Source: Lutjanus erythropterus (lineage: Eukaryota; Chordata; Actinopteri; Lutjaniformes; Lutjanidae). From it: a DNA stretch of 64,000 bases. How positions within the stretch are numbered: position 1 is the stretch's first letter; each line of letters begins with the position of its first letter. The position numbers were made by a program, and so were the translations under genes. The stretch is from NCBI GenBank assembly GCA_020091685.1, contig CM034600.1:36876077-36940076 (forward strand). The letters run 5' to 3'. Shown here piece by piece: positions 1-64,000 of the stretch. The notes under the pieces are model-generated. The model made no database searches, was not told where the DNA came from, and worked only from the letters and a program-made list of their open reading frames with translations.

Positions 1-8
1 CATTTCAG

Positions 9-31
9 CTTTTTTTTTTTTTTTTTTTTTT
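9..31. repeat. Poly-T tract
   Basis: A run of T within what is probably an intron of the first gene. It has no other visible role. Confidence 0.9.
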
Positions 32-149
32 CAGAAAGAGACAATGACTCTAAAGGCTTCTGTGTCAGGGCCAGGTAGGCAAACGTCATCAAAGAATAAT
101 GTCCTGTATGCAGCAGAGCATAATTTTCTCTATGAAATATTGTAATATT

Positions 150-3100
150 GTATTTCATTTATAAGTTGTGATTTAAAGTCACACAAAGAGCTGCCAGATT
201 TATCTGGAAGGAAACAAACAAAAATGTCCAGACTGTGTTTATTATCAAACAAAGTGTGTTGAGTGTTGAAGTACATTCATATGATATAAATCTGTATGTA
301 TGTTCACATGTGAACAATGAAGTCAAACTGTCAAATCTATCAATATATTGATAAAACAACAGAGTAATTGTGAATTTGACATGTTTCATTTGACTTTTAT
401 GGATTAAAAAAAAAAAATGCCTAAACAGTCAAATAAAGTTTCCCTTCTCTTTCTTTCAGGTTCAAAGCACGAGTGTAAGTAAATGACTTTTTAAGTATCT
501 TATTATTGGTTGATGAGAACTTTACTCTACTGTGCAGAGAGATTTTGAAAAAGTTGTGAAGAGAATAAAGTCCACATTTGAAGAGCAAAAAGGTCATGAG
601 ATCACAACAATGAAATCAAACTTTTAAAAGAAAAACATTCTGAGAACAAGTCAAAGACGCAATATTTTGAGAAAAGTTAACAGATTTTGCTCAAATTTAG
701 AGTTTGAGAGCAGACAGGTGAAAATCTGAATTTATATTCTAATATGTTCAGTTACACAAAGAGCTGCCAGATTTAACTGGAGAGAAACAAACAAAAATGT
801 CCAGACTGTGTTTATTATCAAACAAAGTGTGTTGAGTGTTGAAAGCTGGTATATAATGTATGTTCACATGTTAACAATGAAGTCAAAATGTCAAATCTAT
901 CAATATATTGATAAAACAACAGAGTAATTGTGAATTTGACATGTTTCATGAGATTTTTATGGATTGTAAAAGAAAAAAAACACTTGTCTAAATTAGCAAA
1001 TAAAGTTTCCCTTCTCTTTTATTTCCTTCTTTCAGGGACATTAAGTGACGGTAAGTAAAAAACTTTTTTTTCATCGATTAAAAGGATGCAATATTTCAAG
1101 AAAAGTTAAAAGAATTTGGAGATTAACAGTAGACAGGTGAAAATCTGAACTTATATTCTGATATATGTTTCAGAAATATGAACATATTTTCTGGCACATC
1201 AGTATGTCAATAATAAAAGATTACATAAAATTGAAACCACTGGGTTTAATCAGTCCTGACTGTCAATAAGAAAAAGATGTGGAGTTTAATAAGTGGCATG
1301 ATGGGACGGAGGACCAGATCCTGCCCTGCATATCTTGAAGTAGAGGGGAATTTCTCAACAAAACAAGTACAAATTGCAAATTGTTTTATTGATTATTTTT
1401 GTGATACAGTAAGAAGTGTAAATTTAACATTGAAAAACTGACGTTGAGGACAGGCCGCCGGGTGTAGATAATTTAGGTGTTAAATTTCAATTTAATTGCT
1501 GTTCCTGTCTGTCATATTATAAATTTGAGTATTGAAAAATGTATTTGTCCACAGACATGGAAGACAGCAAAAATTGTTCCACTTTCAAAGAATCCACCTG
1601 CACCATTTTCTGGTGCAAACAGTTACCAGCTTTAGGAAAGAATTTAAACATTTAAACTCAGATTATCAACATGTTTAGAGGCCTGGTCATTCCACTTACG
1701 GCTCTGACACAAATGATTGATGACCGGCAAAGTGAGCAAGATAAGAAAAATGACAATAATAATATTCTTGGTCTATCCCACTACATCAGTCTATACTGGT
1801 ATTGGTATATTAACAGATAAATATCATCTATAGTAATATCTGATTCGACAGACTGTCAAGGCAGATGCTCGATAAAAGTCAAAGTATATTTGTGATTTTT
1901 TGTCGAGGAGTCTCAACTGTTCTTATTGTGTTTCATGTGACTTTTATGGATTTTAGAAAAAAAAAAACCTAAACAGTCAAATAAAGTTTCCCTTCTCTTT
2001 CTTTCAGGTTCAAAGTACGAGCGTAAGTAAATGATTTTGAAGTATCTTTTTATTGGTTGATGAGAATTTTACTTTACTGTGCAGAGAGATTTTGAGAAAA
2101 AGTTGTGGTGACAATAAAGGTCATGAGATCAGAAGAAAAAAGTCAAAATTTTAAAAGAAAGAAAATCATGAAAACAACTAAAGGAAGCAATATTTTGAGA
2201 AGAGTTACAGAATTTTGAGTTTTGAGTTTTCTTGGCTCCTCTATGACAATAACTTACTTAAGTTTCCCTTCTCTTCTTTCAGATTCAAAGCAACCGTGTA
2301 AGTAAATGACTTTTTAAATATGTTCTTATTGGTTGATGACAATTTTACTTTACTGTGCAGAGAGAGTTTGAGAAAAAGTTGTGGTGACAATAAAGGTCAT
2401 GAGATCAGAGAAAAAAAAGTCAAAATTTTGTAAGAAAAATACAATCATGAAATCAAGTAAAAGATGCAACATTTTGAATTCTGAGTTTTGAGTTTTCTTG
2501 GCTCCTCTATGACAATAACGTACAAAATATTCTTGGCCTATCCCACGATATCGGTGAGAATAAAGGTCATGAGATCACAAGAATAAAGTCAAAATTTTAA
2601 ACTAAAAATATTCTGAAAACAAGTTAAAGATGCAATACTTTGAGAAAAGAATTTGGAGTTTGAGAGCAGACAGGTGAAAATCTGAATTTATAGTCTAATA
2701 TGTTCAGTTACACAAAGAGCTGCCAGATTTAACTGGAGAGAAACAAACAAACCTATACTGTCTTTATTATCAAACTGTGTCGTGTCAAAAGTGTGTTGAG
2801 TGTTGAAAGCTGGTATATAATGTATGTTCACATGTTAACAATGAAGTCAAACTGTCAAATCTATTAATATATTGATAAAACAATGGTGTGACTGTGAATT
2901 TGACATGTTTCATGTGATTTTTATGGGTTATAAAAGAAAAAACCTGCCAAAATGAGCAAATAAAGTTTCCCTTCTCTTTTCTTTTCTTCTTTCAGATGCA
3001 TACCGTAAGGGTAAGTAAATAACATTTAAGTAGAATTTTACTCTACTGTGCAGAGAGATTTTGAGAAGAATTTGTAAAGAGAATAAAGGTCATGAGATCA

Positions 3101-3240
3101 GAAGAATTAAGTCAAAATTTTAAAAGAAAAAAATATCATGAAAACAACTAAAGGATTGTAAATTGTAAACTAATATTTTGACAAAAGTTAAAAGAACAGT
3201 AGACAGATGAAAATCTGAACAATAATCTAATATATGTTTC
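150..3240 (+). repeat. Duplicated intron units carrying the microexons
   Basis: The introns are built from related blocks. The stretch containing CACAAAGAGCTGCCAGATTT recurs at about 171, 754 and 2711. The acceptor stretch containing AAATAAAGTTTCCCTTCTCT recurs before the microexons at 460, 1036, 2008 and 2996, with a shorter form before 2283. The stretch after the donor (GTAAGTAAATGAC, then TATTGGTTGATGAGAA) also recurs. Exons and introns therefore multiplied as units by local duplication. Confidence 0.85.
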
Positions 3241-4696
3241 AGCAAAATGAACATATTTTCTGTCAGTATGAAAAGATTTAATAGAATTGAAACAACTGGG
3301 GTTAATCAATCAATCAATCAATTAGAGAGAAATACAGTATATCAGATGGTCTTCAGTGGACTGATGTCTGTTTGGGATGAGAAAGACAAAAGTAGAGACA
3401 AAACTGATCTTTGAAGTAACAGATAAACTGCAGCAGCGACTTCATCCAGACAGTTTATTGTTTTAGAAAAAGATCAAATCCTCAGGCTTGTTAAAGAACT
3501 TTCTTCTTATAGGTATGTCTGTCAAGAAATGTGGTTTGTACTGTGGTACTATTATTACTTTGAACACAGAGAATTAAGCATAAAATGGAACTGGTCCCTG
3601 ACACATTATTGTTCTTTCTGCTCTTAAATGTGGTGGCTTATCATTTATGTTTCATTCTGTATTAGAGCTGCAACAATTAATCAATTATTAAATTAATCGC
3701 CAACTGCAGTTTTTTGATAATTGATTCATTTCAATCAACATTTAAGATAAAAAAAAAAAAATCAGAGTTCTCTGATGTCAGCTTCTTAAATCTGACTGTT
3801 TTCTGGTTTCTTTGCTCCTCTATGACAATAACTTTTTTTTTTCTTTTTTTTAACAAAATATTCTTGTCCCATCCCACTATGGGTCACTAAGGGTCAAAAC
3901 TGTTCTTTTTTCTTTCTGTTGTGACAGTAATGTCAGTTAGATTTGGTTCAGAGCTATTAAATATTAAATTATCCATATTTGCTCACAACAATTTGGCCTT
4001 TATGACTCTCAGATGTTCATAACCTACAGGTTATATGAACTTAATTTTAAAATACAAAAATGTTAAAATATTGGTTATTTATTGGTATCAGCCATGAGAA
4101 GCAGGTAATTATCAGTTATCAGTTGAAAATAATCTGTATCATGCATCTCTAGAAACATTATCAGTGTTTGATTTAATATGTGTTGTGTCTCTTTGTTTGC
4201 AGCTCATGTAAATTTGAGAGCAGGTGGAGAGATTTCTGCTGGTACAGCCGGGTTGGTGAACATGATCGACACCTTTGACCGACGTGGTGACGCTTATACT
4301 AAAAAAACCTATGCAAGTGCAGGGACATATGCAGAGGCATTTAAGGATGAACCTGGGAAGCGTGTTCCCAAAGCAGGAGTGTACGCTGGTGCAGGTGTGG
4401 GCAAGGCTCGTGCTGAATGGAGCGTTTTTGATGCTGAGGCCAAAGGGCCCAACGCCTCTGCAGGGCTCGAAGCCTCTGCAGCGTCTCTCAGCGCCGGAGC
4501 CTTCGCCAGAGCAGAAGTGGCCAGTGCTTCAGCCACCGCTGGTCCAGTGAAAGCTACAGTCGGTCTGGCAGTAGATACTGGTGCCAGTATTGGTCTGACA
4601 GGTATAGAGGCAAAGGTGCTGGGAACAGGCTTCTCCATCGGCCGTAAAACGAGTGTCTCATTGCTGGGGAATGAGCTTGAATGTTGCATTTCCTAA
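460..4696 (+). CDS. Unrecognised microexon gene, 3' part (Ala/Gly-rich protein)
   Basis: Partial gene; its 5' end lies left of the window. Exons inferred from splice signals: 460-474, 1036-1050, 2008-2022, 2283-2297, 2996-3010 (15 nt each) and the terminal exon 4203-4696. Every microexon is preceded by a pyrimidine tract ending TTTCAG and followed by GTAAGT. All are phase 1, so each adds five codons without shifting frame, and the joined frame has no stop up to TAA at 4694-4696. The encoded microexon string reads SKHE-W-TLSD-G-SKYE-H-SKQP-Y-AYRK before the last exon. The last exon encodes about 164 residues rich in Ala and Gly with many charged residues, including runs such as GVYAGAGVGKARAEW, and ends ELECCIS. 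I do not recognise the family and assign no function. The terminal CCIS fits a CaaX prenylation box, which is inference only. The splice chain is inferred and not transcript-supported. Confidence 0.72.
3661..3850. repeat. Dispersed teleost repeat, AATTAATCGATTA-rich family
   Basis: Begins GAGCTGCAACAATTAATCAA and continues with TTAAATTAATCGCCAACTGC. Related copies occur at about 9,600, 14,735 and 46,095. It has no coding content. It lies in the last intron of the microexon gene. Confidence 0.7.
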
Positions 4697-5250
4697 TGAA
4701 ACTTGCTCTGACGTTTCCAGTCTCATACACATATTTCTTAAGTCAAGTATCAGTGCATGTCGTCACTGCAGATAAAACATTTTAACTACATAAGTGATTT
4801 TTTTTAATGTCTCTTAGAGATGAGCAGGTGACACTGAAGCTGAATATTTTCACTTCCTGTGAAGCTCCACCAGACGTCACTGTGTTCACTGAGTTTGAGG
4901 CACTAAAGCTTCAAATCTTTTTCTGCACAAATAGAAAAAAAGACAAATTTACATGAGACTTCATCCACCCATCACTAACAGAAAGTGAAATTACCAGTTT
5001 CTGTCAAACTGAAAACAAAGTACACAAATAAGATGATTGTACTTTAACCTTTCAGAGACCAGCTTCAACGGTTTTACTTTATTTTCTACCTGCTGGCTCA
5101 CACTCAACTTCATCATGCTTTGTTGATATTAAACTTGTATCACTCAAGAAATGTTAACTTCTTATTGTCTGTATTTGTCTGTATTATGTTTCTTTCTTTG
5201 CATAGTTTCACATACAGATGTGACTCAGGTCTGAACTGAATTACAATAAA
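4697..5250 (+). other. 3' UTR of the microexon gene with candidate poly(A) signal
   Basis: Follows the TAA stop. AATAAA at 5245-5250 is the first good poly(A) signal seen downstream. The 3' end position is inferred. Confidence 0.5.
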
Positions 5251-7550
5251 TTCATGACCAACTTTGTTTTAAAATAAGTGATTATTTTTGTATCAATGCA
5301 TCCATTATTTTACTAATAATTAATTAATCATTTGTTCTATGAAAAACTCATTACAGATCTGAGCCTGAAGTGTTTTAAGGTTTCTCAGTTTCATCAACAA
5401 CCAGAAATCCAAACATTAGTTTTTGACATAAAACCAACTTCACACAATACAGTCATAACTTCTGTGTGAAGCTTTAACATGCAAAGACAAACACTACTTC
5501 AGTGGTGGAAAGTAACTAAGTACATTTACTCAACTACTGTACTTAAATACAGTTTTGAGGTATGATTAGTGTGTGTGATTTAGGAGGATCTATTAGCAGA
5601 ATGAGGCAGAAATGGAATATAATAATCATAAGTGTGTTTTCATTAGTGTATAATCACATGAAGATAAGAAATGTTGTATTTTCTTTACCTTAAATTGAGC
5701 TGTTTATATCCATAGATGGTGAGAGTCCTCTTCCATGCAGTTTCTACAGTAGCCTAGAAGAGACAAATCAAACATTATATATTAGTTTTGTGACATAAAA
5801 CCAGTTTGACACAGTGGAGTCTTTGCGTGAAGTTTTAACCTGCAAAGACGGATGAAAAAACAGCTCAAGCAGTGGTTCCTAGTAGGTTTATTTCTAAATT
5901 CAAAATTTGCACAGACTCTTTACTCTGAGTCCTTTTTGAAGCTGTCAGACTGCGTTCACTTTCCTGTCCAAGTAGTAATGTCTCAAAATTGTCTCAAAAG
6001 TTTCATCACATACCAGCCGCCATTTGATTCTTGGCGAATGAACGAGCAGAGAGGTTAGGTCAGAGGTCTGGGGAAAAGATTCAAGAAATAAAACGTACAG
6101 TGAAATTTGTCGTCTGCATTTAACCATTCCTAACTTTAACGAGCAGCGGGCAGCCAGGGGACCAGCTACGGTGCTGTGTTCGAGAAAAGGTCAGAGGTCA
6201 GGATTTACCGTTTGAAGTTTCCATCTTCTGAATTTTTAGCGTTCCAGGTGAACGACAAAGGCAATTCAGCAGTTAGCAATAAAGCTACCTGATCACAAAC
6301 AGGCCAGTGACAACCCTGATATAGATGAAAAACACTTCAAAATGCTGTTTATGTGAGGCTATACATTGTTTCCTTCAGGAAAATATTGCAAATTAGACCT
6401 TTAATCAATAATGAATGACAGCACTTTTCACATCTGTTGACATTTTATTCATGAGGCACAAGTATGACTGTGAATTATGTTGTTATTTAGAATATTTGTT
6501 TATCTTTATTTATTTAGCTCTCCTTATATTGACCGCTGCAGCAAACACACTTCTGAACTATTCATAATGTTCAACTTTTACTTTTACAAGTTTGAAAATG
6601 GAACAAGCTGATTGCAGTCGCCGATACAATTTCATATGTAGTTGTAACAAACAAAAAAAGCATTGCAGTCACTTCTGTGTTTACTGGTCCAAGAAAGAAA
6701 AAACGATTTATCTGCACTGACTGGCATTTTTTATTACGCAATGTAAACATCTGCAGATGAATTAAACTTCATACACGGACCTCAGAGATCAGCCTCTGTT
6801 GTTTCACTTCCTTTACACCTGCTGGCTTCCTCACTTTTATTATGCTTTGTTGATATTAAACTTATCTAACACTTAGGCAATGTTTATTGAAAACACCTGC
6901 CAGTAGAACATTTGAGGAAGATAAGATTTATTGATCCCACACTGGGGGAATCGGATATTGAATAGGATAAAAAAAAATAAAAAATAATAAAATATATATA
7001 TATATATATAAAATTAAATTTAACAAACTATACACCCAAGACCAGGGGTGCCCAATAGTCAATCGCGATCGATTGGTCGAAGGTAGTGTGGGTAGATCGC
7101 ATGTCATTCAAAAAGAAAATTAGATGTTAGCCTATCATCTATCCCCAGTATGGCATTTGCCACTTGATTTACGTACAGGGCAGCCAGTGTGAGATCTCAT
7201 CTTTTCTAACACACGGGTCACCACGCATGCGTGGTCAACCACGCAAGCTACTGCAAAACTCCAGTGAGGTAATTACCTTGTTAGCCTTCCAATTTATTTC
7301 TACTGAAGAAAGGGTACAAAAATGAGTGGGGGAGCTGGACCAACAGTGTGAAAGCATCACATGAGACAGTTGTAGTTCTTCAGAAAATTATTCAGGTGGA
7401 TAATTATTACTTTGAGGTTACAAGTACAAAAGGAATAATATGCTCATCTCCACTTTCATGATCGAGTCAAGTCAGTGACTCTCTGTTGCGACTCCAAAAC
7501 AAAAACAAAAACCAAGAATCATGACGCAGATATCAAAAAATTGAAAACAA
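5251..7550. other. Intergenic, repeat-bearing, no gene seen
   Basis: Lies between the microexon gene and the 3' end of sarnp. It holds a fragment of the AGTACATTTACTCAAC repeat at about 5,503-5,570 and an (AT)n run at about 6,991-7,011. At about 7,040-7,380 there is a stretch around CAATCGCGATCGATTGG that looks like a decayed transposable element. The short open frames here have no supporting splice or composition signal. Confidence 0.6.
6991..7011. repeat. (AT)n microsatellite
   Basis: Pure AT dinucleotide run in intergenic DNA. Confidence 0.9.
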
Positions 7551-7556
7551 TTTATT
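7551..7556 (-). terminator. sarnp poly(A) signal
   Basis: TTTATT on the + strand reads AATAAA on the - strand, about 150 bases beyond the sarnp stop codon. It is the nearest canonical signal. Confidence 0.6.
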
Positions 7557-7706
7557 TTAAATCACATAATTATGTTATAAAATGGACAGATAACTGAAGC
7601 AGTGTATCAATGAAACCCCGAATGAAAATAACAGGTTATCTGATAAATCCAAAATACAAATGAAAAGGCTTTACATACAAAGAAAAGGTTTTGAAACATC
7701 ACACAA

Positions 7707-10700
7707 TCACACAATACCAAATCTTTCAGCGCGCTTCAGTTTCTTTGCCTGTAGAAAAAGAGAAACATCAACGTTAACACATAACACATAATCTCTTTCT
7801 GTATTCCCTGTCGTCTTTTTAATCAGTAATTTCATGCACTGTGATGAAACATAACTGTCAATCATGGCAAACAATAACAAAAATGCAAGAAATGGAGAGA
7901 AAACAGACCTCGACATCGGCTCCACCAGCTGAACCTGAGCTTGTCATGGCCCCAAATCTCTCCTTCCTCTTTTTCAGCTTTTCATCCTCTTCGAGCTGGA
8001 CAACAACAAAAAATTACTTTAATGTCAAATGTAGACTCCAGCATGTCAGGGAAATGATCTGAATCCTAGATTCTCAAACTGTGGTACATGGACCACTGAT
8101 GGCACACAAGCACCCTTGTGTGGTACACAAAGGAATGTCAGAAATATTTTTTAAAAGTGAAATAAATACATTTAAAGGGATAGTGCAGCCAAAAATGCAA
8201 ATTCAGTCACTATCTATTCACCCTCAAGTGGACTGAAGGTTGGGTTTAGATTTTTACTCCACAAAACACTGCTGGAGTTTCACAGGAAAGCAGTGTTGCA
8301 GAATCTCCCAAACAATTTAAATGAATGGTGACCAGTTTTCAAACAGAAAAATGCCTCCATACTGCTCGTCTGCTGTAATCCAAGTCTCCTACAGCCCCGA
8401 CATGCCAAGTTGACATGAAAGGCGTGTTTTTAGTCTAAATTTTCACTGTAGATCTTTAGCTTGTAGCCACATTGACATGCACGTGTACACCGTCTCAACT
8501 GGGTGTGTATGGGGTGATGGTGTGTAAATGGCATATCAGGGCTTTAGGAGACTTGGATTACACCACGCGAAAAACTAAACCCGACCTTCAATCAGCTTGA
8601 GGATAGTTGGTAATGACTACATTTTCATTTTTGGGTGAACTATCCCTTTAAATAACATATAATACTATCAGAATGCTGCAAAATTAGCCTGCTACATAGT
8701 CAGAAACAGGTATGCAGTGTGCACACACATCATCCATCTGGTAGTTACAAACTAAACTGTGATGGTTAGATATGAAACACTGCAACTGTGCCTCCAAACA
8801 GGAGCGATTACAAAGAGGAGCGCAGCTAAAGAGGAGAATAAACTCTAGCAGCCTCGCTGAAATTAACTGAACAACAGTGAACCAAGCACAAGTGCTAGTA
8901 GCTGCTTCAGAAGCGGCGGTGAAGTGCTCTCTAAACCTGTTTGCACCAAATGGCACAAAACAGCAACGTGGTATTTATAGAGCTCAATATTTTCTGAGGT
9001 GGTACACGGTGAAAAAAATACGTAAGAAACACTGATCTAAATAAAGGAATTGTAGAAAAAAGTTAACTGAATTAGTGTAGTTACATGATGAATTTCTGTC
9101 ACCTTTTGTGAGACGGATGAAACGTTCATGCCAAATCTTTCTGCTCTCTTCTTCAGCTGCTCCACGTTCACCTTACATGAAACACAAAAACATTCCCATT
9201 GACTTCATCTCATTAACTGGAGGAAAGAAGAAATGTGTCAACTAAAGGATGAACAAACTGTTGTTGCAACACTTACAGCCGCTTTACTGTTTGCAACAGC
9301 ACCATCTGTTTGAGAGACATGAATAAAAACCGTCAGGGTGAACAGCAGCAGGTAGAAAACATTCAGAACTTTAATGTTAAACTTTATGAAAAACATGTTA
9401 AATGTTGCCAAAGTTTTATGATTTATGAAGAGACAGATGTTTGCTATAGACTTAGATTAGATTCTGGTATTTCCCTCGAATGGTCTTCAAAACTCTGCTA
9501 CCATCTCCCACTAAATGATACCTGGTGAAACCTGGGATTGTAGGGATGCAAGATATCGATTTTTTCAGTGGATAACAATAATTACCCACTTCTCGTGGCC
9601 AATACCGATAAGATATCAATTATCAAATTAATCGCCAACTATTCTGATAAACAATTAATAAGCTTGAATCATTGTTTAAGGAAAAAAAAGCCCAAATTCT
9701 CCGATTTCTTCTTAAATGTGAATATTTTCTGGTTTCTTTACTCTCTGAAAGTAAACTGAATATCTTTGGATTGTTGTGGACAAAACGAGACATCTGAGGA
9801 CTTTAATCAGCATCTCTCACCATTTTCTGACATTTCACGGACCAAACAACTAATCAATTAATGGAGAAAATGAGTGACAGATTAATCGATAATGAAAATA
9901 ATCATTACAAGAAAGACTTGTAAAAGATGTCTGTATGTCTGTGTGTTCCACATGTTTGGACCTATTTCTGAATTAACAAGATTGTGACAGGATTAATTAG
10001 TCGATTAAACATTTTGAGTCATTTTTTCAGTAAGAGTGAGTAAAGAGTGACAACAGACCTGAGGAGGGACTGGAGGCATCAGCTGGTGAACCAAACCTGA
10101 AGAAAGAGAGTTTAATCATTTTAGCAAATGTTTAAATCACCTGACATGTTTTATTTATTCAAAATTTGAAGACAGACAATACACAATAATAACAAATAGA
10201 ACAAGCCAACAGAAAATAATGCAAAAAATAGTGCAAAATGACTACAGGAAAAAACAAGGCATGAAAAAGAGTATATATTATATCATATCTAAATGTATAT
10301 ATTATTTTCAGAGAGTTTTGGCCATCATTTCTATCAGTTATGACAACTGTGTACTCATCAAAGTCATTACTGATGTAGTAATGTATAGACTTTTATTTTG
10401 AAAGGTTCAGACTTCTTGGCATATGTCTTATTTTATGCTTTTACACAGACTTTATTATAAAAGGTGATCTTCTGCCAGGGACGGTCTAGATTTCACTCTG
10501 TGTTTTGCTCTGTATGTCCAGCTAAATTACTTTCAACTTAGAGTAAAGAGAATATAGTGATATTTTTTAGCACATTTCCTCCCAATGTTACATTTACCCC
10601 TAACTGTAGTTACAACCCACCCCTGTAGTGGGTAGGTTGTAACAACAGAAGTCCTTGTATTTGACATTAGCCCACATATCTGTGATTGTGTAGTAGTTTT

Positions 10701-13700
10701 ATTTGTATAAGACAAATATGGGTTCTGTCCATCAAAGTTTGAGAGTGCTTGCTCGAACAGCTACTGAGTTACTGATGCTCAAAGAGTTACAACCATCCCC
10801 AGTCTCCCCTATCATGTAAGAATTAATGCATAAGTTATTACTGAAGGGTCATTATTGGCAATCAGACCATGATAAAGTTCTGCTTTATGTTTCACTCAGT
10901 TTAACTCTGTTAAATGTCATCGAATCAATCAGCTTATGTAACTGATATTTACCTCCACAGACACTGCAGGACGCTGTGTGCTCACGTGTCTTATATCGAC
11001 AGAGCTCATCTTAACTGGGAACGATACACCCAGTCTTATTTCTGGTTTGACTGAGAGAGAAACATGTTGACAGACAGGCTGCCTCTCCTCTTTCTGAGGA
11101 GGCGCGCTCTTGGCCACTTTTATTAGAGCTTTGAGATGCTGAGCACTGTGACCTATGTTAGGTGTCGGCCCAAACAGAGTTCATCTGGTCTTTATTCGTC
11201 AGGGCAGAATGATTTCGTCATCATTTTTGTTGGAAATATATTTTTTTGAGATGGCAGTCAAACCTGAACCAGGAGGTCTGGAAACAGTGGTGGATGATTA
11301 TAACAACAGAGTAATAATTTTACTACTCACCACTGTTTTCTGATCTAAGTAAATTACGCTAATCTCAGGAATAACCTTGATGAGTACAATATCATCAGTA
11401 TGATGGCCAAAACTACACAACTTAAATCCAGATTGTAATAAAGTGAAAGTATCTTTTAAAAGACACCCAAAGGAGGACGGTGGTGAAGTCTTACCTCGCT
11501 GCTCGTATGGCCTTTTTGCTTTCAGCCGTTGCAGGCAGGTTGAAGCGTTCAGCTCTCTTCTGTAGTCTCTGCTCGAAACAAACAAAAGGTGAAATATTAA
11601 ATCAGAACACATGCAGGTGGCAGAGGTGTTGGTTCTGCAGGCGAATATTTGCCGTTTTTATTTCTGATATTCTGAAGTTGACTTTCATGTTATTATGGTT
11701 CTGCATTTTATTTTCTATGCAGTGTTTCTGTGTAATTTATTGAATTGTTAATGGATGTGGAATGCTGATTACCCTGCGAGGTTTGAACAATTAACCACAC
11801 CCGATATCGCCCAGCTTGGCAGCTTATTGAGGCACATGATGTATAAATATGGGCGAGGTTTCCATTGTTCAAACATTCTGAACTAATGAATCCTGAGTGT
11901 GATCGAAACGTTGTAAATTAAACCTTTTGTGACCTGGATTAAGTGCGCAGGCCTTACCTTTTTCTCTGAGACTGTTTCTGTTTCTGCCTTGCACCTACGT
12001 GATGAGCATATAATTCCTCCCTATCGGCCCAAAACTGACCAAAACCCACTGGATCTGATCTCGAGGGGAAAAAGTTTAATCTGATACAATCCACTAGTCT
12101 AAACTATCATGCAAAAGTTTAACTAAACTTTGAATGATATGCTGCAAAGAGAGATGTGTCACAAGTAACAGATGAGCAGTATGTGTCACGTGAACAGTGG
12201 AGAGAACGAGCAGAACGAGTGAGACCTGTCAGTAATGCTGTCATCATGTCAGCTGGGTGGATTTATGTTAAATTCAAGAAAGAAAATAAAAACTACAGCA
12301 TCAATTTCAGTTGACATCCAAGTCTGTCCAGACTCATATAATATATGTAGTGAAGACTTTGAATTTTTGACCTTTTGGATATAAAATGTCATGAGCTCAT
12401 TTCATCCTACTAGAAATTTTCTCACAGATTGTCTCGTTCAGTTATGTAGGTCATATAGAGGCATCAGTAAGACTGTTTCATAACCGGCTAAAATTTCCGT
12501 GTAGCAGCTTTAAATAAAAAGAAGCAGCAGTGTTGCATAACTGAGTCATGTTGTGGGCTGTATTTCCTCTTTTTTTGTAGGAGTAGATTATTTGTTTCAC
12601 ACTTTGAGCATGATGGGTTACATGCTGAGGCTAAGCAAAGTGTTCTTCCTACAAATGTATCATATTTATCATATTCATAACAGCTCTGTTGTTTAAGAGA
12701 GGGAAAAAGATCAGCAGATACTCAAGGCTGCTGTATTGGTATGAGACATGAAATCCCCAACAAGTACTATCCACAACATTTGCCAATGGAAAAATAAAAA
12801 AATAACAAGTCAAGTGAAGTCAAGGTGAGTCGTACCATGCGGAGGAAATACAGTAGAATATGTTGTGTTATGGAGTTCTTGTGAAGACTGCTGGATGTTA
12901 GTGTGGATACAAGTTCCTGTTGGTCTCAGATGTCTCTTCCACATGTGACCGTGATATTCTCTATTCATTAAAATATGCATATTAAAGGAACCCTAACAAA
13001 TTATTGGTGCGTGCAAATATGTCATACGTACCTCACTGGCTGATGATGGAGGAGTTATTTTCACCAACTTCTTTTCAGTAGGTCTGAAAGAAAAACATGT
13101 AAAGAAACAATGAGCAAAGACCAACTATGCTACACTACCCATTATAAACCTGTGTTTATCAGTATGGGGGGCATTTCTACACTAAATCTGACAGCTGATA
13201 ATACCCCACATATGAAGCCATTTAGAGAACATTTATGAGCGTAACGGTCCAGTCCTTGGTTCAAAACCACTTACAGTTTAGTCATAAAAACAAATGAAAG
13301 AAATAGTGTAATGTTTTGGAAAATAACTCATTACATAATACAAGGCTGTACCAAAGAGTTTGAATATTCATTCATAAAATTGACATTCAAATTCTAAATC
13401 ACCATTCCAAGCTTTTTTCTTTGCCTATTTCATTATTCTGTTTAGGTATTTCTGCACAGTGGTGGCTGCGTAGGATTGTTTCTCACTAATGTGATCCAAA
13501 TATATTACTAATAAAGTCCAAAAGTAGAAAATTGATTGCAAATATATAATAAATAATAGTTGGAATAATTTTCAAAATGACACAACACAACATGTTTTTA
13601 TTATATGAAATATTCTGTTTCAATCCATATTTGTTGCTGTATTTGTTACGTTTCAAAAACAATATTTTCACTGCAGTGAAAAAACTGTTTGTTCTCACAC

Positions 13701-15685
13701 ATGCTGCACACAAAGGGAATAAAGCAGCGACCTGTACTAACAGGACAGTCTGGCAGTAATTTCACAGCACGATAAATTTAATATTTAAAAAAAGAAAAAA
13801 AAAATGAATCCAGTGAATCACTTCACTGAAGTCCAAGATTTGATTTGAGGATTTTTTTAGGGCAATGTCGTCATAAAATTTAACAACAGACATTTGGAGC
13901 TTCACTTGAAAACTTCAAAAGAAGCTGCTAATATACAAACATGACATTCAGTAGGTCCAGCTGTAAATGAACACACTGTACTTGGTTTGATTGTTAAGAA
14001 GTATGTAGACTAACGTGACGATGAACTTACGTCACGCCCTCAGTAGACTCAGAATTCTTGTCAACTTTTACATTGTTGGCACTCTCAACTTTAGTGAAGT
14101 CCTGAAAGGAAGATGGAAACATTTGTCACAACCACACATAATGGTCTAATGAGGGGAAGTGAAAGAGCTCACATCATGAAATATCAACAATCACAATACC
14201 TCTGTATCCTCTGCCAGAACGTCGTCTACGTCCACATCTTCCTCTGATATTTATATGATGGTATGAACACCATAAAGTAAAAAGTAAGAGGGACAATGGG
14301 AGAGATCAGTGATTTTATCACAATGAGGAATCCATAAACAGAAAAAATGAATTAGATGATTATAAATCGAGAACTACCAGCCTCTCACAACAGAATAGTA
14401 TGTAGAAACAATTTAACAAGTACAGGTGTGACCGCACGAATAATAACTGATTGTAGTCCAAACACTGCCATATTTATACCCCTGTCTACAATGAGTCATA
14501 GTGTGAAGGATATTTCGTCTCACCGTGTTCCTCCAGATAGGCTTGCAGTCGGGCAATGAGTTCTCCTTTGTTTCCCTTGGTTTCCAGACCTCGGGCCTCA
14601 CATTCCTGCCTCAGTTCAGCAAGCTGAAACAACAAAAGAAATATATTTTTAATGAATATAACAAGCACAACTTACCCACCTTACTTTAATGTTCTTCATT
14701 GGGGGCAATTTCTTGAGTACTCAGTAGTCTCAAATAGAGCTGCAATGATTAATCGATTATCAAATTAACCCCCGACCTTTTGATAATCGATTAAACGGTT
14801 TGAGTAAGTATTTAGGAAAAAAGATTCCAAATTTCTGATTTCAGCTTCTTAAATGTGCATTTTTAGTTTCTTAACTCTTTCTATATTTCTCCTGATTATA
14901 CTTTATCCTATTTTTATTTTCATATTTCCCTTGCTTAAATTGTCCTTATTTTTTATATTTCCTCTTGCGTGTATTTTTATATTTTATTTTATTTTATTTT
15001 TTATGTCGTAACACTGTAAATTTCCCCTTTTTGGGACAAATAAATGAATATCTTATCTGAACTAACGTAATAAAGGGAAGGAAGAATAAATAAATAAATA
15101 ATACATTTTAAGACATCAACGATGTTCGGTCGGTTTAGCTGTTTAATTAAATCATGTAGTTACGTGATTTTTAGTACAACGCTAGTTCTCTCTTAAAAAC
15201 CATAAATAGACAGTACTTGAGTAAATGTAGTTAGTTACATTCCACCACTGGGCGGAGGTCAAACACACTGGTTACTGGTAACCTTAATTAAACTGGACCT
15301 GTGGAACAGCGATGGCGGGACACTTTGTACCTAACAACAGCAGCTACATTTGCCGTTGTAATACACCTAAATACAGTTTTATCTGTTAATTTAACTTATT
15401 TCCCAGCTGCCTGTTAGTCTACCATCATATATTTAATTTATATCGCTGTGGTTAGCTTCGCAGCTGAATGAAAAACGTGAACACACGCCGGTTCCTCGCC
15501 TTCACAGCCGGAGGAAACATTTTGTTCATTAAACTGTTCAGTTATCCGTCAGTCCGCTCTCTAGTACTGTAACTAACAACCGTTACAACATAATATTTAT
15601 TCATAAACCCACCTAATGTGTGTAATTAATACATATTTAAAGCTTCACCAACCTTCAGTTTCTGGAGCTCTATCACTTCGGCCAT
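7707..15685 (-). CDS. sarnp: SAP domain-containing ribonucleoprotein, complete
   Basis: Eleven coding exons on the - strand, in transcript order: 15685-15653, 14623-14524, 14243-14200, 14101-14031, 13083-13032, 11568-11495, 10096-10059, 9305-9277, 9171-9103, 7995-7909, 7748-7707. They sum to 639 nt, or 212 aa, close to the 210 aa of the human protein. The N-terminus (MAEVIELQKLK, then the LAELRQECEARGLETKGNKG stretch, about residues 1-45) is the SAP helix-extension-helix nucleic-acid-binding domain. An acidic linker follows. The C-terminal half repeats the family's KRAERFG-type motif: KRAERFNLP, KKRAERFGMNVSS, KKRKERFGAMTSS and KRAERFGIV at the end. In the family (SARNP/CIP29/Tho1), these proteins bind RNA and the helicase DDX39B as part of nuclear mRNA export. 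The donors of exons 7 and 10 are the weak GTCTGT. The gene is intact. Its promoter and exons 1-9 lie in the tandem duplication described separately. Confidence 0.96.
8171..8652. mobile_element. MITE-like element with AAAGGGATAGT termini
   Basis: Starts TTTAAAGGGATAGTGCAGCC and ends GGGTGAACTATCCCTTTAAA, a clear terminal inverted repeat about 480 bp apart. It has no coding capacity. It sits in the sarnp intron between exons 9 and 10. Confidence 0.8.
9600..9905. repeat. Dispersed teleost repeat, AATTAATCGATTA-rich family
   Basis: Contains CAATTATCAAATTAATCGCC, then GACAAAACGAGACATCTGAG, and ends near GATTAATCGATAATGAAAAT. It is the same family as the copies at 3,661 and 46,095. The duplicate lies at about 18,910-19,220. 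Confidence 0.7.
14735..14880. repeat. Dispersed teleost repeat, short copy
   Basis: GAGCTGCAATGATTAATCGA followed by TTTTGATAATCGATTAAACG. Located in sarnp intron 1. The duplicate is at about 24,010-24,150. Confidence 0.7.
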
Positions 15686-16819
15686 CTTTCTTTGTTGATG
15701 TATTACTTCCTCCAATCAAAGTGGAGCCGCTCTACTTCTGAACGCCTCCACTGTAACGCTGTTATTTCACAGCGACGCCTGCTGGACAGACTGACACACT
15801 GCAGGTGGCTGAATAAACAGGGATTCACACCCATTTCTGAGCCGTAAGTACAAAGCAAAAATATTCCTGCACGTTACGTGATTTTGGTGATTATTTTCTG
15901 TGATAACTGCATCAGAGATTAGTTTTATGGTATTTTTAAAGAACTTTTTTATTCCATTCTCTCTACAATGAGGCTCGTGAAATTCACATTCATATTCTGC
16001 ATAGAGGATTTATATTATTAATCATAATATTAAACTTATTTAAAAAAAACAAAACAAAAAACACGTTTTATTCGCGATACTACACTATCCACGATCCTAA
16101 AATGAACAGCGAGGTCTGTGATTGGCGGATCTCGGTGTTACCATGGTAATGGGTACAGTCACTGCGAAAGGGTCGTTCGTCGTTCCGCTAGCATGCTAAC
16201 TAGTTAGCTAGCGAACATGAATCTTACTAATAATGTTTAATAATAATGCAGTGAATCTAATAAGAATTCTAATTAATAATTTAAAAAAATAATAACAAAA
16301 TGTGATGATGATCATAGTCTGTTAGCCAACATATTGTATAAAAGTATTTATCTTCATGTTAAATTTCATATTTTTCTTTTTGTGTCTCTTTGAAGGTGAA
16401 AAGATGAGGGCAGCAAGATTTTTCATTTTCTTGTTGCTAGGCAACAAGCTGCTCATAAGTCCTTGGGCATTATGTTGCAATCAGATGCAATAGATAGAGG
16501 AAGTTTTATCCTTCCAGCTTCAATCGACATTTGAAGTTGCGCAAAGAACGGTGAGTTGAGGCTCTGTTGTTAAAATGACATTAGATCAGTGTTTCCCAAA
16601 CCTTTTCTCTGATGACCCACTTTTTAAAAAATTACAAACCATTGTGACCAGATTCAAAATACACCTTAACAGGTCTTCTTAATTTGTGCAGAAATGAACT
16701 TTCCCAACCATTTTAACTGCCATTCCCACATCACCTTATATTATCTTGATGTGTTAAATCACGTACACATGCTAAATACTTTATGAGTTTGAAATAAATG
16801 CATGAAAACAATGCACACT
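15686..16819. promoter_or_regulatory. sarnp upstream region with X-box-like sites
   Basis: Upstream of the sarnp start. No TATA box stands out. Two palindromes resemble RFX X-boxes: GTTACCATGGTAAT at 16,137-16,150 and GTTGCTAGGCAAC at 16,433-16,445. Whether they act on sarnp or an unseen divergent transcript is unknown. No coding exon is supported here. A short open frame starting MRAARFFIFLLLG at about 16,404 stops after 29 codons. Confidence 0.35.
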
Positions 16820-17275
16820 CTTAGAAATAAGAGGTCCTTTTAAAAAGGTTCCACTCGGAACCCTTTCAGAGAGTTCTACCTAGAACCCAACATAAAAGGT
16901 TATACCTAGAAGTAAAGTGCCCTCTATGAGAGATTCTACAGAGAATGCCTCTCTGTGTGATGGTTCTACTCAGAACTCTCTCTGGGAGTTCTATCCAGAC
17001 CCCTTCCATCCTCCAAGTGTGCTAACAAGAACCCTCCCAGGAACCTTTTTATATTCCAAGGCTACAAAGAACCCTCGATAAAAGAGTGTCAAAAAGTCTT
17101 TCTTCAAGTTTTTCATCAAAAATGGATGAAAAGCATTCTTCATACAAACCTCAGTCTTACAAAGAACCCTTGATGGACCCTTTATTTAAAAAAAAAGGGT
17201 TCCTCAGAAGTAAATGGTTCTGGGTAGAGCCTCAGCCTTTCAGGAAGAACCCTTTTGGAACCCTTATTTCTAAGA
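16820..17275. mobile_element. Terminal-inverted-repeat element with GAACCCT iterations
   Basis: Begins CTTAGAAATAAGAGGTCC and ends CCTTATTTCTAAG, giving an inverted terminal repeat about 455 bp apart. The interior repeats GAACCCT and its complement AGGGTTC or close variants many times in both orientations. It is non-coding. Confidence 0.65.
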
Positions 17276-18274
17276 AGGTAGGACGTACTTCATAAATGAG
17301 ACAAAATAAGTGTATTTAAGCAGAATTAACAGGCTCAGATCACTAAAACAATACGCACATTTTAAATGCTTTATGAAAGCTGTACTGCAGGTATACATCT
17401 TAAAGTTGCAGATTTTCTTCCATAGTCTGTTTTCTCTTATTTTATTTGGGGACCCAAATAAAATCTCCTGACCCAGCTGTGCATCCCACCCCAGTCTTAA
17501 TTGATTTATATAAAGTGATATGTAGACTTCATGTTTAGTTTCCATGACGTATTTTACAGTTCACCTCCTATCATGTGTCTGTTACATATGTGTTGAGGGC
17601 TGCAGGGAGTTAAAGGGTTCATTCATGGTAACGACAGATGAAACAAGTTTGAAAAGGATTTGCTGTGAATGCTGACATTGTTTAAAAAGAGGTTTAAACA
17701 GTGTCACAGTTTGGCATATTATATGGAGACAAAAAATCTCTCAACAAAGTGACTTTATAGTTCTCGGGGGTAGAAGGACAAAGCCGGATGAATTTAGGGA
17801 GTCACAAGTGCTTCAATAATCCTCATTAACACTGCATTCCTCCCATTTTTCTTCTCCAGGCACAGCCTCTGTGTGACCTGAGCTTCCAATGACACAGAAA
17901 CCAACAACTCAACACTTTAATATTTTATATTTTATCACATCGTCATCTATAAGTACAGAACATTTTCAGTGAATATGGGTCTTTTTTTTCTTTTTAGAGT
18001 TTTCTGTGACGTGGACTTGATAGCAGGTAATGATCAGCAGCAACATGAATTTCAGAGTAAATCCGACCATAATTAGGAATAATGAGACGTGCAGCCCAAA
18101 CTGGGTCAGGTGATTTTAGCAGAGATTTAGGTGACTATTCATATTGTGTTTGAAAGCACATGCTCTGTGGAAGTGGCACCCAAGACCCAAAAAAATAATG
18201 ATAATGTAACCCTCATGATCTCAATTTGATCCTGTTGTATTTCATTGAGCCAGTTTGAGAACAGAAGAACAGAA
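17276..18274. other. Intergenic, no gene seen
   Basis: Between the inverted-repeat element and the duplication junction. A few splice-like sites occur (for example the T-rich tract at about 17,980 followed by AG) but no open coding exon joins them. Confidence 0.5.
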
Positions 18275-18413
18275 AACAGCAACGTGGTATTTATAGAGCT
18301 CAATATTTTCTGAGGTGGTACGGTGAAAAATACGTAAGAAACACTGATCTAAATAAAGGAATTGTACAAAAAGTTAACTGAATTAGTGTAGTTACATGAT
18401 GAATTTCTGTCAC

Positions 18414-21400
18414 CTTTTGTGAGAGCGGATGAAACGTTCATGCCAAATCTTTCTGCTCTCTTCTTCAGCTGCTCCACGTTCACCTTACATGAAACACAAA
18501 AACCCATTGACTTCATCTCATTAACTGGAGGAAAGAAGAAATGTGTCAACTAAAGGATGAACAAACTGTTGTTGCAACACTTACAGCCGCTTTACTGTTT
18601 GCAACAGCACCATCTGTTTGAGAGACATGAATAAAAACCGTCAGGGTGAACAGCAGCAGGTAGAAAACATTCAGAACTTTAATGTTAAACTTTATGAAAA
18701 ACATGTTAAATGTTGCCAAAGTTTTATGATTTATGAAGCTGTTACTTTAGAGACAGATGTTTGCTATAGACTTAGATTAGATTCTGGTATTTCCTCGAAT
18801 GGTCTTCAAAACTCTGCTACCATCTCCCACTAAATGATACCTGGTGAAACCTGGGATTGTAGGGATGCAAGATATCGATTTTTCAGTGGATAACAATAAT
18901 TACCCACTTCGTGGCCAATACTGATAAGATATCAATTATCAAATTCGCCAACTATTCTGATAAACAATTAATAAGCTTGAATCATTGTTTAAGGAAAAAA
19001 GCCCAAATTCTCCGATTTCTTCTTAAATGTGAATATTTTCTGGTTTCTTTACTCTCTGAAAGTAAACTGAATATCTTTGGATTGTTGTGGACAAACGAGA
19101 CATCTGAGGACTTTAATCAGCATCTCTCACCATTTTCTGACATTTCACGGACCAAACAACTAATCAATTAATGGAAAATGAGTGACAGATTAATCGATAA
19201 TGAAAATAATCATTACAAGAAAGACTTGTAAAAGATGTCTGTATGTCTGTGTGCTCCACATGTTTGGACCTATTTCTGAATTGACAAGATTGTGACAGGA
19301 TTAATTAGTCGATTAAACATTTTGAGTCATTTTTCAGTAAGAGTGAGTAAAGTGACAACAGACCTGAGGAGAGGACTGGAGGCATCAGCTGGTGAACCAA
19401 ACCTGAAGAAAGAGAGTTTAATCATTTTAGCAAATGTTTAAATCACCTGACATGTTTTATTTATTCAAAATTTGAAGACAGACAATACACAATAACAAAT
19501 AGAACAAGCCAACAGAAAATAATACAAAAATAGTGCAAAATGACTACAGGAAAAACAAGGCATGAAAAAGAGTATATATTATATCATATGTAAATGTATA
19601 TATTATTTTCAGAGAGTTTTGGCCATCATTTCTATCAGTTATGACAACTGTGTACTCATCAAAGTCATTACTGATGTAGTAATGTATAGAATTTTATTTT
19701 GAAAGGTTCAGACTTCTTGGCATATGTCTTATTTTATGCTTCCCAAAGTGTCAATAGTATATAATTTATACACAGACTTTATTGTAAAAGGTGATCTTCT
19801 GCCAGGGACGGTCTAGATTTCACTCTGTGTTTTGCTCTGTATGTCCAGCTAAATTACTTTCAACTTAGAGTAAAGAGAATATAGTGATATTTTTAGCACA
19901 TTTCCTCCCAATGTTACATTTACCTAACTGTAGTTACAACTCACCCTGTAGTGGGTAGGTTGTAACAACAGAAGTCCTTGTATTTGACATTAGCCCACAT
20001 ATCTGTGATTGTGTAGTAGTTTTATTTGTATAAGACAAATATGGGTTCTGTCCATCAAAGTTTGAGAGTGCTTGCTCAAACAGCTACTGAGTTACTGATG
20101 CTCAAAGAGTTACAACCATCCCCAGTCTCCCCTATCATGTAAGAATTAATGCATAAGTTATTACTGAAGGGTCATTATTGGCAATCAGACCATGATAAAG
20201 TTCTGCTTTATGTTTCACTCAGTTTAACTCTGTTAAATGTCATCGAATCAATCAGCTTATGTAACTGATATTTACACAGACACTGCAGGGCGCTGTGCTC
20301 ACGTGTCTTATATCGACAGAGCTCATCTTAACTGGGAGCGATACACCCAGTCTTATTTCTGGTTTGACTGAGAGAGAAACATGTTGACAGACAGGCTGCC
20401 TCTCCTCTTTCTGAGGAGGCGCGCTCTTGGCCACTTTTATTAGAGCTTTGAGATGCTGAGCACTGTGACCTATGTTAGTGTCGGCCCAAACAGAGTTCAT
20501 CTGGTCTTTATTCGTCAGGGCAGAATGATTTAGTCATCATTTTTGTTGGAAATATATTTTTTGAGATGGCAGTCAAACCTGAACCAGGAGGTCTGGAAAC
20601 AGTGGTGGATGATTATAACAACAGAGTAATAATTTTACTACTCACCACTGTTTTCTGATCTAAGTAAATTACGCTAATCTCAGGAATAACCTTGATGAGT
20701 ACAATATCATCAGTATGATGGCCAAAACTACACAACTTAAATCCAGATTGTAATAAAGTGAAAGTATCTTTTAAAAGACACCCAAAGGAGGGCGGTGGTG
20801 AAGTCTTACCTCGCTGCTCGTATGGCCTTTTGCTTTCAGCCGTTGCAGGCAGGTTGAGCGTTCAGCTCTCTTCTGTAGTCTCTGCTGAAACAAACAAAAG
20901 GTGAAATATTAAATCAGAACACATGCAGGTGGCAGAGGTGTTGGTTCTGCAGGCGAATATTTGCCATTTTCATTTCTGATATTCTGAAGTTGACTTTCAT
21001 GTTATTATGGTTCTGCATTTTATTTTCTATGCAGTGTTTCTGTGTAATTTATTGAATTGTTAATGGATGTGGAATGCTGATTACCCTGCGAGGTTTGAAC
21101 AATTAACCACACCCGATATCGCCCAGCTTGGCAGCTTATTGAGGCACATGATGTATAAATATGGCGAGGTTTCCATTGTTCAAACATTCTGAACTAATGA
21201 ATCCTGAGTGTGATCAAAACGTTGTAAATTAAACCTTTTGTGACCTGGATTAAGTGTGCAGGCCTTACCTTTTTCTCTGAGACTGTTTCTGTTTCTGCCT
21301 TGCACCTCATGATGAGCATATAATTCCTCCTATCGGCCCAAAACTGACCAAACCCACTGGATCTGATCTCGAGGAAAAAGTTTAATCTGATACAATCCAC

Positions 21401-24400
21401 TAGTCTAAACTATCATGCAAAAGTTTAACTAAACTTTGAATGATATGCTGCAAAGAGATGTGTCACAAGTAACAGATGAGCAGTATGTGTCACGTGAACA
21501 GTGGAGAGCAGAGAGCAGTGAGACCTGTCAGTAATGCTGTCATCATGTCAGCTGGGTGGATTTATGTTAAATTCAAGAAAGAAAATAAAAACTACAGCAT
21601 CAATTTCAGTTGACATCCAAGTCTGTCCAGACTCATATAATATATGTAGTGAAGACTTTGAATTTTTGACCTTTTGGATATAAAATGTCATGAGCTCATT
21701 TCATCCTACTAGAAATTTTCTCACAGATTGTCTCGTTCAGTTATGTAGGTCATATAGAGGCATCAGTAAGACTGTTTCATAACCGGCTAAAATTTCGTGT
21801 AGCAGCTTTAAATAAAAAAGCAGCAGTGTTGCATAACTGAGTCATGTTGTGGGCTGTATTTCCTCTTTTTTGTAGGAGTAGATTATTTGTTTCACACTTT
21901 GAGCATGATGGGTTACATGCTGAGGCTAAGCAAAGTGTTCTTCCTACAAATGTATCATATTTATCATATTCATAACAGCTCTGTTGTTTAAGAGAGAAAA
22001 AGATCAGCAGATACTCAAGGCTGCTGTATTGGTATCAGACATGAAATCCCCAACAAGTACTATCCACAACATTTGCCAATGGAAAAATAAAAATAACAAG
22101 TCAAGTGAAGTCAAGGTGAGTCGTACCATGCGGAGGAAATACAGTAGAATATGTTGTGTTATGGAGTTCTTGTGAAGACTGCTGGATGTTAGTGTGGATA
22201 CAAGTTCCTGTTGGTCTCAGATGTCTCTTCCACATGTGACCGTGATATTCTCTATTCATTAAAATACGCATATTAAAGGAACCTAACAAATTATTGGTGT
22301 GCGTGCAAATATGTCATACGTACCTCACTGGCTGATGATGGAGGAGTTATTTTCACCAACTTCTTTTCAGTAGGTCTGAAAGAAAACATGTAAAAACAAT
22401 GAGCAAAGACCAACTATGCTACACTACCCATTATAAACCTGTGTTTATCAGTATGAGGGCATTTCTACACTAAATCTGACAGCTGATAATACCCCATATG
22501 AAGCCATTTAGAGAACATTTATGAGCGTAACGGTCCAGTCCTTGGTTCAAAACCACTTACAGTTTAGTCATAAAAACAAATGAAAGAAATAGTGTAATGT
22601 TTTGGAAAATAACTCATTACATAATACAAGGCTGTACCAAAGAGTTTGAATATTCATTCATAAAATTGACATTCAAATTCTAAATCACCATTCCAAGCTT
22701 TTTCTTTGCCTATTTCATTATTCTGTTTAGGTATTTCTGCACAGTGGTGGCTGCGTGGGATTGTTTCTCACTAATGTGATCCAAATATATTACTAATAAA
22801 GTCCAAAAGTAGAAAATTGATTGCAAATATATAATAAATAATAGTTGGAATAATTTTCAAAATGACCTAACACAACATGTTTTTATTATATGAAATATTC
22901 TGTTTCAATCCATATTTGTTGCTGTATTTGTTACGTTTCAAAACAATATTTTCACTGCAGTGAAAAAACTGTTTGTTCTCACACATGCTGCACACAAAGG
23001 GAATAAAGCAGCGACCTGTACTAACAGGACAGTCTGGCAGTAATTTCACAGCACGATAAATTTAATATTTAAAAAGAAAAAAAAATGAATCCAGTGAATC
23101 ACTTCACTGAAGTCCAAGATTTGATTTGAGGATTTTTAGGGCAATGTCGTCATAAAATTTAACAACAGACATTTGGAGCTTCACTTGAAAACTTCAAAAG
23201 AAGCTGCTAATATACAAACATGACATTCAGTAGGTCCAGCTGTAAATGAACACACTGTACTTGGTTTGATTGTTAAGAAGTATGTAGACTAACGTGACGA
23301 TGAACTTACGTCACGCCCTCAGTAGACTCAGAATTCTTGTCAACTTTTACATTGTTGGCACTCTCAACTTTAGTGAAGTCCTGAAAGGAAGATGGAAACA
23401 TTTGTCACAACCACACATAATGGTCTAATGAGGGAAGTGAAAGAGCTCACATCATGAAATATCAACAATCACAATACCTCTGTATCCTCTGCCAGAACGT
23501 CGTCTCGTCCACATCTTCCTCTGATATTTATATGATGGTATGAACACCATAAAGTAAAAAGTAAGAGGGACAATGGGAGAGATCAGTGATTTTATCACAA
23601 TGAGGAATCCATAAACAGAAAAAATGAATTAGATGATTATAAATCGAGAACTACCAGCCTCTCACAACAGAATAGTATGTAGAAACAATTTAACAAGTAC
23701 AGGTGTGACCGCATGAAATAATAACTGATTGTAGTCCAAACACTGCCATATTATACCCCTGTCTACAATGAGTCATAGTGTGAAGGATATTTCATCTCAC
23801 CGTGTTCCTCCAGATAGGCTTGCAGTCGGCAATGAGTTCTCCTTTGTTTCCCTTGGTTTCCAGACCTCGGGCCTCACATTCCTGCCTCAGTTCAGCAAGC
23901 TGAAACAACAAAAGAAATATATTTTTAATGAATATAACAAGCACCACTTACCCACCTTACTTTAATGTTCTTCATTGGGGCAATTTCTTGAGTACTCAGT
24001 AGTCTCAAATAGAGCTGCAATGATTAATCGATTATCAAATTAACCCCCAACCTTTTGATAATCGATTAAGCGGTTTGAGTAAGTATTTAGGAAAAAGATT
24101 CCAAATTTCTGATTTCAGCTTCTTAAATGTGCATTTTTAGTTTCTTAACTCTTTCTATATTTCTCCTGATTATACTTTATCCTATTTTTATTTTCATATT
24201 TCCCTTGCTTAAATTGTCCTTATTTTTATATTTCCTCTTGCATGTATTTTTATATTTTATTTTATTTTATTTTTATGTCGTAACACTGTAAATTTCCCTT
24301 TTGGGACAAATAAATGAATATCTTATCTGAACTAACGTAATAAAGGAAGGAAGAATAAATAAATAAATAATACATTTTAAGACATCAACGATGTTCGGTC

Positions 24401-24951
24401 GGTTTAGCTGTTTAATTAAATCATGTAGTTACGTGATTTTTAGTACAACGCTAGTTCTCTCTTAAAAACCATAAATAGACAGTACTTGAGTAAATGTAGT
24501 TAGTTACATTCCACCACTGGGCGGAGGTCAAACACACTGGTTACTGGTAACCTTAATTAAACTGGACCTGTGGAACAGCGATGGCGGGACACTTTGTACC
24601 TAACAACAGCAGCTACATTTGCCGTTGTAATACACTAAATACAGTTTTATCTGTTAATTTAACTTATTTCCCAGCTGCCTGTTAGTCTACCATCATATAT
24701 TTAATTTATATCGCTGTGGTTAGCTTCGCAGCTGAATGAAAAACGAACACACGCCGGTTCCTCGCCTTCACAGCCGGAGGAAACATTTTGTTCATTAAAC
24801 TGTTCAGTTATCCGTCAGTCCGCTCTCTAGTACTGTAACTAACAACCGTTACAACATAATATTTATTCATAAACCCACCTAATGTGTGTAATTAATACAT
24901 ATTTAAAGCTTCACCAACCTTCAGTTTCTGGAGCTCTATCACTTCGGCCAT
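18414..24951 (-). pseudogene. sarnp: Partial, frameshifted second sarnp copy (exons 1-9)
   Basis: Exons on the - strand: 24951-24919, 23899-23801, 23520-23478, 23380-23310, 22375-22324, 20881-20810, 19402-19364, 18613-18585, 18483-18414. Compared with the intact gene, exon 2 has lost one base, exon 3 one and exon 6 two, while exons 7 and 9 have each gained one. Exons 1, 4, 5 and 8 are unchanged in length. The last two exons are absent because the duplication breakpoint falls about 140 bases past exon 9. The copy therefore cannot encode a full protein as written. The scarcity of substitutions argues against an old pseudogene. Either a very recent duplication or consensus error in a redundant sequence block would explain it. 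Confidence 0.9.
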
Positions 24952-26064
24952 CTTTCTTTGTTGATGTATTACTTCCTCCAATCAAAGTGGAGCCGCTCTA
25001 CTTCTGAACGCCTCCACTGTAACGCTGTTATTTCACAGCGACGCCTGCCGGACAGACTGACACACTGCAGGCGGCTGGATAAACAGGATTCACACCATTT
25101 CTGAGCCGTAAGTACAAAGCAAAAATACTCCTGCACGTTACGTGATTTTGGTGATTATTTTCTGTGATAACTGCATCAGAGATTAGTTTTATGGTATTTT
25201 TAAAGAACTTTTTATTCCATTCTCTCTACAATGAGGCTCGTGAAATTCACATTCATATTCTGCATAGAGTTTATATTATTAATCATAATATTAAACTTAT
25301 TTAAAAACAACAAACAAAAACACGTTTTATTCGCGATACTACACTATCCACGATCCTAAAATGAACAGCGAGGTCTGTGATTGGCGGATCTCGGTGTTAC
25401 CATGGTAATCACTGCGAAAGGGTCGTTCGTCGTTCCGCTAGCATGCTAACTAGTTAGCTAGCGAACATGAATCTTACTAATAATGTTTAATAATAATGCA
25501 GTGAATCTAATAAGAATTCTAATTAATAATTAAAAAATAATAACAAAATGTGATGATGATCATAGTCTGTTAGCCAACATATTGTATAAAAGTATTTATC
25601 TTCATGTTAAATTTCATATTTTTCTTTTGTGTCTCTTTGAAGGTGAAAAGATGAGGGCAGCAAGATTTTTCATTTTCTTGTTGCTAGCAACAAGCTGCTC
25701 ATAAGTCCTTGGGCATTATGTTGCAATCAGATGCAATAGATAGAGGAAGTTTTATCCTTCCAGCTTCAATCGACATTTGAAGTTGCGCAAAGAACAGTGA
25801 GTTGAGGCTCTGTTGTTAAAATGACATTAGATCAGTGTTTCCCAAACCTTTTCTCTGATGACCCACTTTTTAAAAATTACAAACCATTGTGACCAGATTC
25901 AAAATACACCTTAACAGGTCTTCTTAATTTGTGCAGAAATGAACTTTCCCAACCATTTTAACTGCCATTCCCACATCACCTTATATTATCTTGATGTGTT
26001 AAATCACATACACATGCTAAATACTTTATGAGTTTGAAATAAATGCATGAAAACAATGCACACT

Positions 26065-26513
26065 CTTAGAAATAAGAGGTCCTTTTAAAAGGTTCCACTC
26101 AGAACCCTTTCAGAGAGTTCTACCTAGAACCCAACATAAAGGTTATACCTAGAAGTAAAGTGCCCTCTATGAGAGATTCTACAGAGAATGCCTCTCTGTG
26201 TGATGGTTCTACTCAGAACTCTCTCTGGGAGTTCTATCCAGACCCCTTCCATCCTCCAAGTGTGCTAACAAGAACCCTCCCAGGAACCTTTTTATATTCC
26301 AAGGCTACAAAGAACCCTCGATAAAAGAGTGTCAAAAGTCTTTCTTCAAGTTTTTCATCAAAAATGGATGAAAAGCATTCTTCATACAAACCTCAGTCTT
26401 ACAAAGAACCCTTGATGGACCCTTTATTTTAAAAAAGGGTTCCTCAGAAGTAAATGGTTCTGGGTAGAGCCTCAGCCTTTCAGGAAGAACCCTTTGGAAC
26501 CCTTATTTCTAAG
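26065..26513. mobile_element. Second copy of the GAACCCT inverted-repeat element
   Basis: Duplicate of 16,820-17,275, carried along within tandem unit 2. Same CTTAGAAATAAG and CTTATTTCTAAG ends. Confidence 0.65.
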
Positions 26514-27638
26514 AAGGTAGGACATTTAACGTACTTCATAAATGAGACAAAATAAGTGTATTTAAGCAGAATTAACAGGCTCAGATCACTAAAACAATAC
26601 GCACATTTTAAATGCTTTATGAAAGCTGTACTGCAGGTATACATCTTAAAGTTGCAGATTTTCTTCCATAGTCTGTTTTCTCTTATTTTATTTGGGGACC
26701 CAAATAAAATCTCTGACCCACTGTGCATCCCACCCCAGTCTTAACTGATTTATATAAAGTGATATGCAGACTTCATGTTTAGGTTCCATGACGTATTTTA
26801 CAGTTCACCTCCTATCATGTGTCTGTTACATATGTGTTGAGGGCTGCAGGGAGTTAAAGGGTTCATTCATGGTAACGACAGATGAAACAAGTTTGAAAAG
26901 GATTTGCTGTGAATGCTGACATTGTTTAAAAAGAGGTTTAAACAGTGTCACAGTTTGGCATATTATATGGAGACAAAAATCTCTCAACAAAGTGACTTTA
27001 TAGTTCTTGGGGTAGAAGGACAAAGCCGGATGAATTTAGGGAGTCACAAGTGCTTCAATAATCCTCATTAACACTGCATTCCTCCCATTTTTCTTCTCCA
27101 GGCACAGCCTCTGTGTGACCTGAGCTTCCAATGACACAGAAACCAACAACTCAACACTTTAATATTTTATATTTTATCACATCGTCATATATAAGTACAG
27201 AACATTTTCAGTGAATATGTCTTTTTTTTTTTTTTTTTAGAGTTTTCTGTGACGTGGACTTGATAGCAGGTAATGATCAGCAGCAACATGAATTTCAGAG
27301 TAAATCCGACCATAATTAGGAATAATGAGACGTGCAGCCCAAACTGGGTCAGGTGATTTTAGCAGAGATTTAGGTGACTATTCATATTGTGTTTGAAAGC
27401 ACATGCTCTGTGGAAGTGGCACCCAAGACCCAAAAATAATGATAATGTAACCCTCATGATCTCAATTTGATCCTGTTGTATTTCATTGAGCCAGTTTGAG
27501 AACAGAAGAACAGAGAACAGTTTAATTATTGTTTCCTTAAATTTACACATTACATTGGGAAATAAACTTTTACAGCAGCTCAAGAGAGGTACAAAAGAAA
27601 AAAAGGTATTAAACACACATGGGGTTAGCATTATACTA

Positions 27639-27661
27639 ATATATATATATATATATATATA
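27639..27661. repeat. (TA)n microsatellite
   Basis: Pure TA run upstream of pmel. Confidence 0.9.
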
Positions 27662-27730
27662 AATATTTCCTGTAAATTGGATAATTGCACAGGATACAAA
27701 CAGGAGCATTTCAGGGACAGTTGCACAGTG

Positions 27731-27757
27731 TAAATAAATAAATAAATAAATAAATAA
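27731..27757. repeat. (AAAT)n microsatellite
   Basis: About six tandem AAAT units upstream of pmel. Confidence 0.9.
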
Positions 27758-28464
27758 TGTATATACGTATGTATATGTACAGTATATGCAGGGATATACA
27801 TATAAAAAGTGAACAGCAGTGAAGTTTTTTTTTTTATAATCATAAAATATCCATACAACATCTATTTACACATATATATTCATGCAGTATATATTCAGTA
27901 GTTAAGACATATCTTACTCTTCATTTCAGTCTAAGTAGTAAAAGTATTCAACATGTTACTTCAGTCAGAGTACAGATTATATACATGATTATGGCTTGAT
28001 ACACATTTTTGTACATTTCTGTACATAATTCTTAGATCCATTATCACATTCCTATTCATTTTTTATTTTCAGTTTTATATTTTTGTATTGCTTTTACATA
28101 TTGTAAGTCAGTCACATGCAACTTTACACATTTCTTATTATATATATTTGTAATTATTACTATTTCTACTGTTACATTTTCTCTTTTATATATTGTAGTA
28201 GAATACATATTCTTCTTATTTCTATTCTTATAATTCTCGAGGCTTATTTACTGTTTATTTCTGGTCTTGAATGGAGGGATATTGTATTTAATGTAAAAAT
28301 AACTACCACTGTGAATATAAACGTGCAGTATTTTTCTGCATGTTGTGTAGTAGAGGTATAAACCAGCATAAAATTATAATATTTTATTGTGGTTCTTATT
28401 TGAAAGTTATTTCTTTTGTACTCAAGCGTGTCTCGTGATCCAATCTATTGCCCTACAAAAAAAG

Positions 28465-28472
28465 CACATGTG
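28465..28472 (+). promoter_or_regulatory. Candidate M-box/E-box upstream of pmel
   Basis: CACATGTG about 265 bases upstream of the pmel ATG. The palindromic CACATGTG contains the CATGTG core bound by MITF-family factors, known regulators of pigment-cell genes including PMEL. A weaker CATGTG lies at about 28,518. Function is inferred from motif and position. Confidence 0.4.
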
Positions 28473-28660
28473 AATTCTGCATTTCTGATGTGATTATGTG
28501 TTTCTGTCTCCACTGTACATGTGTCTATAATCCCTGAGACGTGCTTTCACTGTAAATACACAAATCACAGTCAGTCCAGGAGCCCCTAAATCTGACCGGA
28601 GGAGGGTCTGAGCGCAGGGAGGCGTTTCTTCTACCCCGTGAGGTCAAACTTCAGAGAGTT

Positions 28661-28666
28661 TATAAA
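28661..28666 (+). promoter_or_regulatory. pmel TATA box
   Basis: TATAAA in GTTTATAAAGCC, 64 bases before the pmel ATG, which places the transcription start near 28,690. Confidence 0.7.
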
Positions 28667-28729
28667 GCCTGTTTTCTGTCGTCTGCTGCTCACTAAAGGG
28701 ATATTTCGTAAAGAAGAGGGGCACTGACA

Positions 28730-31700
28730 ATGCGGACGTCTGCTGTGCTGTTGGTGCTGCTGGCTGTAGCTTCACACACTGTGGCAAGTGAGTACAGAGG
28801 GTCAATTTTTAAAATGAATTTCAGGTAGAGAGGATCACACAGTAACTCAAGAGAGTGTGTCTGAAAGGACTGAAGAGGCTGCAGCTTCAGACATCATCTA
28901 CTTTAATTAATGCTAACAAAGTATTTCTGAGCCAGAGTCAATCAGAGGAGTGAATCACAGAATTTAGATGAGATTTTGACACTGAAACTGAGAGTTTTAC
29001 GAACTTAAAGGGACAGTTCACCCACCAAAATATAGATTTTTGACAACCTCTCCACCTGAGCACTGTAGGTGTCGCTGTTTGTCCCTGCTTTGTATCTTGC
29101 AGGTGCTGGTTGGAGGGTCGTCTGCAGGATCTGGTGCTATTTATCCATCTAGATAGTTTTGTTTTAAATTGTCGAGTTTTGGAGATATCGGACGTGCAGA
29201 TGTCTGCCTGCCTTTCAAAAAATCATGACCCAGTTATTCAAGATAATCCTCAGACCTTGTTGTGAGCAGTTTCACATTGGAACTACTTTCTTTCTACGAA
29301 ACTACACCTGTCAACCGTGTGCAGCAGGGAGCAGCAGCTACATATGGACAAGAGATTATCTTGAGTAACCATGGCATGATTTCTGTGAAGAGGCATTGCT
29401 GTTGAACTTTTCATTGTTGAGTGTCAGACATCTCTACGGCTGATATCTCTAAAAGTCTGCAACTCACGCCAAAACAATCTAGATGGATAAAAAACACTAC
29501 AGTTTTTGATTTTGAGGTGAACGGTCCCTTTAAAGGACTAATGAGGCTGCAGTTTCAGACATGATTGATGAAGTCAGACATCTTGTATCTTCATTAATGC
29601 TAACAGTATTTCAGAGTCAGAGTGAGTGGTTGGTTTCCCACAGAGGTCATTTACAGCATTCAGACGAGACAGAGTTTTACAAACTTTAAGATATAAAACA
29701 TCAATAATCAGAGTTACGTAAAAGTATCAATACTGCAATATAAAGTACTCCTTTACAAGTAAATGTCCTTTAATCAAAATGTCACATATGTATATAGGAC
29801 AGTTATACACTATGTTGCTGGATCATTAATACTGATGCATGAATGTGTATGTGGTATTTTACAATTGTAGTTGATCTTTATGCAAACTGTCAGATAGTTT
29901 GATATGTAAAATCCTTGTGCTTCATATTTTATCATGATCATATGTTTTGTATGTAAAATTTTCATCTGTAGAATAAAATACCTCATAACTGAAGCTGTCA
30001 AATAAATATAGTGAAGTATAAATATAAAACAGCATAAGAGAATATGCATACAAAACAAATAAACAGACATGCCGTCTGTTTATTTGTTTGTCTATTTTGC
30101 AGAATAGAGTGCGCATCATAACAATGAGAAGTCTTTAAAATGAAGTTTCTTTGTCATAATTGTCCCACTGCAGTATAACAAAACCTTCTGAAAGCTTCAT
30201 AAATTAGTTTATTTTAATGTAATATTCACCAAACTGGGACACTGTGATATAAGGCCTTTAAAGGTCAGAAATTGCTCAATGAGACAAAATTGATTTTTAT
30301 CAAATCAACTCTGATTTAAAGGATAATTATGGTATTTTTAAACCTGAGTCCTATTAGACCAAAACATTTTCTGTATTTTATTAGAAAACTGTATTTACTT
30401 CCATGTGTGGAAAGAAAATTAGGTGGTTTAAAGGATTATTTCAGTATTGTTAAACCTCTGCCCTTCATTTTTGGGTTTAAATGACTAACGGGTTCAGTTT
30501 TGCAGTTGATCCAGTAGATGGCCTCAGCCAGCAGCGGCAAAACAAGCTGCAATGGCTGCAACTTAATCCACTAAAAGTGCTTGTTTTTGTTACCTAAAAA
30601 ATTAAACCTTTGCAGATCGCTCTTTCTGACGGGGAACCAAAGCCTCGTTCTGCTCAAGGCCTCGAGAGTCCTTTGACGAAAACACTCATCTTACCTTACA
30701 GGACACGAGGTGGTTTAGCTTTTAGTGTTTGAAACGGTTTGTTTGGATCTGCAAACTGCGAGGTAAAATTACTGCTTTATCAAAGGAGGCTGGTGGCTTT
30801 GTAGAGTGCAATATATGAGTCTGTCAGTTGCTAAAACAGGCACTTTTAGTGGACGCATTCAAGGATTACGCTGCAGCCACTGAATTTTGTTTTGTGTCTG
30901 CCAACTGAGGCGATCTACTGGACAAAATCCTTAACTTTTTTTCCTCCTATAAGTCATTTACACCCCAAAATATGTAAAAAAAAAATAGGCCCCAAGTTAA
31001 AAAACAACAGAATTACCCTTTAACAGGCCTAATTTTCTTTTGTTACCGTGTGGAAGTAAATCCAGTTTTATACGTGCATAAGATCTGAGTCTAGGTCACG
31101 TTTTCTCCCACGACCTCTTTGGTCAACCATGCATGAACGCAAACGACACAGAATGTGACCTTTGTAAAGCGAGACACCGACAATTTATCTGAATCCTTTT
31201 ACTCTTAAATCAAAAGATAAATTCACATTTTTCTGTTATTTAGTATTCTAGGAAATGCAATTATGAAAACAACATCTACAGAACAGAGAAATGCATTTGA
31301 AGACATACACAATGAGTCATTTTGCCAGTTCGTTCTGCAAAATCTTACAGCGATCAGTCCACCTTTCACCATTCGGCATCAGGGTCAGTCGTGTCAGATG
31401 TGACGCATCATGAAGTTAAACAAGGAGTGAAAAAAAAAGGAGAGTGATTAGTCTGCATTAACAAAGGCTGGACTCATAATCACATTCAAAAGTCTGATTC
31501 AGCTGATAATTAGCTTTGTTGTCTGCCGTTATGTTTAATCCAAATTCAGCCCTGTGACTTCGTTAATCTGTGATAAAATCATGCACACGCTCAGCTGAGC
31601 ATCACATGAGACGGATTGGAGGGACGAAAGAATTACATCTGCAGTAAAACACTCTCATTTGACCTTTGGTGAGAACCTTCAGTCACATTCATGACAAAAA

Positions 31701-34700
31701 TATGGATAAATATGTAAAATATATGAATCATTTATCAGTTCCAAAATAAAGTTTGGGTTTCAGTCACTGAAAGGTTTTTAGGAGCATTTAAACTGACAAA
31801 TTATGCTCAAAGATTCATGCAACACTTTGTTTTAAGTGTGTTTTAAGTATTTTTCTAATGTTTTTCAAGCAAGTTTCTTAGAAAGAAAAATATAGTTTGG
31901 TTCTAGTTAAAGCAAAAAACAGGGATGTCCTTAAAGAAAAAAAAAATACAAATATATATTCCTTCATATGTATAATATGTATGTTTGATATTTTAGAGCC
32001 CAAAAACCGTTTCACCCGCTACCCATCATGGAACACTAAGATGTACCCGATCTGGAAAGATGGAGACCCACGATACAAAGACTCCTGGAAAGGTACGTCA
32101 TATTCACAGATTATGATTTTCAAACTCTCATATTTCTTTTCTTTATACGTCTTTTGAAAGTATTTTAGGGGCATTTTTGTTAGACAGTGACAGAGGTGGT
32201 TTTGAAATGCAGCAAAAGTCTGTTGGGATGTTGTGAGTATTTTAAATTACTTAATACTTGTCAATGTGTTTTCCTGTTTTCTTCTTCTTTTTTGTGCAGG
32301 TGGAAGAGTGACTTTCAATGTCGGGAATGATTCACCGACTCTGACTGGAGCCAAAGTTACCTTCACCATCGACTTGGAGTTCCCACACAACCAGAAGGTG
32401 CAGCCTGATGGAGACGTTGTCTGGGCTGAAGACTGCATAGTCAATGGTAACACAACACAAACACAAACACAATGCTGAAATACAACAGATCACCTTCTGA
32501 ATCCAAGTTTCAATCTTTTACTGAACCAAGACAAGCTTTGATTGTCTCGTTAACTCTGTAAAACACACTTTAGTTAAACTCGACCAATAGGAACAAAGTA
32601 AAACTCACTTAAATCTCAAGTCTTGGTGAACAACTCGGACAATTCCACTGACTCCACCTTTAAGTATATGATTTGTGCCCTTATTGTAAAGTGTTACCCC
32701 ACAGCACCTGCAAAACCAATGACTCAGCTGTACTTTATATTTAGTGCTAATCAGCTAATATCACCATGCTAACGTGCTAAACTGAGATGGTGTACATGGT
32801 AAAAATAAACATAAACTGCTGCACCTCATTGCAGGTAAGTATAGCCTCAGACAGCTGCTAGCCTGGCTGTAGACTCTAGTCTTGTTTAAACATCTTTGTC
32901 TCAGTCTCAGCGCTCTTTCTCCCCCTGCAGGAACAAAGTACCACGAGACTGAGCCAGTATACCCGACTCAGAACACAGACTGGGAGGCTGTCTTCCCCGA
33001 TGGGTCACCAGTTAAGAAGGACAAGAAGCCGAACTATGTCTTTGTCTGGAAGACCTGGGGTGAGTGGCGCCGTCGTCTCGTGTTAAATGCCCCGTCTTTT
33101 CTGAGGGTCACAAAGTTTGTTATGGCACATGCCCTGACCTGAAGTATCACCCAGGATGGATTATGTATGGGTCTTATCATGTGATCAGATTATGTCACTT
33201 CATTTACCCTACATGTTAAAAAAAATCCTCAAAGCAAACAGTCCATGACTCTCAGTTTTGGGGGTCAGATCTGGCATGACTTTAGACACGAGGCTTCAAT
33301 GATATTATCCACAATGAACTTCACATGATTACCATGTAAGATGGTTAGTTTTTATCCATCATTTTAAAAGTGTTCTCATGTACATCATCTTTTCAAGCAG
33401 GCAGGCCCCGACCCTGAATGCATCATACAAAAAGTTGCATAACTTAACATGATATCATTGGATTAATTAAAGGAATAGTTTGGATTTTTTGAAGCGGGGT
33501 GATATGAGGTACTCATCCAAAGTTAGTGGATTACCTACAGTACATGGTGGACGGCACTACCCATTTTTGGAGAAGCAGCACGTGTGTCAGTGTAGGAAGC
33601 TGCTGTGGACAGTGTTTTAGCCACCGATATTTAGAATATTTTCACTGATTTACTTTTTACCATTTGTCAGCCTTTTCTGACAGGAAACTGTCGCTATGTA
33701 AGACAAATATCGCTCTCTGCAAAGTAACCAGACTCCCTTAACAAAAACAGTAATTTTACCTTGCAGAACACAGCAGAGCTGCTGGTCTACTGCTGCCCTG
33801 ATCTGAAAGTTTGTTTGTATTATTTTGTGACTTCTTTAAATACAATCTAACCCGTTAAAACAACAAACTCACACAGTAACACAAACAAACTTCCTGATTA
33901 AGTAGAACTGTAGAACAGAACCTCCTGTGTTCTGCAGGGTAAAATGAGTAATTTTGCCAATGGAGTTTGGTTGGTTTGGAAAGACCGATATTTGGCTTAT
34001 TTTCTGTTGGTTTCCCATCAGAAAAAGCTGTCTGATGCCAACATAAAGTAGTGAAAATATTCCAAATATAGCGTACACTTAAACCAATACTGATTTTGTT
34101 TTTAGGTGGGCCTCTTTTAGGTGCTTCTCCAAACTGGAGGCATGTAGACCTCCATCTACTGTAACTAATACACTGACTGTGGATTAATAGCACACACAAG
34201 CCCTCTTTAAATTAAAAAATAATGTATAGATATTTGTAGTGAAGAGACAGAAAAGTGTATTACATGTGCACTCAGCAGCTCTGGATGTTCATTTGGCAGG
34301 TCAGTACTGGCAGGTGGCAGACGGTCCCTCCTCCTCCCTGACCATCGGGACAGATGACATCCCGCTGGGCTCCTACACCATGGACATCGTTATCTACCAT
34401 TACAGGAGCAAGGAGAAGTTCATTCCTCTGGGATACGCCTCCACCCAGTTCTCCATCACTGGTAAAACAGATTTTGCAGAGGGGACATGGCAGGCATCTT
34501 CTGTTTTTAAAAAAACAAGATAATCCTCAGCATTAATGTTTTCTTTTGACCCTGAGTTAGAGAAAACCTGCATCAACCTCCCCTTCTGATATCTCAAAAT
34601 GATATCAATTAACAATTAAAAGAGGCAAAACATAAATCATTTAAGATGATGTGTCCATAATATTCATATGTATGTCTTTGGTGCCTTAAAATGATCCGTT

Positions 34701-37700
34701 TATATTTAAAGAGGGGGCAGGTCCTCTTCTATGGAGGCAGCCATGTTTCTACAGTAGCCCAGAGTGGACAAACCAAACACTGGCTCTTGACAGAGCCAAG
34801 ACTGTCTTCACAACTTTATTATTTCCAGTTCAGTTATTGCAGTTTTAAATGTCTTAGTTGCAGAAAAAAATGCTTCAAACTTTATTTGAAACATTTAATT
34901 TCACTGCTTTCAGATATCATTCAGAATACAGGACTGAAAAAACTTGTTTTTTGCTTGAAGTACTTTGCTACTAGTTTGATTGATATGATAAGACTAAGAC
35001 TAAGATTTATAACTGATTTATTTATTTATCTGTTTGTTATACCAGGGACAGTGCATATTTCTAAACGTTACTGTAAAGATGCCACGGTTAGCCAAAAGAC
35101 TATTTTTCATCTATAGTCACTGGACAGATGTTACAAAAGCAGCCTGAAAAAAAACAACTTAAACTTACAATTAAAAATAAGACAGAAGAGAATATTAGCA
35201 GGACACCCTTATTCTACATTTTGAAGTACAAATGAAAAAAGTCACATAATTTGAGAAATGCAAAGCAGTGAAGTAGAAATAATGCACTAAATAAAACGAT
35301 ATTGTTCTGAATTATTAGGCACTAATCAACTATTTGGATCTCTTTTTAAAATCCTGTATATTTTAAATCCCACAAGGAAAGGCTGAAATAAAAGGGATGG
35401 GGAAAATTATTAGTTTTATTAATCCCTAATTATAATCTATTTATTCTACCATGCAGTATTGACCTAACAGTACAACAATCTGTGCAATAACACCACTGAG
35501 TAATACACTTGTGCAGTAATAAGAATTACCAATACTGCACTTAAACTGTACACTGTACAAATGAATCCTTTTATTTATAATATTCCTGCATTTTAACACT
35601 TATTTATAGAACTATTTTCACCTTTATTATTAAGGTATCATGTTGGTATATTTATGTTATAATTCTCTATATTTATCTATTTCTGTGTTGGTTGGAGAAA
35701 CTGAAATGTAATTCAGATTCGCTCCAGGGATCAATAAAAATTTTCTAATTCTGAATATTGTTCTATAAGCTATAAACTCCAGCTGCTGCCTGTTTATTTG
35801 CTGACATCATTATTTGGTGTCCTCCTCAGATCAAATCCCCTTCGCCGTCTCCCTCGACCAAGTGAACGACATTGTGGCCGGAGACATGCGCTTCATCCAG
35901 AACAGAGCGATCGCCTTCACCATCACCCTCCACGACCCCAGCGAGTACCTGAGCAACGCGGACATCACCTTCAACTGGGACTTTGGCGACGAGAGCGGGG
36001 CCCTCATATCCAGAGAGCTGACTGTCACTCACACCTACATCACCTCCGGATCGTTCAAACCTCAGGTGGTCATCCAGGCCGTCATCCCAGACAAGGCCTG
36101 CGACCCACCGAGCGAGACCCCGACCAAGGCCCCTGGTCCACCGACTGATCAGGGCACCACAGGTAACAAAGTGACGCTGTAGTACCAACATTTAAAGGTC
36201 CAGTTACCTACTGAACTGGAAAAGTTTTCAGTTTTTATTTCAGAAATCTGGTCATCTTATGGTAGGCACATTTTGTTATCTTTGGACAGATCCAGCCTAG
36301 CTGTTTCCACCTGTTTCCAGTCTTTATGCTAAGCTAAGCTAACTGGCGGCTGTCTAGCTGACTGGTATCGATCTTCTCATCTAACTCAAGCAAAAAAGCA
36401 AACAAGTGTTTTTGCTAAAATGTCCAACTAAAAGCTAAAACTGTTTTGCAGTATTCTCTCCCGACCTCAGCTCTAGATACACACAGACGTAACTCTACAA
36501 TCTTCCCTGTGTGTAGTCAAAGCTCCAGCACTGGCATCTGCTGTCCCAGTACTGGTTTCCACCAAGGCTGCTGGTCTGAATGTCAACGTGGTTCCTTCAG
36601 ACACAGAGGAGGACAACACTGAGGACGAGGCCTCCACTGCCTCCACTCACCAGCCTGTCCAGGAGGCACCCACAGTGGCCAAGACTCCTTCACCCGTCAA
36701 CCAGGACCTGCCAGCTGACAACGAGGCTCAGACCAGGCCTGCAGCAGGTAAAGTGTTTTTTGTATTGTTGTTTGTACACAGTTAGAGTTTAATTTTACCA
36801 GAGGATTACTTGTTCAATCCCCAGCAGAGGTAATACTGTGTGTGCAACAACCGCGATTTGTGTTGATACCAGCTGACCGACTGCCAGATGACCCAGATAT
36901 GAACATCAGCCGATTTCCTCAAATGTAAATGTGATGCAAATAAATATATAAAGACACACTGTCATTGTATGAAGCAAGCAGAGCGAGTTAACTTCAGAAC
37001 AAACGCTCTGTTGTACGATATCGTTTGAATTCTGATTTGCATGCTAGCTGAGAGTGGTCAGATCAAATTTTCTTATTGCATGTGATTTATTTATGGATCT
37101 ACAAAACACACCAAACCAAAAAGCTGCTCCACATTACAGGTAAAACAGAATAAAGAGAAGCTTTTGGCTGCATTATTTATAGGAGACATTATGCATGAAT
37201 GCACATTGTCCCTGATGTTACCGACATGCTGAGTGTGAACTGTTTTTACCTGCGAGCACCAGTGGCAGAAGAAGTATTCAGATCCTTTACTTGAGTAAAA
37301 GTACAAATATCACACAGTAAAAATACTACAATACAAGTAAAAGTCCTGCATTCAAGCCTTTACTCAAAGTATGTCAGTATAATCTGCAAAATTTACTTTC
37401 ATATGAAGAATAAAAGTGGTAATATTGCAGTAAAATGGTCCCTGTGAGTGTTTTAATGTTCTATCTGATGTTTTTGGATTAATGTGTATGTTGCATTTTA
37501 CTGCTGTATATTAAAGTGGAGCTTATTTTATCTGCTTTACATACTGTCAGGTAGTTTAATCTACAGAAATACATCATGTGTTTGTTGTGTTGCTGCCCTG
37601 TGAGAACCTCAAATCTCTAAAAAGTTTCATGGTGTCAGAAAAACAGCCTGTTTTCAGTTTTGTGATGATGCATTTTCCAGCTGGTCCAAGAGGGTTTAAA

Positions 37701-40700
37701 GAGATAATTTAGCTTAAGAAGTAAGAGAATATCCCTCACTAATAAAAGAACACAGAATTCTTCGTTTTATCAGAAAAATTCATACATGGTTTTTACAGGA
37801 CAGGAATGACACTTAAGTAAAAAGTACAATATTTGCCTCTGAGATATAGAATTTGATTGCTTCCTTACCAACATGAATTAGAGGAGATTAATTCAGTAAA
37901 AACCTAATAATGTTATTTTTGCAAACCTGCATTTTTAAAGGTCCGATATATACGACATTCACTGCCACCAGATGTCGCACTAGAGCACTGGTGTTCGGTT
38001 AGAACTTTTCAATGTTAAACCCCCCACACAGCATTAGCTCATGGCTTGGGCCTCATTAATATATTTATTTACTGTTATTAATACATTTTAGATAGTATAG
38101 AGCAGTGTTCTCAAACTTTTTACATCATGTAGCACCTCAGAAAATATTGAGCTCTCCAAGTGCCACCTTACTGTTTTGTGCTGTTTGGTGCTAGCAGGTT
38201 TAATGGACGCATCACTGCCATTTTTTAAGAAGCCATGAGCACTAGTACTCTGTTCACTGTCGCCCATTTCATTTTCAACATGGCTGCTTGAAATATTGTC
38301 CCCCTAATGTGCACTTCTCTCTGTAATAGTTCCTGTTTGGAGGCACAATTGTAGTGTTTGTGAAGCATTTTCATTCTCCTCATTTTACTTGCACTCACTA
38401 GCTAGCCAACACAGTTTAGCTTGTTCCACATGGATGACAGACATGAAGGCTACATGTATGATCATGACTATGGGCTGATATTGAAACATTTCAGTGATCT
38501 GATACTTAATATAATGCAATTAGAAATCTTACAGTATTTGCATAGTTTACATGTTTTTAAATTAATTTATTTCATAAAACAAAATTCTGGGGCCACCCCT
38601 ATAGCTCAGCTGGAAGAGCGTGCGCCCCACGTACTGAGGCTATCAGTCCTCTGCAGCGACCGCTGCTTCGACTCTCGCCTGCGGTCCATTTGCTATGTGT
38701 CATCCCCTCTCTCTCTACCCCCTTTCCTGTCATATCTTCAGCTGTCATTGTTAAAAATAAAGGCAACAGCCAAAAAAATTATCTGATATTCCTTCACATA
38801 CCACTAGAGGGAGCTTGCATATCACCAGTGGTACACATACCACAGTTTAAGAATCAAGGGTATAAACATTATAAATGCTAATTTATAGCAATACACTTCA
38901 TAATGATCAAAATTATGTTTTATTTATTTATTTATTTAGCATTTTTCCACATCTTATCACCAATTTGCTGAGGCTCCCCCGGCACCCCCTGGTGGCCCCC
39001 ACTTCAAGGGCATAAAACACCTTAAGTTTCAAACTTAAGTTTTTCCGTTAAACAAAATATTTTCCCGAGTTAAGGGGTTCACTTACAGTACAGTTCTGTT
39101 GCAATGTGTCCCAAATTAGCCTCTAAGTCTAATGAAGGTCTAACAGTTGGAAAAATATGCTTAAATTTACAGTATGGTTTTGTTGGAATGTGTCCCAAAT
39201 TCTCTAATATGTCCAATCAAGGTCTAATAAAGGATCTAATACTACCTAATAAATGACGTGTTATTAGCATACCATCTAACATGGGTATAACTACTGTTTA
39301 ATGAAGAGCATATTATCCCAATTATTGTCTAAACTGATGCAAAATACAGCCTGTCATGTCTTATTGGTGTACTGTAAAATGAAGTATAACCACCTTATTT
39401 TATTTATCAGTGTACGAACTCTCTGCTGCTGTTTATTCTCCTCAGGTAAAAAGCGAACAGTGACACTGACAGGCCAGACCACAGCGGTCGTAGTTGCTAA
39501 GAGGGATGCCGATGATAAACCCTCTGATGATGACTGTGTCATTTATCGTTATGGCTCCTTCTGCACTGGCATTGAAGTGTTTGGTGAGTTACCTTTAATT
39601 GTCAAAATGTAACATGAAAACCAGTGAGGTGACTGTCAGTGACTGTCCCATCCTGATGTCTGTGTTTTCAGAGGGCATTGAGAAAGTCGAGATAGTACAA
39701 ATGGACAATGCTGTGATGGCAATGCCTGAAAAGGACAAAAATGTGCTGGATATCACCGTTACCTGCCAGGGAAGGTGAATGCTCCTACACTTTATCAAAT
39801 AATTTAAAATTTTTGTTTCCTTTAAAAGTGTCTTACTGTTTATTTTGACTCACTGGAGCATCTTCTGTCTCCAGCCTTCCAAAAGAGGTGTGCAGTGTGA
39901 TTCTGGATGCAGAGTGCTTGAGGCCAATTCACACGGCGTGCAACATGGTGGAGCCCTCCAAGGAGTGCCAGCTGGTGCTGCGTCACTTCTTCAATGACTC
40001 TGGTGTCTACTGCATCAATGTGTCAGTGGCCAATGATGTCAGCTTAGCCGCCACCAGCGCCAAAGTCAACGTCGAGATGGGTACGCAGCATGACCACCGT
40101 GCAACGGTCCACACATTTTGATTGTTTGGGTTGACAGTAGAGAGCATGTCTGCTGTGTTCTGCTCACTCACAATGTGATCTTTGTTTTAGGCTCAGGTCT
40201 GTCCTCTCCGGGCACCATCGCCATGGTGATGGGTTTCCTGGTGCTTGTTCTAGCAGTCGCAATAGTGGCATATTCTTACAAGTAAGTGCTGATTTTCCCT
40301 GTGGATATGTGTAATATTTTTATTTTATTTAAAGGAGTATGCATAAGCCTGTCATTACACCATCATAACCATTTAATGATACATGTCATGATGATGAAGG
40401 AGTCTTTATGAATGTTTATGACTGTTGTTACACGGACAGTTGGTCAGTTATGTCATTTTAATTACCATGTTGACATTATTTGAGATGTCTTTGTGATGAG
40501 AGATGACAACTCAGCATTATCAGACTTAAAGAAACTGTTGTGTTTTATGATTAACATTACATCACACTGTCATATGTGGTTGGTTTTGAAATTGGCTGTC
40601 ATAATGGGTTGTGAATATTTTCCTTCACCTCAAATAAAGTTTGGACTCATCACAAAGATGTCATTAAATGCTATAAGGCCAAATTGATGCCAGAGTACAG

Positions 40701-42794
40701 TACAAAGGTGATTTACTGTTACCTGATGGACAGATAGGTAATTTACTTGTTGCTAAAGTAGGCTAACTGCTGTTAACTGTAGCTGACATTAGCTTGTTAG
40801 CTTGGTTAGCCATACAGCTAGCCAGCTGACTAAGCCCTGGGGTGCCAGGAGCCAAATCATTCAGAAATCCACCTTGGTACTGTATTCCCTGTTGTCAAAC
40901 TGGCCACTGAGTAATGTTTGCTGTAATAAATCCTTTCAGTAGCAATGGATCCAACGACTACCTGCACGGGGCGCTCATATTGATGAAACCACACAAAGTT
41001 ATAACCCAATCCTCCAGTTGCAGCCTCACTGATTGCTGTACAAAAACACAATATTAATTTTATACACTGTTTGGTGAAACTGGATTATATTTAATAGAAA
41101 AATATTTTTTGCTTTTTCCTCTGATGTCCTCCGGCTGCTCTGCCTCAACTCTGTCTTTTACAGAGTTTCCTGATGGACAGATAGCTTTGCTTGTTTTTAG
41201 CAGTTACTTTAGCTGCTAACTACTGCTAACTGTAGCTGCCATTAGCTCAGTTGACCATGCTGTTAGCTGTCCTATTAGCTGACGAGGTAATAGCTCGGAG
41301 CACTGGGGGAGTGTCTGTGTTTACAATTCTAGCACAAGTGCTTTGGTCCACTGGGAGCTTTGGCGCTCTGAGCTCCCAGTCAAGGCAGAGTAGCTAATAT
41401 GATGGCTGGCTACATGGCCAGCTGAGCTAACTAGCTAAGGGCAGCTACATTTACCACTAGTAAGCGGTTACTTTAGCAGCAAGTAAAGCTATCTGTCCAT
41501 CATGAATCAGTTCAGGCAGAGCAGCCGGAGGACATCAGAGGGAAAACCAGGTCAGAGCTCATGTAAATCACTTCTGTATGAATAGTCAAACTAAGTGGTG
41601 GGACCGATGTGTCCCTTTACTTCCTGGACCTGCTGCACCTGGAGGAGATGACCAAAAGAACCTGAACTTTCTGCTCACAGGGATTACCTTTATATACATA
41701 TCATTTTCTGAAACTTTGGCAACGTTTAATAGGAACATCCCACATTGTAACATTATACATCTAAAACAGGTTTCCTATAAAAACACATACATTGTAGTTT
41801 ATTAGAGTCAATGCCAAGCACACCTTCTTGTTGCTGAATGCTCACTAGAGCTCAAAACATGTATTAATCCACAGCTGAAAATAGTCCCTAAAAGAAACAC
41901 TTTTTACTAAGTAATGTTTGCTAAAATCTACCCAGCTGGAAAGGAGGAAGGAAGGAAGGAAGGAAGGAAGGAAGGAAGGAAATAACTTTTTTAATCAACT
42001 GATCAACATACTGACAGAAAATTATAACACTACTCTGCAGCTGTCCTCAGCTCTACAGAGCTTTGTAACATCTTTCAGGTCATTGTTTTAGTTTCACTGT
42101 GACTTTACTGTTGGTTCCCGTTAAATACTCTCACAGTGCTGTTTTTGGCCGCAACAGGCAGCTATTTTCAGCAAAAAAGACCCAAATTTTAGCAAACTAA
42201 CTGGTGAACATGTAGCGTTTAGCAGCTAATGAGACTGATATTTCCCTCAGGAGATGGTGGAGACCAAAAACAGAGCTAAAAGGAGCATGGATATAGGACT
42301 TGCATTCATCAGATGGCCACAATTGTATGGTTGCTCCATGTCTGCTTGATGTCTAAATAGACAGTTTTTTGGTAATGTTCACCACATCAACATAAAAGGG
42401 TGATAATGTGCAGCCACAAGCTTAAAAAAACCCAAATAATTCAGGTTAAAAAAATACTTGGCATGTATTTTAAGATTTCCATCTTCCCTAGGAATGAGGC
42501 TCAAGGTTGAAAACTTCAGGTAGATGCACTGAGAGAAAAGGTTTTGGTCTTTTCGTGGCACTTTGTGGAAAATATCTGTAAAGCACATGTAATTTAAACA
42601 ATCTGTCTGGATTTTGTGGTTTCCTCAACAGGCGCTTTAAGTCCTACCGTCCTCTGAAGGAAGACATGATCGTGTCTGCAGGCCCGCAGCCCGGCCGACC
42701 TCACAGCTGTTCCGGAGCCTCGATGTTCTGGAGTCTTCTGAACAGACGTGGAGCTGTGGACAACTGTCCTCTGCTGCAGGACAGGCCGGTGTGA
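28730..42794 (+). CDS. pmel: Premelanosome protein PMEL, complete
   Basis: Twelve exons: 28730-28787, 31997-32092, 32300-32446, 32931-33059, 34300-34461, 35830-36162, 36517-36747, 39446-39583, 39672-39774, 39875-40080, 40191-40281, 42632-42794. They sum to 1,857 nt, or 618 aa, with consistent phases. Order of regions: signal peptide (about 1-20), N-terminal region with VWKTWGQYWQV matching the family, PKD domain with WDFGD at 247-251, a short Ser/Thr/Pro/Glu-rich repeat region (about 309-385), a convertase-type site AKRD (KR 404-405), and a Cys-rich kringle-like region (about 418-520). A transmembrane helix (about 541-563) and a tail ending DNCPLLQDRPV follow, the last resembling the NSPLL sorting signal of mammalian PMEL. 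In the family, the processed lumenal fragment forms the functional amyloid fibrils of melanosomes. The exon 7 repeat region is short next to the mammalian one. Teleosts often have two pmel genes, and I cannot say which this is. Confidence 0.97.
29005..29534. mobile_element. MITE-like element in pmel intron 1
   Basis: TTAAAGGGACAGTTCACC at the left end and GGTGAACGGTCCCTTTAAA at the right end form a terminal inverted repeat. About 530 bp, non-coding, related to the element at 8,171. Confidence 0.8.
30427..31023. mobile_element. Inverted-repeat element in pmel intron 1
   Basis: Starts TTTAAAGGATTATTTCAGTA and ends AACAGAATTACCCTTTAA. About 600 bp with short inverted ends and no coding capacity. 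Confidence 0.6.
33468..34190. mobile_element. Decayed element of the AAAGGATAGTTTGGATT family in pmel intron 4
   Basis: Starts TTAAAGGAATAGTTTGGATT and contains the same internal blocks as the element at 51,541 (GACAGGAAACTGTCGCTATG, CTTTTAGGTGCTTCTCC). The right terminal repeat is not seen. Non-coding. Confidence 0.65.
34462..35829. other. pmel intron 5, AT-rich
   Basis: Intron 5 of pmel. It includes a short stretch around CAGGTCCTCTTCTATGGAGG that resembles sequence near 5,720, so probably a dispersed repeat. No exon is supported in it. Confidence 0.6.
36748..39445. other. pmel intron 7, repeat-rich
   Basis: Contains an AGTAAAAGTACAAATATCAC-type teleost repeat (about 37,258-37,460), a tRNA-derived SINE (38,592-38,770) and otherwise unremarkable sequence. 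No additional PMEL repeat-domain exon was found. Confidence 0.65.
38592..38770 (+). mobile_element. tRNA-derived SINE
   Basis: The head CCCTATAGCTCAGCTGGAAG matches a tRNA gene A box, and CTGCTTCGACTCTCGCCTG is B-box-like. A TC-rich body (CCCCTCTCTCTCTACCCCC) follows, with an AATAAAGGC-type tail. The acceptor stem is not base-paired, so this is a SINE and not a tRNA gene. Confidence 0.75.
40282..42631. other. pmel intron 11
   Basis: Intron between the transmembrane exon and the cytoplasmic-tail exon. It holds iterated TTAGCTAG/CTGCTAACTG-type words at about 40,740-41,480 and a (GGAA)n tract. No exon is supported. Confidence 0.6.
41941..41981. repeat. (GGAA)n microsatellite
   Basis: About nine tandem GGAA units in pmel intron 11. 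Confidence 0.9.
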
Positions 42795-43054
42795 ACCATC
42801 ACCATCTGTACACAACCAAATACAAAACCAAACCACTTATGATTTGCAAATTAGAGCCACCTGGGAGGTCTTTTTATACTTTTTTACGTATTTTCTAAAT
42901 GACAAATTCATCGTGAGTGTGTGATATTTGGGTTTTCAATCAAACAATTTCCTGACTGTAGACATACTCTGATCTTTTGTACCTGCGTGAAGCAAGTTTG
43001 GTTTTAAAAGCGTGTGCTTTAATTTGGGCAATACTGAATTTGAATGTTTTTTCC

Positions 43055-43060
43055 AATAAA
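43055..43060 (+). terminator. pmel poly(A) signal
   Basis: AATAAA in TTCCAATAAATGTTGCTC, about 260 bases after the pmel stop codon. Confidence 0.8.
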
Positions 43061-43800
43061 TGTTGCTCAAAACAGCTGTGTTGTCCCGTTCTACTGTGAT
43101 TCATCACACTTTTCTAACCAATTAAGCAGCTACACACCTAATCCCAAAATAATCTGATATTGGACTGGATCCATGTGCTATGAAACAACAACGACCAAAA
43201 CACACTCCTCCTGTGCCCTTAGGAGTTGGGATAAATATAAAATCCTCTGTGGTTATCACAGACTTTTGATATTCACAGTTTGTTCCAAATAATTCTAAAA
43301 TATAATGCACAGAAAGTTTATATTACAACATACCCCTTCAGAATTCAATTGAGGGATTAGCAAGTATTTTGTTTTTGTAAATTACAACTATATAAATCAA
43401 GTTTCCTATATATTTATTAATTCTATTTTACATATATATTTATATTAATATTATAAACCCTATATTAATTGGGGTTCCTGCATAAATCAGAGACCCTAAA
43501 TTAAATAACAGCTTGGAATTTCAGTTGAGCACCCATAGCATCAACATGCTAACTTTAATTACCCTTAAAATAAAAGTTAAACATCAACTTTATTGTGACA
43601 TATACAACCATAAAGAACATTTATGCAGTCAGATTCAACATATTTAAGTCACCAAGAAGTGACTATATGCACTGTATATGTGCTGAATAACTTTATAGGG
43701 AAATTAAAATGGTTGGTGGGTTAAGTCTCAACATTTTGCAGGACTTTGTACTCAATATAGCCTTTATGTTGGTTCAATTAATCACAGACACAGAAACAAA
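43061..43800. other. Intergenic space between convergent genes
   Basis: AT-rich DNA between the 3' ends of pmel and the first tubulin gene. No gene seen. Confidence 0.6.
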
Positions 43801-43816
43801 GTCACATCACAGGAAT

Positions 43817-43822
43817 TTTATT
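43817..43822 (-). terminator. Poly(A) signal of tubulin gene 1
   Basis: TTTATT on the + strand reads AATAAA on the - strand, about 107 bases past the tubulin stop. Confidence 0.8.
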
Positions 43823-43928
43823 TAGAACAGAGCCAAACTGGTAATTGATAGACATTTCGGTTTGGAATGCATTCAAGAACACATTGCAATCAAACGTTTC
43901 CTGTTTAACTAATGCCTTTATGTTCTGT

Positions 43929-47099
<3,171 letters not shown>

Positions 47100-47216
47100 G
47101 TTTGCTGAAGGTTTGCAGTGTGCAGGAGTTTGGTTTAAGAAGAGGAAGATAATAAGTTAGCTCTCACAGCCCGGCCTTTAAGAGTCCTGTGTAAGAAGTA
47201 ACTGATGATTTTCACT

Positions 47217-47305
47217 GGGCGGGGCTTTTTATACTTTCTAACCGGGCGGAAAAGTGCTGCCGAATGCGATTGGCTGCGGGGGTCACATGAGGGCATTCCT
47301 ATTGG
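47217..47305 (-). promoter_or_regulatory. Promoter of tubulin gene 1
   Basis: Reading on the - strand: CCAAT boxes at 47,301-47,305 and 47,269-47,273, TATAAAAA at 47,226-47,233, and a GC box (GGGCGGGGC on the + strand) at 47,217-47,225. The TATA box is about 130 bases upstream of the ATG, leaving a short 5' UTR. The arrangement recurs in the right arm. Confidence 0.75.
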
Positions 47306-47409
47306 TCAAAGTGAAACAGACATGCCACGAGCTCTGCAGGAAAGTGGGGCAATCATAAGTGCGTGTCATAACGGTCGTGTCTAGAAGGGAACCCCAAACC
47401 AGCGAAATA

Positions 47410-47419
47410 TCTCGCGAGA
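47410..47419. promoter_or_regulatory. TCTCGCGAGA element, distal copy 1
   Basis: A perfect TCTCGCGAGA palindrome about 310 bases upstream of tubulin gene 1. This motif is a known CpG promoter element recognised by BANP and previously linked to Kaiso. Confidence 0.5.
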
Positions 47420-47561
47420 GTAAAGGTTTTAACCCGAACTATGATCTTTACCAGACCCGTTCCAGGTGAAACCTACCCAGATGTTAACGTTACCTTTGTC
47501 ACATTATGAAACACATTTATCTCGTGCAAAGTGCACAATGAAAAAAAACAACGTGTACAAA

Positions 47562-47571
47562 TCTCGCGAGA
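47562..47571. promoter_or_regulatory. TCTCGCGAGA element, distal copy 2
   Basis: Second perfect TCTCGCGAGA palindrome, 152 bases from the first. Two sites so close together suggest a CpG promoter, possibly a second divergent start. Confidence 0.5.
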
Positions 47572-47804
47572 GTTTTGCAGATCTTGGGTTCCCTTGTGGA
47601 CACGGTCGTCACTAACCGACAGACTCAGACAAGGAAGTGAATACTCTTCAAAGGGATTTTCGATTTGATATTCTTTTGTGTTTTATCCCCTTTATAAACA
47701 AAGCTGTATATTATCAGTCTACTATGTAGACATATTTTAGATTCGTTGTTTCTTGTGTCTTCATTAAATTACCCCGTTTTTTAACGGTGGAATAACTTCA
47801 CAGC

Positions 47805-48920
47805 AGTGAAGAGTAACAAGGTACATGTACTCAAGAACTGTACTCTGGGATAGTTTTTAGATACTCTTACTGTACTTTACTTGAGTATTTCAATTTTCTT
47901 CAACTCCATTACAATTCAAAATGAAATATATTATAGGCTTCTTTTTACTTTCTCTTTATTTATCTTCCAACTACTGTTAGGCCTTGCAGATTCACATTAT
48001 TGATATAAAATACAATGAACAAATGAAATATAATGCATTATTATATGTTTCATAGGTTACATATTGTAAGATATGATAAGATTTTGTTCCCCAGAGGGAA
48101 ATTCACAAGCCACTCCTTTACCAGCTGCAAATCATGTGCTCAGTAAATATAGTACAATACAATAATATACATTATACTGAAAAGAGCTATTCTGCACAAT
48201 GAGTACTTTTCACCACAGAGTAAAAATACAAGTAAAAGTCCTGCATTCAAATCTTACTAAAGTAAAAAGTATTAACATTAAAATATAGTTAATGTACCAA
48301 AAGTAGAAGAACCTGATAATGTAGATCCGTTTCAGAATATGAAGTATTACTGAATTATAATTTTTGAGGCATTAATGTGTTAATCTCTTTCATGTTGCAG
48401 CTGGTAAAGATGAAGTTAATTTCAGCTGTTTTTTTTACCGTTGGGTACATTAATCTGTAATAATACATCATGTTTTATTTGCTGAACTGTATTTTGTGTT
48501 AATAATCTTTATCTGTAAAGTAAATAATAACTTAAGTTATCAGATAAATGTAGTGGAGTAAAACAAATACAATACTGGCCTCCAAAATGTATTAGAGTAG
48601 AAGAATGCAGTAACATACAATGGAAATACTCCAGTACAATTAAGTACAGTACTTGCATAAATGCACTTAGTTACTTCCCATCTCTGATTTTGATACTTAT
48701 ACATATGTTCTTTTACTTAAAGAAACATATGCATGCACGCCTTTTACTTGTAACAGAGTATATTTAAACTGTAGTATTGATACGTTAAGTAAAAGATCTG
48801 AATGCTTCCTCCTCCACTGATACTCATATCTTTTACTTAAGTAAAAGTACCACTACAAGTGTCAAAATACATGCATCTAAAAGTACATTTTAAATTCTAC
48901 TTAAGTAAAAGTGCATAAGT
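47805..48920. repeat. AGTACTTAAGTAC-type teleost repeats, left arm
   Basis: Repeated words such as GTACATGTACTCAAGAACTG, ACTTTACTTGAGTATTTC and AGTAAAAGTCCTGCATTCAA over about 1.1 kb. Non-coding. The mirror copy is at about 61,640-62,765. Confidence 0.65.
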
Positions 48921-49805
48921 ATTTATCAGCCAAATGCAGGCCTAGTACTAGTAGTACTAGGAGGAAAATGGCTCTTGTGACTGATATTTTATTATATATT
49001 GTTTTAATTAATTTTAATACTGATGCATCAGGCAGAAGTGGAACTAGTTTAACAACTTTATATGCAGTACTTCAGTCCAGTGGTTACCAACCTACCCTCT
49101 GTCACACCCTCTTCCTGATGTATGTATGATATATTCTTGTCCTTTCAGCCTTTGTTGCACTTTGACCCTCTGCCACCACCAGAGGTCCCCATTTATTGAC
49201 AAATTGCTCCATTTTGCATTTGTTTGAAATCAGTTTGAAAAATATTACTGTTTTGCCTTCCTACAGTAGTTACATAACGCTGAAGCAAAAAAAAAAAACA
49301 GAAGTTTAAGTTAAGTTTAAGGTGAAGTTTAAGAGCAGTTTACCATTTCAGCATGATGTGGCGTTCAAACGTCACTGTTGAACATCACTGCCCCCAAGTG
49401 ACTAAAGAGAGTGGAGCAGCAGCATCATCTCTGAGAGCATTTTAGATCTGCAGCCAAGGAGCTCCGCATAGTTTTCATATGAACATGTCTGTTTAATCCT
49501 AACATATTTCAAAAAATAGATCTTCAGTCTGTTATGTAGTGAGTCACAGACAAATGGCCTCAAATAACTTTCAACCACTGCAGATTTAAGTGACACATTT
49601 AGAACACAAACACAACATTACACATTGAAATACACATAAAAAATACTGTACTTGTGAATATTTATCAGGAGACAAAAAACAAACCGCTGTTCCCCCCCCA
49701 AAAAAATATAATGCAGTGATTTACAAATACTTTTTGAGCAATATTCATTTGAATACAACACAAAGATAAAATATTTAATGTTCAAACTGATAAACCGTTA
49801 TAAAC

Positions 49806-49964
49806 TTTCCAGCTCCAGTCTCACTGAAGAAGGTGTAGAAGGAAAGATCTCCTCCTCTGATGGTCTTGTCAGCGGGGCATCTGTCCATCTGGCTGATGGT
49901 AAAGGTGGTGGTAAAGTTCCCAGCAGGCATTGCCAATCTGGACACTAGCCTGACCAACATGGAG
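49806..49964 (-). pseudogene. Degenerate alpha-tubulin exon 2 relic, left arm
   Basis: On the - strand it shows the exon-2 order VGQA, IGNACWE, a DGQMP-like stretch, ADKTI and FSETGAGK, but with a lost MREC start, changed residues and frameshifts. No splice sites or other exons are attached. It is a relic of a further tubulin copy. Confidence 0.8.
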
Positions 49965-50599
49965 GCAAACAAAGAAGATTTGGATTACAGATTTAAAAAA
50001 ACAAAAACAAAAAAACACTCAAATTTACTGCCTGCTACTTTAAAAAATCCTCAGTTTTCACACCAACTGCTTTCATTGTTGAAACACACATATCATCTAA
50101 CAGAGCAACACTTGAGTCTGTTTTCTTTGATAGCATGTCTGATTGAGTTTCAGTCAACCATAGAGCATGAATTTTCTGCTGCAACATTAAAGCGTGTCTA
50201 CTGCATAAAGGATTAGTGTAGGGAGAGGAGATTATCTGGGTCAGACATGTTGCAGTGTGTTGACTCTTAAAAAAAAACACATTTCCACTGGGAACACAAG
50301 TCTCCCATGAAATTGCAAATTTGTTTACAGTAAACAGCAAATAGAGAGATAACTTAGATGGCTTTATTTTAAAGTCAGTCATCGGAATGCATAATTATGT
50401 CCGCCAGACGTTAGCTATTGTCCGCAGTTGATCTCACATATTACTGGACCCCTCAGCCTCATAGTTTTTGTCCACATTCATGACTGTATGCTAAAGGACC
50501 TCGGTGACTCACGGTTTTTGAAAAAAAAAAAAAAGATTTTTATGGCTGGAGGCATCGTGTTTCCGGGTCAAACTTGGAACACTGCACTCAGACTCAAAG

Positions 50600-50960
50600 A
50601 TAAACTGATTTGATTTTGTTGGTCACAGTTCAAACCTCACAGCGACCTCATGTCTGTCTCATTCTCCTGAACTTGATATCTCAAGAACAGAGGCAATTTC
50701 TTGATATTTGGCACAAACGTCAACTTGGACTCAAAGATGAACTGATTAGATTCTACTGGTTAAAAGTCAAATGTCTCTATGACCTCACAAAACACATTTT
50801 TGGCCACAACACAAGAATTCATACACTGATTATTACAAAATTTCAGACAGATATGTTATAGGATCAAATTATGAAGCAAAGCCATTTCATAACCAAAGGG
50901 TCAAAGGTCAACTTCAGTGTGACATCATAATGTGCGAATGAAAACAACAAAAATATGTAA
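50600..50960. repeat. Dispersed repeat, likely teleost-specific
   Basis: Two related blocks with GTCACAGTTCAAACCTCACA, GATATCTCAAGAACAGAGGC and TGACCTCACAAAACACATTT. Mirrored at about 59,690-60,020. Open frames across it are not supported. Confidence 0.45.
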
Positions 50961-51540
50961 TTAAATTACAGCCACTAATCAAAATGTTACATCAAATCTT
51001 CCCATTCCAGATGAGGTGTTTGCAGTGCAGTAAAACATCAGGCTACATTTCTATCACGTATGAAAATCAACAGTTTGCTCATTTGTCTAATAATAGTGAC
51101 AATTGAATATAGAGCCATAATTTGTTGTTTATCGTAAAGAAAAGAAAGGGTAACGTCAGAGAAAACACACATGAGCTACCTACTTTGTTCCCCACTTTGA
51201 CCCTAGAATAAAAAAAGTAAAAGGTTTCCCCTATTTTATTGGCTTATCGATACAGTATAATATAATGAGAGAAGCCGGAGGAGTTTTTGTGATCGGGGTG
51301 TGCAGTGGGTGAAGCAGCTGATCTGAAGATGCACCACACGTTTTCCTGTTGAGGACAGCTGAAATTTGCACATTAAAAACTCCTCCCCTGTCTGCAGGAA
51401 CCAGAGAGCTGGAACCAGCAGGCACCCACTCAAATGGACTCACAAGACGTGCTCTGTGTACCTGATGTACAAACCTCATGTTGAACCGCTCCAGCTACTT
51501 GTAGTAGTCTGTAAAAAGAAACTGCATTGATGAACCCTTT

Positions 51541-52328
51541 TTAAAGGGATAGTTTGGATTATTTGAGGTGGGATTTCATGAGGTACTTACTGATAGTCAG
51601 TGTATTAGCTGCTGTCCTTAGTTTGAAGAAGTAGAGAGGGGCACCAGCACTGAACTCAGCAGTACTGCTGTGGACAGGGTCAGCTACAAAATGTATTTTA
51701 ACCACTTAAAAAAGATCCACATAAAGAAAATAAATATCAGTTTAAGTGTATACTATATTTAGAATATATTCACTGCTTTACCTTGCTGTCAGATGGCCTT
51801 TTATGATGGGAAACTGTCGTTATATGAGTCAAATACTACTCTCTCCAAACTAACTTAACTCCATAGGCAAAATCAGTCATTTTACCTCGCAGAACACGAG
51901 TTGCTGGTGTTCTGCTGCCTTAATCTGTTATTTTTTTGTGCTTTTGTGTGACTTTGGTGTTTCAAAAGGATAGTTCAGATGCACCAAATTCACACTATAT
52001 GACAAACAGACTAACAGATGGAGGCAGTGGTTGTCCAGCAACTCCTGTGTTCTGTGAGGTAAAAAATGACATATTTTGACTATGGACTTTGGTTGGTTTT
52101 GAAAGAGTGATATCTGGCTTTTATGATGGTGGTTTCCCGTCAAAGCCGGCTCCCAAAAAGGCTGTCTGACATAAAGTTAAAGTGGTGAAAATATTCTAAA
52201 CATTGCATACACTTAAACTCATATTTATTTTTTTCAGGTGACCTTTTTTAATTGGCTAAAACACATTTTGTTGCTGCCCTATAACTACCTCATACAACCC
52301 CACATCAAATAATCCAAACTATCCTTTT
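51541..52328. mobile_element. MITE-like element, AAAGGGATAGTTTGGATT ends, left arm
   Basis: Starts TTAAAGGGATAGTTTGGATT and ends ATAATCCAAACTATCCTTTT. These are inverted terminal repeats of about 30 bp with an interior of about 790 bp and no transposase. Confidence 0.85.
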
Positions 52329-53515
52329 GTCATGTCATGTCATGTTAATCTATGTGTTTTCAATATTGTTTTATCTGGTGTCTGATTTTTTATTGTTTTG
52401 TTTGCAACTTACTAAACAACTATCTTTGTCAGGTCTCCTCGCAAAAGTAATTTTACAACCTCAGTGAGACTTGCTGTACATTATAATATATATGAAGAAT
52501 TCCTTTGCAAAAACAGATAAAACACCATTCTTAAAACTAATAAACCAGTTTGATTGACAATAAAAGTGCACAATAAAAAAATACATGATTAATACAAATT
52601 AATTTTTTTTTAAATATCTTATTAAAATAACTGAATACCAATTTGATTGATGATGGAGAGGACAAAAAATATGATTTAGGAAAAATAAAAACGGAGATGC
52701 AAATGTACCCTTCATATTCTGTATATATCCTGTGTAAGAGAGCCTATTCTGCTTTATATCAACTAAGGTTACTGCTGCGTGTTTTACCATATTTCATCAT
52801 GGTTGGGCTGAAAAGGGAATGGAAATATACAGACTAACATTAGTGGTCTTAGGTGCTTTTATGGGTGTAGTTTTTTGCTGGTTTAGCAGGACAGAGATAT
52901 TATCCAACCTGCTAAACCAGAAAACAGCTGATCAACCAAGTTCATACTGTACACACCTTGCTGTGAGCAGTTTCACGTAGAAACAAAAATCTGACCTGTT
53001 GTAAAGCCTGAAAATAGATTTTACTCTTACTACAGTATTACTGCAATAACATGTTTATGTGGGGTCTCCATGAGCTCCCACTGAATACTTATATACTTCT
53101 AATAAAATGATGAACTTTGTAGCAATAACTTTCACACATGCATAACTGTGAATAAATTTAATTTTTTTATCTTTTAGTAACTATGGTTTTCTTTATAAAT
53201 CAAAGCTCATGATTTCAAATCCACCAAATTCCTATGAGGGAAGCCGTAATTTAAATAAGCTGACTTTACTTTCAACTCATTCCAAAGGTTTAAAAGCAGA
53301 ATGTAAACACTGGATATCATATGTTTTTTGCAAAACTTTAGATGCAATGTATGTTAATTAATGTACAAAAATTTGTCAAACTAAGTCTGCAATTTCCTTC
53401 CCTCTGATTACATAAACTGGTCCAGGATACAGACAGAAAGATAATTTGTCATTCTTTGAAAAAAACAACAAAGAGTTTTATAAACAACACAGACAACTTC
53501 ATATGTAACAGGAAC

Positions 53516-53652
53516 TTTATTTAGAACAGAGCCAAAGTGATATTTGATAGACAAACATTTCTTTTTGAAACGCCTTTCTGAGTAAATTTGAAGCAGTTGT
53601 TTCCTGTTTAACTCGTGCTTTCTGTCCCTTTTAATACTCCTCTTCCTCACTT
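53516..53652 (-). pseudogene. Tubulin tail relic with its own poly(A) signal, left arm
   Basis: On the - strand, codons for EEEEY and a TAA stop (53,631-53,633) are followed by sequence like the tubulin 3' UTR and AATAAA (53,516-53,521). It lies just downstream of the longer tubulin 3' fragment, so two tubulin 3' ends are stacked. Confidence 0.65.
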
Positions 53653-53835
53653 TAAACACTCCAGTCTTCCTCTAACCTAACAATCTGATTACCTCCTCTC
53701 CAGCCCTTCTTATCACAGGAACTTCCAAATTGACTGAACAGCCAAACTGATTAACAGACAAACATTTCTTTTTGGAATGTATTTATGAACAAATGGAATC
53801 AAACGTTTCCTGTTTAACTAATGCCTTTATGTTGT

Positions 53836-56980
<3,145 letters not shown>

Positions 56981-57114
56981 TAAATACATTCCAAAAAGAA
57001 ATGTTTGTCTGTTAATCAGTTTGGCTGTTCAGTCAATTTGGAAGTTCCTGTGATAAGAAGGGCTGGAGAGGAGGTAATCAGATTGTTAGGTTAGAGGAAG
57101 ACTGGAGTGTTTAA

Positions 57115-57244
57115 AGTGAGGAAGAGGAGTATTAAAGGACAGAAAGCACGAGTTAAACAGGAAACAACTGCTTCAAATTTACTCAGAAAGTTTCAAAAGA
57201 AATGTTTGTCTATCAAATATCACTTTGGCTCTGTTCTAAATAAA
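57115..57244 (+). pseudogene. Tubulin tail relic with poly(A) signal, right arm
   Basis: Mirror of 53,516-53,652: GAGGAGTATTAA gives the EEY and stop (TAA 57,133-57,135), then AATAAA at 57,239-57,244. It may provide the 3' end for tubulin gene 2 transcripts. Confidence 0.65.
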
Positions 57245-58408
57245 GTTCCTGTTACATATGAAGTTGTCTGTGTTGTTTATAAAACTCTTTGTTGTTTTTT
57301 CAAAGAATGACAAATTATCTTTCTGTCTGTATCCTGGACCAGTTTATGTAATCAGATAAGGAAATTGCAGACTTAGTTTGACAAATTTTTGTACATTAAT
57401 TAACATACATTGCATCTAAAGTTTTGCAGAAACATATGATATCTAGTGTTTACATTCTGCTTTTAAACCTTTGGAATGAGTTGAAAGTAAAGTCAGCTTA
57501 TTTAAATTCACGGCTTCCTCATAGGAATTTGGTGGATTTGAAATCATGAGCTTTGATTTATAAAAAACCATAGTTACTAAAAGATAAAAATTAAATTTAT
57601 TCACAGTTATGCATGTGTGAAAGTTATTGCTACAAAGTTCATCATTTTATTAGAAGTATATAAGTATTCAGTGGGAGCTCATGGAGACCCACATAAACAT
57701 GTTATTGCAGTAATACTGTAGTAAGAGTAAAATCTATTTTCAGGCTTTACAACAGGTCAGATTTTTGTTTCTCACGTGAAACTGCTCACAGCAAGGTGTG
57801 TACAGTATGAACTTGGTTGGTCAGCTGTTTTCTGGTTTAGCAGGTTGGATAATATCTCTGTCCTGCTAAACCAAAACAACACCCATAAAAGCACCTAAGA
57901 CCACTAATGTTAGTCTGTATATTTCATTCCCTTTTCAGCCCAACCATGATGAAATATGGTAAAACACTTAGCAATAACCTTAGTTGATATAAAGCAGAAT
58001 AGGCTCTCTTACACAGGATATATACAGAATATGAAGGGTACATTTGCATCTCCATTTTTATTTTTCCTAAATCATATTTTTGTCCTCTCCATCATCAATC
58101 AAATTGGTATTCAGTTATTTTAATAAGATATTAAAAAAAAATTATTTGTATTAAATCATGTATTTTTTATTGTGCACTCAAGGTGTCAATCAAACTAGTT
58201 TATTAGTTTTAAGAATGGTGTTTTATCTGTTTTTGCAAAGGAATTCTTCATATATATTATAATGTACAGCAAGTCTCACTGAGGTTGTAAAATTACTTTG
58301 AGAGACCTGACAAAGATAGTTGTATAGTAAGTTGCAAACAAAACAATAAAAATCAGACACCAGATAAAACAATGTGAAAACACATAGATTAACATGACAT
58401 GACATGAC

Positions 58409-59092
58409 AAAGGATAGTTTGGATTATTTGATGTGGGGTTGTATGAGGTAGTTATAGGGCAGCAACAAAATGTGTTTTAGCCAATTAAAAGGTCACCTGA
58501 AAAAATAAATATGAGTTTAAGTGTATGCAATGTTTAGAATATTTTCACCACTTTAACTTTATGTCAGACAGCCTTTTGGGCAGCTTTGACGGAAACACCA
58601 TCATAAAAGCCAGATATCACTCTTTCAAAACCAACCAAAGTCCATAGTCAAAATATGTCATTTTTACCTCACAGAACACAGGAGTTGCTGGACAACCACT
58701 GCCTCCATCTGTTAGTCTGTTTGTTCACCAGCAACTCGTGTTCTCGAGGTAAAATGACTGATTTTGCCTATGGAGTTTAGTTAGTTTGGAGAGTAGTATT
58801 TGACTCATATAACGACAGTTTCCCATCATAAAAGGCCATCTGACAGCAAGGTAAAGCAGTGAATATATTCTAAATATAGTATACACTTAAACTGATATTT
58901 ATTTTCTTTATGTGGATCTTTTTTAAGTGGTTAAAATACATTTCGTAGCTGACCCTGTCCACAGCAGTACTGCTGAGTTCAGTGCTGGTGCCCCTCTCTG
59001 CTTCTTCAAACTAAGGACAGCAGCTAATACACTGACTATCAGTAAATACCTCATGAAATCCCACCTCAAATAATCCAAACTATCCCTTTAAA
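58409..59092. mobile_element. MITE-like element, right arm copy
   Basis: Mirror of the element at 51,541-52,328, with AAAGGATAGTTTGGATTATT at the left and AATAATCCAAACTATCCCTT at the right. About 100 bp shorter than its partner. Confidence 0.85.
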
Positions 59093-60632
59093 AGGGTTCA
59101 TCAATGCAGTTTCTTTTTACAGACTACTACAAGTAGCTGGAGCGGTTCAACATGAGGTTTGTACATCAGGTACACAGAGCACGTCTTGTGAGTCCATTTG
59201 AGTGGTGCCTGCTGGTTCCAGCTCTCTGGTTCCTGCAGACAGGGGAGGTTTTAATGCAAACTTCAGCTGTCCTCAACAGGAAAACGTGTGGTGCATCTTC
59301 AGATCAGCTGCTTCACCCACACACCGATCACAAAAACTCCTCCGGCTTCTCTCATTATATTATACTATATCGATAAGCCAATAAAATAGAAACCTTTTAC
59401 TTTTTTATTCTAGGGTCAAAGTGGGGAACAAAGTAGGTAGCTCATGTGTGTTTTCTCTGATGTTTCCCTTTCTTTTCTTTACTATAAACAACAAATTATG
59501 GCTCTATATTCAATTGTCACTATTATTAGACAAATGAGCAAACTGTTGATTTTCATACGTGATAGAAATGTAGCCTGATGTTTTACTGCACTGCAAACAC
59601 CTCATCTGGAATGGGAAGATTTGATGTAACATTTTGATTAGTGGCTGTAATTTAATTACATATTTTTGTTGTTTTCATTGCCACATTATGATGTCACACT
59701 GAAGCTGACCTTGACCCTTTGGTTATGAAATGGCTTTGCTTCATAATTTGATCCTATAACATATTTGTCTGAAATTTTGTAATAATCAGTGTATGAATTC
59801 TTGTGTTGTGGCCAAAAATGTGTTTTGTGAGGTCATAGAGACATTTGACTTTTAACCAGTAGAATCTAATCAGTTCATCTTTGAGTCAAGTTGACGTTTG
59901 TGCCAAATATCAAGAAATTGCCTCTGTTCTTGAGATATCAAGTTCAGGAGAATGAGACAGACATGAGGTCGCTGTGAGGTTTGAACTGTGACCAACAAAA
60001 TCAAATCAGTTTATCTTTGAGTCTGAGTGCAGTGTTCCAAGTTTGACCCGGAAACACGATGCCTCCAGCCATAAAAATCTTTTTTTTTTTCAAAAACTGC
60101 CCAGAGTCACCGAGGTCCTTTGCATACAGTCATGAATGTTGACAAAACTATGAGGCTGAGGGGTCCAGTAATATGTGAGATCAACTGCGGACAATAGCTG
60201 CGTCTGTGGACATAATTATGCATTCCGATGACTGACTTTAAAAATAAAGCCATCTAAGTTATCTCTCTATTTGCTGTTTACTGTAAACAAATTTGCAATT
60301 TCATGGGAGACTTGTGTTCCCAGTGGAAATGTGTTTTTTTAAGAGTCAACACACTGCAATATGTCTGACCAGATAATCTCCTCTCCCACTACACTAATCC
60401 TTTATGCAGTAGACACGCTTTAATGTTGCAGCAGAAAATTCATGCTCTATGGTTGACTGAAACTCAATCAGACATGCTATCAAAACAGACTCAAGTGTTG
60501 CTCTGTTAGATGATATGTGTGTTTCAACAATGAAAGCAGTTGGTGTGAAAATTGAGGATTTTTAAAGTAGCAGGCAGTAAATTTGAGGTTTTTGTTTTTT
60601 TAAATCTGTAATCCAAATCTTCTTTGTTTGCC

Positions 60633-60793
60633 TCCATGTTGGTCAGGCTAGTGTCCAGATTGGCAATGCCTGCTGGGAACTTTACCACCTGAAAGATGGG
60701 ATCCAGCCAGATGGACAGATGCCCGCTGACAAGACCATCAGAGGAGAGATCTTTCCTTCTACACCTTCTTCAGTGAGACTGGAGCTGGAAAGT
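60633..60793 (+). pseudogene. Degenerate alpha-tubulin exon 2 relic, right arm
   Basis: Mirror of 49,806-49,964. Recognisable order: [28 protein letters not shown], and after a frame break SETGAGK. No start codon or attached exons. Confidence 0.8.
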
Positions 60794-61639
60794 TTATAAC
60801 GGTTTATCAGTTTGAACATTAAATATTTTATCTTTGTGTTGTATTCAAATGAATATTGCTCAAAAAGTATTTGTAAATCACTGCATTATATTTTTTTTGG
60901 GGAACAGCGGTTTGTTTTTGTCTCCTGATAAATATTCACAAGTACAGTATTTTTATGTGTATTTCAATGTGTAATGTTGTGTTTGTGTTCTAAATGTGTC
61001 ACTTAAATCTGCAGTGGTTGAAAGTTATTTGAGGCCATTTGTCTGTGACTCACTACATAACAGACTGAAGATCTATTTTTGAAATATGTTAGGATTAAAC
61101 AGACATGTTCATATGAAAACTATGGAGCTCCTTGGCTGCAGATCTAAAATGCTCTCAGAGATGATGCTGCTGCTCCACTCTCTTTAGTCACTTGGGGCAG
61201 TGATGTTCAACAGTGACGTTTGAACGCCACATCATGCTGAAATGGTAAACTGCTCTTAAACTTCACCTTAAACTTAACAAACTTCTGTTTTTTTGCTTCA
61301 GTGTTATGTAACTACTGTAGGAAGGCAAAACAGTAATATTTTTCAAACTGATTTCAAACAAATGCAAAATGGAGCAATTTGTCAATAAATGGGGACCTCT
61401 GGTGGTGGCAGAGGGTCAAAAGTGCAACAAAGGCTGAGAGGACAAGAATATATCATACATACATCAGGAAGAGGTGTGACAGAGGGTAGGTTGGTAACCA
61501 CTGGACTGAAGTACTGCATATAAAGTTGTTAAACTAGTTCCACTTCTGCCTGATGCATCAGTATTAAAATTAATTAAAACAATATATAATAAAATATCAG
61601 TCACAAGAGCCATTTTCCTCCTAGTACTACTAGTACTAG

Positions 61640-62765
61640 GCCTGCATTATTGCTCTATGCACTTTACTTAGTAGAATTTAAAATGTACTTTTAGATGCAT
61701 GTATTTTGACACTTGTATTGGTACTTTTAAGTAAAAGATATGAGTATCAGTGGAGGAGGAAGCATTCAGATCTTTTACTTAACGTATCAATACTACAGTT
61801 TAAATATACTCTGTTACAAGTAAAAGGCGTGCATGCATATGTTTCTTTAAGTAAAAGAACATATGTATAAGCATCAAAATCAGAGATGGGAAGTAACTAA
61901 GTGCATTTATGCAAGTACTGTACTTAATTGTACTGGAGTATTTCCATTGTATGTTACTGCATTCTTCTACTCTAATACATTTTGGAGGCCAGTATTGTAT
62001 TTGTTTTACTCCTACATTTATCTGATAACTTAAGTTATTATTTACTTTACAGATAAAGATTATTAACACAAAATACAGTTCAGCAAATAAAACATGATGT
62101 ATGTACAGATTAATGTACTTAACGGTAAAAAAACAGCTGAAATTAACTTCATCTTTACCAGCTGCAACATGAAAGAGATTAACACATTAATGCCTCAAAA
62201 ATTATAATTCAGTAATACTTAATATTCTGAAACGGATCTACATTATCAGGTTCTTCTACTTTGGTACATTAACTATATTTTAATGTTAATACTTTTTACT
62301 TTAGTAAGATTTGAATGCAGGACTTTTACTTGTATTTTTACTCTGTGGTGAAAAGTACTCATTGTGCAGAATAGCTCTTTTCAGTATAATGTATATTATT
62401 GTATTGTACTATATTTACTGAGCACATGATTTGCAGCTGGTAAAGGAGTGGCTTGTGAATTTCCCTCTGGGGAACAAAATCTTATCATATCTTACAATAT
62501 GTAACCTATGAAACATATAATAATGCATTATATTTCATTTGTTCATTGTATTTTATATCAATAATGTGAATCTGCAAGGCCTAACTGTAGTTGGAAGATA
62601 AATAAAGAGAAAGTAAAAGAAGCCTATAATATATTTCATTTTGAATTGTAATGGAGTTGAAGAAAATTGAAATACTCAAGTAAAATACAGTAAGAGTATC
62701 TAAAAACTATCCCAGAGTACAGTTCTTGAGTACATGTACCTTGTTACTCTTCACTGCTGTGAAGT
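61640..62765. repeat. AGTACTTAAGTAC-type teleost repeats, right arm
   Basis: Mirror of 47,805-48,920. Non-coding. Confidence 0.65.
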
Positions 62766-62982
62766 TATTCCACCGTTAAAAACGGGAAATTTAATGAAGA
62801 CACAAGAAACAACGAATCTAAAATATGTCTACATAGTAGAATGATAATATACAGCTTTGTTTATAAAGGGGATAAAACACAAAAGAATATCAAATCGAAA
62901 ATCCCTTTGAAGAGTATTCACTTCCTTGTCTGAGTCTGTCGGTTAGTGACGACCGTGTCCACAGAACCAAGATCTGCAAAAC

Positions 62983-63138
62983 TCTCGCGAGATTTGTACA
63001 CGTTTTTTCATTGTGCACTTTGCACGAGATAAATGTGTTTCATAATGTGACAAAGGTAACGTTAACATCTGGTGAAGTTTCACCTGGAACGGGTCTGGTA
63101 AAGATCATAGTTCGGTTAAAACCTTTACTCTCGCGAGA
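62983..63138. promoter_or_regulatory. Paired TCTCGCGAGA elements, right arm
   Basis: Perfect TCTCGCGAGA at 62,983-62,992 and 63,129-63,138, mirrored from the left arm and upstream of tubulin gene 3. Confidence 0.5.
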
Positions 63139-63240
63139 TATTTCGCTGGTTTGGGGTTCCCTTCTAGACACGACCGTTATGACGCACTTATGATTGCCCC
63201 ACTTTCCTGCAGAGCTCGTGGCATGTCTGTTTCACTTTGA

Positions 63241-63318
63241 CCAATAGGAATGCCCTCATGCTGACCCCCGCAGCCAATCGCATTCAGCACTTTTCCGCCC
63301 GGTTAGAAAGTATAAAAA
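63241..63318 (+). promoter_or_regulatory. Promoter of tubulin gene 3
   Basis: CCAAT at 63,241-63,245 and 63,274-63,278, a GC-box-like CCCGCCC just after TATAAAAA at 63,311-63,318, then the ATG 123 bases on. Same arrangement as gene 1. Confidence 0.75.
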
Positions 63319-63440
63319 GCCCCGCCCAGTGAAAATCATCAGTTACTTCTTACAGGACTCTTAAAGGCCGGGCTGTGAGCTAACTTATTATCTTCCTCTT
63401 CTTAAACCAAACTCCTGCACACTGCAAACCTTCAGCAAAC

Positions 63441-63443
63441 ATG
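63441..63443 (+). CDS. Alpha-tubulin gene 3, ATG exon only
   Basis: ATG followed at once by the donor GTGAGTA, identical to the start of tubulin gene 1. The rest of the gene lies beyond the window, so whether it is intact cannot be told. The 557 bases after the ATG are intron 1 and mirror 46,524-47,096. Confidence 0.8.
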
Positions 63444-64000
63444 GTGAGTATGAAAATATAGTTTTATTCACTTATCATGTGTTTATTTAACCTCTTTAAA
63501 GCTTTAAAGTGTATAATCACGTGGCAGATAAGTTTAACTAACTTATCAACTTAAAGCAAGCATTAACGGTCCACTTTAGCTTTGATTTAGGGCGGTTAAA
63601 CTAAAATTCATCTTAAATAGGTGTTTTTAACTCTAACTTTGGTGACTGAAGCGTGACTCGACAGGGCAGCCCAAATTCAAGTTCAGCTTCCGTTTTTTTT
63701 CCCGTGTGTCTGCACGTTGTCCCAGTTATCGAAGGTCAATGTGCTTTGAGCCTGAAACATTCCTGTGTTAACCGCCTGTTTGAAGGGCCTGGTCTTTACA
63801 AACTGCAACCACAGGCTTTTCAAACAAAACCTATTCACCAAACCCTCATGGGCCTTTTTATATTTATCCTTTTATGTTTTATGTATGTGTAAGCCTACTA
63901 CTGTTGTCTGAAAATCTTTAACTACAGCTGTGTTTGTTTTGTTCCACCACAGAACTTTGATTTATTATGTTTTTGTGCTCAACACACAGTTTTCTTTCTT

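Follow-up and report, generated by a model that had tools for sequence, protein, structure and literature searches.

Predicted 15-nt exons multiplied by tandem duplication in a candidate fast-evolving gene family of the fish Lutjanus erythropterus

Results

A predicted gene with five 15-nt exons

We analysed a 64,000-nt stretch of contig C10 of the Lutjanus erythropterus genome (hereafter the window), adding the 30 kb upstream of it for the gene model and searching the whole 938-Mb genome where stated. With exons and splice sites predicted from the DNA, the window appears to hold the 3' part of a protein-coding gene, termed gene A. Upstream of the window, the model comprises a TATA-like element (TGGTATTTAT, near position -439), common to copies A, B and C of the family described below, and a six-codon exon 1 that starts with an ATG at window position -375, contributes 18 coding bases and ends at a GTAAGT donor. 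Within the window, on the forward strand, these are followed by a 40-nt exon 2 (35-74) with a poly-T/TTTCAG acceptor, a GTAGGC donor and an in-frame ATG at 44, entered in phase 0 and left in phase 1; by five 15-nt exons, A1 to A5; and by a last coding exon (4203-4696) with an open frame of 164 codons plus stop, which is A/G/S-rich and without a known domain. Six introns of 260-1192 nt lie inside the window, and a possible poly(A) signal, AATAAA at 5245-5250 (+), is assigned on motif position alone. The frame is open from exon 1 through exon 2 into the microexons and throughout the predicted product of 208 aa, which would read MSSGWE-KETMTLKASVSGP-(five modules)-AHVNLRAGG..., the modules being, in order, GSKHE-WTLSD-GSKYE-HSKQP-YAYRK. 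These modules are hydrophilic (mean hydropathy -1.9; -1.7 for those of the paralogous gene B), and microexons account for 75 of the 627 coding bases (12%).

Searches of gene A against Pfam, NCBIfam and PHROGs returned no family match at E up to 10, and a PDB sequence search found no related solved structure (best E 0.32 and 0.24, over short stretches). No relatives of the last exon were found among bacterial, archaeal and viral contigs. Predicted alone, the structure of the last exon had a mean pLDDT of 36.6, with 164/164 residues under 50 and many short strands; because of this very low pLDDT the model is unsuited to a fold search. Assessed by hydropathy alone, the N-terminus of gene A has no hydrophobic signal segment (top 11-residue Kyte-Doolittle mean 0.28 among windows starting at residues 1-30); on the same 11-residue scale, a stretch of paralogue B at residue 4 is moderately hydrophobic (1.94).

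Downstream of gene A, a SAP-domain exon (14525-14626, reverse strand; Pfam E 1.7e-12) presumably belongs to a SARNP-like gene. Also identified in the window were a PKD-domain exon (35805-36179, forward strand; Pfam E 3.9e-7), which we take to be perhaps that of a PMEL-type gene, and a tubulin gene (43929-45504, reverse strand), of which the part at 43932-44957 was checked against Pfam. Two further tubulin-like pieces in the open reading frame list (53836-54171, reverse strand; 56450-56983, forward strand) are likely parts of duplicated copies: one is a C-terminal end piece, and the other leaves the tubulin frame near its end.

The five 15-nt segments lie exactly where the original prediction had placed them: A1 at 460-474 (peptide SKHE plus split codons), A2 at 1036-1050 (TLSD), A3 at 2008-2022 (SKYE), A4 at 2283-2297 (SKQP) and A5 at 2996-3010 (AYRK), all on the forward strand. 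Its further claims on their signals and frame were borne out as well, with CTTTCAG directly 5' and GTAAGT directly 3' of each segment (5/5), phase 1 in all five, and a joined frame that stays open into the last exon. Each of the 32 possible combinations of skipped and included segments is in frame and ends in the same C-terminus (32/32), a statement on frame compatibility alone. A second candidate donor lies inside A5, after position 3004 (ATGCATACC followed by GTAAGG); its use would yield a 9-nt form, whose length is likewise divisible by three.

Across both strands of the window, the pattern YYYNYAG-N15-GTRAGK occurs at A1-A5 and at no other site. When a pyrimidine-rich CAG acceptor and GTAAGT were allowed to be 3-60 nt apart, six sites were recovered, namely A1-A5 and one of 30 nt, compared with a mean of 0.41 sites, none of 15 nt, in 100 sequences generated from the window by a first-order Markov model. 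The isolated 30-nt stretch (28073-28102, forward strand) is a possible single microexon. Genome-wide, TTTCAG-N15-GTAAGT is found 222 times, below its reversed control (338), and thus a lone site of this kind means little. Adding an 8-base pyrimidine tract to the pattern reduced this to 14 sites (reversed control, 6), seven of them in gene A and its upstream paralogue B, and the four genome-wide occurrences of CTTTCAG-N15-GTAAGTAAAT all fall in gene A (control, 1). Given that the copies were duplicated from one another, such clustering is by itself weak evidence.

SRRM3/4-regulated neural microexons carry a UGC element close upstream of the acceptor. TGC occurs in the last 30 intron bases before none of A1-A5 (0/5), and microexons of this neural type were rejected as a candidate on that ground.

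Growth of the array

Comparison of the flanking introns indicates that the predicted exons arose via tandem duplication of intron-plus-exon units. An upstream intron block duplicated with the exons is present at 264-418, 824-978 and 2788-2942 (78-94% identity to the reference copy), and a downstream block at 488-605, 2035-2152, 2311-2428 and 3004-3121 (69-89% identity), all on the forward strand. The upstream block of A2 is most similar to that of A5, the surroundings of A1 match those of A3 at 92%, and a downstream block is common to A3 and A4; on the basis of these likenesses, the first duplication was probably that of a two-exon unit, with A4 added later as a copy of A3.

Probes for the two blocks were also used to survey 94 kb around the gene family. 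An upstream-block probe without splice sites detected seven copies (one weak, E 0.008), and an intact 15-nt exon follows all seven; the probe was built from three gene A copies, and each of the four copies that were not in it has an intact exon. The downstream-block probe detected five copies, of which the four in gene A that built the probe are preceded by an intact exon; the fifth, a partial copy (2553-2597) and the only new one, does not follow an intact exon. Support for exon retention comes from the upstream probe; the downstream one contributes no independent evidence. An origin of the unit from a dispersed transposon was rejected, as a 301-bp probe matched five places genome-wide, all of them in gene A, a count that is a lower bound since related units of gene B were missed.

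Paralogous copies

A protein search of the genome identified four last exons, corresponding to genes A, B and C and a copy D, and the use of gene B as query revealed no additional last exon in the genome. Gene B shares the strand of gene A, its last exon being located about 7 kb upstream; gene C is found farther upstream and in the opposite orientation, and copy D consists of a last exon alone, on contig C18. The last exon of gene A is 57-64% identical to those of its three paralogues, figures that shift by a few per cent with the alignment used, at dN/dS of 0.43-0.63; across all six pairs of A-D, dN/dS is 0.43-0.65, and internal stops are found in 0/4 copies. The 5' region can also be aligned (A versus B, 69-70%; B versus C, 71%), and possible poly(A) signals occur in both A and B.

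The model of gene B starts with ATGGAAG, followed by a 75-nt exon, by three 15-nt phase-1 exons encoding the modules DPGND, DSGNN and DVGAK, and by a last exon, and is open for 170 aa, while that of gene C is open for 93 aa without microexons; module counts across the models of A, B and C are thus 5, 3 and 0. A profile built from the eight cassettes of A and B (each segment with its splice sites and flanks) recovered those eight alone in the 94 kb around A-C, the next match having an E of 0.25, and found no cassette in the 28 kb around copy D.

In one part of gene B (locus L006, 3777-3930), the 75-nt exon resembles, by eye, the start of B's own last exon, and behind it lies a remnant like a later part (EGRVSAEWDIFYAE, compare ARAEWSIFDAE). 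It seems that a duplicated last exon was disrupted here and that its first portion became an internal exon.

Splice sites are kept while the intervening 15 bases change

Among the five cassettes of gene A, invariant columns number 7/7 in the acceptor and 6/6 in the donor, compared with 2/15 in the exon and 10/46 in the flanks. With all eight cassettes of A and B, 12/13 splice columns are invariant, against 4/46 flank and 0/15 exon columns (Fisher, 2e-8 versus flank and 4e-7 versus exon), although the splice-column count is partly circular, as the cassettes were found by their splice pattern.

Pairwise comparison of cassettes within this one genome, rather than of orthologues, showed exon divergence above that of the flanks at p<0.05 in 11 of the 13 within-gene pairs. 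For example, A2 and A5 differ at 8/15 exon and 18/210 flank positions (p=4e-5), A1 and A2 at 10/15 and 13/201, A3 and A4 at 6/15 and 17/204, and B2 and B3 at 7/15 and 15/101. The two remaining pairs are A1-A3, with no exon excess (2/15 versus 25/241, p=0.49), and A1-A4, in which the excess is not significant (4/15 versus 23/184, p=0.13). In 10 of the 28 possible pairs, 15-nt windows were slid along the flanks; none was as diverged as the exon in 9/10, the exception being A1-A3, with 102/226 windows. Pairs that share members are not independent; combining three disjoint ones (A2-A5, A1-A3 and B2-B3) gave p=2e-5.

Anchored alignments stop once similarity is lost and so give lower flank divergence; the downstream flanks of A2 could be aligned over just 9-18 nt. 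A global alignment has no such stop: between the A2 and A5 units it gave differences of 0-13% per 50-nt bin across about 400 nt, and 10/31 in the bin with most of the exon, whereas between the A1 and A2 units the first bin is poorly aligned (34/50 different). Matched intron pieces of genes A and B are 8-32% different, mostly 20-30%, below the synonymous divergence of the A and B last exons (pS 0.44), as would be compatible with constraint on or homogenisation of the introns.

Other 15-nt stretches in the genome

A second kind of 15-nt stretch, GTAGATCTAxxxxxx, set between a consensus CAG and GTAAGT, was observed on contigs C5 (within 17360925-17371199) and C15 (4242196-4245539), in loci L026-L029. 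There are ten such stretches on C5 and five on C15, with no other exact match genome-wide and none in the reversed control. Their usual core, GTAGATCTAC, is a perfect palindrome, and a flanking GGCCGCCGTGCCTAAAT motif is common to both arrays; on C5, a second unit type (GTAGATCTAGAAAATTAG), which lacks the GTAAGT donor, is interspersed. The copies are nearly identical, and no flanking coding exon was recognised among the longest open frames viewed. These arrays may be satellite DNA, or else another set of microexons, which would encode VDLLK/VDLQK in phase 0.

Discussion

Taken together, we slightly favour an explanation in which the five segments are real exons and their modules are under diversifying selection, and in which gene A, at that same modest level of confidence, belongs to a small, fast-evolving family of copies adjoining a SARNP-like gene. 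The parts of this explanation differ in strength: that the segments are real exons is very probable, and, given real exons, diversifying selection on the modules appears reasonably probable. The architecture set out in the original prediction is supported, and gains further strength from the completed 5' end, from the three such exons of gene B and from the divergence pattern. Open frames over 15-nt exons alone are weak evidence, and we place the main weight on retention and divergence. Change that peaks between fixed splice sites is difficult to account for if the 15 bases are not treated unlike intron, that is, spliced and translated, and diversifying selection is the simplest reading of the exon divergence. 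From the DNA we infer transcription, inclusion in the mRNA, alternative splicing of the microexons, and positive selection as the cause of their divergence.

Under this preferred explanation, the N-terminal segment of gene A would be encoded by five 15-nt phase-1 exons derived from repeated tandem duplication, and the strong splice sites around each exon would allow the five-residue modules to be spliced in frame, such that the frame would survive the skipping or addition of single modules. The module peptides may then diversify under selection, with splice sites and exon length (15 nt) staying fixed, the outcome being a hydrophilic, modular and hypervariable stretch ahead of a conserved A/G/S-rich domain.

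The chief alternative account of the divergence pattern, rather unlikely in our view, keeps the exons and dispenses with positive selection: the modules would form a linker nearly free to change, set between introns that look young through constraint or gene conversion. Divergence of the matched A-B introns below the last-exon pS is what conversion or constraint would give, and the A1-A3 pair, without exon excess, also fits. However, conversion spanning both flanks should homogenise the 15 bases in the middle, and A3-A4, A1-A5 and A4-A5 align on both sides of the exon; the A2/A5 similarity, moreover, extends across about 400 nt of intron, which is long for pure constraint. A more radical departure, in which the 15-mers are splice-like pieces of a tandem repeat and the transcript joins exon 2 directly to the last exon, is improbable. 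Gene C is frame-compatible without microexons, and the C5 and C15 arrays hold 15-nt stretches between consensus splice sites with no obvious flanking coding exon; against this reading stand divergence that peaks between splice sites which diverged copies have kept, and the fact that 8/8 segments in two genes are 15 nt long and phase-compatible with open flanking exons. Least probable of all, and very improbable indeed, is that the whole locus represents a decaying pseudogene cluster; the lone last exon of copy D, with no cassette in the surrounding 28 kb, and the short gene C (93 aa) point in that direction, against which stand the lack of internal stops in all four last exons, their dN/dS of 0.43-0.65, the promoter-like element in common and the possible poly(A) signals of A and B.

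Compatible with our preferred explanation of real, diversifying exons, and only somewhat short of an even chance, is constitutive use of all five exons, which would make the array an odd layout without combinatorial use. The pyrimidine-rich acceptors and consensus GTAAGT donors at 5/5 exons would suit constitutive splicing, as would the lack of the TGC associated with SRRM3/4-regulated neural exons. Conversely, exon definition copes poorly with exons as short as 15 nt, so that some skipping is likely, and module numbers of 5, 3 and 0 among the paralogue models suggest that the protein tolerates their loss.

The layout proposed here for gene A was further compared with known systems of very small exons. 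The original prediction likened it to the micro-exon genes (MEGs) of schistosomes, and the likeness is apt for layout, most MEG exons being 15 bp (PMC10526429). MEGs are further described as built mostly of microexons with small symmetrical exons, as all encoding signal peptides, as apparently confined to platyhelminths and, for three of them, as having dN/dS above 1 in the mature region (PMC4350168). Gene A resembles them in its run of tiny symmetric exons (15 nt and phase 1 in 5/5 exons, and in 3/3 of gene B), in peptide differences of a few residues combined with fast evolution, and in faster change of the microexon-coded part, seen in 11/13 within-gene pairs at p<0.05 (A1-A3 and A1-A4 excepted). 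It is unlike them in that microexons contribute just 12% of its coding bases, in the absence of a hydrophobic N-terminus as judged by hydropathy alone, and in its host, a fish. Its composite layout has a counterpart in schistosome VAL-6, where a MEG-like stretch adjoins ordinary coding sequence: very small symmetrical exons form part of an otherwise conventional gene, and recombination with a MEG is hypothesised (PMC4350168); here the layouts, not the proteins, are compared, and the array of gene A, unlike VAL-6, grew through local tandem duplication.

Bicycle genes of aphids, putative insect effectors with about 17 exons on average, have many small internal exons that almost all start from codon position 2 (PMC9168663). 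A1-A5 likewise all start at codon position 2 within a fast-evolving novel protein, whereas exon 2 begins at codon position 1, and the microexons of gene A, unlike those of bicycle genes, are fixed at 15 nt and found in a fish. The fish gene thus resembles MEGs and bicycle genes in layout; membership in either group is not supported, and homology is not claimed.

Among vertebrates, human RPS24 carries three consecutive, alternatively used microexons (3, 18 and 22 bp) that lie between its exons 4 and 6 (PMC11162997), so that consecutive microexons as such are already known in vertebrates; gene A shares this feature and differs from RPS24 in its equal-length units. SRRM3/4-dependent neural microexons of zebrafish range from 3 to 27 nt and include one of 15 nt in vav2, and are described as individual microexons, unlike the array in gene A (PMC12626424). 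No vertebrate gene with an array of equal-sized, phase-matched and fast-diverging 15-nt exons came up in the open-access literature searched, in agreement with the earlier assertion that five such exons are very unusual in a vertebrate gene, and no paper containing five peptide words of the gene A protein was found in it.

Because of the fast evolution, tandem copies and lack of known domains, we would guess at a lineage-specific recognition or defence-type protein, in which variable modules meet changing partners. It is conceivable, if doubtful, that this fish family independently evolved a diversifier like the schistosome MEGs, with fixed five-codon exons, diversifying peptides and combinatorial alternative splicing of the N-terminal region. 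For annotation, the locus serves as a warning that gene finders and read mappers easily miss exons so short. It would also provide a tractable system, in which each unit is dated by its own introns and a single gene consequently allows exon divergence to be set against intron divergence. Parasite and insect effector genes are the main known setting for arrayed tiny symmetric exons that encode hypervariable peptides, and there such arrays are interpreted as weapons in an arms race. If our explanation is true, a vertebrate has the same layout, and simple tandem duplication may produce it even in a lineage far removed from those.
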